Below, piece after piece: positions 1 to 64,000 of a DNA stretch of 64,000 nt. The notes under the pieces are model-generated. The model was not told where the DNA came from. It searched no databases and saw nothing but the letters and a program-made list of their open reading frames with translations. This stretch comes from an uncultured Tateyamaria sp. (GTDB taxonomy: Bacteria > Pseudomonadota > Alphaproteobacteria > Rhodobacterales > Rhodobacteraceae), in assembly GCF_947503465.1 (NCBI RefSeq), contig NZ_CANNDN010000001.1, positions 1,178,001 through 1,242,000 of the forward strand, read 5' to 3'. Position 1 is the first letter of the stretch; each line of letters opens with the position of its first letter. The position numbers were made by a program, and so were the translations under genes.

Positions 1-292
1 TGTACGCTTCATAAAACGCGAGGCCGGTTTCACCGATGCGTAATTCCATCTCACGCACTTCGGGGGTGAATTGCCACGGCATGTGACGCTCCAGCGATGC
101 GTCAAAGCGCACCTTGATCGTCTGATCCAGGATATCTTCGTTTGCGACCTCGGACACACCGGGCGTGCCACCGAAACCGGTGACCCGGCAAAACCAATCG
201 TAGAAGGGCACGGATGCCCACGCCAGGCCACCCATGACCACAACCAGGCCCACGGTCTGGGCGACGGTTCTTGTAGGACCTTCCAGACGCAT
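1..292 (-). CDS. ctaG: Cytochrome c oxidase assembly protein CtaG (Cox11 family), partial
   Basis: Only the first 97 residues are in the window; the gene runs off the left edge. Cox11/CtaG proteins deliver copper to the CuB site of cytochrome c oxidase and are anchored in the inner membrane with a periplasmic domain. One membrane segment is visible at about residues 9-28, followed by the family stretch YDWFCRVTGFGGT and the start of the beta domain. The copper-binding CFCF region would lie outside the window. The start overlaps the stop of the small membrane-protein gene upstream by one base (TGATG), so the genes are probably translationally coupled in a cox operon. Confidence 0.9.
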   Translation of the reverse strand, partial: MRLEGPTRTVAQTVGLVVVMGGLAWASVPFYDWFCRVTGFGGTPGVSEVANEDILDQTIKVRFDASLERHMPWQFTPEVREMELRIGETGLAFYEAY

Positions 293-453
293 CACTGTGT
301 CTCCTCGATCCGCGGCAGTTCGAACGCGCCGCCTGTGATTTTCACGAATGTCAGCGCCAGAACCAGCACGACGAATCCGGCCAACATCAGACCCACACCG
401 ACATTGCGCCCTTTGCGCCGCTGATGGATTTCATGTTCTGCCTTGATGCTCAT
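292..453 (-). CDS. Small membrane protein of the cytochrome oxidase operon
   Basis: A 53-residue protein between ctaB and ctaG on the same strand. It has a basic N-terminus (HEIHQRRKGRN), one hydrophobic segment at about residues 18-37 and a short tail. Its start overlaps the ctaB stop (ATGA) and its stop overlaps the ctaG start, so it is tightly coupled to both. Similar short ORFs occur at this place in other alphaproteobacterial cox operons and are sometimes called CoxF-like; I treat that name as tentative. A role in oxidase assembly is inferred from position only. Confidence 0.75.
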   Translation of the reverse strand: MSIKAEHEIHQRRKGRNVGVGLMLAGFVVLVLALTFVKITGGAFELPRIEETQ

Positions 454-1388
454 GCCCAGATCCCCCACGCGGCGGGCAACATCGCCTCAACCAGGATCGC
501 ACCAAAGTGCAGGAACAGGTACAGCAACGACAGCTTGAAGAATGTCTTCTCGACCGCATAGCCGTCGGCTTCGGCCTGTGCCTCATCCCGGCGCCAGATG
601 TCGAAGGCCCCCTTGAGGAACAATACGTTCAGGACCACGGCAGCCACCAAGTAGACCGGCCCGCCGATTGACGTGAACGCCGTGCCCACGGCCAGCGCAA
701 ACAGCAAAGCGGTGTAGGCCAGGATATGCACGCGGGTCACCTTGCGCCCGTGGGTCACGGTTAGCATCGGCACGCCCGCGTCGTCGTAGTCGGACTTCAT
801 GAACAGGGCCAGCGCCCAGAAGTGGGGCGGCGTCCACATAAAAATGAGCGCAAACATCAGCCACGCCTCGATGGACATGGACCCGGTGGCAATCACCCAG
901 CCAATGACCGGCGGGAAGGCCCCGGCCGCGCCACCGATCACGATGTTCTGCGGGGTCGAGCGCTTGAGCCACATGGAGTAGATGACGGCATAGAAAAAGA
1001 TGGTGAAGGCAAGCAGCCCGGCGGCCAGCAGGTTCGCGCTGAGCGCAAGCATCATCACCGACATGCCGGACAGGGCAAAGCCAAGCACCTTGGCTTCGTC
1101 CGCGGTTACCTTACCGGCGGGGATGGGCCGTTTGGCCGTGCGCTTCATCACGCCGTCGATATCCGCATCCCACCACATGTTCAGCGCGCCCGACGCGCCC
1201 GCGCCGATGGCCACGAACAGGATCGACGCAAATGCAATGACCGGGTGCACCGGCACCGGGGCAGCCAGCAGGCCGACCAGCGCGGTAAAGACGACCAGAG
1301 ACATTACACGAGGTTTCAGCAGGGCAAAGTAGTCACCCAAGGATGCTTCTGCCTCTTGTGTCTGTGTCTGATAGCTGATGTCGGTCAT
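450..1388 (-). CDS. ctaB: Heme o synthase (protoheme IX farnesyltransferase)
   Basis: A 312-residue polytopic membrane protein of the UbiA prenyltransferase superfamily. It transfers a farnesyl group to heme b to give heme o, the precursor of heme a of the aa3 oxidase. The family signature NMWWDADIDGVMKRT (residues 70-84) carries the aspartates that bind Mg-diphosphate, and the N-terminal LLKPRVMSLVVFT segment is typical of the first helix. Length matches the family. It lies between ctaC and ctaG with a four-base overlap to the next small gene, as expected in an alphaproteobacterial cox operon. Confidence 0.96.
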   Translation of the reverse strand: MTDISYQTQTQEAEASLGDYFALLKPRVMSLVVFTALVGLLAAPVPVHPVIAFASILFVAIGAGASGALNMWWDADIDGVMKRTAKRPIPAGKVTADEAKVLGFALSGMSVMMLALSANLLAAGLLAFTIFFYAVIYSMWLKRSTPQNIVIGGAAGAFPPVIGWVIATGSMSIEAWLMFALIFMWTPPHFWALALFMKSDYDDAGVPMLTVTHGRKVTRVHILAYTALLFALAVGTAFTSIGGPVYLVAAVVLNVLFLKGAFDIWRRDEAQAEADGYAVEKTFFKLSLLYLFLHFGAILVEAMLPAAWGIWA

Positions 1389-1415
1389 TTCAATCCTGCT
1401 GGACGAACGGTGTAT

Positions 1416-1435
1416 GCGGCGGGGTGACCCGCCGC
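1416..1435 (-). other. GC-rich hairpin between ctaC and ctaB
   Basis: A perfect 8-bp stem (GCGGCGGG / CCCGCCGC) with a four-base GTGA loop lies in the 54-bp gap between the ctaC stop and the ctaB start. No T run follows, so it is more likely an RNA-stability or attenuation element inside the operon than a full terminator. Confidence 0.5.
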
Positions 1436-1442
1436 GTCAGCC

Positions 1443-2342
1443 TTAGTTGGTCAGAACCGCGCTCACATCGACATAGTCGCCGCCGTCGCGGTTGGCGTCG
1501 AGCCACGCGGCATACGCGTCTTCGCTGACAACTTTGACAGTGATCGGCATATAGGCATGGGCAATGCCGCACAGTTCAGAGCATTGACCGAAATAGATGC
1601 CTTCCTTCTCGGCTTCGAACCACAGCTCGGCCAGACGGCCGGGCACCGCGTCCTGCTTCACACCGAAAGCCGGGATGGTCCACGCGTGGATCACGTCCGC
1701 ACCGGTAACCTGCATCACGATGGTCTTGCCCACGGGCACGACGACTGCGGTGTCTGTGGCAAGAAGGAAATCTTCCTCGGAATAACCCGCAGCTTGCAGC
1801 TGGGCCACGACCTCGTCGTTCTTGGCATAGTCATACGCCAGCTCGGCATCCAGCGGCGCACTGGCCGGGGCACCGATCATGTAGCTGTCGAATGAGATAT
1901 CCTCGTCCACATACTCGTAGCCCCAGAACCACTGGTAGCCAGTGACCTTGATGGTCACATCCGCTTCGGGGATCTCCTGCTGGTGGAACAGCGTCGGCAA
2001 CGAAAAGGCACCGATGAACACCAGAATGACGATCGGGATCACGGTCCACGCAATCTCGACCGGGGTGTTGTGGGTAAAGCTCGAAGGCTCGGGGTTCCGG
2101 GTCCGGTTGTAGCGCACGATCACCCATGCCAGCAGCGCCACCACAAACAAGGTGATCAGCGTGATGATGACAAGGATCATGCCATCCAGCCATTGCAGGC
2201 GGCGGGCAATCTCTGTCGCGGCAGGCTGAAAGCCGATGCCGCCGTCAACGGGGCGGCCGATCACTTCCAGACCATCCTGGGCCCAGGCCGGGGCGGCGGC
2301 AAGGGCGCTCAGCACACCCGAAATCGAGAAAAGCTTTTTCAT
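1443..2342 (-). CDS. ctaC: Cytochrome c oxidase subunit II
   Basis: A 299-residue precursor. The N-terminus MKKLFSISGVLSALAAA with AWAQD is a signal peptide; two membrane helices follow (about residues 50-110) and then a periplasmic cupredoxin domain. The binuclear CuA site is intact in GQCSELCGIAHAYMPI: two Cys, the carbonyl Glu, His and Met; the upstream His is in the ADVIHAWTIP stretch. The start at 2342 was chosen over an in-frame ATG 19 codons upstream because it begins a canonical signal peptide and has AGGACG a few bases upstream. It is the first gene of the cox cluster, divergent from tldD. Subunit I is not adjacent. Confidence 0.96.
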   Translation of the reverse strand: MKKLFSISGVLSALAAAPAWAQDGLEVIGRPVDGGIGFQPAATEIARRLQWLDGMILVIITLITLFVVALLAWVIVRYNRTRNPEPSSFTHNTPVEIAWTVIPIVILVFIGAFSLPTLFHQQEIPEADVTIKVTGYQWFWGYEYVDEDISFDSYMIGAPASAPLDAELAYDYAKNDEVVAQLQAAGYSEEDFLLATDTAVVVPVGKTIVMQVTGADVIHAWTIPAFGVKQDAVPGRLAELWFEAEKEGIYFGQCSELCGIAHAYMPITVKVVSEDAYAAWLDANRDGGDYVDVSAVLTN

Positions 2343-2527
2343 CTGGTCGTCCTGATCTTGATGATCAACATGAGGAGGGAGAAAGGCCACAGCGCGCACT
2401 GCTTCCGCCTCCCGTTGTATTGTCGCGACTTACAATCATATTCTGACTTCAAGATAAAGACGTAAGGGGCGCGTCAAACGGACGCTTGCCGTGGCGAAAT
2501 GCCCCACAGCATACCGGAGTATACCTG

Positions 2528-3949
2528 ATGACCGACGCCCCCTTTGCCTCGCTGGATCACGACATTGATCGCGGGGTGGCCCTGCAGGTGCTGCGCGATG
2601 CGACCGCCGGGGCCGATGATGGCGAACTGTTTCTAGAACGCCGCCGGTCCGAGGCGTTGGTGTACGACGATGGCCGCCTGAAAACAGCCAGCTATGACGC
2701 AGCGCAGGGGTTTGGACTGCGTGCGGTGCGTGGCGAAGTGGCCGGATACGCCCATTCCACCGACATCTCGGAATCGGCGCTGCGCCGTGCTGCAGAGACC
2801 GCGCGGCTTGCCGTCGGCAGCGGTGGCGGGACGCTCGCCGATGCGCCGACCCCGACGAACACGCGACTCTATACATCCGATGATCCCATCGCCGGGGCCA
2901 GCTTTCCCGTCAAACTCGACACCCTGAAGGATATAGACGCCTATGTCCGCGACCTTGATTCGCGGGTGGTTCAGGTCTCGGCCTCCCTTGCCGCCTCTAT
3001 CCAAGAGGTCGAAATATTGCGTCCCGAAGGTCATTCCGTGCGGGATGTACGCCCCATGACCCGGCTCAACATCTCGGTCATCGTGGAACAGGACGGACGC
3101 CGCGAAAGCGGAAGCGCGGGTGGCGGTGGGCGCGTTGGTCTGGACGGCCTGATTGATCGTGACGACTGGCAGGCCAAGGCCCGCGAGGCGTTGCGCGTTG
3201 CCGTCGTGAACCTGGATGCCGTGCCCGCCCCCGCCGGGGTCATGGACGTGGTCCTTGGACCGGGTTGGCCGGGTATTCTGCTGCACGAGGCCATCGGGCA
3301 CGGGCTGGAGGGCGATTTCAATCGCAAGGGCAGTTCCGCCTTTGCTGGGCTTATGGGCGAACGCATCGCGGCACCCGGTGTGACCGTCCTTGATGACGGT
3401 ACGATCCCGGACCGGCGCGGGTCAATCACCGTGGACGACGAAGGCACGCCGTCGGCCAAGAACACGTTGATCGAAGATGGCATTCTGGTCGGCTACATGC
3501 AGGATCGGCAAAACGCGCGCCTCATGGACGTGAAGGCCACCGGAAACGGGCGGCGGCAAAGCTATGCCCACGCCCCGATGCCGCGCATGACCAACACCTA
3601 CATGCTGGGCGGCGACACCGCGCCCGGCGATATCGTGGCGAACCTCAAGGATGGCATCTATGCCGTGGGATTTGGCGGTGGTCAGGTCGACATCACCAAT
3701 GGCAAGTTCGTCTTTTCCTGCACCGAAGCCTATAGGGTTGAGAACGGCAAAGTGGGCGCGCCGGTCAAGGGGGCCACGCTGATCGGCGACGGCGCGACGG
3801 CCCTCAAGCAGATCCGCGGCATCGGCAATGACATGGCCCTTGATCCCGGGATGGGCAATTGCGGCAAGGCTGGCCAATGGGTGCCTGTGGGGGTCGGACA
3901 GCCCACGTTGATGATCGGCGGATTGACGGTTGGTGGGTCCGCAACCTGA
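2528..3949 (+). CDS. tldD: Metalloprotease TldD
   Basis: A 473-residue member of the TldD/PmbA (U62) family. TldD with TldE forms a heterodimeric zinc protease that processes modified peptides and antitoxins in the cytoplasm. The zinc motif HEAIGHGLEGD is at residues 253-263, with the downstream glycine-rich barrel typical of the family (FGGGQVDITNGKF). The start MTDAPFASLD was preferred over an ATG 14 codons upstream because the family N-terminus begins close to it. The tldE/pmbA partner is not in the window. The gene is divergent from ctaC, an arrangement I recognise from other Rhodobacteraceae. Confidence 0.95.
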   Translation: MTDAPFASLDHDIDRGVALQVLRDATAGADDGELFLERRRSEALVYDDGRLKTASYDAAQGFGLRAVRGEVAGYAHSTDISESALRRAAETARLAVGSGGGTLADAPTPTNTRLYTSDDPIAGASFPVKLDTLKDIDAYVRDLDSRVVQVSASLAASIQEVEILRPEGHSVRDVRPMTRLNISVIVEQDGRRESGSAGGGGRVGLDGLIDRDDWQAKAREALRVAVVNLDAVPAPAGVMDVVLGPGWPGILLHEAIGHGLEGDFNRKGSSAFAGLMGERIAAPGVTVLDDGTIPDRRGSITVDDEGTPSAKNTLIEDGILVGYMQDRQNARLMDVKATGNGRRQSYAHAPMPRMTNTYMLGGDTAPGDIVANLKDGIYAVGFGGGQVDITNGKFVFSCTEAYRVENGKVGAPVKGATLIGDGATALKQIRGIGNDMALDPGMGNCGKAGQWVPVGVGQPTLMIGGLTVGGSAT

Positions 3950-3999
3950 CGGCACGCTGATTCTGCATAGACCAAAAGACACAAGGACTTAGCCGCAGT

Positions 4000-4017
4000 C
4001 TCCCCATATCTGGGGAG
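4000..4017 (+). terminator. Hairpin downstream of tldD
   Basis: A perfect 7-bp stem (CTCCCCA / TGGGGAG) with a TATC loop, 50 bases after the tldD stop. The following bases (GTTTGGG) are only weakly T-rich, so it is a possible rather than a strong intrinsic terminator. Confidence 0.45.
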
Positions 4018-4185
4018 GTTTGGGCAGCCTCGCAGTTCCTCGTTTGTTCTTTGCCGATTTTTTTGCCCAGAAATTTTCGTGGGAAATCAACCAGTAGACG
4101 AGCGATCCGCCATTCACTCGCGCTTGTTCACGCCTTGTTAACCTTGCCGCACTTAAAACACATTCAGCAACGGACGGAGCCACGG

Positions 4186-5337
4186 ATGACTGAAAAGGAT
4201 ACCCATCCTTCTTCCACTCACCCCCCACTCCCACCCACCTCGGAAGATGACCAGTTCACACGTCTCCGTCTGTTGCGCTCTCGCCGGGTCGGCATCTCGA
4301 CGTATAAACGCCTGCTGATTGAACACGGCACCGCGCAAAATGCGCTGGCCGCGCTACCTGAGGTAGCGCGCGCCGCCGGCGTTGAAAAATACCATGTCTG
4401 CCCCGAAGCCGTCGTGCACGCAGAACTGCGCGCCGCCCGCGCCGCCGGCGCGCGGCTGGTCGCACAAGGCGACCCCGATTACCCCGCTCCGCTGAATGAC
4501 CTGAACGATGCACCTCCGTTTCTGTGGTTGCTGGGGGACGCGGCGATCTTGCAGCGGCCCATGATTGCCATGGTGGGCGCGCGCAACGCATCCTCGCTTG
4601 GCACGCGCATGGCCAGGTCCCTTGCCCGCGACCTTGCCGACCATGGCTATGTCATCGTGTCCGGGCTGGCGCGGGGTGTGGATGCCGCAGCCCATCTTGC
4701 TACGCTCGACACAGGCACCGTTGCGGTGCAGGCCGGTGGGGTCGATACGATCTATCCCGCTGAAAACACCAAACTGGCCGAAGACATTGCCGCAAAAGGT
4801 GCGCGCATCAGCGAGCAACCCATGGGGCTGCAACCCATGGCGCGGCACTTTCCAGCACGCAACCGCATCATCTCCGGCCTTGGCCGCGCAACCATAGTTG
4901 TCGAGGCGGCGGCCAAATCGGGCAGCCTGATCACGGCGCGTGACGCGCTGGATCTGGGACGTGATGTACTGGCTGTTCCGGGGCACCCGATGGATGCGCG
5001 TGCGTCGGGGTGCAACATGCTGATCCGCGATGGCGCGACGCTAGTGCGTGACGCCGCCGACGTGATCGAAGCCCTGGCGCCGATCGCGCCGCGCGTGCCG
5101 CCGGAACTGCCCTTGCAGCCGCCGACAACTAGGCCCCACGACAAGCGGAGCCTGCAGGCGACCGCCGCCTTGCATCAGCAAATCCTGGACCGGCTTGGCC
5201 CCTCCCCCCTCGCCGAGGATCAGTTGATCCGCGACCTTGGCGCGCCCTCGTCCACCGTGGCCCCTGCCCTTGTGGAACTGGAACTGGATGGCAGCATCGA
5301 CCGCGCGCCCGGCGGGCTGCTGACCCGCGCCAGTTAA
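4186..5337 (+). CDS. dprA: DNA-processing protein DprA (Smf)
   Basis: A 383-residue protein that binds incoming single-stranded DNA and loads RecA during transformation. The Rossmann-like DprA domain shows MVGARNASSLGTR, SGLARGVDAAAH and PARNRIISGL; the C-terminal 60 or so residues form the winged-helix domain often present in this family. The start at 4186 was chosen because GGAG precedes it at normal spacing and the region before it encodes no family sequence, although the frame is open for 45 more codons. Its position directly before topA is common in alphaproteobacteria. Competence is not shown by the window. Confidence 0.94.
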   Translation: MTEKDTHPSSTHPPLPPTSEDDQFTRLRLLRSRRVGISTYKRLLIEHGTAQNALAALPEVARAAGVEKYHVCPEAVVHAELRAARAAGARLVAQGDPDYPAPLNDLNDAPPFLWLLGDAAILQRPMIAMVGARNASSLGTRMARSLARDLADHGYVIVSGLARGVDAAAHLATLDTGTVAVQAGGVDTIYPAENTKLAEDIAAKGARISEQPMGLQPMARHFPARNRIISGLGRATIVVEAAAKSGSLITARDALDLGRDVLAVPGHPMDARASGCNMLIRDGATLVRDAADVIEALAPIAPRVPPELPLQPPTTRPHDKRSLQATAALHQQILDRLGPSPLAEDQLIRDLGAPSSTVAPALVELELDGSIDRAPGGLLTRAS

Positions 5338-5447
5338 GCGCACCCCAGCGACCCTTCCAGCGGCGCTTGTTGACATTCGGCGCTTGCACCCCACATGTTG
5401 CGCCGCCATAGAGCAGCAAATTTTCCCGTCCGAGGTTAGCCCGTTAC

Positions 5448-8021
5448 ATGCCTGTCGTCGTTGTCGAATCCCCAGCCAAAGCCAAGACGATCAACAAGTA
5501 TCTGGGCGACAATTACACCGTTCTGGCCAGCTACGGCCACGTGCGTGACTTGCCGCCCAAGGACGGATCGGTCGATCCCGACAATGAATTCGACATGCTT
5601 TGGGAAGTGGCGTCCGACAGCAAGAAACACGTCAAGGCCATCGCCGATGCGCTGAAAGACGACAATGCGCTGATCCTCGCAACCGACCCCGACCGCGAGG
5701 GCGAAGCGATCAGCTGGCACCTGCAAGAAGCGCTGACCAAACGGAAATCAATCAAGAAAGACACCGACGTCAAACGCGTCACCTTCAACGCGATCACCAA
5801 GGCAGCTGTGACCGAGGCGATGAAAAACGCGCGCCAGGTCGACATGCCGCTGGTCGAAGCCTACCTGGCCCGTCGCGCGCTGGATTACCTTGTGGGTTTC
5901 AACCTGTCGCCCGTGCTGTGGCGCAAGCTGCCGGGTGCGAAATCCGCGGGTCGCGTGCAATCGGTCTGCCTCCGCCTCATCACGGAACGCGAGATGGAGA
6001 TCGAAGCCTTCCGCGCCCGCGAATACTGGTCGGTCAAGGCCGTCCTCGCGTCCCCGCGGGGACAGGAATACGAGGCGCGGCTGGTCAGCCTTGCAGGCAA
6101 GAAGCTGGAAAAATACGACCTGGAAAACCAGACGGCCGCTGAATTGGCCCAACAGGCCATCACCAGCCGCGATCTGAAAATCCAGTCGGTCGAGGCAAAG
6201 CCTGCCTCCCGCAACCCCTCGGCCCCGTTCATGACATCCACCCTGCAGCAAGAGGCCAGCCGCAAGTTCGGCATGGGCGCGCGGCAATGCATGTCGTCAG
6301 CCCAACGTCTCTACGAGGCGGGCTATATTACCTATATGCGGACCGATGGCATAGATATGGCACCAGAGGCTGTGCAGAACGCCCGCGACGCGATCAAGGA
6401 TCGCTATGGCGCGGAATATGTGCCCGGCAGCCCGCGCATGTACAAGAACAAGGCCAAGAACGCGCAGGAAGCGCACGAATGTATTCGGCCCACGGACATG
6501 GCCCGCGATGCCGCCAGCCTGAAGATCACCGATGACGACCAGCGCAAGCTCTATGACCTGATCTGGAAACGGACGCTGGCCTGCCAGATGGAAGGCGCCC
6601 GGCTCGAGCGCACCACGGTCGAGATTGGCAGCGATGACGGCCAGGTGGTTCTGCGTGCCACCGGCCAGGTGGTGCTGTTTGACGGGTTCCTGCGGGTCTA
6701 CGAAGAGGGTCGCGATGACGAGGTCGTCGATGACGACGACAAGCGCCTGCCGCAACTGAGCGAGGGCGAAGGCGCCGACAAGCGCTCGGTCACCCCCGAA
6801 CAGCATTTCACGCAGCCCCCGCCGCGCTATACCGAGGCGACGCTGGTCAAGCGGATGGAAGAGCTGGGTATTGGTCGACCGTCCACCTATGCCAGCATCG
6901 TCACGACGATCCAGGATCGCGAATATGTCCGCAAGGACCGCAACCGCCTGATCCCCGAGGACAAGGGCCGGTTGGTGATTGCCTTCCTGGAAAACTACTT
7001 CCGCAAATATGTCGGTTACGACTTTACCGCGGGCCTAGAGGAAGAGTTGGACGATGTGAGCGCGGGCGACCGCAACTACAAGGATGTGCTTGGCCGGTTC
7101 TGGCAGGATTTCAGCGCCGCGATTGCCGAAACGTCCGAATTGCGGATCACAGAAGTGCTGGAAAAGATCAACGAGGTGCTGGAACCGCACCTGTTTCCGC
7201 CGCTTGAAGATGGCGGTGATCCGCGACTGTGCCCCAATTGCGGGGCCGGTCGCCTGTCCATGCGGACCGCCCGGTCGGGCGGCGCGTTCATCGGCTGTTC
7301 GAACTACCCTGAATGCCGTTATACCCGGCCCTTCGGCCCGCCGGACCCAGAGGCGGAGGCCAGCGCCATTCCGCCCGAAGGCAAGTTGCTGGGCACCGAT
7401 GAGGGAGACGAGATTCGCGTGTTCAAGGGCCGCTTTGGTCCCTACGTGCAACGCGGCGAGGTGACGGAAGAGAACAAGAAACCCCCTCGCCAATCGATCC
7501 CCAAGGATTGGGTCCCCGAAGATCTGGAATTGGACCGCGCTGTCATGCTGCTGTCGCTTCCGCGCGAAATCGGCCCCCACCCCGAAGACGGGATCATGGT
7601 GTGGGCCAATATCGGGCGATATGGGCCCTACCTGAAACACGCCGAAACGACGTCGGACCGGGGCGGCACCAACGCCAATCTGGAAAGCATTGACGAGGTG
7701 TGGACCGTTGGCATGAACCGCGCCGTGCAGCTTTTGGCTGAAAAGGTGGCCAGTCGGGGTGGACGCGGGGCTGCCGCCAAGCCGTTGCATGAGCTGGGGG
7801 AACACCCAAGCGAAGGCGGGCCTGTCAACGTGATGAAGGGCAAGTACGGTCCTTACGTCAAATGGGGCAAGGTCAACGCGACCATTCCCAAGGGGACGGA
7901 ACCCGAAGACGTGACCATGGACATGGCCGTTCAGCTGATCGCGGAAAAAGCGCCGAAGAAAAAGGCGACGCGTAAAAAGGCCGCCCCGAAAAAGGCGGCT
8001 GCCAAGAAGAAGTCAGCCTGA
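5448..8021 (+). CDS. topA: DNA topoisomerase I
   Basis: An 857-residue type IA topoisomerase that relaxes negative supercoils. The Toprim domain starts at the N-terminus (VVESPAKAKTI) and has the acidic ATDPDREGEAISWH motif; the active-site tyrosine is Y296 in TYMRTDG. One four-cysteine zinc finger lies near residues 595-622 (CPNCGAG ... CSNYPEC), followed by further C-terminal topoisomerase repeats and a lysine-rich tail of about 25 residues, a DNA-binding feature seen in alphaproteobacterial TopA. The last 9 bases overlap the end of the convergent marR gene. The gene contains one copy of the 14-bp palindrome found elsewhere in the window (6050-6063). Confidence 0.97.
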   Translation: MPVVVVESPAKAKTINKYLGDNYTVLASYGHVRDLPPKDGSVDPDNEFDMLWEVASDSKKHVKAIADALKDDNALILATDPDREGEAISWHLQEALTKRKSIKKDTDVKRVTFNAITKAAVTEAMKNARQVDMPLVEAYLARRALDYLVGFNLSPVLWRKLPGAKSAGRVQSVCLRLITEREMEIEAFRAREYWSVKAVLASPRGQEYEARLVSLAGKKLEKYDLENQTAAELAQQAITSRDLKIQSVEAKPASRNPSAPFMTSTLQQEASRKFGMGARQCMSSAQRLYEAGYITYMRTDGIDMAPEAVQNARDAIKDRYGAEYVPGSPRMYKNKAKNAQEAHECIRPTDMARDAASLKITDDDQRKLYDLIWKRTLACQMEGARLERTTVEIGSDDGQVVLRATGQVVLFDGFLRVYEEGRDDEVVDDDDKRLPQLSEGEGADKRSVTPEQHFTQPPPRYTEATLVKRMEELGIGRPSTYASIVTTIQDREYVRKDRNRLIPEDKGRLVIAFLENYFRKYVGYDFTAGLEEELDDVSAGDRNYKDVLGRFWQDFSAAIAETSELRITEVLEKINEVLEPHLFPPLEDGGDPRLCPNCGAGRLSMRTARSGGAFIGCSNYPECRYTRPFGPPDPEAEASAIPPEGKLLGTDEGDEIRVFKGRFGPYVQRGEVTEENKKPPRQSIPKDWVPEDLELDRAVMLLSLPREIGPHPEDGIMVWANIGRYGPYLKHAETTSDRGGTNANLESIDEVWTVGMNRAVQLLAEKVASRGGRGAAAKPLHELGEHPSEGGPVNVMKGKYGPYVKWGKVNATIPKGTEPEDVTMDMAVQLIAEKAPKKKATRKKAAPKKAAAKKKSA
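6050..6063. repeat. 14-bp palindrome GTCCCCGCGGGGAC inside topA
   Basis: A perfect palindrome, identical to the copies at 51405-51418, 51427-51440 and 52688-52701. Here it is within coding sequence (Ser-Pro-Arg-Gly-Gln codons of topA), so this copy may be there by chance or be a site for a DNA-binding protein. Confidence 0.6.
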
Positions 8022-8462
8022 CCCGTTCTCGAGCGCCGACACGCGCTCGACCACGCGCCCCAGCAAATCCAGCAATGCGGCCTGATCGTGCGGCTCCAAC
8101 GCCGACAGGAACAGGTTCATGTTGTGCAGGTCCTGCGTGTGGATGGCGTCGGCGATGCGCCGCCCTTCCGACGTCAATTGCAAGTCGTAGGCGCGCCGAT
8201 CTTCGGTGCTTTGCTGGCGCTCGATCAGTCCGCGTTTGATCAGGCGGGCCACGACGCTGCTGGCTGTGGTGGGCACAATCCCGAGCGCATCCGATATGCC
8301 GGATGCCCGCACCACACCGTTTTCCCGCAGCATGCCCAAGGCGTGAAAATCAAGCGCGTTGAAGCGCACCACATGCTGGTGTTCGGGCGAGGTCCGCTCG
8401 CTTACCAACATCACCCGCATCAACGTGCGGACATATCCCAACAGCCTGTAATCTTCGGTCAT
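8013..8462 (-). CDS. MarR-family transcriptional regulator
   Basis: A 149-residue winged-helix regulator of the MarR type. The order of elements fits: N-terminal dimerisation helix, the FHALGMLREN recognition region, the wing with LIKRGLIERQQSTEDRRAY (the DxR wing motif) and a C-terminal dimerisation helix. The start at 8462 (MTEDYRLLG) was preferred to an ATG 12 codons upstream, which would extend toward the operator-like palindrome. It is divergent from an exported SRPBCC protein, and the intergenic region holds a perfect 14-bp palindrome; autorepression and control of the divergent gene are likely. The ligand is unknown. Confidence 0.88.
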   Translation of the reverse strand: MTEDYRLLGYVRTLMRVMLVSERTSPEHQHVVRFNALDFHALGMLRENGVVRASGISDALGIVPTTASSVVARLIKRGLIERQQSTEDRRAYDLQLTSEGRRIADAIHTQDLHNMNLFLSALEPHDQAALLDLLGRVVERVSALENGSG

Positions 8463-8485
8463 AGGCCGATTTCTGTGCAAAAGGA

Positions 8486-8499
8486 CTTGAACGTTCAAG
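8486..8499. promoter_or_regulatory. Perfect 14-bp palindrome, probable MarR operator
   Basis: CTTGAACGTTCAAG is a perfect palindrome in the 104-bp gap between the divergent marR and SRPBCC genes, 24 bases upstream of the marR start. MarR regulators bind palindromes of this size. Binding is inferred from position and symmetry. Confidence 0.55.
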
Positions 8500-8522
8500 A
8501 GACAATCCCATTTAGTGCGACA

Positions 8523-8542
8523 CTCGTATATTTTAGTACGAG
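8523..8542. promoter_or_regulatory. Inverted repeat CTCGTA-N8-TACGAG upstream of the SRPBCC gene
   Basis: Two 6-bp arms separated by 8 AT-rich bases, 25 bp upstream of the start at 8567. The element probably overlaps the promoter of the SRPBCC gene and could be a second half of the control region. Confidence 0.4.
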
Positions 8543-8566
8543 ATTCGTATCAAGGAGATCCTGACG

Positions 8567-9265
8567 ATGACCCTACGCCCCTTTGTGATCGCGGCACTTG
8601 TTCTGGCGCCTATGGCAGGCATGTCCGTTGCTGGCACGAATGCTGCCGTTCAACTGCCCAACCTCACCTTCCAGACAACCGTCGAAGACACCCCTTCCGC
8701 GCATGTGTTGGCCAGTCAAAGCGAACCCACCGCGACCGAAGCCTTTATCGCGAAAAACCCCGATATCCCGCTGCCACCGGACTTGGCTGCCGACGGTTCC
8801 TATTTGACCAACACTGTCACGGCGACCCTGCATGGCACCGTTGCCGGTGTTCGTGCGCATTTTGAAGAAAACCCGGTGACAAATTTCACGGTGCCCACAG
8901 AATCGATCCCGGCGATCGAAGACATCACCTATCTTGCCGGGGCGTGGCCGGAACCCGGAGCGCTGCGCCGCGTCGATCTGGCAAACGGCTACAGCGTGCA
9001 CGAGCAGGTCGTCGTGAACACCGAAAGCCGCTTCGTCTACCAGATCTGGAATATCACCGCACCTGCCGGGCGGGCCATCAACCATATCAAGGGCGAGTTC
9101 AACTTTGATCAGCAAGGTGACGACGTCAAAATCACGTGGGACTACAACATCAAACCACGGGCGTTTTTTGTTCGCCCCGCAATCAACACCTTCCTCAAAG
9201 AAGACTTCGCGCCGTTCATGCAAGCCGGAATGACGGGAACCGTGAACGCCTACGCCCCTCGTTGA
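8567..9265 (+). CDS. Exported SRPBCC (START-like) family protein
   Basis: A 232-residue protein with a signal peptide (MTLRPFVIAALVLAP, cleavage near residue 22-26). The mature part has the helix-grip pattern of polyketide cyclase/START-like proteins, which bind hydrophobic ligands; the end (INTFLKEDFAPFMQAGM) resembles the C-terminal helix of that fold. A good ribosome site (AAGGAG) precedes the start. It stands alone, divergent from marR, and is probably repressed by it. The ligand and role cannot be read from the sequence. Confidence 0.8.
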   Translation: MTLRPFVIAALVLAPMAGMSVAGTNAAVQLPNLTFQTTVEDTPSAHVLASQSEPTATEAFIAKNPDIPLPPDLAADGSYLTNTVTATLHGTVAGVRAHFEENPVTNFTVPTESIPAIEDITYLAGAWPEPGALRRVDLANGYSVHEQVVVNTESRFVYQIWNITAPAGRAINHIKGEFNFDQQGDDVKITWDYNIKPRAFFVRPAINTFLKEDFAPFMQAGMTGTVNAYAPR

Positions 9266-9282
9266 TCCGCTACGAAACCTGA

Positions 9283-9308
9283 TGCGGCCGGCACCCTTGC
9301 TGGCCGCA
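9283..9308 (+). terminator. Hairpin downstream of the SRPBCC gene
   Basis: A 10-bp stem (one G-T pair) with a six-base loop starts 18 bases after the stop. No T run follows, so it is either a weak or Rho-assisted end. Confidence 0.45.
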
Positions 9309-9542
9309 CAACCTGTACCAAGGTCCGGGACACCGGTGCGCGGCATTGCACCCACCGGCAAACGTGCGCCGACCAGCGGCAATCACCTGTTTTTTGATAT
9401 ATTTCGCCAGTCGTTGACGCCCATGATGGGCCATCACGCAATATAGCGCCTGCTTGGTTCAGCGCGTTGACTTTGATGATGTATACATTCACATACTATG
9501 CCCGGCGAACGATCCCTTGCTCGGGGTGATTTGGGGAAAGAC

Positions 9543-10238
9543 ATGAAGAAGATTTACGGCTCTGCCGCTGATGCGCTGGACGGACTATTGTTTGATGGCA
9601 TGTTCATCGCCGCCGGAGGATTTGGACTGTGTGGCATCCCCGAACTGCTGCTGGATGCGATCAAGGACGCAGGCACCAAGGACCTGACATTTGCGTCCAA
9701 CAATGCGGGCGTTGACGATTTTGGCATCGGCATCCTGCTGCAGACGCGTCAGGTGAAAAAGATGATCTCGTCCTATGTCGGTGAAAACGCGGAATTCATG
9801 CGCCAGTACCTGTCCGGAGAGTTGGAACTGGAATTCAACCCGCAAGGGACACTTGCCGAACGGATGCGCGCCGGCGGCTGTGGCATCCCGGGGTTTTACA
9901 CAAAGACCGGCGTCGGCACCGTGATCGCGGACGGCAAGGAACATAAAGACTTCGGTGGCGAAACCTACATCATGGAAGAGGGCATCTTTGCCGACCTGTC
10001 GATCGTGAAGGCGTGGAAGGCGGACGAGACCGGAAATCTGGTGTTCCGCAAAACGGCGCGCAATTTCAACCCACCCGCTGCGATGTGTGGTAAGGTGTGC
10101 GTGGCCGAGGTGGAAGAGATCGTGCCAACAGGGAGCCTCGACCCCGATCACATTCATCTGCCGGGCATCTATGTCCACCGCTTGATCCAGGGCGAACATG
10201 AAAAGCGCATCGAACAACGGACAACGCGCGCCGCGTAA
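9543..10238 (+). CDS. scoA: 3-oxoacid CoA-transferase subunit A
   Basis: A 231-residue subunit A of a family I CoA-transferase. With subunit B it moves CoA from succinyl-CoA to acetoacetate, allowing ketone-body or polyhydroxybutyrate carbon to enter the TCA cycle. The signature [17 protein letters not shown] is at the N-terminus, and GAGGFY-type family stretches ([16 protein letters not shown]) follow. The start MKKIYGSA was preferred over an ATG 15 codons upstream because the family begins there. Unusually, subunit B is not adjacent: a LOV sensor gene lies between the two. Which 3-oxoacid is used is inferred from overall similarity. Confidence 0.93.
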
Positions 10239-10249
10239 GGAACCAGGCC

Positions 10250-11278
10250 ATGCCTGACACCATCGAAGAACTGCTACGGGACGACAAATCCTTTGAAGGG
10301 TTTTCCCGGTCCCAGGTCGCCATGATCGTGACCAACCCGCATCTTGAGGACAATCCGATTGTCTATGTGAACCAGGCATTCACCCGGTCCACAGGCTATG
10401 CCCGGTCATCTTCGATCGGGCGCAACTGCCGGTTTTTGCAGGGCGAAGCCACGCGCAAGGCGGACGTGGACAAGCTCCGCGCCGGGATCGAGGCCGAGGA
10501 AAGCGTGACGGTCGATATCCTGAACTACCGCGCCAATGGTGAGCCGTTCACCAACCGCCTGATCGTCGCGCCGGTGCATGACGACAAGGGACAGACGCAA
10601 TACTTTGTCGGCATCCAGAAAGAACTGCGCCAAAATGAACTGTCGACCAGCGTCGAAGAAATCAACGCGCAACTGATCGAGATCCAGAACCGCGTGGCGT
10701 CCGACCTGTCGATGATCATCGGCATGATCCGCCAGCAATCCGGCGCCACGTCCGTTCCCGAGGATTTCGCGGCCCTGAGCCGCCGAATCGAAACGCTGCA
10801 ACTGCTGTACGAAGAAATGAAGCTGAGCGATCAGCAGTCGAACCGCGATAGCATCCAGATGGGCAGCTACCTGTCCCGTCTGTCCGCCGCCATCGCCCAT
10901 ATCGAAGGGCGTTCGGGCATCCGCGTATCCTTGCAGATCGAAGCGCTTGAAGTGCCGATTGAAACAGCAACCCGTGTCGGTCTTGTGCTGTCGGAATTGT
11001 TGACCAACGCCTTCCAACACGCCTTCGATCGGATCGATATGGGCCTTGTCGAAGTGCGCATGAGCCGCCTGAGCGCCGGTGGCTTGCGCCTGACCGTGTC
11101 TGATGACGGTGTGGGCATCCCCAACGACATGGAGTGGCCGGACACCAAGACAGTTGGCGGAAGAATCGTTTCGGGCCTGATCGAGGGCCTGGAAGGTACG
11201 ATTCATCTGGGCCGTGGCGCGGCCGGCAGCTTTATTACCATTGATGTGCCCGCGGGCGCAGCCCTCACCGACGAATAA
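10250..11278 (+). CDS. LOV-domain histidine kinase-like protein without phosphoacceptor His
   Basis: A 342-residue soluble protein. Residues 15-125 form a LOV-type PAS domain with the flavin-adduct motif GRNCRFLQG (Cys60), so blue-light sensing is likely. Residues 140-190 align with the HisKA_2 dimerisation helix, but the family HRVKNNL reads NRVASDL (Asn147 in place of His), and the second-helix His is Tyr187. The C-terminal ATPase domain keeps the N box (SELLTNAFQHAF) and G1 box (DDGVGI). It may signal by ATP-dependent shape change or partner binding rather than by normal autophosphorylation. AAGGA precedes the start, 11 bases after scoA, and scoB follows after 9 bases. Confidence 0.87.
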   Translation: MPDTIEELLRDDKSFEGFSRSQVAMIVTNPHLEDNPIVYVNQAFTRSTGYARSSSIGRNCRFLQGEATRKADVDKLRAGIEAEESVTVDILNYRANGEPFTNRLIVAPVHDDKGQTQYFVGIQKELRQNELSTSVEEINAQLIEIQNRVASDLSMIIGMIRQQSGATSVPEDFAALSRRIETLQLLYEEMKLSDQQSNRDSIQMGSYLSRLSAAIAHIEGRSGIRVSLQIEALEVPIETATRVGLVLSELLTNAFQHAFDRIDMGLVEVRMSRLSAGGLRLTVSDDGVGIPNDMEWPDTKTVGGRIVSGLIEGLEGTIHLGRGAAGSFITIDVPAGAALTDE

Positions 11279-11287
11279 GGACAATCG

Positions 11288-11914
11288 ATGCCCTGGGATC
11301 GCAACCAAATGGCGGCGCGCGCCGCACAGGAACTTGAAGACGGCTGGTATGTGAACCTCGGGATCGGGATTCCGACGCTGGTGTCGAACTATATCCCAGA
11401 GGGGATCGAGGTTACCCTGCAATCCGAGAACGGGATGCTGGGCATGGGCCCCTTCCCCGTCGAGGGTGAAGAGGATGCGGACCTGATCAACGCGGGCAAG
11501 CAGACCATCACCGAACTGCCCCAGACAGCCTATTTCGACAGCGCCCAAAGCTTTGGCATGATCCGCGGCGGCAAGATCGCGATGGCGATCCTTGGCGCCA
11601 TGGAAGTGGCCGAAAACGGTGACCTCGCCAACTGGATGATCCCGGGCAAGCTGGTCAAGGGCATGGGCGGCGCGATGGACCTTGTTGCGGGCGTGGGCCG
11701 CGTGGTGGTGGTCATGGACCACACCAACAAGCATGGCGACAGCAAAGTGCTTAAGGAATGCACCCTGCCCCTGACCGGCAAGGGCGTTGTCGACAGGATC
11801 ATCACCAATCTCGGTGTTCTCGATGTTGTCGAGGGCGGGCTTGAGATTGTCGAAATGGCCGATGGCGTGACCGAAGACGAACTGCGCGCCGCCACGCAAG
11901 CCACCCTTGTCTGA
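11288..11914 (+). CDS. scoB: 3-oxoacid CoA-transferase subunit B
   Basis: A 208-residue subunit B of the same CoA-transferase as scoA. The catalytic glutamate is in [10 protein letters not shown] (about residues 45-54), and [10 protein letters not shown] is the family N-terminal signature. AAGGAC precedes the start. It is 9 bases after the LOV gene and its last 8 bases overlap the start of the acetyltransferase gene, so all four genes are probably one transcript. Confidence 0.94.
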
Positions 11915-12197
11915 TGTCGACATCCGGCGGGAAGAAGGTGACACCAAGGGGCGTTACGTTCTGACCCGGAACGGGGTCGAGGCGGAACTGACCTATTCCA
12001 TCCTGTCGCCCCAGACCCGCATCGCGGACCACACCGGCGTGCCCGACACATTGCGCGGCACCGGTGCGGGCCAGGCGCTGGTCAAACGTCTTGTGGACGA
12101 CGCGCGTGCCGAAGGATGGAAAATCGTGCCGCTTTGCCCCTTTGTGAATGCGCAGCGGGCCATGCATCCCGATTGGGCAGATGCGTTCAACGTCTGA
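11907..12197 (+). CDS. Small GNAT-like N-acetyltransferase (YjdJ type)
   Basis: A 96-residue single-domain protein of the short Gcn5-related group. The acetyl-CoA pyrophosphate loop is [12 protein letters not shown], followed by a helix and the PLCPFVNAQ strand typical of these mini-GNATs. It starts inside the end of scoB. The acyl acceptor is unknown; the link to CoA metabolism is only by position. It converges on the lytic transglycosylase gene with a 9-base gap. Confidence 0.85.
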
Positions 12198-12206
12198 CGC
12201 ACCCCC

Positions 12207-13007
12207 TCAGTTCAACGCTGCAAACACGCATCCATCGGTGACCAGTTCCGGCGGCGTCAGGCACAGCCCGCTTGCGACTTGAAAGGTGGCCAGCACCTTG
12301 GGCACATAATCACGCGTTTCGGAAAAGGGCGGTACGCCTTGATGGGTGCGCACTGCCCCCTCGCCCGCGTTATAGCCTGCAAGGACCAGTACGGGATCGC
12401 GGTCAAACCGCTGCATCAGCCAATCCAGGTATTTCACCCCGCCCGCAATGTTGTCGGCGGCCGCGAAATTGTCTTTGACCCCGAAACGCGCCGCTGTGTC
12501 CGGCATCAATTGCATCAGGCCCTGCGCACCTGCGCTGCTCTGGGCGTCCACCTTGCCCGCGGATTCCACCATCATCACGGCCAGAACCAGGGCGGGTGAC
12601 ACGTCTGTTCCGATGGTGGCTTTCAGGATTTCTACTCCCTGCGCCTGCGCCAGCGCCTGCATTTGCTGAAGACGCGGAACCGGCACCGGCTGTTCCGCAC
12701 GCGCCAGCGCCCGCAGCGCCAGGTCCAGCCGCCCCGGCCCTGCCTGTTCAATGTCGGGCGACACATCCTGCCAGAACCAGTCGAACCGCGCGGCAGCCGC
12801 CGGCGCATCTGCATTCGGCGTGGCGGATGGTGCAGGCGCGGCAGGGACGTCCGGTTCGATCTGTATCGTGATAAACCGTTTGGCACCGGGTTTCGGCGGT
12901 TTGACCCGCTTGGCGGAGAACTCCTTGAATGGCGGCGGGTCCTCTGCCGCGGCCAAACCACAGGACAAGCACAGCGCTGTCAGCACAGCAACAGACAAAC
13001 GAACCAT
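12207..13007 (-). CDS. Lytic transglycosylase with SLT domain
   Basis: A 266-residue exported protein. The signal peptide is MVRLSVAVLTALCLSCGLAAAED; a proline/alanine-rich linker follows, and the C-terminal half is the Slt domain. The catalytic glutamate is in MMVESAGKVDAQSSAGAQGL, with the family GLMQLMP and AGYNAGEGAV motifs. It cleaves peptidoglycan glycan strands in the periplasm. The start at 13007 was chosen for the signal peptide; the frame is open further upstream. The gene lies beside the tad locus and could open the wall for pilus assembly, but that is a guess from position. Confidence 0.9.
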   Translation of the reverse strand: MVRLSVAVLTALCLSCGLAAAEDPPPFKEFSAKRVKPPKPGAKRFITIQIEPDVPAAPAPSATPNADAPAAAARFDWFWQDVSPDIEQAGPGRLDLALRALARAEQPVPVPRLQQMQALAQAQGVEILKATIGTDVSPALVLAVMMVESAGKVDAQSSAGAQGLMQLMPDTAARFGVKDNFAAADNIAGGVKYLDWLMQRFDRDPVLVLAGYNAGEGAVRTHQGVPPFSETRDYVPKVLATFQVASGLCLTPPELVTDGCVFAALN

Positions 13008-13374
13008 GAAACTGCTCTCGGTTGCGCCCGCTCTCCGGCAGGCATTGCCTAATATTCGCAAAAACTGGCGTTTCAGGCCAGCCCAGGACGGCGAAAAATG
13101 GCGATGCTGCCACATTTGCACCGGTGTTTAACGAAAATTACACGAATTCACATGGTCGCCCGACATGTAATTCAATGAAAACAGCAGCTTAAGAATTTTC
13201 CGCAAAAAAATCTGACCCAGACGTGAAATCCTCAATATGCCGCCAAATTCGTGCCCCAATCCCCCGACTATATAGCGTCATACCAAGTCGGACACGGGCC
13301 AATGAGAGAGAGCGGCCCACCAAGGACGGCGAGGTTGAAACGCAAATCTACTGATCCTTTGGAGGGACACTATC
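13008..13374. other. Long intergenic region upstream of the tad locus
   Basis: A 367-bp gap between divergent genes, less GC-rich than its flanks. It should hold the promoters of the transglycosylase gene and of the first pilin. An imperfect inverted repeat (GAATTcACATG / CATGTAATTC, 13144-13173) and a TATATAG stretch near 13270 are visible. I could not define a promoter with confidence. Confidence 0.5.
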
Positions 13375-13578
13375 ATGATCAAATTCATCAAAAACTTCCG
13401 CAACGACGAAGACGGCGCCGTGACAGTTGACTGGGTTGTTCTGACCGCTGCTGTGGTTGGCCTGGCAATTGCTGCTTACACATCGATCGAATCCGGTGCG
13501 ACCGGCCTGACCGACGCAACTGACACGTTCCTGACCGGCCAGACTGTTGGCGAAATCGGCGAGCCTGCCGGCGAATAA
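13375..13578 (+). CDS. Flp-like type IVb pilin 1
   Basis: A 67-residue prepilin-like protein. A short basic leader (MIKFIKNFRNDEDG) is followed by a hydrophobic segment, AVTVDWVVLTAAVVGLAIA. The processing site would be after Gly14. Canonical Flp pilins have Glu-Tyr at positions 5 and 6 of the mature protein; here these are Asp-Trp. The tail is short and acidic. GGAGG precedes the start at ideal spacing. A second copy lies 98 bp downstream beyond a strong terminator, suggesting that this one is made in excess as the major subunit. Confidence 0.85.
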   Translation: MIKFIKNFRNDEDGAVTVDWVVLTAAVVGLAIAAYTSIESGATGLTDATDTFLTGQTVGEIGEPAGE

Positions 13579-13602
13579 TATCGGACATATCGTCTGACAC
13601 CA

Positions 13603-13637
13603 GGGGCCGTGACCGCAACAGGACGCGGCCCCTTTTT
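13603..13637 (+). terminator. Strong intrinsic terminator between the two pilin genes
   Basis: A 9-bp stem with one G-T pair (GGGGCCGTG / CGCGGCCCC), a 12-base loop and five Ts. Some read-through into the second pilin would make the first pilin more abundant, as is common for major pilins. Confidence 0.85.
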
Positions 13638-13676
13638 CGACCAACAAACATTCAAGTATGTGTAATGAGGCAGTCG

Positions 13677-13862
13677 ATGATCCATTTCCTGAGAAACTTC
13701 AAGCGCAGCGAAGATGGGGCTGTGACCGTCGATTGGGTTGTGCTGTGTGCTGCCATCGTCGGCCTGGCCATCGCAGTCATTACAGCCATGCAGACCGGTG
13801 CGCTGACGCTGACCGGCAATGTCGGCGACTTTTTTGACACGACATTCTTCCAGGGCGAATAA
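13677..13862 (+). CDS. Flp-like type IVb pilin 2
   Basis: A 61-residue paralogue of the preceding pilin, sharing EDGAVTVDWVVL and the hydrophobic helix but differing in the tail (DFFDTTFFQGE). The same Asp-Trp replaces the canonical Glu-Tyr after the processing Gly. The start at 13677 was chosen over an ATG four codons earlier because GAGG lies 6 bases before it. It probably is a minor pilin or a specialised subunit. Confidence 0.83.
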   Translation: MIHFLRNFKRSEDGAVTVDWVVLCAAIVGLAIAVITAMQTGALTLTGNVGDFFDTTFFQGE

Positions 13863-13891
13863 AGTCCACACCTTGCAGATCGACATCCAAT

Positions 13892-13923
13892 GACCCGACC
13901 GCCTCGTGCGCGCCGGGTCTTTG
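13892..13923 (+). terminator. Hairpin after the second pilin
   Basis: GACCCG and CGGGTC arms separated by a 16-base loop and followed by TTTGT, 30 bases after the pilin stop. It is a moderate intrinsic terminator candidate. Confidence 0.5.
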
Positions 13924-14059
13924 TCATTCGAGGGCCCGCCCGGCATCACTGCCTTCGACCTTCCCCACCCGCTCCCCGAAATCGCCACATTCTGATGTCA
14001 GTTGACTCGCAAGAGGTTCCGTCCCTTCCGGACAGGGGCCCAAGCAATGAGGTGCTGAA

Positions 14060-14917
14060 ATGCGAATGGTATTTGGATTGGTCTTGCTTGCCGGGGTCGC
14101 CCTGGCTGGTGGGGCCGTATACATGGCCAAGAATTACATCGGGCAATATCAGACGGCTTTGGCCGCTGAACGTGCCCAACGTGACAAGATCGTGCCGACC
14201 GTCCCGGTCTATGTTGCCGACCGGCAGTTGAAATACGGGGAAACCCTGACGGAAAAGGACGTGCGCCGGATCGATTGGCCGCAAAACGCGCTGCCCGAAG
14301 GTGCCTTTACGGCTGAAAAACCGCTGTTCCCCGAGGGCCAGAACGAACCGCGTGTCGTGCTGCGCACCATGGAAAAATTTGAAGCCATCCTCGCGGTGAA
14401 AGTGACCGAACCCGGCGAAGAGGCTGGCCTGACATCCCGGCTGGAACGCGGAATGCGCGCCTTTGCCATTCGCGTCGACGTCGCCTCCGGCGTTTCCGGC
14501 TTCTTGCGCCCCGGCGACCGCGTGGACGTCTATTGGACAGGTCGCGTGAACCAGGACCTGGGCGGTACGCGCGGCGAAGTTACCAAGCTGATCCAGCCCG
14601 CCATTCAATTGATCGCCATCGACCAGAATGCGGCCGGTGACCTGGATGGCGCGATCATCGCGCAGACCGTGACCGTTTCCGTGGCCCCGGATCAGGTGGC
14701 CAAACTGGCCCAGGCGCAATCGACCGGGCGTCTGTCCCTGTCCCTTGTGGGCGCCGAGGACGACACGGTTGCAGGCGCAATCGAAGTGGACCAACGTGCG
14801 CTGCTGGGCATCGAAACCAAGGAGGTCAAGGTCGAGGTCGAAGAGGAAAAGACCTGTTCCATCCGTACGCGCCGCGGCGCCGAGGTGGTTCAAATTCCGA
14901 TCCCCTGCACCAACTGA
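14060..14917 (+). CDS. cpaB: Flp pilus assembly protein CpaB (RcpC)
   Basis: A 285-residue protein with an N-terminal membrane segment or uncleaved signal (residues 4-25), an SAF-type beta-clip domain (TVPVYVADRQLKYGETLTE, about residues 50-115) and the RcpC domain with SGFLRPGDRVDVYWT. It acts in the periplasm in Tad pilus assembly, near the secretin. GAGG precedes the start. A strong terminator follows, so it is separated from cpaC by a transcription stop. Confidence 0.92.
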   Translation: MRMVFGLVLLAGVALAGGAVYMAKNYIGQYQTALAAERAQRDKIVPTVPVYVADRQLKYGETLTEKDVRRIDWPQNALPEGAFTAEKPLFPEGQNEPRVVLRTMEKFEAILAVKVTEPGEEAGLTSRLERGMRAFAIRVDVASGVSGFLRPGDRVDVYWTGRVNQDLGGTRGEVTKLIQPAIQLIAIDQNAAGDLDGAIIAQTVTVSVAPDQVAKLAQAQSTGRLSLSLVGAEDDTVAGAIEVDQRALLGIETKEVKVEVEEEKTCSIRTRRGAEVVQIPIPCTN

Positions 14918-14941
14918 TCGCCTCGATTTCAAGCACTTACC

Positions 14942-14975
14942 CCGGCGTCACCCCAAGTGGCGCCGGTTTTCGTTT
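14942..14975 (+). terminator. Intrinsic terminator between cpaB and cpaC
   Basis: A 10-bp stem (CCGGCG-TCAC with GTGG-CGCCGG, one G-T pair), a five-base loop and TTTTCGTTT, 24 bases after the cpaB stop. It implies that cpaC has its own promoter or depends on read-through. Confidence 0.75.
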
Positions 14976-15115
14976 GTGCCTCTGTTGCCAGTTGTCCACA
15001 TAAACGAACTGCCTGAACCCATTGATTCTTGCAAAAAAATCTAAACTGCCGCATGGTGACCCAAATCGCGGGCACCAAGACCCGACACCGAGGCGTGATC
15101 AAAAAGGCAGGTCAC

Positions 15116-16543
15116 ATGAAAATTGACGGACTTATCAAAGCGGCCCTTCTCGGGTTGTGTTTCGCTGCAGGCCCAATTGCGGAAACCGTTCATGCGGAAA
15201 ATCTGCGTGTGGTTCGCAAGTCAACTGAATCAACGCTGAATGTTCCGATGAACAGGGCGGTCGTGGTCGAAAGCGACACGGCCTTTGCCGAGCTCAGCAT
15301 CGCGAACCCCGCGATTGCCGATATCTCGTCGCTCAGCGACCGGACGATCTATGTTCTGGGCAAGTCGCCCGGTCTGACAACCCTAACCCTGCTGGACGCG
15401 AACGGACGGCTCATCACGAACGTGAATGTTCGCGTGTCGGCGGATATCTCGGAATTCAAGGAACGGCTACGCCAGATCCTGCCCGGGGAAAAAATCGAAG
15501 TGCGTACAGCCAATGACGGGATCGTCCTGTCGGGCGTCGTATCATCGTCTGCGCGACTGCAACGGGCGTTGGACCTTGCAGAACGCTATGCCGAAGGGCG
15601 CGTGAGCAACCTGATGAGCGTGGGTGGCATCCAACAGGTGATGTTGAAAGTGCGCTTTGCGGAAATGAACCGCTCTGTATCAAAATCTCTCAGTTCGTCG
15701 CTGTCCCTGGGCGGGTCCGTCCTGTCCGGTGACCTCGGCATCAGTGGCGGTAACGGCACAACCGTTTCCGCGGGTGGTGTTGCGAACTCGCTGTCCGGTT
15801 CATTGCCAGCTTCAAACACCAATGCGGGCGCGATTCTGTTTGGCTTCAACGCGGGCAACGCGCAAATCGGCCTTCTGCTGGAAGCCCTTGAATCCAAAGG
15901 GGTTGTGCGGACGTTGGCAGAACCGAACCTGGTGGCCCTGTCCGGGCAAGAGGCGCGGTTCCTTGCCGGTGGCGAATTCCCCGTCCCAATCGCCCAGGAA
16001 CAGGGCGTGATCACGGTTGAATTCAAACCGTTCGGTGTACAGCTCAACTTTATCCCCCGCGTGGTGGACAAGGACCTGATCAATCTCGAACTCGAGGCAT
16101 CCGTGTCGGCCCTCGACCCCACCGCGTCGATTACGGCAGACGGGTTCAGCATCTCGGGCTTCAGCCGCCGCGAAACCTCGACCACAGTTGAACTGCGGGA
16201 TGGCGAAAGCTTTGCAATCGCGGGCCTGCTCGAAGACAACTTCCTCGACAGCAACAGCCAACTGCCCTGGCTGGGCGATGTGCCGGTGCTGGGTGCCCTC
16301 TTCCGCTCCGCCTCATACCAGCGCGAACAGACAGAACTGGTGATCATCATCACCGCGCATCTGGTTTCGCCGGTCAAGGGTGACGCTTTGGCCCTGCCCA
16401 CGGACCGCATCAAACCCCCGAGCGAACGGGACCTGTTCCTCTTTGGCCGCACAGCCGCAGGCACACGTCCCCCGAAGGAAGGTGCCGCAGGCGAGGTTGC
16501 CAAACAGGACTTCTCCGGCTCATATGGCTACGTGTTGGATTAA
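15116..16543 (+). CDS. cpaC: Tad pilus outer-membrane secretin CpaC (RcpA)
   Basis: A 475-residue precursor with a signal peptide (MKIDGLIKAALLGLCFAAG, cleaved before AENLRVV). The order is the pilus/MSHA N-terminal domain (about residues 30-100), a BON-like segment (about 105-170) and the secretin domain with VPVIAQE-type and VPVLGALFRS motifs. Secretins form the outer-membrane channel for the pilus. The start at 15116 was chosen for its signal peptide and nearby AGG; the frame is open for 29 more codons upstream. It is followed by an OmpA lipoprotein after 10 bases. Confidence 0.95.
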   Translation: MKIDGLIKAALLGLCFAAGPIAETVHAENLRVVRKSTESTLNVPMNRAVVVESDTAFAELSIANPAIADISSLSDRTIYVLGKSPGLTTLTLLDANGRLITNVNVRVSADISEFKERLRQILPGEKIEVRTANDGIVLSGVVSSSARLQRALDLAERYAEGRVSNLMSVGGIQQVMLKVRFAEMNRSVSKSLSSSLSLGGSVLSGDLGISGGNGTTVSAGGVANSLSGSLPASNTNAGAILFGFNAGNAQIGLLLEALESKGVVRTLAEPNLVALSGQEARFLAGGEFPVPIAQEQGVITVEFKPFGVQLNFIPRVVDKDLINLELEASVSALDPTASITADGFSISGFSRRETSTTVELRDGESFAIAGLLEDNFLDSNSQLPWLGDVPVLGALFRSASYQREQTELVIIITAHLVSPVKGDALALPTDRIKPPSERDLFLFGRTAAGTRPPKEGAAGEVAKQDFSGSYGYVLD

Positions 16544-16553
16544 GGACAGGGTC

Positions 16554-17219
16554 ATGAAACCGATCTTCACCGTCGCATTGGCAAGCAGCATCGCCCTTGG
16601 CGCCTGTGGACCGTCCAACGACCCGGTGTATACCCAATTCTACCGCGAAGCGGGCGCATTGGTGGATACGGGCCAGTTTGGCAACGCAACCGCGAACAAC
16701 ACGCTTTTGCTGACCGGTGAACGTCAATACACCTTCGATCTGGCCCAACGCTTCGCGTCCGAGGTTGGTACGACGGTGAACTTCGCCTTCAACTCGTCGC
16801 AACTGGATGCAGGTGCGCGTGACGCGCTGCGTGAACAGGCAGTGTGGATCCGTCAATTCCCAGAAATCCGGTTCCGTGTCTATGGCCATACGGATGCGGT
16901 CGGATCGGCGGCATATAACAAGCGGCTGGGTCTGGCCCGCGCCAATGCGGTTGTGCAGTACCTGACGACCCAAGGCATCAGCCGGTCGCGGCTCGAAGCG
17001 GTCGCCTCATTTGGCGAAACGCAGCCCTTGATCGTCACCCAGGGCCGTGAACGCCGCAATCGGCGCACCGTGACCGAGGTCAGCGGCTTTGTGAAATCGC
17101 ACCCCACCGTCCTCGACGGCAAGTATGCGCAGATCATTTACCGCGACTACGTAACCTCGGCCGAGGCCAAGTCGACGCTGAGCGGCACAAGCGGCAGCGA
17201 CTTCGTTACATCCGAGTAA
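16554..17219 (+). CDS. OmpA-family lipoprotein of the tad locus
   Basis: A 221-residue protein with a lipobox (ASSIALGAC, Cys17) and a C-terminal OmpA/MotB peptidoglycan-binding domain (NFAFNSSQLDAGARDAL to SFGETQPLIVTQGRERRNRR). It takes the place where other tad loci carry RcpB or CpaD, and probably anchors the secretin to the outer membrane and wall. It is cotranscribed with cpaC (10-base gap) and ends at a strong terminator. Confidence 0.88.
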   Translation: MKPIFTVALASSIALGACGPSNDPVYTQFYREAGALVDTGQFGNATANNTLLLTGERQYTFDLAQRFASEVGTTVNFAFNSSQLDAGARDALREQAVWIRQFPEIRFRVYGHTDAVGSAAYNKRLGLARANAVVQYLTTQGISRSRLEAVASFGETQPLIVTQGRERRNRRTVTEVSGFVKSHPTVLDGKYAQIIYRDYVTSAEAKSTLSGTSGSDFVTSE

Positions 17220-17238
17220 ATCTACCCCTTTCAATGCC

Positions 17239-17275
17239 AAGGGCCCGCAGACAATCCTGTCTCCGGGCCCTTTAT
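17239..17275 (+). terminator. Strong intrinsic terminator after the OmpA lipoprotein gene
   Basis: A long two-part stem: AAGGGCCCG pairs with CGGGCCCTT, and inside it AGACA pairs with TGTCT around an ATCC loop. It sits 19 bases after the stop and separates the outer-membrane part of the tad locus from the motor part. Confidence 0.8.
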
Positions 17276-17359
17276 CGTTCTGAGATACCCAACAATTGGA
17301 GTTTTTTGGCCCAAATCTCGCCTGAATTCGCTGCGACAACTCCCCCTGAGGACACGTAT

Positions 17360-17380
17360 GCCCGGTGAAACGTACCGGGC
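17360..17380 (+). other. Hairpin in the cpaE leader
   Basis: Perfect 7-bp arms GCCCGGT / ACCGGGC with loop GAAACGT, about 70 bases before the cpaE start and after the upstream terminator. It may be part of the mRNA leader or a protein-binding site. Confidence 0.4.
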
Positions 17381-17450
17381 GAGGGTCAGCGCATCCGCCC
17401 ACAACGGGGCATTTGGCTGCAAGACCCTTTGAACAAAGGACGAGTGGGCA

Positions 17451-18689
17451 ATGAGCAGCGTAATGCCACAACCGGAAACAGCGCCGATCACGGCTTGTAC
17501 GATCAGCCGCGATGTACAGAACTTCGACCTTCTGATCGAAGACATGGAACATGCCCTGGGCGAGGCGTGGGGCGATCTCGGCTTTGCCGAAGCCCTGGCG
17601 TTTTTCAATCAACCCGAAGCCGAAGCAATGGAATTCGTGGCGCTTGCCCTTGATGAAGAAGACGAAGACAACCTGGTCCTTCTGGGCGAGATCATCAAGC
17701 AGGCGAAGTCACGCGGCATCAAGGTGATCCTGATCGCCGAAGACGTCACACCCGCCGCCCTGCACCAGCTCTTGCGCCAGGGCGCCGACGAATTTGTGCC
17801 CTACCCGCTTCCCGAAGGCGAATTGCAACAAGCCATTGAACGGATTCAGGCTGCAGACCGTCCACAGCCCGCCGACAGCGAACGCACATCGACACTGAAA
17901 TCCGGGACCGACAAACAGGGCGCTGTCTTCGTTTGTCACGGCGTGGCCGGCGGCACGGGTGCGACCACGCTGGCCGTCAACCTGGCCTGGGAACTGGCAC
18001 TGCTGTGCAGCGGCGAAACCCCCTCGGTCTGCTTGTTGGACCTTGATTTCCAGTTCGGGTCGGCCTCGACCTATCTGGACCTGCCCCGACGCGAAGCGGT
18101 GTTTGAAATGCTGTCGGACACCGAAAGCATGGATGACGAGATTTTCGGCCAATCCCTTCTGACCTTCGAAGAAAAACTTGAGGTGCTGACAGCCCCCGCG
18201 GACATGATCCCGCTGGATCTGGTCACCGCCGAAGATATCGGCCGGGTGGTCGAAATGGCCCGTGCGCATTTCGACTACGTGGTCGTCGACATGCCCTCGA
18301 CCCTGGTGCAATGGACCGAAACCGTCCTGAACGCGTCGCATCTCTATTTCACAACGCTTGAGATGGACATGCGGTCAGCCCAGAACACACTGCGCTTCAA
18401 ACGCGCCCTTCAGTCCGAAGAGCTGCCGATTGAAAAGCTGCGCTATGTTCTGAACCGCGCGCCGAAATTCACCGATCTTGGTGGCAAGGCACGGGTCAAA
18501 CGGTTGTCGGAAAGCCTTGATATCGCCGTCGAAGTCCAGCTTCCCGACGGTGGCAAACCCATCACGCAGGGCGCGGATCACGGTCTGCCGCTTGCCACCT
18601 CCGCCACAAAGAACCCGCTGCGCCGCGAAATTGCGAAGCTTGCAGCGTCCATCCATGAACTCAGCGAGGACCACGCCAAAGCGGCGTGA
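17451..18689 (+). CDS. cpaE: Tad pilus assembly ATPase CpaE (TadZ)
   Basis: A 412-residue protein with an N-terminal receiver-like domain (about 10-135) that lacks a clear phosphorylation aspartate context, and a C-terminal ParA/MinD-like ATPase domain. The deviant Walker A loop is GVAGGTGATT (164-173), as usual for CpaE, and the Walker A' region is LLDLDFQFG. TadZ/CpaE proteins place the Tad machine at the cell pole. Its tail comes within 24 bases of cpaF, so the motor genes form one operon. Confidence 0.93.
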   Translation: MSSVMPQPETAPITACTISRDVQNFDLLIEDMEHALGEAWGDLGFAEALAFFNQPEAEAMEFVALALDEEDEDNLVLLGEIIKQAKSRGIKVILIAEDVTPAALHQLLRQGADEFVPYPLPEGELQQAIERIQAADRPQPADSERTSTLKSGTDKQGAVFVCHGVAGGTGATTLAVNLAWELALLCSGETPSVCLLDLDFQFGSASTYLDLPRREAVFEMLSDTESMDDEIFGQSLLTFEEKLEVLTAPADMIPLDLVTAEDIGRVVEMARAHFDYVVVDMPSTLVQWTETVLNASHLYFTTLEMDMRSAQNTLRFKRALQSEELPIEKLRYVLNRAPKFTDLGGKARVKRLSESLDIAVEVQLPDGGKPITQGADHGLPLATSATKNPLRREIAKLAASIHELSEDHAKAA

Positions 18690-18712
18690 TCCGACAACCC
18701 GGGGGTCCCTCG

Positions 18713-20143
<1,431 letters not shown>

Positions 20144-20155
20144 GAGGATCAGAAA

Positions 20156-21121
20156 ATGAGCGCAGAACCAATTATTTACGGCCTCATCTTCGTAGGCGTG
20201 CTGGTGCTGGTCGAGGGCCTGTACCTTGTCGCCTTCGGCAAGTCCATCAGCCTCAACAGCCGCGTCAATCGCCGCCTCGAAATGCTGAACAAGGCCGGTG
20301 GCCGACGCGAGGAGGTGCTGGAACAGCTCCGCAAGGAGATGCAGCAGCACATGGGCGCGCGGTCCATCCCGCTCTATTCCCTTCTGGCCGACAAGGCACA
20401 GAAGGCTGCCATCGCCTTCACACCGCAACAGCTTATCATGATCATGGCAGGCCTCAGCGTCGTGGCGTTCATCGGGCTGAGCGTCGGCACCGAAACCGAT
20501 CCGCCCGTGCGCATCCTGTTGTCGGTGGGCATCGGCATCGGCGCTGTGTATTTCTGGGTCGCAGCCAAGGCCGGCAAACGGCTGGGTATGATCGAAGAAC
20601 AACTGCCTGACGCCGTCGAACTCATGGTGCGCAGCCTGCGTGTGGGTCACCCCTTCAGTTCGGCCATCCAGATCGTGTCGAAAGAGGTGCAGGACCCCCT
20701 GGCTTCGGAATTCGGACTTATCGCCGACGAAAGCGCCTTTGGCCGTGATGTGGGCGAAAGCCTCAAGGACATGGCCGAACGGCTCGACATGCAGGATTTG
20801 CGCTTTTTGTCGGTGGCTGTGACGATCCAGCAGCAATCGGGCGGTAACCTGGCCGAGATCCTTGCGGGCCTGGCCAAGGTGATCCGCGCCCGCTTCCGCC
20901 TGTTCCGCCGGGTCAAGGCGATCACGGCCGAGGCCAAGTGGTCAGGCAAGTTCCTTTCGGCCTTCCCCATCGTGGCGCTGATCGTGATCAACGTGACCGA
21001 CCCGCACTACTATGACGAAGTGCGCGACCACCCCTACTTTATCCCGGCCTGTTTTGCCGTGGGCATCTTCCTCGCCGCGAACCTCATGGTGATGCGCGTG
21101 CTGACCAACATCAAAGTGTAA
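20156..21121 (+). CDS. tadB: Tad pilus inner-membrane protein TadB
   Basis: A 321-residue membrane protein with a T2SSF (GspF) domain. Hydrophobic segments lie at about residues 6-25, 95-135 and near the C-terminus; the cytoplasmic T2SSF part includes EEQLPDAVELMVRSLRVGHP and SGGNLAEILAGLAKV. It pairs with TadC to form the platform that CpaF drives. AGAGGA precedes the start. Confidence 0.94.
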   Translation: MSAEPIIYGLIFVGVLVLVEGLYLVAFGKSISLNSRVNRRLEMLNKAGGRREEVLEQLRKEMQQHMGARSIPLYSLLADKAQKAAIAFTPQQLIMIMAGLSVVAFIGLSVGTETDPPVRILLSVGIGIGAVYFWVAAKAGKRLGMIEEQLPDAVELMVRSLRVGHPFSSAIQIVSKEVQDPLASEFGLIADESAFGRDVGESLKDMAERLDMQDLRFLSVAVTIQQQSGGNLAEILAGLAKVIRARFRLFRRVKAITAEAKWSGKFLSAFPIVALIVINVTDPHYYDEVRDHPYFIPACFAVGIFLAANLMVMRVLTNIKV

Positions 21122-21131
21122 GGACCCCCCC

Positions 21132-22112
21132 ATGGACGCCCTGCTGCAACCCATAACGGACATCCTTGGCCCCCTTGGCCCCATCGTGCTGGCCGGTGTG
21201 CTTGGCCTGATGATGATCGTGATCGTCTTCATCATGATGCTGCGCCAGCCCGAAGATCCGCTGAGCAAGCTGAAAAAGGCGCAAAACGGTGTCGTGGCCT
21301 CCGGCCCACAAAAGGAACGCCTGCGCCAGGGGGCGCGCAACGAACAGCTTGAACGCTTCTCCAAGTTTCTTGAGCCCGAGGACGTGGCCGAACTGTCCAA
21401 GCGCCAGTTGACGCTGCGCCAGGCCGGCTACCAATCCAAGGATGCGGTGCGCATGTTCCACGCCGCACAGTTCCTGCTTGGCGTGCTGGGGCTGATCCTG
21501 GGCGTGATCTATACCAACTTCATCGTCGGCACCGACAACATGACGACGCAAAAGATCATCATGTTCACCATCGGCCCGGGTGGTGCGGGATATTACCTGC
21601 CGCAATACTGGGTGACCAAACGGGTCGCCAAGCGGCAAGAGGAGATCACCCAGGGCTTCCCGGACGCGCTGGACATGCTGCTGGTCTGTGTCGAAGCGGG
21701 GCAGTCGCTGGATCAGGCGATCACCCGCGTGGCACATGAATTGCAGGCCTCCTACCCGGCGCTGGCCGACGAATTCATGGTCGTCAGCTACGAGATGAAG
21801 GCCGGTAAGGACAAGATCACCGTGCTGAACGACATGGGCGAACGCTGTGGTGTCCTGGACGTGGCGAGCTTTGTGACCGTGCTGGTGCAATCGGCCAGCT
21901 TCGGGACATCGATCGCCGAAGCGCTGCGGGTCTATGCGGGCGAGATGCGCGACAAGCGTGTCATGCGCGCCGAAGAGGCCGCCAACAAGCTGCCCACCAA
22001 GATGACTCTGGCGACGATGATGCTGACCGTGCCGCCCTTGCTGATCATCCTTGTGGGTCCTTCGGCACACGGTATCACGCAACTTGGCAACATGAACGCA
22101 TTGGGGAACTAG
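21132..22112 (+). CDS. tadC: Tad pilus inner-membrane protein TadC
   Basis: A 326-residue T2SSF-domain protein, partner of TadB. The family stretch FPDALDMLLVCVEAGQSLDQ is present, with membrane segments near residues 15-37, 115-155 and 300-322. AAGGA precedes the start 10 bases after tadB. A very strong palindrome lies between this gene and tadD. Confidence 0.94.
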   Translation: MDALLQPITDILGPLGPIVLAGVLGLMMIVIVFIMMLRQPEDPLSKLKKAQNGVVASGPQKERLRQGARNEQLERFSKFLEPEDVAELSKRQLTLRQAGYQSKDAVRMFHAAQFLLGVLGLILGVIYTNFIVGTDNMTTQKIIMFTIGPGGAGYYLPQYWVTKRVAKRQEEITQGFPDALDMLLVCVEAGQSLDQAITRVAHELQASYPALADEFMVVSYEMKAGKDKITVLNDMGERCGVLDVASFVTVLVQSASFGTSIAEALRVYAGEMRDKRVMRAEEAANKLPTKMTLATMMLTVPPLLIILVGPSAHGITQLGNMNALGN

Positions 22113-22142
22113 GCCGAAACGCCAACACATGTTAAGGAACAC

Positions 22143-22174
22143 GCACCGCGCGCCCGGAACCGGGCGCGCGGTGC
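22143..22174 (+). other. 15-bp perfect inverted repeat between tadC and tadD
   Basis: Two 15-base arms (GCACCGCGCGCCCGG and its exact complement) separated by AA, starting 30 bases after the tadC stop. In RNA it would form a very stable hairpin ending in a small GAAC loop. There is no T run, so it could stall RNases or polymerase rather than end transcription. It lies just upstream of the start chosen for tadD. Confidence 0.75.
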
Positions 22175-22179
22175 AGTCA

Positions 22180-22773
22180 ATGAAGACCGTCGCAAAGACC
22201 GATATGATCACAGGCACCCGGGCATTTCTGGCCCTTTCCCTCGTCCTTGCGCTGACCGCCTGCGGTCCGCCCACAATCGATGCCTCGCAAACGGGCCCGT
22301 TTGCCCCGGGTGTGGATGTCCGTGCCGAAGGGGTCGACGGGGTCGAGGTGGCGCACCGCCTGATTGCGGCAGGTGAATTTGAACTCGCCATCAAATCCTT
22401 CAACCGTGCCGCGCTGGAACGCGGCGGCTTTGATGCCGAAATCCTGTCCGGGCTGGGAACCGCAAATCTCGGGCTTGGTCGGCTGAACCAGGCCGAAACG
22501 CTTTTGCGCCGCGCCACCACCGAATACGATCCGGCGCCGTCGGACCTCAATAACCTTGGCGTTGTCCTGATGGAACGGGGCGAAACGGCCGAAGCGGTCC
22601 AGATTTTCCGCAAGGCCTTTGCATTGGATGACGGAGAAAGCACACTTATTCGGGATAATTTGCGCTTGGCACTCGCAAAATCCGAAAATTCTGCTAGCGT
22701 GGAACCCAATGAGAGCCAGTATAAACTGGTCCGTCGAGGCAGCAGTGACTTTCTGATCCGCACTGCATCTTGA
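22180..22773 (+). CDS. tadD: Tetratricopeptide lipoprotein TadD
   Basis: A 197-residue lipoprotein: signal with lipobox LVLALTAC and then TPR-type helical repeats (FELAIKSFNRAALERGG, LNQAETLLRRATTEYD, TAEAVQIFRKAFALDD). TadD is thought to act as a pilotin-like factor for the secretin. Two starts are possible (22180 and 22204), neither with a clear ribosome site; an ATG at 22129 would put the large hairpin inside the gene and is rejected. Its reading after a stable hairpin suggests reduced expression relative to tadC. Confidence 0.85.
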   Translation: MKTVAKTDMITGTRAFLALSLVLALTACGPPTIDASQTGPFAPGVDVRAEGVDGVEVAHRLIAAGEFELAIKSFNRAALERGGFDAEILSGLGTANLGLGRLNQAETLLRRATTEYDPAPSDLNNLGVVLMERGETAEAVQIFRKAFALDDGESTLIRDNLRLALAKSENSASVEPNESQYKLVRRGSSDFLIRTAS

Positions 22774-22879
22774 TATTCCGCCCGTTCGGGTGGGTCTGAG
22801 GCTGCGCTTTTCGGGGCGCAAAAGGGATGCGACCGGGCGGACAAGCACGGCGCGAACGAGCAGGATAAAGGACGCAAAC

Positions 22880-23743
22880 ATGCGCCACCCCGTGATTTTG
22901 GCCGTCTCTCTGGCAGGCGCAATGGCCCTCGCCGCGTGTGAACAGAAAAACGCCGATGAAACCGTCGAACGCGCCTTTCAGGACGTGAACGTCGTCGACG
23001 AAAACAACCTCAGCGACGTGATGCTGACGGTCGCGGACCCGAACGAAGCCGTGACCTATTTCCAGCGAACGGCCAAGGAAAACCCCAAGCGCATCGATGC
23101 GCAACGCGGCCTTGCGACCAGCCTTGTACGCGCCAAACGCTATACCGAGGCGACGTCGGCCTACGCCAAACTGGTCGAGATGCAGGGCGTCACCAATGAC
23201 GACCGTGTCGACTATGCCGACGCACTGCTGCGTGCAGGCGACTGGGCCCGCGCCGAGCAAGAGCTGGACAAGGTCCCACCCACGATCGAGACGTTCAAAC
23301 GCTACCGGCTCGAAGCACTGATTGCCGACAGCAACAAGGAATGGAAGAAAGCGGACAGTTTCTATGAAACAGCCGTGGGCCTCACGACGCGCCCCTCGGG
23401 GGTGTTGAACAACTGGGGATACTCGAAACTGACACGCGGCGACTTTTCCGATGCCGAACGTCTGTTCACCGATGCAATCCGCCAGGATCCCAGCCTGTTC
23501 ACGGCCAAGAACAACCTGATCCTCGCCCGCAGTGCGCAACGCAACTACGCCCTGCCCGTCATTCCCATGGACCAGACGGAACGCGCACAGCTGTTGCACA
23601 CGCTGGGCCTTGCCGCCGTGAAACAAGGGGACGTGCAAACAGGCAAGGGCCTGTTGCGTGACGCGATCGAAACGCACCCCCAGCATTTCGAAGCCGCCGT
23701 GCGGTCCTTGCGCGCGCTCGAAAACAACGTATCGAACGGCTAG
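22880..23743 (+). CDS. Second TPR lipoprotein of the tad locus
   Basis: A 287-residue lipoprotein with lipobox GAMALAAC (Cys20) and several TPR repeats (for example PNEAVTYFQRTAKENPKRID and FSDAERLFTDAIRQDPSLFT). AAGGAC precedes the start at 22880, which was taken over an ATG 30 codons upstream. It resembles TadD in design and may be a duplicate with a separate role in secretin or pilin assembly. It ends 3 bases before the prepilin peptidase gene. Confidence 0.87.
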   Translation: MRHPVILAVSLAGAMALAACEQKNADETVERAFQDVNVVDENNLSDVMLTVADPNEAVTYFQRTAKENPKRIDAQRGLATSLVRAKRYTEATSAYAKLVEMQGVTNDDRVDYADALLRAGDWARAEQELDKVPPTIETFKRYRLEALIADSNKEWKKADSFYETAVGLTTRPSGVLNNWGYSKLTRGDFSDAERLFTDAIRQDPSLFTAKNNLILARSAQRNYALPVIPMDQTERAQLLHTLGLAAVKQGDVQTGKGLLRDAIETHPQHFEAAVRSLRALENNVSNG

Positions 23744-23746
23744 GCC

Positions 23747-24247
23747 ATGATGGCGCTTTCGGCCTCGGTTGCGCTGTGGTTCCTGCCACTGCTCGTTCCA
23801 CTTTGCCTTTACGTTGCGTACACGGATCTGTCGCGCATGAAGATCACCAATCCCACGGTGGTTGCCATGGCGTTGATCTTTGCCGTGATGGGGCCGTTTC
23901 TGTATCCGCTGGACGCCTATCTGTGGCAGCTGGCGCATCTGGGCATTGTGCTGGTGGCCGGCATCATCCTGAACGCCGCCGGTGCCATGGGCGCGGGCGA
24001 CGCCAAGTTCCTGGCCGCCGCGGCACCTTACGTGGCCCTGGGCGATATTCACATGCTGATGGCGCTTTTTGCGGCGGTGCTGCTGGCCGCCTATACCGTG
24101 CACACCATTGCCAAGCATACACGCCTGCGCAATCTGGCCCCCGGTTGGGCCAGTTGGACGCAAGAAGGGCGCAGGTTTCCCATGGGCTTTGCCCTTGGTC
24201 CGACACTCGCGGTCTATCTCGGGCTTGCCACCGTGTACGGCTCTTGA
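23747..24247 (+). CDS. cpaA: Prepilin peptidase CpaA/TadV (A24 family)
   Basis: A 166-residue polytopic aspartic protease that cuts the Flp prepilin leader after Gly. The catalytic aspartates are D27 in YTDLSRMKI and D85 in GAMGAGDAK. It is the short form without the methylase domain, as usual in tad loci. The last visible part is a C-terminal helix. It follows the TPR gene after 3 bases. Confidence 0.93.
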   Translation: MMALSASVALWFLPLLVPLCLYVAYTDLSRMKITNPTVVAMALIFAVMGPFLYPLDAYLWQLAHLGIVLVAGIILNAAGAMGAGDAKFLAAAAPYVALGDIHMLMALFAAVLLAAYTVHTIAKHTRLRNLAPGWASWTQEGRRFPMGFALGPTLAVYLGLATVYGS

Positions 24248-24324
24248 CCCGCGAGGGCCATATTTTGGCCGAAGTGCTGCGCTAGGACAGTCCCAAACAC
24301 AAGCAGATACCACAGGCCAAACCC

Positions 24325-25632
24325 ATGAACATGCAAGTCTCTGACGTGATTGCACCCCCTGCCCCCAAACGGTTGCAGGACATGAAGCTGCCTGTAGTGA
24401 TGATGCGGGACATCCTGCTGAAAACCATGTTTCGCAAGAACCTGGACATGGTGTCGGACCTGAGCGAAGCGATGTGCCTGCCCATCCCTGTCGTGCAGGA
24501 ACTGATCGACATGTCGCGCGACCAGCGCCTGATGGAAGCAACCGGCACGCTCAACGCCAACAACGGCAATGAAATGGGCTACCAGTTGACCGATGGCGGC
24601 AAGGCGCGCGCGCTCGACGCCCTGTCCCAGTCCGAATACTTTGGCGCCATGCCCGTCCCGCTCGATGTCTACCGCGCGCAGGTCAAACGCCAGTCCATCC
24701 GCAACATCATGGTCACACGCCAGCAACTCGTGGGCGCCATGGGCCACCTCGTCCTGCCCGACGACTTGCTGGACCAGCTTGGCCCCGCCGTCTCCGCCGG
24801 TCGCTCGATCCTGATGTACGGCCCCCCCGGCAACGGTAAATCCTCGATCTCGAACGGCATCCGCGACGCGCTTGGTGACAATGTCTTTGTGCCGCGCGCC
24901 ATCGAATACGCGGGCCAGGTGATCACGGTCTATGACCCCATCGTGCACTCCCTCGCTCAGGAAGAGGCCCAGGACCCAACGTCGCTTCGCCGCGTGACGC
25001 CCTATGACAAACGCTATGTCAAATGCGAACGGCCCACCGTGATCACGGGGGGCGAGTTGTCGCTCAACATGCTGGATCTGGTCTACAACCCCACCGCGCG
25101 GACCTACCAGGCCCCGCTGCAACTGAAATCCACTGGCGGCATCTTCATCGTGGATGACCTGGGTCGTCAGGCCGAACCGCCGCAGGCTCTGGTCAACCGC
25201 TGGATCGTGCCGCTTGAGGAAAGCAAGGATATTCTTGCCCTGCAATCAGGTGAGAAATTCGAAGTGCCCTTCGACACGCTCGTGGTCTTCTCGACCAACT
25301 TCCACCCGAACGAGATCTTCGACCAGGCCGCCCTGCGCCGGATCTTCTTCAAGATCAAGATCGACGGGCCCAATCAGGCCAACTTCCTGAAGATCTTTGC
25401 CATGGTGGCCAAGAAAAAGGGGATGGCCCTGAACGAAGAGGCGCTGGTGCACCTGCTCAAGGTCAAATACCCGACCATCGACAACATCTACGCCAACTAC
25501 CAGCCGAACTTCCTGATCGACCAGATGGTGGCGATCTGCAATTTCGAAGGCATTCCCCTGCAAATGCGCCCTGATCTGATTGATCGGGCCTGGGCCAACA
25601 TGTTCGTCAAGGACGAACATATCGTCAAATGA
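24325..25632 (+). CDS. AAA+ ATPase associated with the tad locus
   Basis: A 435-residue cytoplasmic protein with an N-terminal region of about 100 residues that looks like a small helix-turn-helix fold (LCLPIPVVQELIDMS-like pattern, then YQLTDGGKARALDAL), and a central AAA ATPase domain: Walker A GPPGNGKSS (166-174), Walker B FIVDDLG (274-280) and an arginine-rich sensor region (FDQAALRRIFFKIKI). I do not recognise a characterised member. Its place 77 bp after the prepilin peptidase suggests a role in Tad pilus function, perhaps as a remodelling or unfolding ATPase. It overlaps the next gene by 4 bases. Confidence 0.8.
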   Translation: MNMQVSDVIAPPAPKRLQDMKLPVVMMRDILLKTMFRKNLDMVSDLSEAMCLPIPVVQELIDMSRDQRLMEATGTLNANNGNEMGYQLTDGGKARALDALSQSEYFGAMPVPLDVYRAQVKRQSIRNIMVTRQQLVGAMGHLVLPDDLLDQLGPAVSAGRSILMYGPPGNGKSSISNGIRDALGDNVFVPRAIEYAGQVITVYDPIVHSLAQEEAQDPTSLRRVTPYDKRYVKCERPTVITGGELSLNMLDLVYNPTARTYQAPLQLKSTGGIFIVDDLGRQAEPPQALVNRWIVPLEESKDILALQSGEKFEVPFDTLVVFSTNFHPNEIFDQAALRRIFFKIKIDGPNQANFLKIFAMVAKKKGMALNEEALVHLLKVKYPTIDNIYANYQPNFLIDQMVAICNFEGIPLQMRPDLIDRAWANMFVKDEHIVK

Positions 25633-26420
25633 TCGGGCTCGCGGGCTGCGGACGCATGGGCGCGCCGATGCTGGCGGCCCTGCGCGATGGCGGCACACGG
25701 GCCATGGGTTTTGACGTTGTGGACAAGGGGCTGGCCCATGTCAGCACCAACATCATGGCTTTTGCGCCCACGGTGGAAACCCTGTTCTCGGTTGTCCGGG
25801 ACGAGGACGAGACAAACGCGCTGCTCTTCGACACCCAGAACCTGATGGGCACCGCGCCGAACCTGCGGCGCATCTTTGTCTGTTCGACCCTGTCGCCCCG
25901 CTATGTCCGGGGCCTGCGCGACCGGATGCCCGACCACGTCACCCTGATCGATGCACCCATGTCCGGGGCGGTCGTCGCCGCCGAAAACCGCACGCTCAGC
26001 TTCATGCTGGGCGGGACAACAGACGACATCGCCGACGCGACGCCACTCCTGTCGCTCATGGGCCGGCATTTCCACCACATGGGCGGCTTCGGGGCTGGCA
26101 TGCAGGCCAAGGTGCTCAACAACCTGCTGGCCGCCTCGCACACGGCCATGACACGGCTGGTGCTGGACTGGGCGGACGAGGCCGGGCTCGATACCGCGGC
26201 ACTCCTGACCCTGATCGAAACATCTTCGGGACAGAACTGGCTTGCCTCCGGTTTCGACACGATCGAATTTGCCAAGCACGGCTACGCCCCCGACAATTCC
26301 ATCGGCATCCTGGTCAAGGACGTGGCCGCAGCGCTTGATGCGGCGCCCGAGGGCGCGGACACGGCACTGCCAGAGCAGGTACAGGCGACCGTTCGGGCAC
26401 TCAAACCCCGAAAACCATAG
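25629..26420 (+). CDS. NAD(P)-binding dehydrogenase of the 3-hydroxyisobutyrate dehydrogenase family
   Basis: A 263-residue beta-hydroxyacid dehydrogenase. It begins almost at the nucleotide-binding loop GLAGCGRMGAPML; the substrate-binding motif is DAPMSGAVVAAENRTLSFM and the catalytic lysine is in GMQAKVLNNLLAASH. The N-terminus is unusually short before the loop. Its start overlaps the stop of the AAA ATPase (ATGA), so it belongs to that transcript although its chemistry has no obvious link to pili. The substrate is not determined. Confidence 0.85.
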   Translation: MIGLAGCGRMGAPMLAALRDGGTRAMGFDVVDKGLAHVSTNIMAFAPTVETLFSVVRDEDETNALLFDTQNLMGTAPNLRRIFVCSTLSPRYVRGLRDRMPDHVTLIDAPMSGAVVAAENRTLSFMLGGTTDDIADATPLLSLMGRHFHHMGGFGAGMQAKVLNNLLAASHTAMTRLVLDWADEAGLDTAALLTLIETSSGQNWLASGFDTIEFAKHGYAPDNSIGILVKDVAAALDAAPEGADTALPEQVQATVRALKPRKP

Positions 26421-26428
26421 ACCGCAGA

Positions 26429-26444
26429 CCGGGCTTCGGCCCGG
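26429..26444 (+). terminator. UUCG-type hairpin after the dehydrogenase
   Basis: CCGGGC-TTCG-GCCCGG, 8 bases after the stop. A TTCG tetraloop makes the stem very stable. No T run follows, so it may protect the mRNA end after Rho-dependent termination. Confidence 0.55.
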
Positions 26445-26506
26445 CACCCGCCCATCCCGCACGCAACGCATGGGTCCCTTTACCTCTGGCCCGGATATGC
26501 CGCGCG

Positions 26507-26542
26507 GTGCACAGGTTGTGCACAGGGTGTGCACGCCCTGTG
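26507..26542. repeat. Three helically phased GTGCAC repeats with overlapping hairpin
   Basis: GTGCAC occurs at 26507, 26518 and 26529, exactly 11 bp apart; the unit is close to GTGCACAGGTT. The last part also forms CACAGGG-N8-CCCTGTG (26521-26542). The spacing puts all three on the same face of the helix, as in cooperative protein-binding sites. Confidence 0.55.
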
Positions 26543-26666
26543 TATCGCAGTCTTGCCCTTAACCTCATTGAATAAATGGTAAACTCCTCACCAAATCACA
26601 AACCGGTCCGCGCCCCTATCTCATCGGCAAAACGCCCTATCAAAACTCTGTCCTTCTCTTGGCTGC

Positions 26667-26699
26667 AAATATCCCGGGGGTGTGGGGGCTGGCCCCCAC
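26667..26699. repeat. AAATATCCCGGGGG repeat with GC hairpin, copy 1
   Basis: The 14-base core (26667-26680) is followed by GTGGGGGC-TG-GCCCCCAC. A second copy of the core in the same orientation is at 29203-29216, just after the helicase gene, also followed by GC-rich stems. It looks like a dispersed intergenic element. Confidence 0.6.
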
Positions 26700-26742
26700 G
26701 CCCGCACTTTCCACCCGCGCACCAGCCGCTACATTGCGCCCC

Positions 26743-29181
26743 ATGACCACCCTCCCCCCCATCTTCTCCGACTGGTTCGCGTCCAAAGGCTGGTCCATCC
26801 ATCCCCACCAGCAGCAGATGCTGGACCGCGCAAACGACCCTGCCCTCCTGCTCATCGCGCCCACCGGCGGCGGCAAGACCCTGGCCGGGTTCCTGCCCAC
26901 GCTGGCCGACCTCGCCCAGAACGACCACGCAGGCATGCACACCCTCTACATCTCGCCACTCAAGGCGTTGGCCGCTGATATCAAACGCAATTTACGCACC
27001 CCGGTCGAAGAGATGGGCCTCGATATCCGCATCGAGGATCGCACCGGCGACACCTCGCAAACCCAAAAGAAACGCCAGCGCGCCGACCCGCCGCACATCC
27101 TTCTGACAACACCCGAAAGCCTGGCCCTCCTCACCAGCTACGAAGACGCCCCGCGCATGTTCGCCGGTCTTAGACGGGTGATCGTGGATGAAATCCACGC
27201 GCTGGCCGAAAGCAAACGCGGCGACCAGATGTTCCTCGCCCTGTCGCGCCTCCAGGCCCTCCGCCCCGACCTCAAGCGCGTGGGCCTTTCGGCCACGGTC
27301 GAAGACCCCGCCGCCATTGCCCACCTCCTCGCCAAGCACCCCGACCCCTGCGACATACTCCATGCTGACCCCGGCCCACCCCCCGACATCAGGATGCTGG
27401 TCACGGACGAGGCCCCCCCATGGTCCGGCTCGGGTGGCAAATACGCGATTCCGGCGGTTCTGGAAGAGGTCAAGAAACACAAGACCACCCTCATCTTCCA
27501 CAACACCCGCGCCCAGGCCGAGCTGTACTTTCACAACATCTGGCTCGCCAATGAAGACCAGTTGCCGATCGGCATTCACCATGGTTCGCTCGACCGCCAG
27601 CAGCGCGAAAAGGTCGAACAGGCCATGGTGAACGGGCAACTCAAGGCCATCGTTTGCACCGGCACGCTGGATCTGGGCATCGACTGGGGCGACGTGGACC
27701 TGATCATCCAGGTCGGCGCACCCAAGAACGTCAAACGGCTCGTCCAGCGCATCGGCCGCGCGAACCACCGCTACAACGCGCCATCAAAGGCACTGCTGGT
27801 CCCCGCCAACCGCTTCGAGGTGGTCGAATGCGTCGCAGCCCTCGAGGCGGTCAAGGAAGGCGCGCTTGACGGCGACCCCCGCGGCCCCGGCCCGCGCGAC
27901 GTTCTGTGCCAGCACATCCTGATCCGTGCGTGCGCCGGCCCCTTCGATGCAGATCACCTCTATGAGGAAGTCAAAAGCACCGGCGCCTACAGCGCGCTGA
28001 CCAGGGAAGACTTCGACGCCTGCCTCGATTTCTGCGCCACCGGCGGTTACGCCCTGCGCGCCTACGACCAATGGAAACGCCTGCAACCGCGCCCCGACGG
28101 GCAATGGCAATTGCGCGACCCGCGGTCAGCGCAACGCATCCGCATGAATATCGGCACAATCCAGGACACCGACACACTCAAGGTGCGCTGGAAGGGCCGT
28201 GGCGGCAAACCCCTGGGCGAAATCGAGGAAGGCTTTGCCGCGACCCTCACCCAGGGCGATACGTTCCTGATCGGCGGCCAGGTCGTGCGCTACGATTCAC
28301 TGCGCGAAATGACGGTCCAGGTGACCCGCGACGCCGCCAAGAAGCCCAAGATCGCCACCTTCCTCGGCACCAAATTCGCCACGTCGACACAACTGTCGCA
28401 CCGCATCATCGAGATGTTTCAGCAGGACACATGGCCCGACCTGCCCGCCCACACCTCCGAATGGCTCAGCCTGCAACGCGCGGTCAGCCGCCTGCCGGAA
28501 CCCGGCCGCCTGCTGATCGAAAGCTTCCCGCACGACAACCGCATCCACACCGCCGTCTACGGGTTCGCAGGCCGTAACGCCATGCAGACACTCGGACTTC
28601 TGCTGACCAAGCGGATGGAGGAAACGGGCCTCAACCCCCTGGGCTTTCTCGCCACCGACTACGCCACACTGATCTGGGGTCTCGACAAGATCACCGACCC
28701 GGCGCCGCTTTTCGACATCGAGGCGCTGCGCGACGGGCTCGACCGCTGGCTCGCGGGCAACGCGGTCATGAAACGCACATTCCGCGCCTCCGCGACCATC
28801 GCGGGGCTGATTGAACGCAACCTGCCCTCCAACCGCAAGACGGGCCGCCAGGCCACGTTCTCCTCCGATATCCTCTACGACACGCTCGCCAAATACGATC
28901 CCGACCACCTGATGCTGCACATCACGGCCGAAGAAGCGATGCGTGGCCTCGTCGACTTTGGCCGGATCGAGGAAATGTGCGCCCGCATCGGCACCCGCAT
29001 CGACCTGATCGAACACGACCGCATCACGCCGCTTGCCGCCCCGCTGATGCTCGAAGTGGGCCGCGTGCCGATCAAGGGCCTCGCCGAGGAAAAGCTGCTC
29101 GCCGAAGAGGCCGAACGGCTCATGACCACGGCGGGCCTGCCGCCAGAGCCAAAAAGGAAAGACTGGCGCGTCCCCTTCTGA
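26743..29181 (+). CDS. Ligase-associated DEXH-box helicase (Lhr-like)
   Basis: An 812-residue superfamily 2 helicase. Motif I is APTGGGKT (39-46), motif II is DEIH (149-152), and the second RecA domain contains CTGTLDLGIDWGDVD and QRIGRANHR. The C-terminal winged-helix and Lhr-core domains fill the rest. This type accompanies an ATP-dependent DNA ligase, an MBL exonuclease and PdeM in bacterial repair clusters. Here PdeM follows, but ligase and exonuclease are not in the window. The start MTTLPPIFSDW was taken because the region upstream holds the dispersed repeat. Confidence 0.92.
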   Translation: MTTLPPIFSDWFASKGWSIHPHQQQMLDRANDPALLLIAPTGGGKTLAGFLPTLADLAQNDHAGMHTLYISPLKALAADIKRNLRTPVEEMGLDIRIEDRTGDTSQTQKKRQRADPPHILLTTPESLALLTSYEDAPRMFAGLRRVIVDEIHALAESKRGDQMFLALSRLQALRPDLKRVGLSATVEDPAAIAHLLAKHPDPCDILHADPGPPPDIRMLVTDEAPPWSGSGGKYAIPAVLEEVKKHKTTLIFHNTRAQAELYFHNIWLANEDQLPIGIHHGSLDRQQREKVEQAMVNGQLKAIVCTGTLDLGIDWGDVDLIIQVGAPKNVKRLVQRIGRANHRYNAPSKALLVPANRFEVVECVAALEAVKEGALDGDPRGPGPRDVLCQHILIRACAGPFDADHLYEEVKSTGAYSALTREDFDACLDFCATGGYALRAYDQWKRLQPRPDGQWQLRDPRSAQRIRMNIGTIQDTDTLKVRWKGRGGKPLGEIEEGFAATLTQGDTFLIGGQVVRYDSLREMTVQVTRDAAKKPKIATFLGTKFATSTQLSHRIIEMFQQDTWPDLPAHTSEWLSLQRAVSRLPEPGRLLIESFPHDNRIHTAVYGFAGRNAMQTLGLLLTKRMEETGLNPLGFLATDYATLIWGLDKITDPAPLFDIEALRDGLDRWLAGNAVMKRTFRASATIAGLIERNLPSNRKTGRQATFSSDILYDTLAKYDPDHLMLHITAEEAMRGLVDFGRIEEMCARIGTRIDLIEHDRITPLAAPLMLEVGRVPIKGLAEEKLLAEEAERLMTTAGLPPEPKRKDWRVPF

Positions 29182-29202
29182 TCCCCAACTTCTTCTGGCC
29201 AA

Positions 29203-29242
29203 AAATATCCCGGGGGAGGCCGCAGGCCGGGGGCAGAGCCCC
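29203..29242. repeat. AAATATCCCGGGGG repeat with GC stems, copy 2
   Basis: Same 14-base core as copy 1 (29203-29216), 22 bases after the helicase stop, followed by GGCCGCAGGCC and GGGGC-AGA-GCCCC. Together the copies flank the helicase gene. Confidence 0.6.
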
Positions 29243-29250
29243 AATCGTAA

Positions 29251-29268
29251 GGCGCATCTTGATGCGCC
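29251..29268 (+). other. Hairpin upstream of pdeM
   Basis: GGCGCATC-TT-GATGCGCC, a perfect 8-bp inverted repeat 26 bases before the pdeM start. It may be a small operator or an RNA stem near the ribosome site. Confidence 0.4.
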
Positions 29269-29293
29269 CCCTGCGGCAGCGTATGAACAAAGT

Positions 29294-29965
29294 ATGAACA
29301 CCTGCGACCTGTCCCTTGCTGGCACCCCGCTCCAGGCCCTCGGGTCCGGCGCGCTCTATTGGCCCGACCAGAACCTGCTCTGCGTCTCCGACCTCCATCT
29401 GGGCAAGGCTGAACGCATCGCGCGGCGCAGCGGCTTGCAATTGCCACCCTACGACACACGCGACACGCTCACCCGCCTTGCCGCCGACCTCGATCATACA
29501 AACGCCCGCACCGTCATCTGCCTGGGCGACAGCTTCGATGACCTCACCGCCGCCCGCAGCCTGCCCGAGGACGAACGGCTCTGGATCACCCGGCTTCAGG
29601 CAGGCCGTCGCTGGGTCTGGATCGAAGGCAATCACGATCCCGGACCCATCGAATTCGGCGGCACGCATCTGGCCGAACTGCCCATCGGGCCCCTGACCTT
29701 CCGGCATATCGCCAAACCCGGCGCCAGTGGCGAGGTGTCGGGGCATTACCACCCCAAGGCCACGTTGCACACGCGGGCACGGGTCATCTCGCGCCCGGCC
29801 TTTCTCATCGACAGCGACAAGCTGATCCTGCCGGCCTACGGCACCTATACGGGCGGGCTGCGCAGCCACGAACAGACACTTACCCGCATCATGCGCCCGG
29901 ACGCCAACGCCATCCTCACGGGGCCAAAACCGGTGCAGGTGCCCATGCCGCGGGGGGCCGCATGA
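29294..29965 (+). CDS. pdeM: Ligase-associated DNA damage response endonuclease PdeM
   Basis: A 223-residue metallophosphoesterase. The metal-binding motifs are in order: SDLHLGKAERI, LGDSFDD, GNHDPG and GHYHPKA. PdeM-type nucleases are found with the ligase-associated helicase, which lies directly upstream. It overlaps the following thioesterase gene by 4 bases (ATGA). Confidence 0.92.
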   Translation: MNTCDLSLAGTPLQALGSGALYWPDQNLLCVSDLHLGKAERIARRSGLQLPPYDTRDTLTRLAADLDHTNARTVICLGDSFDDLTAARSLPEDERLWITRLQAGRRWVWIEGNHDPGPIEFGGTHLAELPIGPLTFRHIAKPGASGEVSGHYHPKATLHTRARVISRPAFLIDSDKLILPAYGTYTGGLRSHEQTLTRIMRPDANAILTGPKPVQVPMPRGAA

Positions 29966-30381
29966 GGAACCGGATACAGGCCAGCTTTGACCGGCAAACC
30001 ATGATGCAGACCTTTGGCGCAACTCTCGACAACGTCGCGCAAGGTCATGTCACCCTGTCCGCTCCCATTCTGGCAGGCAGCCGCCAGCAACAGGGCTTTG
30101 CGCATGCCGCCCTGACCTTCGGGCTGGGCGACAGTGCCGCAGGATACGCCGCCCTCACCACGCTCCCCGAGGACCAGGAGGTCGTCACGGCCGAGATCAA
30201 GATCAACCTGACCGCGCCCGCCACCGGCGACCGGCTGGTCGCAAGGGGCCGGGTCATAAAACCCGGCCGTCGTCTGATCGTCGTCACGTCAGAGGTTTTT
30301 GCGGTGAATGAAGGCCGCGAAACCCTCGTCGCGATCCTTCAGGGCACAATGGTCCCGGTCAAATTGCAAGGCGGACGCTGA
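29962..30381 (+). CDS. PaaI-family hotdog thioesterase
   Basis: A 139-residue hotdog-fold protein. The stretch GFAHAALTFGLGDSAAGYAAL fits the central helix and following strand of the PaaI group, and the strands EVVTAEIKINLTAPATGD complete the fold. It probably cleaves an acyl-CoA thioester in the cytoplasm; the substrate is unknown. It is translationally coupled to pdeM, a pairing without an obvious functional reason. Confidence 0.86.
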   Translation: MRNRIQASFDRQTMMQTFGATLDNVAQGHVTLSAPILAGSRQQQGFAHAALTFGLGDSAAGYAALTTLPEDQEVVTAEIKINLTAPATGDRLVARGRVIKPGRRLIVVTSEVFAVNEGRETLVAILQGTMVPVKLQGGR

Positions 30382-30388
30382 TCCGCCT
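30369..30388. terminator. Hairpin between convergent thioesterase and folD genes
   Basis: AGGCGGA-CGCTGA-TCCGCCT, overlapping the ends of both convergent genes. It may serve both strands, although neither side has a T run. Confidence 0.45.
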
Positions 30389-31290
30389 CAGGCCGTCAGG
30401 CCCTCGGGTTCTGCCAGACCATTGGCCCGGCAACACGCCGTCACGGTGTTGGCCAGCAGGCACGCAATGGTCATCGGCCCCACGCCACCCGGCACCGGGG
30501 TGATGGCACCGGCCACCTCGGCACAACTGTCATAATGACAATCGCCCACAAGCCGCGTCTTGCCCGCGCCCTTCTCGGGCGCATCAATGCGGTTGATGCC
30601 CACGTCGATCACGGTCGCACCGGGCTTGATCCAGTCACCGGTCACCATCTCTGGACGGCCCACCGCGGCGACAACCACATCCGCTTCGCGCACCTTGGCC
30701 TCGATATCCCGGGTCCGCGAATGCGCGATTGTGACGGTGCAACTGTCGCCCAGCAGCAGCTGCGCCATGGGCTTGCCCACGATGTTCGACCGGCCAATGA
30801 CCACGGCATTCAGCCCCGACAACGACCCGTGATGATCGCGCAGCATCATCAGACACCCCAGCGGCGTGCACGGCACCATGGACTTCTGACCGGTGCCCAG
30901 CAGGCCCACATTCGAAATATGGAACCCATCTACATCCTTGGCCGGATCAATGGAATTGATGACTAGGTCCTCGTTCAGGTGCCCGGGCAGCGGCAACTGC
31001 ACCAGAATGCCATGGATCTCCGGATCTTCGTTCAGCGCCTTCACAACAGCCAGCAGATCCGCCTCGGACGTATCCGCGTCCAGCCGGTGCTCGACACTCT
31101 TCATGCCAACCTCGACCGTCATCTTGCCCTTTGACCGGACATAGACCTGGCTGGCAGGGTCCTCACCGACCAGCACGACCGCAAGACCGGGTGTGATCCC
31201 GTGGGCCTCTTTCAGACGCGCCACATGATCGGCCACCTGGCCCCGTACTTGGGCCGCAAAGGCCTTGCCATCAATTACAGTCGCGGTCAT
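30388..31290 (-). CDS. folD: Bifunctional methylenetetrahydrofolate dehydrogenase/cyclohydrolase
   Basis: A 300-residue enzyme that interconverts 5,10-methylene-, methenyl- and 10-formyl-tetrahydrofolate. The catalytic lysine is in the YVRSKGKM motif; [13 protein letters not shown] and the NADP loop [16 protein letters not shown] are intact, and the end has [10 protein letters not shown]. It lies near fhs on the same strand with one hypothetical gene between, giving a one-carbon folate cluster. Confidence 0.97.
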
Positions 31291-31309
31291 GTGGCCGAAA
31301 TCTCCTTGC

Positions 31310-31783
31310 TTATCGGACGAAATTCACCTGATGCGCCCACGTCTCGCCATCGCTGATCACCAGCGTGTCGAATTCCATCAGCTGCAACAGGTCAAAGAAG
31401 GTCGCTACGAATTGCAGCTCTTGCGCACGAAAGAAATCGTTGTTGCGCATGTTGGATGTCATCTGCGCCAGCACGGCGCGGGCACGGTACAGGGTGGAAA
31501 AGATGTCGTCATCCAGCGCGATGACAGTCAGATGCTTGGCGTCGGACCCCTTGGCAAAGAACACGAAACGCGGGCTTTCGGGGGCGGCAAGCTGCGCCAC
31601 GGTCAGGTTGGTGACAAACTCGACCCGCACGCCCTTGCTCGAATCCGGCGCTTGTCGGATCACACGCGTAAATTCTTCGGTCGAAGTCACACCGGGATAA
31701 TAATACCCCTCATACCGTTCCTGGGCATGGGCGGTGACGGCGGCAAAGATGAAAGTGGCGATCAGGGCAAGCAATCTGGTCAT
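31310..31783 (-). CDS. Exported protein of unknown function
   Basis: A 157-residue protein with a signal peptide ([20 protein letters not shown], then [11 protein letters not shown]). The mature part is soluble, with no cysteines and a C-terminal [21 protein letters not shown] stretch. I recognise it as a type conserved in Rhodobacteraceae but know no assigned role. It sits between fhs and folD on the same strand, 19 bases before folD, so it may be cotranscribed with it. Confidence 0.78.
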
Positions 31784-31849
31784 GTATAGTCCTCCTGGTG
31801 ATGGCTTGCACGCTGACCGCCAAAGCAGCCGCCGGTCAATGGCGTTTCA

Positions 31850-31875
31850 GCCCCGTCATCTGTTTGTGACGGGGC
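31850..31875 (-). terminator. Hairpin downstream of fhs
   Basis: A perfect 9-bp stem (GCCCCGTCA / TGACGGGGC) with an 8-base loop, 18 bases after the fhs stop. The T content after the stem is low on either strand. Confidence 0.55.
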
Positions 31876-31893
31876 CTGTGTCAGATTTTGTGG

Positions 31894-33570
31894 TCAGAAC
31901 AGGCCTTCGATCTGGCCCTCATCATTCAGCATGATGTTTTCGGCCGACGGCACACGCGGCAGCCCCGGCATGGTCATGATCTCGCCGCAGACCGCAACGA
32001 TAAAGCCTGCGCCGGCCGACAGCCGCACTTCGCGCACCGGCACCGAATGGCCCGTGGGCGCGCCGCGCAGGTTCGGATCGGTCGAGAATGAGTACTGCGT
32101 CTTCGCCATGCAGACCGGCAGATGGCCATACCCCTGCTCTTCCCACAGTTTCAGCTGATCGCGGATCTTCTGATCCATCAACGCCTCGTCCGCACGGTAG
32201 ATGCGCTTGGCAATGGTCTGGATCTTCTCGGCCAGTGGCATCTCGTCCGGGTAGATGGGCGAGAAGTTGGCAGTGTCCGCATCGGCCAGTTCGGCCACCT
32301 TGGTCGCCAGATCGGCGGACCCTTCGGACCCCAGTTCCCAGTGCCGCGACAGGATCGCCTCGGCCCCATGTTCGGCCACATAATCCTTGATGGCCTGCAC
32401 TTCGGCGTCCGTATCGGTGACAAAGTGGTTGATGGCAACGACAACCGGCACGCCAAAGGATTTCAGGTTCTCGATGTGACGGCCCAGGTTCGGGCAGCCT
32501 GCCTTGACGGCGTCCACGTTCTCGGCGCCCAGATCGGCCTTGGCCACGCCGCCGTTCATCTTCATCGCGCGCACAGTCGCCACACAGACAACCACGGACG
32601 GGGCCAGCCCGGCCTTGCGACACTTGATGTTCATGAACTTCTCGGCACCAAGGTCGGCGCCAAAACCCGCTTCGGTCACAACGTAATCCGCCAGTTTCAG
32701 CGCCGTGGTGGTGGCAATGACCGAGTTGCAGCCATGCGCGATGTTCGCAAACGGACCGCCATGCACAAAGGCCGGGTTGTTTTCCAACGTCTGCACAAGG
32801 TTCGGCTGCATCGCGTCCTTCAGCAGGACGGTCATCGCGCCATCGGCCTTGATGTCGCGGGCAAAGACGGGGCTGCGGTCGCGCCGGTAGGCCACGATCA
32901 TGTCACCCAGACGCTTTTGCAGGTCCTTCAGGTCCTTCGCCAGGCACAGGATCGCCATGACCTCGGACGCCACGGTGATGTCGAACCCTGCCTCACGCGG
33001 AAAGCCGTTGGCCACACCGCCCAGGGACGCCGTGATCTGGCGCAGGGCCCGGTCGTTCATGTCCACGACACGCCGCCACACGACGCGGCGGGTGTCGATC
33101 TCCAGCTCGTTGCCCCAGTAGATGTGGTTGTCGATCATGGCCGACAGCAGCGAATGTGCGGAAGTGATGGCGTGGAAGTCGCCGGTGAAGTGCAGGTTCA
33201 TCTCTTCCATCGGCACAACTTGGGCGTAACCGCCACCCGCGGCCCCGCCCTTCATGCCAAAGTTCGGACCCAGGGACGCCTCGCGGATACACACGCAGGC
33301 GTTCTTGCCGATATGGTTCAGCCCGTCGCCCAGACCCACGGTGGTTGTGGTCTTGCCCTCGCCCGCAGGGGTGGGGTTGATAGCGGTGACAAGGATCAGC
33401 TTGCCGTTGTCGCGGTCCTGCACCGAGTTGATGAAGGACTGGCTGACCTTCGCCTTGTCATGGCCGTAGGGCAGCAGATCATCGCTGGAGATGCCCAGCT
33501 TGGCCCCGATCTCCTGGATCGGCTGTTTCTGCGCCTCGCGCGCAATTTCGATGTCGGATTTATAGGCCAT
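31894..33570 (-). CDS. fhs: Formate-tetrahydrofolate ligase
   Basis: A 558-residue enzyme that makes 10-formyl-THF from formate, THF and ATP. The nucleotide-binding stretch [18 protein letters not shown] is near residue 65; [13 protein letters not shown] and the C-terminal [19 protein letters not shown] are family signatures. Start at 33570 ([10 protein letters not shown]); a further upstream ATG adds 19 residues without similarity. With folD it allows formate-derived one-carbon flow, common in marine Roseobacters that use methylated compounds. Confidence 0.97.
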
Positions 33571-33766
33571 GATGCTCCCCGCAGTCCTAAGTTGGGCACG
33601 TCTTTCGTGGCCTGCATACACGCGCATGCCTAGGGGTCATGCGTGCGATTCCGACATTTTGGGACGGTGCAGCGGCCCAATCGGGACCAAGGGTTTCATT
33701 TCGGAAACGACAGCAACGCCTGCGAAACCTCGCCAGCGCGCCGGGGGCACCGGCCTTGCGATAGCC

Positions 33767-34366
33767 TCACCCGGCCCGTGCAGCCTCAAGATGCGGCCAG
33801 GCAGGCTGGTCCGGGACATGCAATGTCAGGGTGTCGCCAAGTGCCAGGCGGCCTCCATGTTCGACCCAGGCCGTTACCCCACGCCGCCCTTTCGCCGCCG
33901 GTTTGTACCGCGCCCCAAATCCTTCTGCCTCCTGCTCGATCTCGCGTCCCGGCAGGATGCAGGGACGGTTCTCCATATCTATCGCAAGGCCCACACCGCT
34001 GTCGGACATCAGGCGCGACGATGGCGGCACATGCGTGAAATCCGGAATGCCTTCGACAATCATCGATGCGCCGATCCACGCGGGATCAAGGGCGTCCAGG
34101 CCCATGGTGGCCGCTGTAGCCGCCAGCTCTTCGGCACTGAGGATGGTCAACTGCCGTGTATTTCGGATCACCGTCCCCTGTTTGTACTGCGTTTTCACCC
34201 GCACACAGGACGGCCGTGTCGGCCCGCCATGATCCTCGCCCGGAAACCCGTCCAACGTCACCTCCACCGCGTCGGTGGGCTGTGCCCGCAGGCTGGCCGC
34301 GCGACTTGGCACATGGCCCAGCCAGGTGATGGTTGCTGTAAATTTCGTCGGTATCAGTGCAGGCAT
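33767..34366 (-). CDS. MOSC-domain protein
   Basis: A 199-residue protein of the YiiM/MOSC group. Features include GFPGEDHGGPTRPSCVRVKTQY with the conserved cysteine region, NTRQLTILSAEELA, and the final GRRGVTAWVEHGGRLALGD. MOSC domains bind a sulfur or molybdenum cofactor-related ligand. It is 196 bp upstream of fhs and probably transcribed on its own. The substrate is not clear. Confidence 0.85.
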   Translation of the reverse strand: MPALIPTKFTATITWLGHVPSRAASLRAQPTDAVEVTLDGFPGEDHGGPTRPSCVRVKTQYKQGTVIRNTRQLTILSAEELAATAATMGLDALDPAWIGASMIVEGIPDFTHVPPSSRLMSDSGVGLAIDMENRPCILPGREIEQEAEGFGARYKPAAKGRRGVTAWVEHGGRLALGDTLTLHVPDQPAWPHLEAARAG

Positions 34367-34734
34367 CGGGGCCCCTCATCTTGCGCTTGCAGCCCGAGGT
34401 AGCAGCGTTCGGCGCACCGCGCCAATGACGGTTTGCAACCGGGCGCACACAATTCGTGATGGGTCAGGCAGACACCCGCCTGCGGATACCACGCAGCACT
34501 AGGTGCAAGACCAGCGGCTGCGCGCAGACACCTGCCCAGACCGGTGGCCGTCAGTTCGATCAGACACCGCTGTCATATCTTATGGCCGGATCGGCCCCCA
34601 AAGCCCGCGAAGGGGCCGCCGCCCCGGACACAGCCCCGGCAAGCGCGCGGCGCGATCCTCCGCGCACGGACGCGACTGCACGAAAAAAAAGCCCGCCAAA
34701 AGCGGGCCTTTCCTGATCTTATCCTCGGGGCGCG
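34367..34734. other. 368-bp intergenic region between ftsH end and MOSC start
   Basis: Holds the ftsH terminator at its right and presumably the MOSC gene promoter at its left. Short open frames here have no supporting ribosome site or recognisable product. Confidence 0.5.
34683..34707 (-). terminator. Strong intrinsic terminator of ftsH
   Basis: On the minus strand GCCCGC-TTTTG-GCGGGC is followed by eight Ts. It begins 28 bases after the ftsH stop and marks the end of the long tol-pal/tilS/ftsH strand. Confidence 0.88.
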
Positions 34735-36660
34735 TCAGCCCGTGGGTTCCGGCTCCATCCCGCCATCACCGCTGCCCGACGGGCCCGATTTTTTCTTGGC
34801 CTTGGGGATCGCGGTCAGGCTGGGTTTCTTGTCCTCGACCTTGGACCCACCTTCATCGTCGTCAGGCGCCTGGGGCGGATCGCCCCGCATGACACGTTCG
34901 ATCTCTTCGCCGGTCAGGGTCTCGTATTCCAACAGTCCCTGCGCCAGACGCTCGAACTCTTCCTGGTTCTCCTCGATGATCTTCCGCGCCAGCTCGTACC
35001 CATCCTGGATGAACCGCTGCACTTCCTGCTCCACCAATTCCTTGGTGTTGGCCGACACCGAAAAGCCCGCAGTGTTGCCCTGATAGCCCTGCGCGGCTTC
35101 GGAATAGTCGATATTGCCGACCTTGTCCGACATGCCCCATTGCAGGACCATGGCGCGCGCCAGGGCCGACGCTTGCTGAATGTCGCCCGCAGGTCCGTTG
35201 GACACCTGGTCCTCGCCATATTTCAGGATTTCCGCCGCCTTGCCGGCCATGGTCATGGCCAGGCGCTGGTGGCATTCGTCCTTGAACATGTTCAGACGGT
35301 CCATTTCGGGCAGGCTCATCACCATGCCCAAGGCTCCGCCGCGCGGAATGATCGTCGCCTTGTAGACAGGGTCGCATTTGGGCAGCAAATGGCCCACCAG
35401 CGCGTGACCGGCCTCGTGATAGGCGGTCATTTCCTTCTGTTCCGGCGTCATGACCATGCTGCGGCGTTCAGGCCCCATCATGACCTTGTCCTTGGCGCTC
35501 TCGAAATCGATCATGGTCACGAAACGGCGTCCCACACGGGCGGCCATCAGCGCCGCCTCGTTCACGAGGTTCGCCAGATCAGCACCCGAGAAACCGGGCG
35601 TGCCGCGTGCAATGATGCGCAGGTCAACGTCAGGACCCAGCGGGGTCTTGCGCGCATGCACGCCCAAAATCTTCTCGCGGCCCTTGATGTCGGGGTTGCC
35701 CACTGTGACCTGACGGTCAAAACGACCGGGGCGCAACAGCGCAGGGTCCAACACGTCCTTACGGTTGGTGGCTGCGATGATGATCACGCCTTCATTGGCC
35801 TCGAACCCGTCCATCTCGACCAGCAATTGGTTCAACGTCTGTTCACGTTCGTCATTGCCACCGCCATAGCCCGCACCACGATGGCGACCCACGGCGTCAA
35901 TCTCGTCGATGAACACGATGCAAGGCGCGTTCTTCTTCGCCTGCTCGAACATGTCGCGCACACGGGACGCACCCACACCCACGAACATCTCGACAAAGTC
36001 GGAACCCGAAATGGTGAAGAACGGCACACCCGCCTCACCCGCCACGGCACGGGCCAGCAACGTCTTACCCGTGCCCGGAGGGCCCACAAGCAGCGCGCCC
36101 TTGGGGATCTTGCCGCCCAGACGGCTGAATTTCTGCGGGTTGCGCAGGAATTCCACGATCTCGTCCAACTCGTCCTTGGCCTCGTCAATGCCGGCCACAT
36201 CGTCAAAGGTCACGCGCCCATGCTTTTCGGTCAGCATCTTGGCCTTGGACTTGCCAAAGCCCATCGCACCGCCTTTTCCGCCGCCCTGCATGCGGTTCAT
36301 GAAATAGACCCAGACGCCGATCAGCAGCAGGAAGGGCAGAAGCGAGATGATGAAGGTCTGGAAACCCGACTGTTGCTGCGGCTCGACCTGCACCGGCACC
36401 TCGTTGGCGATCAGCAGATCGGTCACGGCGGCGTCTTCGGGCCTGATGGTCACGAAATCTTCTGATCCGCGACGAAAGCGCACCTGCTCTCCGTCCAGCG
36501 TGGCCGCGGTTACAGTGCCTTCTTCCACGGCGCTCACAAATTCGGAATACGTGATTTCGCGGCTTTGCAGCGTGTTGCCCGACCCGCCAAACAGGTTGAA
36601 CAGCGCGAGGATCAACAGAAACAGTACAACCCAGAAGGCGATATTACGTGCATTTCCCAA
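34735..36660 (-). CDS. ftsH: ATP-dependent zinc metalloprotease FtsH
   Basis: A 641-residue membrane-anchored AAA protease. Two membrane segments flank a small periplasmic domain (about residues 7-24 and 100-122). Walker A is GPPGTGKT (193-200), Walker B/SRH follow ([13 protein letters not shown]), and the zinc site is HEAGH at 415-419. The C-terminal tail is acidic and Lys-rich. FtsH degrades membrane proteins and regulators such as RpoH. It is downstream of tilS with a 77-bp gap. Confidence 0.97.
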
Positions 36661-36737
36661 GGAAAATCTCCTGATTTTACCGGCACGCGGCCTGCGCCCG
36701 CACCGTTTCCCCTAAGATAGACATGCAGCGGCCATGT

Positions 36738-37985
36738 TCAATGCGATAAAAGTGCGGCGAAAAAGGCATCCTTGCCGCCATCCAGTTCCACGCTCCAATC
36801 ATCATCCAGTCCGACGAAGGGGGCAGCGATCAACTCGTCATCATACCAGACCGCGGGCGATGCCGCCAAGGCGGCGCGCGGCAGGCCGATGTCGCGCCAG
36901 CCGTCTATATTGGCCAGCGCCTCGTATCCCAGCGCCCGCACTTCCAGTTCCGGGTCGTCTTCGGGTCCCGTGATCAACCAGCGGTCATCCCACATGTCGC
37001 CCACTTCGCACACCGTGTCCTTTACCGCGTTGAGTTCACGGTAGACCCAGATCATGCCCCCCTCGACCGACACCTGGCAGCCATCCAGCGTGGCCGTCTG
37101 GCCGGTGCGCACCGCCGAAATGGCCCGGGCCACCGGGTCCTTGCGGGGCGGATAACTGTGTTGCGAGGTCCAGCTGAGCGTGTGCACCATCAGGCGGCGC
37201 GCGACCTCCTGGGGCAGCAATCGGAACTTGGCCAGATCAATGGCGATGACACCATGGATCACCTGCGCCATCTCCTGCGCGGCAAGAAAGGTCTGCCAAT
37301 CCAGTGCCTCGCGGGCGCGGGCCATGTGATCGGTCACTTCGACCAGCTTGTCGACGGTGATGCCCAGCGTGCCCAGAATGGTCAGCGCATCGCGCACGCG
37401 GACCCGCTCGTAATCGCGCGACGCGTTGCTGGGGTCCTCGGCCCAGGTGATCTGGGCCGCGCGCAGGTAGTGGCGCAAGGCAGAGCGTTCGATTTCCAGA
37501 AACGGGCGCACCCAGGTGATGCCGTGATGCACGCGCCGGGGTGCCATGGCGCTCAGCCCGTCCACACCCGACCCGCGCGCCAGGCGCATCAGGAAGGTCT
37601 CGGCCTGATCGTCTGCGGTGTGGCCCAGGGCGATGGTGCCGATCCGGTTGGCATAGCCCCAATCCGCCATCAGCTCGTACCGGGCATCGCGGGCGGCGGC
37701 CTGCAGGTTGCCCTGCCCGTCCCAGCCGGTCCAGTATTCCACGTGATGCGGCAGATCCCAACGGGCGCACAGATCGGTGACCAGCGCCACCTCTCGCTTG
37801 GTCTCCGGCCGCAGGCCGTGATCGATGGTGATGACGTGCAGTTCCACACCGGCACTGCCGCAGTAATGGGCAAGGGCGGCCATCAGGGCCACGGAATCCC
37901 CGCCCCCCGACACGGCCACGCCGACCCGCTCAGGCGGTGTTGCCCCCAGCTGTGCCTCAATCGCCGCAATCAGAGGCGCCAGCAT
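36738..37985 (-). CDS. tilS: tRNA(Ile)-lysidine synthetase
   Basis: A 415-residue PP-loop ATPase that converts C34 of the AUA-reading tRNA-Ile to lysidine. The PP-loop is AVSGGGDSVAL (24-34), followed by the LGHTADDQAETFLMRL motif and PRRVHHGITWVRPFL. The C-terminal third is less conserved, as usual. It begins 3 bases after the cpoB stop. Confidence 0.93.
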   Translation of the reverse strand: MLAPLIAAIEAQLGATPPERVGVAVSGGGDSVALMAALAHYCGSAGVELHVITIDHGLRPETKREVALVTDLCARWDLPHHVEYWTGWDGQGNLQAAARDARYELMADWGYANRIGTIALGHTADDQAETFLMRLARGSGVDGLSAMAPRRVHHGITWVRPFLEIERSALRHYLRAAQITWAEDPSNASRDYERVRVRDALTILGTLGITVDKLVEVTDHMARAREALDWQTFLAAQEMAQVIHGVIAIDLAKFRLLPQEVARRLMVHTLSWTSQHSYPPRKDPVARAISAVRTGQTATLDGCQVSVEGGMIWVYRELNAVKDTVCEVGDMWDDRWLITGPEDDPELEVRALGYEALANIDGWRDIGLPRAALAASPAVWYDDELIAAPFVGLDDDWSVELDGGKDAFFAALLSH

Positions 37986-37988
37986 GGC

Positions 37989-38807
37989 TCAGGAACAGCC
38001 GATGTTCTGCATCGCACCTCGTGCATCGGCAACGGCAGGGGCGGATGGAAAGCGGACCGCGACTTCGGCCAGGGTCACACAGGCCTCCTGCGTCTGGCCC
38101 AACCGACCCAGCGCCGCGCCCAGCTTGTAAAGGGCTTCGGGCGCCAGCGGGCCCTCGGGTGCCAGGGTAAAGGCCGACAGATAGGCGCGCGCCCCTTCGC
38201 GCACATCGCCCAGACCCTCCAACGCATCCCCACGGCGCAAATCGGCCTCTATTGCGAGGGGGCCGCCCGGGTAGGTCTGGTTAAAGGTCGCAAACTGGTC
38301 CGCGGCGGCGCGAAAGTCACCGGCAGCGAGCGCCTCCTGCGCCCGCTCAAAGTCGGCCTGTTCCTGCGTGGCAAGTTGGGGGGCATCCGGGGCGGGTTGC
38401 GCAGGTGCGGGGCCTGCGGCCGGGGCCTCTCCCCCACCCAGGGTGGGCGTGTCGCCCAGGGCCGCAATGTCACAGCCCTCCTCCAATTCGCACAGGCGAA
38501 ACTCCAGATCTCCCACGCGGTTGGTGCCATCCGACACCACGCGGTCAATGCGAAACTGCAATTGCTCGGTCAGGTCGGTCAGACGCCGCAACTCGGCCTC
38601 GATCACGTCGACACGGTCCAGAACGGACCCGCCCGACACCCCACCGCCGACGCCGCCCGTGGTCGACAACTCGCGCTTGAGACGCTGCACATCCGTGTTC
38701 AGCACGATCAGTTCCTGCCGGATATCGGCCAGCGTCTGATCCTGCGCCACAGCAGGTGCCGCCAGCCCCAAGGCCAACGCCGCACCAAGAATAAACCGTT
38801 TCCCCAC
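37989..38807 (-). CDS. cpoB: Cell division coordinator CpoB (YbgF)
   Basis: A 272-residue periplasmic protein. Signal peptide MGKRFILGAALALGLAAPAVAQ, then a coiled coil (about 25-90, with LADIRQELIVLNTDVQRL), a proline/alanine linker and three C-terminal TPR repeats. CpoB links peptidoglycan synthesis with outer-membrane constriction through TolA and PBP1B. It follows pal after 24 bases, the standard tol-pal order. Confidence 0.92.
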   Translation of the reverse strand: MGKRFILGAALALGLAAPAVAQDQTLADIRQELIVLNTDVQRLKRELSTTGGVGGGVSGGSVLDRVDVIEAELRRLTDLTEQLQFRIDRVVSDGTNRVGDLEFRLCELEEGCDIAALGDTPTLGGGEAPAAGPAPAQPAPDAPQLATQEQADFERAQEALAAGDFRAAADQFATFNQTYPGGPLAIEADLRRGDALEGLGDVREGARAYLSAFTLAPEGPLAPEALYKLGAALGRLGQTQEACVTLAEVAVRFPSAPAVADARGAMQNIGCS

Positions 38808-38831
38808 AGACTTGCCCCTTGTCGTCGCGCC

Positions 38832-39353
38832 CTAGCTGGTCAAACCGCCTGCCAGCACCGTAACAGCCCGGCGGTTCTTGGCATAGCAGGCTTCTTCACT
38901 GCACACCTCGATCGGGCGCTCCTTGCCAAAGCTGACCACCTGCAGGCGGCCCGGCTGAACGCCCTGGCTCACCAGGTAGGCGCGGGCGGCATCGGCGCGG
39001 CGGGCGCCCAGGGCCAGGTTGTACTCGCGTGTGCCCTGCTCGTCGGCGTGGCCTTCGATGACGGCGGTATAGTCGGCGTTCTGCAAAAGCCATACGGCCT
39101 GCCCGTCCAGTGTCGCCCGGCCTTCAGCCGTCAGGGTAGACTGGTCCACGGCAAACAGAACCCGGTCGCCCACCGCCTGCTGGAAATACGCGGGCGAGGC
39201 CGGATCAGACGCGCTGCCCGGCACGACGCCACCTGCGCCCGGGGCCAACGCATCTGTGCCACCGGCCCCCGCGCCACCCAGACGGGCGGGGTCGGTACAG
39301 GCCGCAACGCTCAACGCCGCACACAGCATCACAATGGAAGATTTCAGTTTCAT
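38832..39353 (-). CDS. pal: Peptidoglycan-associated lipoprotein Pal
   Basis: A 173-residue lipoprotein with lipobox CAALSVAAC and a Gly/Ala-rich linker. The OmpA-like domain has VLFAVDQSTLTAEGRATLDGQ and EGHADEQGTREYNLALGARR, with the diaminopimelate-binding Asp and Arg residues. Start at 39353 was chosen for the lipoprotein signal. Pal binds TolB and the wall. Confidence 0.96.
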   Translation of the reverse strand: MKLKSSIVMLCAALSVAACTDPARLGGAGAGGTDALAPGAGGVVPGSASDPASPAYFQQAVGDRVLFAVDQSTLTAEGRATLDGQAVWLLQNADYTAVIEGHADEQGTREYNLALGARRADAARAYLVSQGVQPGRLQVVSFGKERPIEVCSEEACYAKNRRAVTVLAGGLTS

Positions 39354-39441
39354 GGCCTCTGCCTCTCTGGTTATCGCGCCGCTCCAGCGGCATCTTGTGG
39401 TCAGACTATCACGTTCCCACACAAGAGGGAATCGCGTCGCT

Positions 39442-40758
39442 TTATCGCTGCAACGGCCCCCAGGACGGGTCCGATCCGCCGTCGGGCGTGCGCACGGGGC
39501 GCAGGTTTCGGCCGGTGATGTCCACGGAATACAATGTGGACCGCCCCGCAGCCCCCTGCGTTTCACGGGCAAACATGATGACACGGCCGTTGGGCGACCA
39601 TGTCGGCCCCTCATCCAGGAACGACGCGGTCAGCAACCGCTCCTCGCTGCCATCGGTGCGCATGACGCCAATATGGAACCGGCCCTTGGACTGCTTGGTA
39701 AAGGCAATCAGATCGCCGCGCGGGCTCCAGACGGGCGTGCCGTATCGGCCCTCGCCAAAGGAAATACGCTTCGCCTCGCCCCCGCCCGCTGGCATGACAT
39801 AAAGCTGCTGGGTGCCGGACCGGTCGCTTTCAAACACGATCTGCGTCCCATCAGGGCTAAAGCTGGGGGCCGTTTCAATGGCCGGGGTCGAGGTCAGGCG
39901 CTGCGATTGCCCGGACGAGATGTTCATGGCCCAGATATCCGTGTTGGCCCCTTGGGTCAGCGAATAAACCACCGTCTGCCCGTTGGGGGCAAAGCGTGGC
40001 GCAAAGCTCATCGTGCCCTGCTGGCTTTCCAGAACCCGGCGCTGCACACTGCCCACGTCCAGCACATAGATGCGGGGGAACCCGGTCTCGTAACTGGTGT
40101 ACAGCACCCGGTCCCCCGTCGCGGAAAAGCGCGGGGCCAGGACAATCGCCTCGGACCCGGTCAGGTACTGCACGTTCGCCCCGTCATAATCCATGATCGC
40201 AAGCCGCTTGCGGCGCTCGGCCTTGGGGCCGGTTTCGCTGACAAAGACCACGCGGCTGTCGAAATACCCCGTCTCGCCGGTGATGCGGGAATAGACGACA
40301 TCGGCCATCTTGTGGGCGATGCGCCGCCAGGCATCCGTCGTGCCCGCCAGTTGCAGACCATCGCCCAATTCCGCGCCTGAAAACACGTCATACAGGCGGA
40401 ATTTCACGTTGATCTGGTTGCCGTTCACGCTGACTGCGCCAGCGACCAGCGCCTGGGCGTTGATGGCCTTCCAGTCGGCATATTGGACAGGGGCAGCAAA
40501 GCTGCCGATCTGACTGATGAAGGCGGATGACGGGATTTCCCGGAACAGGCCCGTGCCCGTCAGGTCGTCGGCCACGACGCGCGCGATGCGCTGGCCCCAG
40601 TCGCCTGCCCCGGCGCCCTCGGCCACAAGGTCGGGAATGGCGACAGGCAAGGGCTCGATGACCCCTTCGGTGATCTCGATCCGCAGGGGGCCGTTCTGTG
40701 CCGCCGCCCATGCAGGCGCCAGACACATCAGGATCAGACAAAGCACTCGAACCATCAT
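39442..40758 (-). CDS. tolB: Tol-Pal system beta-propeller protein TolB
   Basis: A 438-residue periplasmic protein with a signal peptide ([20 protein letters not shown]), an N-terminal alpha/beta domain and a six-bladed propeller whose blades carry repeated motifs such as [20 protein letters not shown]. Two adjacent ATGs fit; the first overlaps the tolA stop by four bases. TolB contacts Pal and TolA during envelope constriction. Confidence 0.96.
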
Positions 40759-41855
40759 TTGATACGCATCCTTTCGGGATTGAACGTCATCTCGATTTCC
40801 TTCCATTGCCCGTACTTTTCGGCGGGCAGGTCATATCCATCGCGCGTGCAGCGAATGATCGCACGGCGCGCCGCCTCAAAGGCCTGCTGCGCCGCCGCCT
40901 GGCTGCCGCCACTGCTCGACGCCAGCCGGATCGACGGGATCACCGGCGTGCCGTCCTGCGCCATGTCCACGGTCACGACGACGGTGGTCTGCAACGCCTC
41001 GGACGACAGCGACCCGACATTCCAGCAATTTGACACAGCCACGCGCAACGCATCCTTTTCTCCGGCCGACAGCGGCGGTCCTTGCGGCACGTTGTCCTCT
41101 GCCCCACCCAACGCCTCGCGCAGCGCATCGTTCACATCATCCGACGTGTCTGCCGGTTCCGCTGTCTGGGTCGGCTGCTCAGGCTCCGGTTCCGGCTCCG
41201 CCGTCTGTACCGGTGGGCTGGGGCGGCGTGCCGGCGGGCGCAGCGACGCCGTGGGCGCGCCACTTGGCTCTTCGGCCTCGGTCACGATCTCGGTTGCCGC
41301 CTCGTCGGGGGCCGTGGCCTCCTGTTCGTCGGCCGGGGTCTCGCCCGTCTCGCTTTCGGTCACGGCGTCCTGCTGCACGTCATCGGGGGCGGCTTCGGGC
41401 GCAGGCGGGGCCACAGGTTCAGGCGCCACGCGTTCGGACGGACGCGGCACCGGGCTTGGCGACACATCAGGGGCGATCACGGCCTGATCCTGCGGCGCGG
41501 GCTGAACCGGCGCTTCGTCCACGATCTCGGGTTCGGGGTCTGGCGCGGGCGGTTCCGGCACCACGTCGGGTTCGGGCGCGGGGGTCGGTTCGGGCGGTGC
41601 CACCTCCACCGCCGCATCCGGCACCGGCGTCTCGACCGGGTCCGGGATCACTTCGGGTTCCACGGGAAGGGCCACATCCGTCGCGGTGTCGGGCGTCGGC
41701 CCGCTGGGCAACAGGGCTTCGAAGGCGTCCGATGAAATCACCGACACTTCCGTCACCTCAAACGGCAACGGTTCGGATTGAAAGCTGCCCCCAAACAGCA
41801 TCCACCCAATCAGGCCCGCATGCCCGATCCCCGATATGACCTGCCCGGTGTTCAA
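40755..41855 (-). CDS. tolA: Cell envelope protein TolA
   Basis: A 366-residue protein: N-terminal membrane anchor (about 6-22), then a long Pro/Glu/Ala/Val-rich region (about 50-255) and a small C-terminal domain containing the conserved CWNVGSL. The middle region is proline-rich rather than the long Ala/Lys helix of E. coli TolA, as is common in alphaproteobacteria. It spans the periplasm and links TolQR to TolB/Pal. It overlaps tolB by four bases and follows tolR closely. Confidence 0.92.
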
Positions 41856-41858
41856 GGA

Positions 41859-42332
41859 TCACCCGTCCTCGCCATCCAGCGTCGGCCCGCCAATGTCGGT
41901 CACAAGGCCAATGTTGGAAAAACCACCTGCATTCAGCGCGCCCATGACCTGCATCACGTCGCTGTAGGGCACGGCACCATCTGCGCGCAAAAACACCTGG
42001 TCGCTCTCGCGCTCGGCGGCAATGGCACGAAGGCGGACAACCAGCTGATCCCGCTCCACCGCGGTGGTCTGGATCTGCACTTCGCCCGTCGCCGTCACAG
42101 TGATGGTCAAAGGCTCTTCCTGCTCGGTCGGCAAGGCATTGGCCGCCGTTTCGGGCAGGTTCACCGGCACGCCCACGGTCAACAGCGGGGCCGCCACCAT
42201 GAAGATGATCAAAAGCACCAGCATCACGTCCACGAAGGGCGTGACGTTGATCTCGGACATGGGCCGGGACCGGCTGCGCCTGCGCCGCCGGGATCCGCTG
42301 CCGCCATCCTTCTGAATGACACCTGCGCCCAT
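41859..42332 (-). CDS. tolR: Biopolymer transport protein TolR (ExbD family)
   Basis: A 157-residue protein with a basic N-terminus (GSRRRRRSRSRPMSEINVTPF), one membrane helix containing the functional Asp region (FVDVMLVLLIIFMVAAP) and a periplasmic domain. It uses the proton motive force with TolQ. It lies 3 bases after tolQ. Confidence 0.95.
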   Translation of the reverse strand: MGAGVIQKDGGSGSRRRRRSRSRPMSEINVTPFVDVMLVLLIIFMVAAPLLTVGVPVNLPETAANALPTEQEEPLTITVTATGEVQIQTTAVERDQLVVRLRAIAAERESDQVFLRADGAVPYSDVMQVMGALNAGGFSNIGLVTDIGGPTLDGEDG

Positions 42333-42335
42333 GGC

Positions 42336-43031
42336 CTAACCGTCCAACTGGCGGCTCAGGATGGTGGCAAACTCGTCCGAGAACGCCTCGTACCCCGCCA
42401 CGATCTGATCACTGTCCGCGCTCAGCTTGTTGTAGAAGATCACCGCAGGGATCGCCGCCAGCAGGCCCAGCCCGGTGGCCAACAACGCCTCCGCAATACC
42501 GGGGGCCACGACCGCCAGGTTCGTGTTCTGCTGCTCCGCAATCTCGATGAACGCGTTCATGATGCCGATGACGGTCCCGAACAGGCCGATAAACGGCGCG
42601 GACGACCCCACGGTGGCCAGCACGGTCAACCCGCCCTGCAACTTGTCGGCCTCCTTGGCGATCGCCACGTCCATGCTGCGATCAATGCGGGACGTGGCCC
42701 CCGCAATCAGGGCCCCATCCTCGCGATGCGACCGCTGCCATTCGATCATCCCGGCGGCAAAGACCTTTTCGGCCGGCCCGCTTGGCTCCGGCCCGATCTG
42801 CTCGAACAGGCCGTCCAGCGGCTCGCCGGACCAGAACGCCCGATCAAAGCGCTCGGCCTCGGCCCGCGCCCGGCGGTAGACGATCAGTTTCTGAATGATG
42901 ATGCCCCACGCCCAGAACGATGCGACGATCAGCATGATCATCACCAGTTTCACCGTAAATGTCGCGCGCAAGAAAAGCCCCCACATCGAGAAATCAACCT
43001 CGTGCGCCAGGGCGAGCGTGTCTGCTTCCAT
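42336..43031 (-). CDS. tolQ: Tol-Pal system proton channel protein TolQ
   Basis: A 231-residue MotA/ExbB/TolQ protein with three membrane helices (about 15-40, 135-160 and 170-200). The family stretch GLFGTVIGIMNAFIEIA and GIAEALLATGLGLLAAIPAVI is intact. It forms the channel that energises TolA. It is 100 bp downstream of ybgC, the gene usually starting this operon. Confidence 0.95.
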   Translation of the reverse strand: MEADTLALAHEVDFSMWGLFLRATFTVKLVMIMLIVASFWAWGIIIQKLIVYRRARAEAERFDRAFWSGEPLDGLFEQIGPEPSGPAEKVFAAGMIEWQRSHREDGALIAGATSRIDRSMDVAIAKEADKLQGGLTVLATVGSSAPFIGLFGTVIGIMNAFIEIAEQQNTNLAVVAPGIAEALLATGLGLLAAIPAVIFYNKLSADSDQIVAGYEAFSDEFATILSRQLDG

Positions 43032-43131
43032 ACTGCCTGCTCTTTTGTTTGGCCGCTTGTTCGGCTCTTGTCTGCGGCAAAGAGTAAGGCAAACCCAAGG
43101 GGAAAGCTATCACTTCGGCGTCAGAACGCCC

Positions 43132-43524
43132 TTATTTGGGGATCGCTGCGCGGATTTCCGCGGGCAACCGCATCGGTTTGCCCTGTGTGGTCATGGTCAC
43201 GGCGACGACATGGGCGCGAAACAGCAGCTGACCGCCCCGCTGCACCTCCTGATCAAAGGTCCAGCGCACGGGGCTTGCGGCTTGATGCGTGGTCACCACT
43301 TCCAACCGGTCGCCCATCCGCGCGGGCGAAATGTAATCAGCCTCGACCCGCGTGACGACAAAGACAATGCCCCGGTTCCGCATCTCAAGCTGATCAAGAC
43401 CCAGGTCTTCCACGATCGTCGACCGCGCGCGTTCGATATAGCGCAGGTAATTGGCGTAATAGACAACGCCCGCCATGTCGGTGTCTTCGTAAAACACGGT
43501 AAGGGGAAACCGATGCGGGATCAT
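43132..43524 (-). CDS. ybgC: Tol-Pal-associated acyl-CoA thioesterase YbgC
   Basis: A 130-residue hotdog thioesterase with the active-site stretch YEDTDMAGVVYYANYLRYIERAR (Asp of the family). It is the first gene of the tol-pal cluster. The start MIPHRFPLTV fits the family length; the frame is open 24 codons further, into the repeat-flanked region. The accessory segment begins just upstream. Confidence 0.93.
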   Translation of the reverse strand: MIPHRFPLTVFYEDTDMAGVVYYANYLRYIERARSTIVEDLGLDQLEMRNRGIVFVVTRVEADYISPARMGDRLEVVTTHQAASPVRWTFDQEVQRGGQLLFRAHVVAVTMTTQGKPMRLPAEIRAAIPK

Positions 43525-43615
43525 GGGCGGCTCGTTCAGGTGAGGTTCCGGGTATTGACCATGAGTATGGGCGGAAGGGCAAGCAGGAGGTGCCAAGCCA
43601 GCCCGTAGCGGGTGC

Positions 43616-43660
43616 TGGATTTAGGGTGCGGTCGGCTTGTTTGCGCGGACTTTGCAGCCG
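43616..43660. repeat. Direct repeat A flanking the accessory segment
   Basis: A 45-base sequence beginning TGGATTTAGGGTGCGGTCGG. A copy of 44 bases in the same orientation is at 48905-48948, differing at two bases and by one missing base. The pair brackets about 5.2 kb of accessory genes. Confidence 0.85.
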
Positions 43661-43675
43661 TTCCTGGCCTTTGCT

Positions 43676-44257
43676 TCAAAGGCCGCCTTCGAGTGTTTCA
43701 AGGAACGCGCATGACCGTCTCAGGACGATTTCGGCGGCATCGGCATCGTAATCCGGCAACGTCCTGTCCATAAAAAGGTGGCCAACGCCGGGGTATCGGT
43801 GCAGCGCACAGGCGGCGTCATTTGCACCCCCCATCCAGTCTTCGAAGAACGCCTCATCATCGAACGGGTCCGGCTGCGCAACGTGGGCCTGAACCGGCAA
43901 ACCGGGTCTTGGGTCGTTCATCCAGGGCGCAATGCCCGAGAAGAGAAGCGCGCCCCGCATCTTCGGGCGTGACCCCCAAAGCGCTCCGACGAGAAATGCG
44001 CCAAAAGACACACCTGCAAGAACCGCAGTTTCAGGCGCGTTGCTCAGCGCTTCGCGGGCGCGCCGGTGAACAAGCTTGTCACCAATCGCATCTCTCAGCG
44101 CAAAGCCGTCTTCATAAGTTTTGGCGATCTCACCTGCAAAAAGGTCCGGCAGGGACACGCCGTGCCCATCCGCCTCAAAGATCGAGGCAATCTCGCGCTC
44201 CGCAGACCTGAGCCCAAGGATGGAATGAAAAAGAACCACATGCGCCAATTCGGTCAC
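43676..44257 (-). CDS. Dienelactone hydrolase-family alpha/beta hydrolase
   Basis: A 193-residue alpha/beta hydrolase. The nucleophile elbow is AGVSFGAFLVG (Ser rather than the Cys of classical dienelactone hydrolases), the acid is in AQPDPFDDEAF and the His in RYPGVGHLFMD. The substrate is unknown. It is directly adjacent to the DUF1801 gene (no gap) and lies at the edge of the repeat-flanked segment. Confidence 0.85.
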   Translation of the reverse strand: MTELAHVVLFHSILGLRSAEREIASIFEADGHGVSLPDLFAGEIAKTYEDGFALRDAIGDKLVHRRAREALSNAPETAVLAGVSFGAFLVGALWGSRPKMRGALLFSGIAPWMNDPRPGLPVQAHVAQPDPFDDEAFFEDWMGGANDAACALHRYPGVGHLFMDRTLPDYDADAAEIVLRRSCAFLETLEGGL

Positions 44258-44671
44258 CTAGATCTTCACACCGGGACAGGTCAGTGCCTGCGCAATCCAG
44301 TTGGCAAGTTGCACTTCATCCAACGCGTCATCCTCATGGATATCCAGATATCGGATGCCCTCCACCTTGGACGCCTTCGGCGGCATGGGGTCCAGCGATG
44401 CGCCGTTCAGAAAGCTGATCTGGACATACTTCTTGTAGCAATACAGTGCGAGGAACCAGCCATCTTCCTTGCCGTAAAACGGCGTATTCCACCGCACCTT
44501 CTTTCTGACATCGGGAAAGGCCTTTGCAACGATCACGTCGATCTGCTTGCCGACGGCGCTTTTCCAGTCGGGCATGGCGGCGATGTAGGCCTGCACGGGG
44601 GCGTCGCCGTCGCCTTTCGGAATGTAAGGGTTCCCGGATGACGAATGTGTTGGCTTGCCGGTCGTGGTCAT
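44258..44671 (-). CDS. DUF1801-domain protein
   Basis: A 137-residue cytoplasmic protein of the DUF1801/YdhG group: IDVIVAKAFPDVRKKVRWNTPFYGKEDGWFLALY is the core region. GGAGGA precedes the start at 44671. Its function is unknown. It is divergent from the ArsR gene, sharing the AT-rich control region. Confidence 0.84.
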   Translation of the reverse strand: MTTTGKPTHSSSGNPYIPKGDGDAPVQAYIAAMPDWKSAVGKQIDVIVAKAFPDVRKKVRWNTPFYGKEDGWFLALYCYKKYVQISFLNGASLDPMPPKASKVEGIRYLDIHEDDALDEVQLANWIAQALTCPGVKI

Positions 44672-44730
44672 TGCATCCTCCTCCATCGGCGTAGGTCCAA
44701 CCATACCGAAGTTCGGGATAAATACCAACA

Positions 44731-44765
44731 TTGCTATATAGCGAAAATATTATATAAATTACGCA
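44731..44765 (+). promoter_or_regulatory. Promoter and operator of the ArsR gene, possibly leaderless
   Basis: TTGCTA (44731-44736), a 16-bp spacer and TATAAA (44753-44758) put the likely transcript start at or within a base or two of the ATG at 44765. No ribosome site precedes that ATG. The 10-bp palindrome GCTATATAGC (44733-44742) overlaps the -35 element and is a candidate operator. Confidence 0.5.
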
Positions 44766-45100
44766 TGCAAAATCTGGACACCGTTTTCCAAGCCCTCTCA
44801 GACCCCACTCGGCGCGCAATCCTGGCGCGCCTGGTTGAGGGAGAAGCCACCGTTGACCAACTCAGCGCGCCGTTCGACATGTCGCAGCCATCGATTTCCA
44901 GGCATCTGAAGGTGCTTGAAAACGCAGGCCTGATCTCAACCCGTATCGACGGAACCGCACGGCCACGGCGCATTGAGGTCGCGCCGTTCAGCGCCATTCG
45001 CGATTGGTTGGAGCAGTATCGAGCCGTCTGGGAGGCCAATTATGCGCGGCTCGACGGTGTGCTTACTGAACTTATGGATCAGGAGGAGAAAAGAGAATGA
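44765..45100 (+). CDS. ArsR-family winged-helix repressor
   Basis: A 111-residue ArsR/SmtB-like regulator: MQNLDTVFQALSDPTRRAIL begins the domain and the recognition helix is MSQPSISRHLKVLENAGLI. No cysteine metal motif (ELCVCDL) is present, so it probably does not sense metals. Such regulators are often paired with an SRPBCC gene, which follows with a 4-base overlap. Confidence 0.92.
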   Translation: MQNLDTVFQALSDPTRRAILARLVEGEATVDQLSAPFDMSQPSISRHLKVLENAGLISTRIDGTARPRRIEVAPFSAIRDWLEQYRAVWEANYARLDGVLTELMDQEEKRE

Positions 45101-45567
45101 AGCCTCTGAAACTGAGCAGCCCAACAGACACGACGATTGAAATCATCCGAAGTTTCGACGCGCCAAGACACCTTGTATGGCGTGCGCATACCGAGCCTGC
45201 GCTTGTGAAGCGCTGGCTGACGGGCCCTGCTGGCCACACGATGCCGGAATGCGACATCGACCTGCGTGTTGGGGGCACCTATCGTTATGTCTGGGAATGG
45301 CCCGAGGGCCGGATGAGTGCGCGCGGCACCTTCCGTGAAATTGAGACCAATCACCGTATTGTTTGCACCGAAGCGTTCGACTTTGCGCCGGACAGCGAAA
45401 CGCTCGTCGAACAAACATTCACAGAACAGGGCGGGCAAACCATCGTCACAATGCTGCTTCGTTACGACAGCACGGCGACACGTGATGCCGTGCTGCAGAC
45501 ACCGATGGAGGAGGGACTTGAGGCGAGCTACGCCAACCTTGATGCGCTGCTGCCCGAGACTGTTTAA
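45097..45567 (+). CDS. SRPBCC (AHSA1-like) protein
   Basis: A 156-residue cytoplasmic helix-grip protein: IIRSFDAPRHLVWRAHTEP at the start and the RWLTGPAGHTMPECDIDLRV strand are typical. ATGA overlap with arsR implies translational coupling. The ligand and partner are unknown. Confidence 0.88.
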   Translation: MKPLKLSSPTDTTIEIIRSFDAPRHLVWRAHTEPALVKRWLTGPAGHTMPECDIDLRVGGTYRYVWEWPEGRMSARGTFREIETNHRIVCTEAFDFAPDSETLVEQTFTEQGGQTIVTMLLRYDSTATRDAVLQTPMEEGLEASYANLDALLPETV

Positions 45568-45576
45568 GGGCGGTCG

Positions 45577-46272
45577 ATGGGCATGACCGCCGCTGATCTC
45601 ATCGCTGCGCTGGAGGATGTCGCAGATCCGGCGAAGATCCAATATGTCGCCAAGATCTTCCGAGGAGAAGATCCTGACACCCGGATCATGGGTGTGCCCA
45701 TGCCAAAGGTCTTTCCTGTCGCAAAGGCATTTGTCGGGTTGCCACTGACGGAGATTGACGCGCTTCTGGATGATCCCCGTTACGAAGTCCGCATGGCGGC
45801 GGTCTCCGTCATGGATTTCCAGGCGCGTAAAAAGCGACTGCCGGATGAAGACCGCAAGGCTCTGTTTGATCTCTACCTGCGCCGACATGACCGGCTGAAC
45901 AATTGGGACTTCGTGGATCGCGCGGCACCCCATGTCATCGGGGAATACCTGCTTGACAAGGACCGCTCGTTGCTCGACCGCCTGGCGCGCTCGGAAAATC
46001 CGCACGAACGGCGCACTGCCCTGGTCAGCACATTTGCGTTCATCCGGCGCGGGGACGTTTCGGATACCTTTCGGATTGCAGAGCTGCTGGCTGAGGACGC
46101 TGACACTTATGTCCAGAAAGCAATCGGTTCGTGGACACGCGAGGCCGGGAAGAAGAGCCCGGACGCCTTGATCGCGTTTCTCAACCGGAACAGACACCGA
46201 TTGCCAAGGCCGACGATCACAGCGGCCACCGAGCATCTTTCAGACAAGCAGAAAGCTGCATTTCGAATGTGA
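45577..46272 (+). CDS. DNA alkylation repair protein (AlkD-like)
   Basis: A 231-residue HEAT-like repeat glycosylase. The family stretches ARKKRLPDEDRKALFDLYL, NNWDFVDRAAPHVIG and YVQKAIGSWTREAGKKSP are present, including the Trp and Asp used to hold the lesion. AlkD removes bulky or positively charged N3/N7-alkyl purines. It follows the SRPBCC gene after 9 bases, so it is probably under ArsR control. A second alkylation repair gene, ogt, is elsewhere in the window. Confidence 0.9.
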   Translation: MGMTAADLIAALEDVADPAKIQYVAKIFRGEDPDTRIMGVPMPKVFPVAKAFVGLPLTEIDALLDDPRYEVRMAAVSVMDFQARKKRLPDEDRKALFDLYLRRHDRLNNWDFVDRAAPHVIGEYLLDKDRSLLDRLARSENPHERRTALVSTFAFIRRGDVSDTFRIAELLAEDADTYVQKAIGSWTREAGKKSPDALIAFLNRNRHRLPRPTITAATEHLSDKQKAAFRM

Positions 46273-46295
46273 AGGAACTGGTGAGGCTCGAAATC

Positions 46296-46858
46296 TCACG
46301 GGTCGCACGCAGCAGGCACAACCTGCTGCTTCGATCTGCGCACTGTGACGACAATCAAAAGTGCAACGGCAAGCCCCGCAATACCGATCGCTGCGTTGGC
46401 CGAGGCGAGCGCGGCAAGACGTTCGGCGTCGATCACCTTGCCACCGATCAAAGCGCCCAGGCCGATGCCAACTTGCGCGATTGTCACGCTCAGGGCTGAT
46501 GCGAACGCCCGCGCTTCAGGGGCCTCATTCATCACGCGCAGCTGGTTTGCGATGACGCCCGCATTCCCGGCTGCGCCCCAGATCGCGAACGGGATCAGGA
46601 ACAACATCGTTCGACCCGTCAGTGTAATCGTCGCGAGCGATGCGGCAGGCGGAACGGCGAGGGACAGTACCGTCACACCCATCGCGCTGCGATCCCCATA
46701 TTGACCGGCCATCCCGTTGCCGAACAGACCGACAATCCCGACGCCCACCAGATACCAGGCCACCCGGCTTGCTGGCCCATCTGCGAGGGATTGCAGAATG
46801 TCGGCCAAATAGGTGTAGGCGACAAACTTCGACGCAAAGGCACGCAGTGTAGGAGCAG
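46296..46858 (-). pseudogene. Truncated MFS transporter (C-terminal half)
   Basis: The frame encodes about 187 residues that match only the second half of an MFS drug exporter: helix 7 starts at FASKFVAYTYLADIL and helices follow to the C-terminus (ASALSVTIAQVGIGLGALIG is the helix 11 region). The N-terminal six helices are missing, and an apparently unrelated frame continues upstream. The stop is intact, so it is a remnant of a deletion. Confidence 0.75.
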
Positions 46859-46882
46859 TTTTGCATGTTGATTTGGATGGCT

Positions 46883-47105
46883 CTAGGCGTCCGCATGACG
46901 CCGTGTCCGCCAATGATCAAAGGCATGATCGAACAGCGCGTTGAGCGCCGACACACTCAAGAGGGTCATCGCGGGGACCATCACACCGGTGCGAAGGAGG
47001 GGTCGGAGGACCAACGGCCAATCCTCGCGCAAACCTTCAAAGGCAAGTAGCAGAGCCGTGAGTGTCGGCCATGCCGCTGCCCATCTGATCAGAACCCCGC
47101 GCAAG
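46883..47105 (-). pseudogene. Fragment of a small membrane protein
   Basis: About 73 codons encode hydrophobic segments (IRWAAAWPTLTALLLAFEGL and TGVMVPAMTLLSVSALNAL) ending in a stop at 46883. No start codon belongs to it, since its frame runs into the end of the aldo/keto reductase gene. It looks like the C-terminal remains of a short integral-membrane protein of unknown function, abutting the truncated MFS gene. Confidence 0.55.
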
Positions 47106-47900
47106 TCAAGCAGCCAACGCCGCTGCGTTGTCTTCCAGATGCGTGAGTGTCGTTGTACCCGGTATGACAAGGATATTCGGCGACCGCGCCAGCAGCGTGC
47201 GGAGTGCCTCGCCAGGGTCAACCGTTGCCCCCTGTTTCATCGGGTTTGCACCCAATGGACCATGCGGCACAAAAGCGATGCCTTGGTCGTTCAGCCAGTC
47301 GATCATCTCTTCCAACGCGCCGTCGCGCGCATCGGCAGGCGAAAAGCGGTTCTGGACCGCCGCAACTGGTGCGACTTTCAACGCCTCCTCGACTTGCGCA
47401 CGAGAGACGTTCGACACCCCGATCATGTCGATCCTTCCAGCTTGCCGCATGTCTTCCAGCGCGGCCACGCTCTCGGAAATCGGCGTGATCCCATCCGGCG
47501 AATGCACATAGTAGAGGTCGATCTTGTCGGTGCGCAGGCTGGCGAGGCTGTCCTCCAAATGGCGTTTCATCGTGTCAGCCGTTGTATCGCGGCTAATGCT
47601 TGTGGCGCTCTTCTCGACGCCCCCCTTGGACGCGATGAACATACCGCCATAGCGGCCATCGTCACCGACAAGCGCGTCGGCAATCAGCCGTTCGTTTTCG
47701 TGAGGGCCGTAGGCCCGCGCCGTGTCGATGTGATTGACGCCCAGATCACGGGCACGGCGCAGCAGATCAATACCGCCTTGCCAGTCAGCGTAAGCGCCAA
47801 AGTTGCGGGGCTGGCCGGTCAGGCGCATCGCGCCATAACCGATCCGGTTCACGGTCCGTCCGTTCGGGAAGGTGAAAGTGGTGTTGAGATCATGGGCCAT
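47106..47900 (-). CDS. Aldo/keto reductase
   Basis: A 264-residue TIM-barrel NADPH oxidoreductase. The catalytic tetrad is visible: Asp and Tyr in HIDTARAYG, Lys in FIASKGG and His in DLYYVHSPD. The C-terminal NADPH-binding stretch is VIPGTTTLTHLEDNAAAL. The start at 47900 (MAHDLNTT) was chosen over longer frames. It is divergent from a LysR regulator that probably controls it. The substrate is unknown. Confidence 0.91.
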   Translation of the reverse strand: MAHDLNTTFTFPNGRTVNRIGYGAMRLTGQPRNFGAYADWQGGIDLLRRARDLGVNHIDTARAYGPHENERLIADALVGDDGRYGGMFIASKGGVEKSATSISRDTTADTMKRHLEDSLASLRTDKIDLYYVHSPDGITPISESVAALEDMRQAGRIDMIGVSNVSRAQVEEALKVAPVAAVQNRFSPADARDGALEEMIDWLNDQGIAFVPHGPLGANPMKQGATVDPGEALRTLLARSPNILVIPGTTTLTHLEDNAAALAA

Positions 47901-47955
47901 GTCCTGGGTCCTTTCGTTGTCGTTGAAAGGAACATACCCAGCCCCCGGAAAAACG

Positions 47956-47990
47956 GTAGCGACATGAACAACAAGACTGCTATACGCTAC
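47956..47990. promoter_or_regulatory. Inverted repeat GTAGCG-N23-CGCTAC between the AKR and LysR genes
   Basis: Two 6-bp arms (47956-47961 and 47985-47990) in the 94-bp divergent gap. TATACG at 47981 lies 8 bases before the LysR ATG, so that mRNA might also be nearly leaderless. A LysR binding site here is plausible but unproven. Confidence 0.35.
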
Positions 47991-47994
47991 ACGT

Positions 47995-48882
47995 ATGAGA
48001 ACCCGCTTTGACCGCCTTGCCCTGCTGGAAACTTTCGTGCGGATCGCCGAACGGCAATCTCTTTCAGGGGCAGCACGCGATCTGGGCACATCCCAGCCGT
48101 CCGTTTCCCGGCAGCTAGCGGCATTGGAGAGCCGTCTGGGCGTCGTGCTGGTGCGCCGAACCACCCACGATGTAACGCTGACACCGGACGGTTTGGCGCT
48201 GTTGCCCGATGCGCGGCGCATGATTGGGGAATGGGAAGCCATTGAGGACCGCCACAGCGAGGAAGACGCGTTGAAAGGCACGATCCGCGTCATTGCTCCG
48301 GTTGCGCTTGGCCAAGGTCTGTTCGTCCGGGCCGCCGCACAGTTCATGAAAGATCATCCAGGCATCACCATCGACTGGCGGTTGCGCGATGATGTGATCC
48401 GTTTTGCGGAAGAGGGCTGTGATTGTTGGCTCAAGATTGGCCCGGTTCCAGACGACTCGCTTGTCGTGCGGGAAATGGCGCGTGTTGAACGTCTTGTCGT
48501 TGGAACGCCGGACTGTCTTGGGCGCCATGTCGGTATGGGCTTGGATGCCATGCCCTGGCTGACGCTTGGTCCCTTTGAAGGAAACCGGATTGAATTGTTC
48601 GACCAGAACGAAGCGGCGCAGAGTTTTTCCGTCATCCCAAAGATGGCAAGTGACAACATTTTCGCGATTTATGAAGCTGCGATACAGGGCGTCGGGATCG
48701 CCATCATGCCACGCTGGTTCGTCGCATCAGACCTTGACAATGGAACGCTCGTTGACGCGGCACCCGACCTACGGGCGGCTCGTTTGCCTGTGAACCTGGC
48801 ACGCGCCTCGGGGACCAAACGCCCTGCACGCGTCGAGAAGTTCTGCAATGCGCTGCAAGACTGGTGCGCTGCGCGACTTTAG
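47995..48882 (+). CDS. LysR-family transcriptional regulator
   Basis: A 295-residue regulator with an N-terminal winged helix (LETFVRIAERQSLSGAARDL, recognition helix SQPSVSRQLAALE) and a LysR substrate-binding domain (about 90-290). It is divergent from the aldo/keto reductase gene, the usual layout for a LysR target. It is the last gene of the repeat-flanked segment. Confidence 0.93.
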   Translation: MRTRFDRLALLETFVRIAERQSLSGAARDLGTSQPSVSRQLAALESRLGVVLVRRTTHDVTLTPDGLALLPDARRMIGEWEAIEDRHSEEDALKGTIRVIAPVALGQGLFVRAAAQFMKDHPGITIDWRLRDDVIRFAEEGCDCWLKIGPVPDDSLVVREMARVERLVVGTPDCLGRHVGMGLDAMPWLTLGPFEGNRIELFDQNEAAQSFSVIPKMASDNIFAIYEAAIQGVGIAIMPRWFVASDLDNGTLVDAAPDLRAARLPVNLARASGTKRPARVEKFCNALQDWCAARL

Positions 48883-48904
48883 ACAAATGATCGAAAGTGG
48901 GCGT

Positions 48905-48948
48905 TGGATTTAGGGTGCGTTCGGCTTGTTTGCGGGACTTTGCGGCCG
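48905..48948. repeat. Direct repeat B flanking the accessory segment
   Basis: 44 bases, near-identical to repeat A (43616-43660) and in the same orientation. It lies 22 bases after the LysR stop and 95 bases before merF. Confidence 0.85.
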
Positions 48949-49043
48949 CCCGGCGCTACGAACTGAATGTCTGCATTCTTCACGTCCGTGTTTGTCTGCT
49001 CATTTTTGTTCGTGAAGCGAAGCGAACCATGTAAGCTGCAAAA

Positions 49044-49253
49044 ATGAAGGACAAGCTTCTTACTCTTGGAATTGGCGGCTCGGTTGTTGCAGCTCTGTGC
49101 TGTTTCACCCCGCTGCTGCCGATATTGCTGACCAGCGTTGGCCTCACCGGACTATTGAGTGTTTTTTACAATGATGCTGTCTTGCTTCCAGCGTTGGCTG
49201 GATTTCTCTTGATCACAGGATACGCGTTATGGCGACGGAAGAAGCAAAAGTAG
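49044..49253 (+). CDS. merF: Mercury transport protein MerF (short form)
   Basis: A 69-residue inner-membrane protein with two helices. The first has the vicinal Cys pair in ALCCFTPLLPILL (Cys19-Cys20) and the second is VLLPALAGFLLITGYALW, both typical of MerF. Known MerF proteins have a second Cys pair near the C-terminus that hands Hg(II) to MerA; here the protein ends RRKKQK and lacks it. merA, merT and merP are absent. Codon use and base composition are less GC-rich than in the core genes. Confidence 0.85.
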   Translation: MKDKLLTLGIGGSVVAALCCFTPLLPILLTSVGLTGLLSVFYNDAVLLPALAGFLLITGYALWRRKKQK

Positions 49254-49453
49254 TCTTGGCATCCACACTGACATGCCCTTCATGTGGGCACGTCGAAACC
49301 GAAACCATGCCGACGGATGCCTGCCAGTGGTTCTATGAATGCAAATCATGTCAGACCGTCTTAAAGCCGCTTGAGGGGGATTGTTGCGTTTATTGTTCCT
49401 ATGCAACCGTTCCATGTCCGCCGATCCAAGAAGGCAAGTCCTGCTGCGCTTAG
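49229..49453 (+). CDS. GDCCVxC-motif protein
   Basis: A 74-residue cysteine-rich protein. It has a CPSC pair (TCPSCGHVETE), a second CKSC pair and the motif GDCCVYCSYA, plus a C-terminal SCCA. Proteins with GDCCVxC occur in mer and other metal-resistance loci and probably bind metal. It overlaps merF by 25 bases, so they are coupled. It may supply the cysteine pair missing from this MerF, but that is a guess. Confidence 0.85.
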   Translation: MATEEAKVVLASTLTCPSCGHVETETMPTDACQWFYECKSCQTVLKPLEGDCCVYCSYATVPCPPIQEGKSCCA

Positions 49454-49467
49454 CCCGCGTTGGAGAG

Positions 49468-49884
49468 TTAATGCTCTTGGTCACAAAGCCTGTGATCAGC
49501 CAGTGACGCCAGCACGTAACAATCCTCGGAAACGCCATCACCGTAACAACCTTTGGACATTCGAACGAGTTCTTTCTCCAAAGCGCGCAACCGTTTGATT
49601 TTGGCGCGCACATCCGTGAGCTGCGATGTCGCAATCTCCGTCGCAGTTTGGCAAGAACGATCCGGGTGTTCCTGGAGTTCAATGAGGGACAGAATAGCTT
49701 CTATCGAGAAGCCCAAATCACGTGCGTGGCGAATGAAGCTCAACCGCTCTAGTCCGGCTGTGTCGTAGCGTCTTTGATTGCCGCTCGTGCGTTCGGCTTC
49801 TGTCAAAAGACCCATTTCTTCATAGTAACGAATGGTGGGAACCTTGACCTTTGTGCGCTTTGATAGCTCGCCAATAGAAAACAT
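49468..49884 (-). CDS. MerR-family metal-responsive regulator
   Basis: A 138-residue regulator with the MerR winged helix (FSIGELSKRTKVKVPTIRYY) and a dimerisation helix. Cysteines at 78, 113 and 122 fit the metal-sensing pattern of CadR/PbrR/ZntR-like members rather than one specific metal. The start at 49884 was chosen for the family N-terminus. It is divergent from a CDF transporter whose promoter has the MerR-type long spacer. Confidence 0.92.
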   Translation of the reverse strand: MFSIGELSKRTKVKVPTIRYYEEMGLLTEAERTSGNQRRYDTAGLERLSFIRHARDLGFSIEAILSLIELQEHPDRSCQTATEIATSQLTDVRAKIKRLRALEKELVRMSKGCYGDGVSEDCYVLASLADHRLCDQEH

Positions 49885-49895
49885 GAAGAAACCTC

Positions 49896-49926
49896 TTGAA
49901 CCTCTAGTCACTAGAGACATTACACT
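49896..49926 (+). promoter_or_regulatory. MerR-type promoter with 19-bp spacer and operator
   Basis: TTGAAC (49896-49901) and TACACT (49921-49926) are separated by 19 bp, the overlong spacing that MerR activators correct by twisting the DNA. The spacer contains CTCTAGT-C-ACTAGAG (49902-49916), a perfect 7-bp dyad like CadR/PbrR operators. It drives the CDF gene. Confidence 0.8.
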
Positions 49927-49957
49927 ATCATCAACGTAAGATGAAAGAGGTTACCCC

Positions 49958-50593
49958 ATGGCAGGCTGCTGCGGACATGACGCCAAATTTGATGGTGTCT
50001 CAGATGACTACAAACGACGACTTTGGATTGTCATTGCACTTAATGCGATAATGTTCGCGGTTGAGATGACTGCGGGCCATTTGGCGAAGTCCCAGGCATT
50101 GCAAGCCGATGCTCTCGACTTTGCAGGTGATGCAATGACCTATGGCATCTCACTGGCTGTCATAGGGGCGTCACTTCGCGCCCGTACCAATGCCGCGCTA
50201 TTCAAGGGTTTCAGCCTCTTGTTGATGGGACTTTGGGTCTTCGGATCGACCGTCTACCGCGTCTTTTATGTCGGAGTTCCCACAGCCGAAATCATGGGGG
50301 CTGTTGGTTTTCTGGCGTTGCTCACGAACCTTGCCAGTGTGTTATTGCTGGTGCGCTACAAAGACGGTGACGCCAATGTGCGTTCAGTCTGGCTATGCTC
50401 GCGCAATGACGCAATCGGCAATGTCGCCGTCATGTTCGCGGCCTTGGGCGTCTGGGGCACAGCAACCGGCTGGCCGGACTTGATTGTTGCGACGATCATG
50501 GCCGTGCTGTTCCTGTCGTCGGCCTTCCAGATTGTGCGACAAGCCATCGCGGAGCGACGGGAAATAAGCGACCACAAACACGCAGAGGCATAA
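49958..50593 (+). CDS. CDF-family cation efflux transporter
   Basis: A 211-residue membrane protein with six predicted helices of the cation diffusion facilitator type. The N-terminus MAGCCGHD carries a possible metal-binding Cys pair. The helix 2 site is DALDFAGD (Asp54, Asp58). In helix 5 the usual HxxxD reads CSRND (Cys147, Asp151). There is no long cytoplasmic C-terminal domain, so this is a short form. It is under the MerR-type promoter. The metal is not known; a soft thiophilic ion is suggested by the Cys. Confidence 0.88.
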   Translation: MAGCCGHDAKFDGVSDDYKRRLWIVIALNAIMFAVEMTAGHLAKSQALQADALDFAGDAMTYGISLAVIGASLRARTNAALFKGFSLLLMGLWVFGSTVYRVFYVGVPTAEIMGAVGFLALLTNLASVLLLVRYKDGDANVRSVWLCSRNDAIGNVAVMFAALGVWGTATGWPDLIVATIMAVLFLSSAFQIVRQAIAERREISDHKHAEA

Positions 50594-51141
50594 TGCAGAG
50601 TTTGCTGATTGCTCTGGGTCTTGGGGTTGCTGCTATGACCCTAGCCGCAATCCTCTGGTCGATTGCCTTTCCTGCGAGGCGGATATGGCCGCCCAAGCGC
50701 TATACGGCACTTACTCCGTTCCTTGTCTGGGTGCCGACATTCACGCTGTTTGGGGTTCTCATCTTGCTTGGGGTCTGGGGCTGGGGTGTTCTGGCCATTC
50801 CAAATTGGGTGCGGTTTGGCGTAGCCCTGCCTCTCATCCTGATAGGCAACATTGTGGTATGGATGGAAGTCTCACACTTTGGGGTGCCGCAGACTGGTGG
50901 AGCCAAAGGCAGCCTGCGCACTGAGGGCATGTATTGTTACTCTCGAAACCCGCAATATATGGCTGACATTGGCATCGTCAGTGGCTGGATGATCCTGTCA
51001 GCAGCACCTTCGGCGATGATCGTTGGCTTTCCGGCAATCGCAGTGCTTGTTGCCGCGCCGTTTTCTGAGGAACCTTGGCTGAAAGATCAGTACGGCATCG
51101 CGTTCGAGAACTACTCGTCGCGGGTGCGGCGGTATTTCTGA
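50593..51141 (+). CDS. Isoprenylcysteine carboxyl methyltransferase-like membrane protein
   Basis: A 182-residue membrane methyltransferase of the ICMT/PEMT group, with four hydrophobic segments and the SAM-binding end GMYCYSRNPQYMADI and EEPWLKDQYGIAFENY. It starts on the last base of the CDF stop codon (TAATG), so it is coupled. Such genes often lie beside metal transporters; the substrate is unknown. Confidence 0.86.
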   Translation: MQSLLIALGLGVAAMTLAAILWSIAFPARRIWPPKRYTALTPFLVWVPTFTLFGVLILLGVWGWGVLAIPNWVRFGVALPLILIGNIVVWMEVSHFGVPQTGGAKGSLRTEGMYCYSRNPQYMADIGIVSGWMILSAAPSAMIVGFPAIAVLVAAPFSEEPWLKDQYGIAFENYSSRVRRYF

Positions 51142-51544
51142 GGTACTGCCAAAAAGCCAGAGCCGACATTCGCCGCACTACAGAAAATCAGGAGTATGGG
51201 CTCAAAGCCGCCATCCCACACAATTTTGCAAAGTCCACCCCCTGCGGTTAACCGACCATCATTCACACCAACCGCACCCGATCGTGCGTCAGTCTCCATT
51301 TCCATGGTTAATTTCCGGTCACCCCTCCGTTCGGTGAACCAAACTACTGCAACGAAACATAAATCACATATCGCTAAACATCTTCTAAAGCGTCCGAACA
51401 CGCTGTCCCCGCGGGGACAAACCCCGGTCCCCGCGGGGACAGCGGGCAAAGGCCGATGATCCGGCCCCGCAACTGACGCCATTGCACCTTGCCACAAGTG
51501 GCCTAAACTGCCTCCAAAGCAGCCCGGAAAAACAGGCCCGAAAC
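51142..51544. other. 403-bp intergenic region at the end of the accessory region
   Basis: The left 250 bp are AT-richer than the core genes and have no credible gene. The right part holds the 44-bp inverted repeat made of two GTCCCCGCGGGGAC copies. The promoter of the transglycosylase gene must lie here. Confidence 0.5.
51401..51444. repeat. 18-bp perfect inverted repeat made of two 14-bp palindromes
   Basis: Arms at 51401-51418 and 51427-51444 are exact reverse complements (CGCTGTCCCCGCGGGGAC) with an 8-base centre. Each arm contains the 14-bp self-complementary GTCCCCGCGGGGAC, so either one long or two short hairpins could form. Confidence 0.85.
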
Positions 51545-52684
51545 ATGTCCCTTACCCGCAGAACCACCCTGTTCGGCCTCGGTGCCGTCGCCCTGACGGC
51601 CTGCGCCTCCGCCACCGCCCCGACCCGCAGCACCTCGGGTGGTCTTCCGGCCGACCTGCGCCCCGCGCCCAACGCCGCCTACGACGCCTGGGTCGCCAGT
51701 TTCCGGACCCGCGCCGCGACCCAGGGCATCTCGCAGTCCACGTTGACCGCAGCCTTCCGAGGGACCGGCTACCTGCCCGGCGTCGTGCGCCGCGACCGCA
51801 ACCAGACCGAGTTCATCCGCACGCTCGAAGACTACCTTTCCATCGCCGCCTCGGACGAACGCGTCTCCAAGGGCCGCGCTGCCTTTGCCCGACACCGCAG
51901 CACTCTGAACGCGGTCGAGGCGCGCTATGGTGTACCGGCCAACATCGTCACGGCCATCTGGGGGCTCGAGAGCTTTTACGGCGAACGGCGCGGGGACGTG
52001 CCGGTGATTTCCGCCACCTCCACGCTTGCCTTTGACGGACGTCGCGGGGCGTTCTTTGAAAAGCAATTGATCGAGGCGTTGCGCATCCTTCAGTCGGGCG
52101 ACGTTACCCCCGCGAACCTGACGGGGTCGTGGGCCGGTGCGATGGGGCATACGCAGTTCATTCCCACGTCCTACCAAGCCTTCGCGGTGGATTTCACCGG
52201 CGACGGAAAGCGTGACATCTGGTCGGACGACCCCAGCGACAGCCTCGCCTCGACCGCCGCCTACCTGTCTCGGAACGGATGGCAGACGGGTCAAGGCTGG
52301 GGGCGCGAGGTGACGGGCAGCGCGGCGGGCACCGTCATCCAGCCGCAACCCGGTGGACCACGGTTCCAGGTGACCCGCAATTTCCGGGTCATCAAGACCT
52401 ACAACAACTCCGACAGCTACGCGATTGGTGTGGGGCATCTGGCCGATCGCATCGCGGGTGGTGGACCTCTGCAAGGCACCTTTCCGCCCGATCAATACGG
52501 CCTGACCAAGGACGACCGCATCGACCTGCAGCGTCGCCTGACGCAACGCGGCTTTGACACCGGCGGCGTGGACGGCGTGCTTGGGACGAAATCGCAAGCA
52601 GCCATCGCGGCCTACCAAACCAGTCGGGGCCTGCCCGCGACGGGAACACCATCGCTGGACCTGCTGCGATCCCTGGGCGGCTGA
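51545..52684 (+). CDS. Lytic murein transglycosylase (MltB type) with peptidoglycan-binding domain
   Basis: A 379-residue exported protein with a twin-arginine-like lipoprotein signal (LTRRTTLFGLGAVALTAC). The catalytic SLT_2/MltB domain contains AIWGLESFYGERRGDVPV with the catalytic Glu and AGAMGHTQFIPTSY. The C-terminal 60 residues are a PG_binding_1 domain (LTQRGFDTGGVDGVLGTKSQ). The start at 51545 was chosen for the signal. It is flanked by GTCCCCGCGGGGAC palindromes on both sides. Confidence 0.92.
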   Translation: MSLTRRTTLFGLGAVALTACASATAPTRSTSGGLPADLRPAPNAAYDAWVASFRTRAATQGISQSTLTAAFRGTGYLPGVVRRDRNQTEFIRTLEDYLSIAASDERVSKGRAAFARHRSTLNAVEARYGVPANIVTAIWGLESFYGERRGDVPVISATSTLAFDGRRGAFFEKQLIEALRILQSGDVTPANLTGSWAGAMGHTQFIPTSYQAFAVDFTGDGKRDIWSDDPSDSLASTAAYLSRNGWQTGQGWGREVTGSAAGTVIQPQPGGPRFQVTRNFRVIKTYNNSDSYAIGVGHLADRIAGGGPLQGTFPPDQYGLTKDDRIDLQRRLTQRGFDTGGVDGVLGTKSQAAIAAYQTSRGLPATGTPSLDLLRSLGG

Positions 52685-52687
52685 GCC

Positions 52688-52701
52688 GTCCCCGCGGGGA
52701 C
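52688..52701. repeat. 14-bp palindrome GTCCCCGCGGGGAC between convergent genes
   Basis: It lies 3 bases after the transglycosylase stop and 3 bases before the end of the convergent hypothetical gene, so it may act as a shared terminator hairpin or protein site. Confidence 0.75.
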
Positions 52702-52704
52702 GGG

Positions 52705-53328
52705 TCAGGACGTGGTGGGAAGTCTTGCGCTGAGACGCAGCGCGTGGGCGGCGTCATTGGCGCTTGCGGGCAATACGGCATCGTATGTTGCGCGGATCAG
52801 CGCGGCGATGTCGGGGCGCAGGACGGTCGTCTCTCCGGCCACGGCGAGGGGGGAACGGTCGCGGAATGCGCGGTCGGACCAGAGCAGGATGGATTGCACC
52901 GTCTGGCTGAGCGCCAAAGTCTCAGCCGGGACCTTACTGAGGTGGTCATCCATGCGCAGGAACACGAAGCAGGCCTTGATCGCGCCCGCCGCATCAAAGC
53001 GGAAGATGCGGTATTGGTTGGCATCGGCGTCTCGCAACCGTTCAACCAGCGGGCCGAGGTCGGGGACGAGGCGGTCAAGACCCGGCACCTCGGGCAGTTC
53101 GGACCAGTCGGAAAAGAAGAACCACATGAAATTCGAGCCAAGCTCGGGGTCCGTCTCGGCCATCTCGTGGCCCGCCAGTTGGCACACGGCCTCGACTGCG
53201 CCCTTGATCACGCCCAGGGTTTCGTCCTTCACGCCGAAGACCACCGGAGCGACGGGACGGCCCCAGCGGGCAAAGACATAATCGCCTGTATCGCGGGTAA
53301 AGAGCGCTTCGATCTCGTCCGATTGCAT
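52705..53328 (-). CDS. Conserved hypothetical protein downstream of ruvB
   Basis: A 207-residue cytoplasmic protein with no signal or membrane segment. Distinct stretches are NFMWFFFSDWSELPEVPGLD and YRIFRFDAAGAIKACFVFLR. I do not recognise a named family. Two adjacent ATGs are possible; the one at 53328 has AAGG at better spacing. It lies 13 bases after ruvB on the same strand and is probably the last gene of the ruvCAB transcript. Confidence 0.8.
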   Translation of the reverse strand: MQSDEIEALFTRDTGDYVFARWGRPVAPVVFGVKDETLGVIKGAVEAVCQLAGHEMAETDPELGSNFMWFFFSDWSELPEVPGLDRLVPDLGPLVERLRDADANQYRIFRFDAAGAIKACFVFLRMDDHLSKVPAETLALSQTVQSILLWSDRAFRDRSPLAVAGETTVLRPDIAALIRATYDAVLPASANDAAHALRLSARLPTTS

Positions 53329-53341
53329 CATTAACCTTTGA

Positions 53342-54376
53342 TTAATCAAACAGATCGCCGGAGGATTTCGGCGGGGTCAGGCCCAGATGCCGCCACGCGC
53401 GCTGCGCCAGCATCCGGCCGCGCGGGGTGCGCTGGATCAGGCCCTGTTGCAGCAGGTACGGCTCGATCACCTCTTCCAGCGCGTCGCGGCTTTCGCTGAG
53501 GGCGGCACTGAGGGTTTCGACACCCACGGGACCGCCGCCATAGTGATCGGCCATCAGCTTCAAGTACCGTCGGTCCGCCCCATCAAGCCCCAGATGATCC
53601 ACGCCCAGACGTGTCAGGGCGGCATCGGCCAGGTCGCGCGTGACGCGGCCATCGCCATCGACCACGGCAAAGTCCACGACGCGGCGCAAGAGCCGCCCGG
53701 CGATGCGGGGCGTGCCGCGCGCGCGGCGGGCAATCTCGCGCGCGCCGCCTTCGTCCGCGGGCGCACCGAGGGTGCGGGCGTTGCGGTCGACAATCGTGAA
53801 CAATTCGTCCTCGGTATAGAATTGCAAACGCGTGGGGATGCCGAACCGGTCGCGCAGCGGCGTGGTCAGCAGGCCCATGCGGGTGGTGGCCCCCACCAGC
53901 GTGAAGGGCTGGAGTTCGATGCGGACGGTGCGGGCGGCGGGGCCTTCGCCGATCACGAGGTCCAGTTCGAAGTCTTCGAGCGCGGGGTACAGCACCTCTT
54001 CCACAGCCGGGTTGAGGCGGTGGATTTCATCGATGAAGAGGACATCGCGGGCTTCGAGATTGGTGAGGATCGCGGCAAGGTCGCCTGCCTTGGCCAGCAC
54101 CGGGCCGGACGTCATGCGGAAGTTCACGCCCAGTTCGCGCGCCATGATCTGGGCCAGCGTCGTCTTGCCCAGACCGGGGGGCCCGTGAAACAGGGTGTGG
54201 TCCATCGCCTCGCCCCGCTGCTTGGCCGACTGGATGAAGACGCGCAGATTGGCGCGCGCTTCGGCCTGGCCCACGAAGTCATCCAGCACTTGCGGACGCA
54301 GGGCACGGTCAAAGCCGGCCGCATCATCGTCGGGCAAGGGCGCGCCGCGCAAGGTGGGGTCGGAAGCGTCGGTCAT
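53342..54376 (-). CDS. ruvB: Holliday junction branch-migration ATPase RuvB
   Basis: A 344-residue AAA+ motor. Walker A is [13 protein letters not shown], Walker B is [12 protein letters not shown], and the C-terminal winged helix ends [17 protein letters not shown]. It forms hexameric rings with RuvA at Holliday junctions. It is 40 bp downstream of ruvA. Confidence 0.97.
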
Positions 54377-54416
54377 TGTGCTTTACTCATGAGGCAGGCG
54401 TGCCGTCTGCCCACCT

Positions 54417-55070
54417 CTATCCTTTCGGGGCCAGGAGTTTCAACGCGGCACGGATGAGCGCGGGCGTTTCGGCGTGCGGGTCCGCGCCTGCGGCCTGGGC
54501 CACGGCGGCGGCGGCATCGGAGGGGCCATAGCCGAGATTGCCAAGGGCCGAGAGCGCGTCGGCCTGCGCCGAGGATGGTGGCGCGCTGACGGGCATCGGT
54601 TCGATCACCTCGGCCTCTGCCGAGGTGTCGCCGGTGGCGTCAGCCACGGTGCCGCCCATGGCCATCACGCCGGGGGCCTTGTCCTTGAGATCCAGGACCA
54701 CGCGTTGGGCGATCTTGGGGCCGATGCCCTTGGCCGCCTTGACCGCGTTCCAGTCGCCCAGTGCGATTGCGCGGCTGACCCCGTCCGGGCCGAGCGTGCC
54801 CTGGATCGCAAGTGCCGCCTTGGCCCCCACGCCCTGCACGGACATCAGCAGGCGGTGCCATTCCTTTTCCGCGAGGGTCTGGAAGCCGAAGAGTTGCATG
54901 AGATCCTCGCGCACCACGAGATCGGTGAACAGCGCGCAGGCTTGCCCCACGGGGGGCAGGGACGCGAGCGTGCGGTCGGAGCAATAGACGATGTAGCCGA
55001 CGCCGCGCACGTCGATCAGGATGTGATCGGGGGCCTTGTAGTCGATGCGGCCGGAGAGCTTGCCAATCAT
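54417..55070 (-). CDS. ruvA: Holliday junction DNA-binding protein RuvA
   Basis: A 217-residue protein: N-terminal OB fold ([20 protein letters not shown]), helix-hairpin-helix pairs ([18 protein letters not shown] and [20 protein letters not shown]) and a C-terminal domain that binds RuvB ([19 protein letters not shown]). It starts with a four-base overlap with ruvC. Confidence 0.97.
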
Positions 55071-55570
55071 GCGCGTGCCCGTGCCACGGCGGCGGCCAGC
55101 CCCTGCCCTGCGCCGTGATGGGCGTGGCAGATGGCGATGGCGAGCGCGTCAGCGGCATCCGGTCCGGCGATGTCGATGCCGGGCAATTGCACGCGGACCA
55201 TATGGGCAACCTGCCGTTTGTCGGCGTGGCCCACGCCCACCACCGTCTTCTTGACCGCGTTGGGGGCGTATTCGCCGACGCTGAGGCCGGCGCGGGCCGG
55301 GGCCAGCATGGCGATGCCGCGCGCCTGACCGAGTTTCAGCGTGCCTGCCCCGTCCTTGTTCACAAAGGTCTGTTCAACGGCGGCGGTCTGGGGGCCGTGG
55401 TCGCGGATCACGGTGCTGATCTGGTCAAAGAGGCTGAGCAGTCGTTGCGCCAGATCATCGCCCGCAGAATTGCAGATGCCGTTGGCGACATGCCGCAGAC
55501 GCGGGCCATCGGCATCGATGATGCCCCACCCCATGTGGCGCAGCCCCGGGTCGATCCCCAAAATTCGCAT
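55067..55570 (-). CDS. ruvC: Holliday junction resolvase RuvC
   Basis: A 167-residue RNase H-like endonuclease. Catalytic acidic residues are visible: Asp7 in GIDPG, Glu in AAVEQTFVN and the C-terminal [12 protein letters not shown]. Start at 55570 ([10 protein letters not shown]); an upstream extension is not supported. First gene of ruvC-ruvA-ruvB. Confidence 0.97.
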
Positions 55571-55917
55571 GATGTACCGCCCTCGCCCAAGTTTTTGTGG
55601 CTTTTGAGATGCAGTAGCACGAAAGGCGAACATCCGCCAAGGGTTAACGCGGATGGTGCGTTTGCGACATGCACGTTTCCGTTTTCGACACGGGACCGGG
55701 AACACGGTCTGTTTCCGCCCTTTTCAGGTCCGAAATCGACGCCGGGCATGGTCGCATTTTTCCAAGTATTCCAGCGCGTTAACCTTGGGCCGGTGCCATG
55801 CAGAATTTGCATGGCACATATGATTTTTGATGGCTTGCGGGGTGTTTTCATCGTGCCTAAATGCGCAGCACAACGCCGATGAGATCGGCATACCATATCG
55901 AAAAAAGGACTGCTGCA
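55571..55917. other. 347-bp intergenic region between ruvC and the DUF1127 gene
   Basis: A divergent control region for ruvC (left) and the DUF1127 gene (right). It contains a perfect 10-bp-arm inverted repeat at 55793-55817. No further gene is convincing. Confidence 0.5.
55793..55817. promoter_or_regulatory. Perfect 10-bp-arm inverted repeat upstream of the DUF1127 gene
   Basis: GTGCCATGCA-GAATT-TGCATGGCAC, about 100 bp upstream of the start at 55918. Symmetry and length suit a dimeric regulator; as RNA it would be a 10-bp hairpin. Confidence 0.6.
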
Positions 55918-56127
55918 ATGGCTGCTTTCGACACCACCCGCCCCGCATATGGCGCTGCACCTGTTGCCGGCCAATTCAAAGGCTTTGTTTCCAAGCTGGT
56001 TGCCCAAGTGGTTGCCTGGAACGATGCCCGTGTGACCCGCAACGCCCTGAACGCGCTGACCGACCGTGAACTTGACGATATCGGCCTGGTCCGTGGCGAC
56101 ATTGATGATGTGGCCAACGGCCACTGA
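55918..56127 (+). CDS. DUF1127 (YjiS-like) small protein
   Basis: A 69-residue protein with the DUF1127 core at the C-terminus: NALNALTDRELDDIGLVRGDID. AAGGA precedes the start at good spacing; an ATG 19 codons earlier lacks one. Some Rhodobacter DUF1127 proteins are RNA-binding and come with sRNAs made from their 3' region; here a 107-bp non-coding stretch separates the stop from a strong terminator. Confidence 0.88.
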   Translation: MAAFDTTRPAYGAAPVAGQFKGFVSKLVAQVVAWNDARVTRNALNALTDRELDDIGLVRGDIDDVANGH

Positions 56128-56233
56128 CCCAAGGCGCATGTCAGACAGCTGAGCCGCGCGAGAGGGCTGTTCAGCGACATACCGGAAGGCGTCCCAACTC
56201 TCCCCAGTCTTGGACGCGCTGTGACCCACAGCG

Positions 56234-56271
56234 AAAGCCGCGGACCTGAGCACAGGTACCGCGGCTTTTCT
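56234..56271 (+). terminator. Intrinsic terminator of the DUF1127 transcript
   Basis: AAAGCCGCGG pairs with CCGCGGCTTT, and inside it ACCTG pairs with CAGGT around AGCA; TTTTCTTT follows. It may also serve the convergent gene ending at 56289. Confidence 0.8.
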
Positions 56272-56288
56272 TTGGAGGGTGGTCTGTC

Positions 56289-56636
56289 TTACTTTACGAG
56301 TGGATCAAGGACGCCCGCGATGTACGAGCTGGCCGGGTCGATCTGCATCAGCTTTGCGCCCATCTGTTCCAGCTGCGCGCCCTGCTGCAGCTTGGCCACG
56401 CGTTCGTTGTAGGTGATGTCCCCCAACGACGCGAGCATCAGCGCCTTGAACACGAAGAACCCGGCCACGAGGGCGACGAGCCCCCTGAGCGGGAACCCGC
56501 GGCGTGCGCGGCGCTTGGGTTTGACGACAACCAGGCCGTCGCGTTGCATCCGCGTGACATAGCCGTTGGCCATGGCCGCGTGTTTGCGGCCAAGCGCGGT
56601 CAGTCGATTGTGAAAGTCCTGCTGGGTCTCAACCAT
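56289..56636 (-). CDS. Hypothetical single-span membrane protein
   Basis: A 115-residue protein. The N-terminal half is soluble with a basic stretch (VVVKPKRRARRGFPLRG), then one membrane helix (LVALVAGFFVFKALMLASLG) and a short helical tail (VAKLQQGAQLEQMGAKLMQI). GAGG precedes the start at 56636. I do not recognise the family. It is downstream of prmA on the same strand, 114 bp away. Confidence 0.75.
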   Translation of the reverse strand: MVETQQDFHNRLTALGRKHAAMANGYVTRMQRDGLVVVKPKRRARRGFPLRGLVALVAGFFVFKALMLASLGDITYNERVAKLQQGAQLEQMGAKLMQIDPASSYIAGVLDPLVK

Positions 56637-56750
56637 GGGCAGCCTCATGAACTTCAAACCAGCCCCCACCGGTTACAAGAAGGCAAGATGCGCCCCAAAT
56701 GTGGCAAAATCTGGGCAAATGCGTCGAAAGCCGCTAAAAAAAGCGATCAA

Positions 56751-57617
56751 TTATGGCTTTCTGCGCAGTGTCAGCGTGGTCCATTCACCAATCTCTTCGC
56801 GGTGGGTCAGATCGTTTCCATTCCGGACATAGTGCGCTGCCACATCGTCGGCCTGTTCGTTCAGAATGCCCGACAGAATCGCGTATCCTTGCGGCGCAAG
56901 CCGCGCCGAGAGGTCCGGGGCCAGCGCAATCAGGGGCCCCTTGAGGATATTGGCAAAGATCAGGTCGAAGGGGCCTGCGAGGTCCGGGTGATCGAAGCCC
57001 GCGGCCTCGGCCAGGGACACGCGCCCTTCCATCCCGTTGGCGACCAGGTTGGCACGCGCCACATCCACCGCCTGGGCGTCGATGTCGCTGGCGATGATGT
57101 CCGCCGGCCAGAGCGCGGCCGCCCCCATCGCAAGCACCGCCGTGCCGCAGCCGATATCGGCCACCCGGTCCGCCGTCACGCCCGCATCCACCAGCCGGTC
57201 CAGCGCCTTGAGGCAGCCCAGCGTCGTGCCGTGGTGGCCGGTGCCGAAGGCCATCGCCGCCTCGATCAGCAGCGGATGCTTGCCGGGCGGCACCTTGTCC
57301 GCGTCATGGGAGCCGTAGACGAAGAAGCGCCCCGCCTCGACCGGGGCCAGTTCGCGTTTGACATGGGCGACCCAATCGGTTTCGGGCAGCTCGGACACGG
57401 TAAAGGGTTTCGCGCCCATGGCGGTGGTCAACAGCAACAGGGCGGTTTCGTCTGGCCGGTCGGTGAAATACGCGCCCACTTCCCAAAGCCCGCTTTCGTC
57501 TTCGACCTCGAACACGCCGATGCCCGTCGGCTCTGGTGTCAGGTGTTCCAGCGCGGCGCCCAAGGCATCGGCCTGGGCCTTGCCGGTGAGCGTGGTGAGG
57601 GCGGTCCATGTGGGCAT
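56751..57617 (-). CDS. prmA: Ribosomal protein L11 methyltransferase
   Basis: A 288-residue SAM methyltransferase that methylates ribosomal protein L11. The substrate-binding loop MAFGTGHHGTT and the SAM motif VADIGCGTAVLAMGAA are present, as is the NILKGPLIAL stretch. Its start overlaps the stop of the MATE gene upstream (ATGA). Confidence 0.95.
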   Translation of the reverse strand: MPTWTALTTLTGKAQADALGAALEHLTPEPTGIGVFEVEDESGLWEVGAYFTDRPDETALLLLTTAMGAKPFTVSELPETDWVAHVKRELAPVEAGRFFVYGSHDADKVPPGKHPLLIEAAMAFGTGHHGTTLGCLKALDRLVDAGVTADRVADIGCGTAVLAMGAAALWPADIIASDIDAQAVDVARANLVANGMEGRVSLAEAAGFDHPDLAGPFDLIFANILKGPLIALAPDLSARLAPQGYAILSGILNEQADDVAAHYVRNGNDLTHREEIGEWTTLTLRRKP

Positions 57618-59002
57618 CAGCGTCTCCGGTATCTGTCGGCATTGGGCCAGGGGCGGGGCGGCGCGGCCGGGATCTGTGTCTGCGGCCCCAGCCGCGCCAC
57701 ATAGCGCCAGCCCCAGGCTGCCGCAAGTACACCCATGATGGCCCCGGCCACCGCTTGCCCATAGATCACCCCTGCCGCCCCGAAGGGCGCCACGAGCAGC
57801 GTCGCTGCGGGCCAGGACAGTGCGCCGTCCTTGACCCAGTTGACAAGTGTCGACCAGGCAGGCCGCCCCAGGCTGTTGAACGCCGCGTTCGACACAAAGA
57901 GTGCGCCCACAAACACAAAGGCCCCCACACCCAGGGACGTGAAGGCGCGCAGCACCTCGGCCCCCTGCCCGGTCAGCCCAAACCCGGAAATGACCAGGGG
58001 GGTCAATGACCACAAGAGCGCCCAGGCCACCAGCGTGTAGATCACACAAAACACCAGGGCGTCCCGATAGGTGCTGCGCAATCGATCATAATACCCGGCC
58101 CCGAAATTCTGGCCGAAAATGCCCCCGATGGCCCCCGACAGCGCAAAGATGCCGCCAAAGGTCAGTACCGTGAGCCGCCCCACCACGGCCCAGGCCGCCA
58201 CGGCATCATCCCCGAACGGGGCCATGACCGCCGTCAGGATGTAGTTGCCCGCAGGCGTGGCCATCTGGGTTGCGATACCCGGGATCGCGATGCCCATGTA
58301 GGGGCGCCAGGTGCTGCGCACCGCCTCCCATCCGGGTCGCGCGATCAGATCGTGCTGGTAGGCGGCGAAGAACAGAGCGAGCCCCATCAGGCTGAACCGG
58401 AACAGGACAAGCCCCAGCGCCGCGCCATCCAGCCCCATGCCCCAGACCACGATAAAGATCGGGTCCAGCACCATCAGCACCATGCCGGAACACAAGGTCA
58501 CATACATGGCCTTGGCCCCGAACCCTTCGGCCCGCAGTGTGCCCGAGGCGGTCAGCGCCACGGCCATGGGCACGAGCGAAAAGATGGTCTGCCCCAGATA
58601 CCGTGCCGACAGCCGTGCCGTTTCCCCCGTGGCCCCCGCCATGGCGACCAGATCGTGACGAAAGGCAAAGACCAGCGTGGCGATGGCCGCCTGCACCACG
58701 ACCGAGATCGCAAGGGCCGCCCCCGCCTGCCGCCGGGCGGCGGCGCGGTCGCCTTCGCCGATCCGTCGGGACACAAGTGCGGTGGCCGCAATCATCAACC
58801 CGACCCCGGAGGAGACGGAAAAGAACTGGATCGCGTAGGCAAAGCCGATGGCAGCCACCAGTTGCGGCTGCCCCAGTTGCGAGATCCACAGCAGGTTCGC
58901 GGCGTCCACCAGGAAGACGAATGTGATGCCAAAGGCGCCGGTGCCCGTCATGCGGACCACGTGGCCCATGGTCGACCCTGTCAGAAAGCGCCCTTGGGCC
59001 AC
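57617..59002 (-). CDS. MATE-family efflux transporter
   Basis: A 461-residue membrane protein with about 12 helices in two repeated halves, typical of multidrug and toxin extrusion pumps (start: GHVVRMTGTGAFGITFVFLVD; second half: GDDAVAAWAVVGRLTVLTFG). It probably uses Na+ or H+. One base separates it from the MFS gene upstream, so the two exporters are probably cotranscribed. Confidence 0.91.
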   Translation of the reverse strand: MAQGRFLTGSTMGHVVRMTGTGAFGITFVFLVDAANLLWISQLGQPQLVAAIGFAYAIQFFSVSSGVGLMIAATALVSRRIGEGDRAAARRQAGAALAISVVVQAAIATLVFAFRHDLVAMAGATGETARLSARYLGQTIFSLVPMAVALTASGTLRAEGFGAKAMYVTLCSGMVLMVLDPIFIVVWGMGLDGAALGLVLFRFSLMGLALFFAAYQHDLIARPGWEAVRSTWRPYMGIAIPGIATQMATPAGNYILTAVMAPFGDDAVAAWAVVGRLTVLTFGGIFALSGAIGGIFGQNFGAGYYDRLRSTYRDALVFCVIYTLVAWALLWSLTPLVISGFGLTGQGAEVLRAFTSLGVGAFVFVGALFVSNAAFNSLGRPAWSTLVNWVKDGALSWPAATLLVAPFGAAGVIYGQAVAGAIMGVLAAAWGWRYVARLGPQTQIPAAPPRPWPNADRYRRR

Positions 59003-59003
59003 G

Positions 59004-60236
59004 TCACTCCGCCGGGGTTGGCAGGGCAGTGCCCAGCCGCGTCTCGGACCCCGGCACCGGGTGGCGCGGGATCAAAAGCGCAAGGCACAGCGACGTGGCC
59101 GCCATTCCGGCCGCCAGCAGGAACACGGCCCCCGGCGAAAAAAGCCACAACAGGCCAAGCGGCACCGGCAGGCCCACCGCAGCGATGTGGTTGATGGTGA
59201 AGGCCACGGCCGCCGTTGGCGCGATATCCTGCGGATCCGCGATTTTCTGGAAGTAGGTTTTCAGCGCGAGGGCCAGGCCGAAGAAGATGTGATCCAGCAC
59301 GTAGAGCGCGGCCGCAATGACCAGCCCCCAGCCCATGAAATAGACCCCGCCATAGGCCAGAAACACAAGCACGAGCCCGGTATATTCAAACACCAGCGCC
59401 TTTTGTTCGCCAAACCGGGCGACGATGCGGCCCAGAAGCGGGGCGACGATGATGTTGACCATCAGGTTGATGAGGTAAAGCGCCGTCAGCTCGTGCACCT
59501 GAAACCCGAACTTTTCGACCATCATGAACCCGGCAAAGACCATGAAGATCTGCCGCCGCGCCCCGGACATGAATTGCAGCGCGTAATAGAGCCAATACCG
59601 CTTGCGCAGCACGAAGGTTTTCAACTGGGGTGTGGGCGCCTCGAATTGGGGGTAGGCCAGCATCGCAAAGATCGCGATGGCCGCCGTGATCCCACCGCCC
59701 ACCATGTAGACGGCGTTGTAGGTCAGGCCCAGCGGCTCCCATAGCACCATGATGACAAAGTAGACGAGGAAGGTGGCCGTGGACCCCGCCGCCAGCAGCC
59801 AGCCCAGCATTTGCGGCGCGCGGTCCTTGGGCAGCCATTGCAATTGCAGCGACTGGTTGACCGTCTCGTAATAGTGAAAGCCGATGGAACTGATGAAGGT
59901 CAGTGCGAGGATGCCGCCCATCTGCGGAAACTGCGCCGTGAGCGCCGTGGCAATCCCCAGCATGACAAGCGAGATCAGGCCAAGCACCTGTTCGCGCATG
60001 ACCATGATCACCACGATCACACCCACCGCGAGGAACCCCGGCACCTCGCGGATCGCATGCAGAAGGCCGATGTCGGCACCGTCGAAATTGGCCGCCTCGA
60101 CCACGAAATTGTTCAACAGCGCCAGCCAGACCGAAAACCCGATGGGCATGGCAAAGGCCATCAGGAACAGGAGCGCCGTCGGGCGCCGCCAGCGCGGCAA
60201 TGTGCGCGCATCATCCAATGTGATGTACTGGGCCAT
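59004..60236 (-). CDS. MFS transporter
   Basis: A 410-residue protein with about 12 helices. The cytoplasmic loop motif is weak, but LLGRIVARFGEQKALVFEY resembles the second-half loop of MFS proteins. The product lacks a recognisable substrate signature. The order MFS-MATE-prmA is continuous on the minus strand. Confidence 0.86.
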   Translation of the reverse strand: MAQYITLDDARTLPRWRRPTALLFLMAFAMPIGFSVWLALLNNFVVEAANFDGADIGLLHAIREVPGFLAVGVIVVIMVMREQVLGLISLVMLGIATALTAQFPQMGGILALTFISSIGFHYYETVNQSLQLQWLPKDRAPQMLGWLLAAGSTATFLVYFVIMVLWEPLGLTYNAVYMVGGGITAAIAIFAMLAYPQFEAPTPQLKTFVLRKRYWLYYALQFMSGARRQIFMVFAGFMMVEKFGFQVHELTALYLINLMVNIIVAPLLGRIVARFGEQKALVFEYTGLVLVFLAYGGVYFMGWGLVIAAALYVLDHIFFGLALALKTYFQKIADPQDIAPTAAVAFTINHIAAVGLPVPLGLLWLFSPGAVFLLAAGMAATSLCLALLIPRHPVPGSETRLGTALPTPAE

Positions 60237-60375
60237 GCCTGCGCTTTACGCCTTTTGCCGGGCCTTGGCGAGGGGGGCGTTTGTGCGGCAGGGCGCAGGA
60301 TACCTGCGCGGGGTTGCCACCGCTTGGCGCAAGGTTCGGGTTGCAGCATGGCGGTCGCGGCGCGACATTGGGCGT

Positions 60376-60825
60376 ATGAAACGCTGTGATGTGCAGACCC
60401 GGTTTGGCGATCTGACCCTGACGGAAGAGGATGGAAGGATCGTGCGCCTGACCTGGGGTGTGTCGGGCCGTGCCGACCGGTCGGACACGCTGGATGCCGC
60501 GATGGCGCAGCTGCGCGCCTATGATGCGGGCGCGTTGGAACGGTTCGACCTGCCGCTGCGGGTGCGCGGCTCGCAATTTCAGCGCGATGTGTGTGCCGCG
60601 ATGTCGGCCATCCCCTTTGGACAGACATGCACCTATGGCGATATCGCCAAGGCCTTGAACGTGCCGGCGCAGGCCGTGGGGCAGGCCTGTGGTGGCAACC
60701 CCATTCCCATCATCATTCCCTGTCACCGGGTGATGGGGGCCAAGGGGCTGACCGGGTTTTCAGGCGCCGGCGGGGTTGAGACCAAGGTGGCCCTGTTGCG
60801 CCATGAGGGCGGGTTCCTGATCTAG
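60376..60825 (+). CDS. ogt: Methylated-DNA-[protein]-cysteine S-methyltransferase
   Basis: A 149-residue single-domain repair protein that removes O6-methyl from guanine. The active site is IPCHRVMG (Cys acceptor), with the helix-turn-helix/Arg finger in GDIAKALNVPAQAVGQACGGNP. The start at 60376 (MKRCDVQTRF) was chosen over a much longer open frame. The gene converges on pcs with a few overlapping bases. Confidence 0.94.
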   Translation: MKRCDVQTRFGDLTLTEEDGRIVRLTWGVSGRADRSDTLDAAMAQLRAYDAGALERFDLPLRVRGSQFQRDVCAAMSAIPFGQTCTYGDIAKALNVPAQAVGQACGGNPIPIIIPCHRVMGAKGLTGFSGAGGVETKVALLRHEGGFLI

Positions 60826-61511
60826 CGCTGCGGGATCAGTTGCTGTGCGATCCCCGCGAACACCAGATACAGCGACGTGACCACCAGCCCCCAATGCGCC
60901 CAGCTTTCGGGGTGGAAATCGACCCATGCCGCCCAACCCGCAAAGAAGGTCCACGCAAGCGCCATCGGCAGTGTCAGCCAGCGCCAGCGTTCGGTGCGCA
61001 CGGGGTGCACGAATTTCAGCGGCAGGAACATGCCCACGGCCAGCACCGTGACCAGGGTCAGCGAGACCCAGAAATTCGGTTCAAGCGCGAAGATCACGAG
61101 CACCACCATGTTCCAGCATCCTGGAAAGCCGGAAAACGAGTTGTCCTTGGTCTTCATCCGCGTGTCCGCAAAATACATCGCGGACGCGAAGGTGATCAGG
61201 ATGATCGCCACCCAGCCCGTCCAACCGGCCATCAGGCCAGACGAGAACAGCGCAAAGGCCGGAATGAAGACATATGTCAGGTAGTCGATGATGAGGTCCA
61301 ACAGCACGCCGTCAAATGCGGGGGCGTTGGTCTTGACGTCGTATCGGCGCGCGAGGGGTCCGTCGATCCCATCGACAAAGAACGCCACAACCAGCCACAG
61401 GAACATCAGGTCCCATTTGGCATCTACCGCAGCCAGCATCGCCAGCATCGCAAAGACCGCCCCGGTGGCGGTGAGAAGGTGAACGCCCAGGGCGCGCATT
61501 TGCAGTGTCAT
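60822..61511 (-). CDS. pcs: Phosphatidylcholine synthase (CDP-alcohol phosphatidyltransferase)
   Basis: A 229-residue membrane enzyme that condenses CDP-diacylglycerol with choline. The family motif D-G-x2-A-R-x8-G-x3-D-x3-D is seen in DGIDGPLARRYD and DGVLLDLIIDYLTY. About seven hydrophobic segments are present. The start MTLQMRAL was preferred over MDHDGYM six codons upstream; neither has a strong ribosome site. Phosphatidylcholine synthesis is usual in this group. The specific choline use is by family similarity. Confidence 0.87.
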   Translation of the reverse strand: MTLQMRALGVHLLTATGAVFAMLAMLAAVDAKWDLMFLWLVVAFFVDGIDGPLARRYDVKTNAPAFDGVLLDLIIDYLTYVFIPAFALFSSGLMAGWTGWVAIILITFASAMYFADTRMKTKDNSFSGFPGCWNMVVLVIFALEPNFWVSLTLVTVLAVGMFLPLKFVHPVRTERWRWLTLPMALAWTFFAGWAAWVDFHPESWAHWGLVVTSLYLVFAGIAQQLIPQR

Positions 61512-61544
61512 ATACCCGTCATGATCCATGATGCGGTGGGTTGC

Positions 61545-61581
61545 AAACGCAAAACCGCGCCGACGGGCAGCCGACGCGGTT
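61545..61581 (-). terminator. Intrinsic terminator downstream of the cytochrome P460 gene
   Basis: On the minus strand AACCGCG pairs with CGCGGTT around a 15-base loop and is followed by a T-rich TTTTGCGTTTGC. It starts about 30 bases after the gene's stop. Confidence 0.6.
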
Positions 61582-61611
61582 CGGTGCAGGGGCCGGTGGC
61601 CCGTGTGCTGG

Positions 61612-62193
61612 CTACTGGCCCAGGCGCACCTCTTCCAGTGGGTAGCCCAGGTAATCCTGTGCCTCCCACCCGGCGTGGCAGTCATGGCAGAAGCTCTGCT
61701 TGACCTTCATCACCTTGCCGTTGGGTTGCAGCCCGGCATAAAGCCAGCCTGCTGTGTCTGGCGCTTCGTCCGCACCGACCTTGGTCATGATGAACAACGG
61801 GCCGGGCCGTGCGGCTTTCTTCTTGATCGAGACCGTGATCGATTCCTTGGCCAGGACCGATCCCACCGGCATTTCGAACCCCTCTTCCTCGAACTTCAGG
61901 TACTGGTCCGCCGCCACATCATTGGCGTAGGTGTTCAGAAGGCGGTTGCCATGCGGGCCCGCAACGGCAGGACGCGTGGCTGTTGCGGCCCAGCTGCGAT
62001 AGGTGGTGCCGATCTCGTCGCCTTCCTTGGCATAGCCGGTCGCCATCTTGTCCTGCAGGCAGGTGTAAAGCACACCGATCTGTGCCTCTGTCAGGTCAAA
62101 GGCGTCCTCGACCGTGATGGCGTTGCAGTCTTCCGCGCTGGCGGCCCCTGCGGCAAGCGTCAAGACGGCTGCGTATGTGAATTTGCGTAGCAT
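61612..62193 (-). CDS. Periplasmic cytochrome P460-family protein
   Basis: A 193-residue protein with a signal peptide (MLRKFTYAAVLTLAAGAASA) and a C-terminal heme c motif CHDCH (SFCHDCHAGWEAQDYLGYP). The beta-rich middle with FIMTKVG and WLYAGLQPNG fits the cytochrome P460 fold. Members oxidise small nitrogen compounds or act as electron carriers; the reaction here is unknown. The start at 62193 was chosen for the signal. Confidence 0.86.
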   Translation of the reverse strand: MLRKFTYAAVLTLAAGAASAEDCNAITVEDAFDLTEAQIGVLYTCLQDKMATGYAKEGDEIGTTYRSWAATATRPAVAGPHGNRLLNTYANDVAADQYLKFEEEGFEMPVGSVLAKESITVSIKKKAARPGPLFIMTKVGADEAPDTAGWLYAGLQPNGKVMKVKQSFCHDCHAGWEAQDYLGYPLEEVRLGQ

Positions 62194-62308
62194 GGTCGGC
62201 GTCCCCTCCGGATTGGTTAGTATGCATTGGTATGCTGAACCAACTGCGCCCCGGCGCATAGGCTTGCCCCTGTCACGTTTGCTGCACGTTTGCGTGATGG
62301 CTGCGGCC

Positions 62309-63247
62309 TTACGCCTTTGGATGGGCCTTGGCGTAGACCTCCATCAGGCGCACCGTGTCCACTGCCGTATAGGCCTGTGTGGTCGACAGGGATGCGTGGC
62401 CCAGAAGTTCCTGGATGGCCCGCAGGTCACCGCCCGCATTCAACAGATGCGTGGCAAAGCTGTGGCGCATGGCATGCGGCGTGGCGCTGGCGGGCAGGCC
62501 CAGTTGCATGCGTGCATTTGCCATGACCTTCTGGATGGCGCGCGGCGCCAGCGCCCCGCCCCGGATCGCCCGAAACAATGGCCCCTCCGCAGGCAGGTTG
62601 AACGGGCACGCGGTCGTGTACGCCTGCACGGCGTCACGCGCCGCATCGATCACCGGCACGATCCGTTCCTTGCCGCCCTTGCCCGTGATGCGCAGGACCT
62701 GTGGCAGGGGCGCCTGCCCCGCCGTCAGCGACAGCGCCTCGGAAATCCGCAGACCGCAGCCCCACAGCAGGGTCAGCACCGCCGTGTCCCGCAGACCGAC
62801 CCATGGCTTGTCCGATTGCAGCGGCGCGATCTCCAGCACCTCTCGGGCGGCGCTTTCGTCCAGTGGGCGTGGCAGTTTCTTGGTGAACTTGGGCGCGCGG
62901 GTGCTGAGCACGGCCGTGGGTTCGAACCCTTCGCGCGGGGCCAGCCATTTATAGAAGGATTTGACCGCCGACAGTTTCCGCGCAAGCGACCGGGCACCGA
63001 CACCCCCTGCCCGCATGTTGGCCATCCATGATCGCATGTCGCGTATGTCGATGCGCGCAAGCGCACCCAATCCCTGGCTCTGGCCGGAATGCACGGTCAT
63101 AAAGGCGAGGAATTCGGCGATATCGCGGCTGTAGGCCGAAATGGTATTCTCTGCGGCGCCATTTATCGCGCCCTGGTGCGCCAGAAACAGGTCCAACGCG
63201 TCGCGGGCGGCGGGGGAGATCAAAGCACTGCTGGACGTCTCTGCCAT
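62309..63247 (-). CDS. xerC: Tyrosine recombinase XerC
   Basis: A 312-residue site-specific recombinase that resolves chromosome dimers with XerD. Catalytic residues are visible: Arg in CGLRISEAL, Lys in ITGKGGKERIVPV, His-x2-Arg in HAMRHSFATHLL, His in LLGHASLSTTQAY and the Tyr at the end of that motif. Starts at 63247 and 63256 are both possible. Its place beside a DUF484 gene is typical of housekeeping XerC rather than an integrase. Confidence 0.93.
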   Translation of the reverse strand: MAETSSSALISPAARDALDLFLAHQGAINGAAENTISAYSRDIAEFLAFMTVHSGQSQGLGALARIDIRDMRSWMANMRAGGVGARSLARKLSAVKSFYKWLAPREGFEPTAVLSTRAPKFTKKLPRPLDESAAREVLEIAPLQSDKPWVGLRDTAVLTLLWGCGLRISEALSLTAGQAPLPQVLRITGKGGKERIVPVIDAARDAVQAYTTACPFNLPAEGPLFRAIRGGALAPRAIQKVMANARMQLGLPASATPHAMRHSFATHLLNAGGDLRAIQELLGHASLSTTQAYTAVDTVRLMEVYAKAHPKA

Positions 63248-63329
63248 ATCGCGCATCGAAAAGAACCCGGTCGCGCCGCTGACGCGGCGGGGTATTTTCG
63301 ATCCCTTTCGGTCCTGACGTAGAGCGGGC

Positions 63330-64000
63330 TCATCCCAGCCAGCGCCGCATGGCCCGTTCGAAGACCCCGGTGAAAAAGCCCAGAAGGTCGGTGCCCTGCT
63401 GCGGGCCGAACATGTGCGGGTCTTCGGCCCCCATGACCAACAGGCCGGGCAAACGCCCGTCGCCGAAATCGAGCTTGAGGCACGCCTCGGACCGGATCCA
63501 GGTGGCATCGTCGCCATAAATCTCGGTGTCTGCGTCCTGCACCTGGCGCAGCGTGACCTGGCGCACATTGCCGCCGCGCCCGTCGGTCAGGTAGTCGTCG
63601 ATAAAGCCCGGTTCTGCCACGCTGAGCACGTCGCCGAGCCGTTGCACCGCAGGGTCATTGTCGTTCTGAACCGATTCCAGCACCAGCTTGACCGCATCCA
63701 CCCGCAGGATTTCCGCAACCTCTCCGCCCAGGTCCTTGAGGAACGGTTCGAATTCGAGCGGGTCCAGCATGCGCAGGATGGCGCGGTGGATCTGGTTCGT
63801 GCCGGCCAGGTTTTCATAGGCCGCCGCGATGACCGACCGGTGCGTGTCTTCGAGCCGGTCCAGCCGCGCCTCGAGCCGTTCCATCGCCAATCCGCGCAGG
63901 TCAACGATGTTGCCACCCATTGCCCGTTCGTTGGCCGCGATCAGCGCATGCATCAGGTCCTTGTCATCAAGGATGACATCCGGACGGGTGATAATCGCCT
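63330..64000 (-). CDS. DUF484 family protein, 5' end beyond window
   Basis: At least 223 codons to the right edge, open throughout; the visible N-terminal part is TRPDVILDDKDLMHALIAAN, a typical DUF484 beginning, so the real start lies outside. The core is GAF-like (SEACLKLDFGDGRLPGLLVMGA). It neighbours xerC, as is common for DUF484 genes. The role is unknown. Confidence 0.9.
   Translation of the reverse strand, partial: AIITRPDVILDDKDLMHALIAANERAMGGNIVDLRGLAMERLEARLDRLEDTHRSVIAAAYENLAGTNQIHRAILRMLDPLEFEPFLKDLGGEVAEILRVDAVKLVLESVQNDNDPAVQRLGDVLSVAEPGFIDDYLTDGRGGNVRQVTLRQVQDADTEIYGDDATWIRSEACLKLDFGDGRLPGLLVMGAEDPHMFGPQQGTDLLGFFTGVFERAMRRWLG

Follow-up and report, generated by a model that had tools for sequence, protein, structure and literature searches.

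Introduction

LdaP (Dshi_1135) of Dinoroseobacter shibae is a LOV protein that undergoes a photocycle, does not autophosphorylate and binds the photosynthesis repressor PpsR, for which it acts as an antirepressor, mainly in the dark (PMC10890935). The published ldaP mutant is a transposon mutant; it is colourless and is complemented in trans, and LdaP is required for pigmentation (PMC10890935). In the LdaP pull-down 260 proteins co-eluted, of which 15 were reported as enriched, PpsR among them and no CoA-transferase subunit; proteins beyond these 15 are not named in section 12 of the article, and no cognate response regulator was found (PMC10890935). PpsR was represented by 7 peptides in white light, 7 in blue light and 1 in the dark, and the dark preference of LdaP for PpsR is drawn from a blot and from the tenfold lower amount of bait in the dark (PMC10890935). 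At the position equated with the phosphoacceptor His142 of EL346, a LOV histidine kinase of Erythrobacter litoralis (PDB 4R3A), LdaP carries Arg148 (PMC10890935).

Blue-light control of PpsR is also exerted by AppA, the BLUF antirepressor of Cereibacter sphaeroides (PMC10890935). AppA differs from LdaP-type proteins in its photosensor, which is a BLUF domain with FAD instead of a LOV domain with FMN. The part of PMC12654162 considered here mentions LdaP for D. shibae alone. In the main text of PMC10890935 neither "transferase" (as the start of a word) nor Dshi_1134 or Dshi_1136 occurs, and none of the open-licence titles and abstract openings listed by our search links a LOV protein to a CoA-transferase operon.

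Results

The window, a stretch of 64,000 nucleotides from an uncultured Tateyamaria sp., contains a LOV gene of 342 codons between the two subunit genes of a CoA-transferase, with gaps of 11 bases on the scoA side and 9 bases on the scoB side and all three genes on the + strand; the open reading frames bear out this arrangement, which a first-pass annotation had described. scoA (9543..10238, + strand; PF01144 and TIGR02429) encodes the 231-aa subunit A of a 3-oxoacid CoA-transferase, with 9498 as a possible alternative start in the open frame, the LOV gene occupies 10250..11278 (+ strand), and scoB (11288..11914, + strand; TIGR02428) encodes the 208-aa subunit B. Both subunit genes are complete, lie on the same strand and score above the curated cut-offs (ScoA 231.6 against 128.5 bits for TIGR02429; ScoB 329.8 against 243.6 bits for TIGR02428). 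As read from the sequence, a TAAGGA overlaps the stop codon of the previous gene upstream of both the LOV gene and scoB. Between 9000 and 12400 a terminator scan gave 7 sites, with 3.0 expected and all 7 on the - strand, while a promoter scan gave 1 site, within scoB, with 0.9 expected. Because the gaps are tight and the + strand has no terminator-like site, scoA, the LOV gene and scoB probably form a single mRNA, as had been proposed. A GNAT-like gene of 96 aa with a TTG start (11907..12197, + strand; PF14542) overlaps the end of scoB and is probably the last member of the operon. The GNAT-like gene still adjoins the LOV gene in L034 and L127, loci without sco.

The LOV protein is an LdaP-like pseudo-histidine kinase with PAS_9, HisKA_2 and HATPase_c matches, and its closest solved structure is 4r3a (residues 16-336, E 2.9e-88). 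The adduct cysteine Cys60 (codon 10427..10429, + strand) is intact in the motif GRNCRFLQG, in agreement with the earlier reading, and C60, N92, N102 and Q123, which we take to be the residues lining the FMN pocket, are all present. The label "kinase-like" calls for one correction: the GHKL ATP-binding domain (10943..11251, + strand; PF02518/PF13581) retains the N box (Asn253) and the G1 and G2 boxes of HisKA_2/HWE blue-light-activated kinases, whereas in the alignments the phosphoacceptor His of related kinases is replaced by Asn147 (codon 10688..10690, + strand). This residue lies in a degenerate dimerisation/phosphotransfer region (residues 144-217; 10679..10900, + strand; PF07568 match). 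With the NCBIfam model for blue-light-activated histidine kinases (NF052306) the protein scores 166.4 bits, below the cut-off of 450.

The architecture, LOV-DHp-CA, is that of EL346 over the aligned residues 16-336, but EL346 has its phosphoacceptor His where the window's protein has Asn. The likeness to LdaP includes the domain order, the adduct Cys motif, the missing phosphoacceptor His, the position between scoA and scoB and the presence of PpsR in the genome. We recognised the D. shibae gene among our loci as L007 of genome G035, which lies between scoA and scoB and encodes 338 aa with GRNCRFLQ from residue 58, Cys61 and Arg148. L007 is LdaP, as judged from the 100% identity of a G035 stretch to the D. 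shibae DFL 12 plasmid NC_009955.1 and from these features, which are as printed for Dshi_1135. The two proteins differ in length (342 against 338 aa), are 57% identical, and have Asn and Arg, respectively, at the His position. The genomic setting differs as well, pufM and ppsR being carried on an 83-kb plasmid-like contig in the window's genome and on a 3.8-Mb contig in D. shibae.

A search of 394 genomes of the family for the LOV protein gave matches at E<=1e-55 in 39, and in 27 of these 39 (27 of the 394) the gene lies between scoA and scoB. Named organisms with this arrangement include Aestuariivita boseongensis, Roseivivax marinus, Pseudooceanicola marinus and Allgaiera indica. In a fragmented genome of 690 contigs (G159) the LOV gene follows a scoA truncated where the contig ends; the 1.5 kb downstream contain no scoB, which is present on another contig. 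The G159 locus, L017, is counted as linked, with scoA alone seen beside the LOV gene. Both gaps are at most 60 bases in 44 of the 54 complete linked loci (18 of the 44 being from the window's own genus).

Within the genus, one unbroken match spans scoA, the LOV gene and scoB in 18 of 20 genomes, and the two exceptions, G240 and G399, have scoA and scoB adjacent. In G399 the LOV gene is on a different contig from scoA-scoB. G240 bears a deletion scar, a 24-residue remnant just before scoB that is 62.5% identical to residues 318-341, with E 1e-5 when the G240 locus was searched on its own. The unbroken congeners together with this remnant rule out a recent local insertion of the LOV gene into adjacent scoA-scoB, the outcome that would have spoken against the first-pass annotation. 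A single insertion is not proven, since the linked state needs at least 5 changes on the starred branches of the tree.

The median dN/dS among 18 genomes of the genus, with dS near saturation, is 0.083 for the LOV gene, 0.020 for ScoA and 0.024 for ScoB; the LOV gene is under purifying selection in the genus, yet it evolves faster than its neighbours. Across 36 linked loci the LOV and scoAB distances are correlated (r 0.48, with 0 of 999 permutations as high), but we draw no functional link from this correlation, for which vertical descent alone suffices.

The missing His is not confined to the genus. Among 29 His-lost rows, a set that leaves out 13 further rows from the own genus and L056, position 147 is N in 13, S in 6, D in 5, R in 2 and A, G and E in 1 each. 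Such differing residues had led us to suspect many independent His losses, each with a gain of PpsR; the tree needs one change, or two with L056. In a quick tree of 66 rows with the H-box columns excluded, a single branch (SH-aLRT 84) has all His-lost rows on the same side. This tree left out 14 rows (L056, 11 genus rows, L051 and L020), and an earlier count of changes on the tree had dropped 9 duplicate loci. L056, from a Hellea MAG, sits on a very long branch and has Asn in place of the His; when it is kept, two His changes are needed. Judged by their sequences, the His-less proteins are thus one clade, this one divergent row apart. The clade is recognisable in alignments by the absent His together with Asp152 (codon 10703..10705, + strand), which is D in 27 of the 29 His-lost rows and H in all 37 His-bearing rows; that these 37 rows all have His at position 147 follows from how they were defined, and it was not counted as evidence.

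We considered whether the gene could be a decaying relic, a kinase drifting out of function within a housekeeping operon. Positions 147, 150 and 151 do vary within the clade, and single lineages have gone further: L163 has also lost its N-box and G2 residues, and G240 has deleted the gene. But none of the 29 His-lost rows departs from C60, Q123 or the G1 residues D285, G287 and G289, Asp152 has been newly fixed in 27, the dN/dS within the genus is low, and LdaP, of the same clade, is needed for pigmentation (PMC10890935). The ATP-site residues are likewise kept in nearly every row (N253 in 28, G287 in 29 and G303 in 28 of 29). Decay is therefore a very improbable account of the gene. As a separate observation, the L163 protein (G230), which is sco-linked and has lost the His but kept the Cys, may have given up ATP binding.

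The PpsR profile TIGR02040 was run on a sample of 198 genomes, one per genus, and found PpsR in 85: in all 8 genomes with a His-lost protein against 77 of the other 190. PpsR is also present in 20 of 20 genomes of the own genus. Outside the genus, 22 of 23 His-lost rows come with PpsR; for sco-linked rows that keep the His the figure is 4 of 16. Including 6 genus rows turns the His-lost count into 28 of 29. The sole His-lost exception, G264, is a 77% complete genome and has pufM, whereas G413 has PpsR and gave no match for pufM, so that every genome examined from the His-less clade has one or the other. The 12 sco-linked His-bearing genomes that have no PpsR match gave no match for pufM either.

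All 28 genomes in which every LOV relative found bears the His have PhyR. Among the 31 genomes with a His-lost protein, 22 have PhyR and 9 gave no match at E<=1e-30; of these 9, G264 is 77% complete and G413 is a MAG. Because the tree traces the loss of the His to a single event, the PpsR and PhyR counts are not independent; the Fisher values for His loss against PpsR are, through shared descent, not real probabilities, and an independent-pairs test found one pair only and hence had no power.

These counts also bear on the proposal that the LOV protein is a pseudokinase of the general stress response, binding ATP and modulating a paralogous kinase or PhyR without phosphotransfer. The retained ATP site would suit such a role, as would the PhyR found in 22 of the 31 His-lost genomes and a His-bearing LOV kinase paralogue in the same genome (L002; G000:C2:517266-518291), which is 44% identical to the window's protein and lies near phyR. 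This paralogue has kept its His, is near another HisKA_2 kinase and has no sco match in its locus, unlike the sco-linked, His-less protein of the window. However, a PhyR match is missing in 9 of 31 His-lost genomes and in none of the 28 others, and the LdaP pull-down gave no cognate response regulator (PMC10890935). We hold a stress-response pseudokinase to be unlikely.

In the window's genome PpsR (C6:41076-42401) and pufM (C6:5108-6019) are on the 83-kb contig C6, and the LOV gene is on C1, a 2.5-Mb contig that we take to be the chromosome. Over 58% of a 20-kb stretch, C6 matches a bch- and ParB-carrying plasmid of Tateyamaria omphalii at 86% identity, and photosynthesis clusters on such replicons have been described in Tateyamaria (PMC6739100). 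The PpsR consensus TGT-N12-ACA was found 11 times in the window, with 8.6 expected, and nowhere upstream of scoA, the first match being at 13125; the missing site speaks against control of the sco-ldaP operon by PpsR. The LOV gene is dispensable for phototrophy, since G240, of the own genus, has PpsR and pufM and no LOV match at E<=1e-55, and for 77 PpsR genomes in the sample of 198 the matches examined include no His-lost one.

In the 198-genome sample, 6 of the 8 His-lost genomes have a BLUF match, each in a frame of 140-181 aa, and 2 have none; six genomes outside these 8 (G051, G062, G080, G083, G091 and G118) have a BLUF match in a frame longer than 390 aa. A replacement of AppA by LdaP is not concluded from these numbers, 6 genomes with a long-frame BLUF and 8 His-lost genomes being too few. 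One LOV-kinase relative, L020, reads GRNWRFLLG, with Trp replacing the adduct Cys; it comes from G062, one of the genomes with a long-frame BLUF domain.

The scoA-scoB gap holds other genes as well. Among the matches listed (177 and 180 of 198 genomes matched, with 23 of the listed scoA rows lacking a scoB partner on their contig and strand), there are at least 127 scoA-scoB pairs in at least 123 genomes, with 99 gaps of at most 100 bases, 7 of 245-328 and 21 of more than 500. Of the last, 11 have the size of the LOV gene, and the 10 other large inserts (L134-L143), again among the matches listed, hold a GSCFA (PF08885) gene in 8 cases and a GH9 cellulase in 2; 7 of the 8 GSCFA inserts also contain a companion resembling the 268-aa one of G187. 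The unrelated cargo thus spans 10 other genera among these matches, and the gap looks like a tolerant slot and a recurrent cargo site. One of the seven gaps of 245-328 bases, in G052 (L146), seems by eye to contain a small ORF.

Position and function of the LOV gene can be separated. In G187 a GSCFA pair occupies the scoA-scoB gap, some 104 kb from the LOV gene, and in Roseobacter sp. MH60115 (G414) the LOV gene adjoins the GNAT gene while scoA is located elsewhere in the genome; with G399, these are members of the His-less clade away from sco. This weighs on the suggestion that the LOV protein regulates the expression or activity of the CoA-transferase and so couples light to the use of acetoacetate or polyhydroxybutyrate. 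The conserved position and tight spacing would fit such a coupling, and 12 of the 16 His-bearing rows linked to sco are from genomes in which neither PpsR nor pufM was matched, so that PpsR does not explain the location. Against it stand the clade members that survive away from sco, the unrelated genes in the same gap, the absence of the usual phosphoacceptor, and the absence of any CoA-transferase subunit from the 15 LdaP-enriched proteins (PMC10890935). We regard this coupling as improbable.

Discussion

We suggest, with fair assurance, that the LOV gene is an orthologue of ldaP whose product would act as a PpsR antirepressor independently of phosphorylation, and that it sits within a tolerant scoA-scoB slot. 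From its motif and its homologues, the protein would bind FMN, and Cys60 would form the adduct in blue light. It has no phosphoacceptor His, and by analogy with LdaP, autophosphorylation at the usual site is probably lacking too. If the protein behaves as LdaP does in D. shibae, it would bind PpsR in the dark and derepress the photosynthesis genes, and in blue light PpsR would repress them. With the sensor on C1 and PpsR and pufM on C6, this action would reach across replicons. At 57% identity to LdaP, the protein could have acquired a different target.

In this ldaP reading scoA and scoB are probably co-transcribed hosts, in whose slot genes of this LOV family may have arrived early and mostly remained. 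The data can be explained without a role in CoA-transferase activity. The first-pass annotation had tied light sensing to ketone-body or polyhydroxybutyrate use, and we find this part of it unsupported: LdaP, in the same position, acts on PpsR and photosynthesis genes (PMC10890935), and both the clade members away from sco and the unrelated genes in the gap speak against it. The search of related genomes that it had proposed does show the arrangement to be conserved, at the frequencies given above for the family and the genus.

How such a protein arose can be sketched more tentatively. A His-bearing LOV kinase of the PhyR stress response, already in the sco slot, might have lost its phosphoacceptor once and been rewired as a PpsR antirepressor in the ancestor of a phototrophic clade within the Roseobacter group; the slot would then have been kept even with the targets on another replicon, expression would be driven by the scoAB operon, and the dose may follow carbon metabolism. 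We think this history conceivable, though somewhat less probable than its negation. An exchange of PhyR for PpsR as partner is attractive and agrees with the counts, which do not prove it.

LdaP has been known from one species, D. shibae, and the comparison presented here gives a clade and a genomic address by which LdaP may be found elsewhere. We point out that an insertion mutation in ldaP may have polar effects on scoB. In conclusion, the locus offers a candidate route from a phosphorelay to antirepression by protein-protein contact, with extant His-bearing and His-less versions in the same slot.
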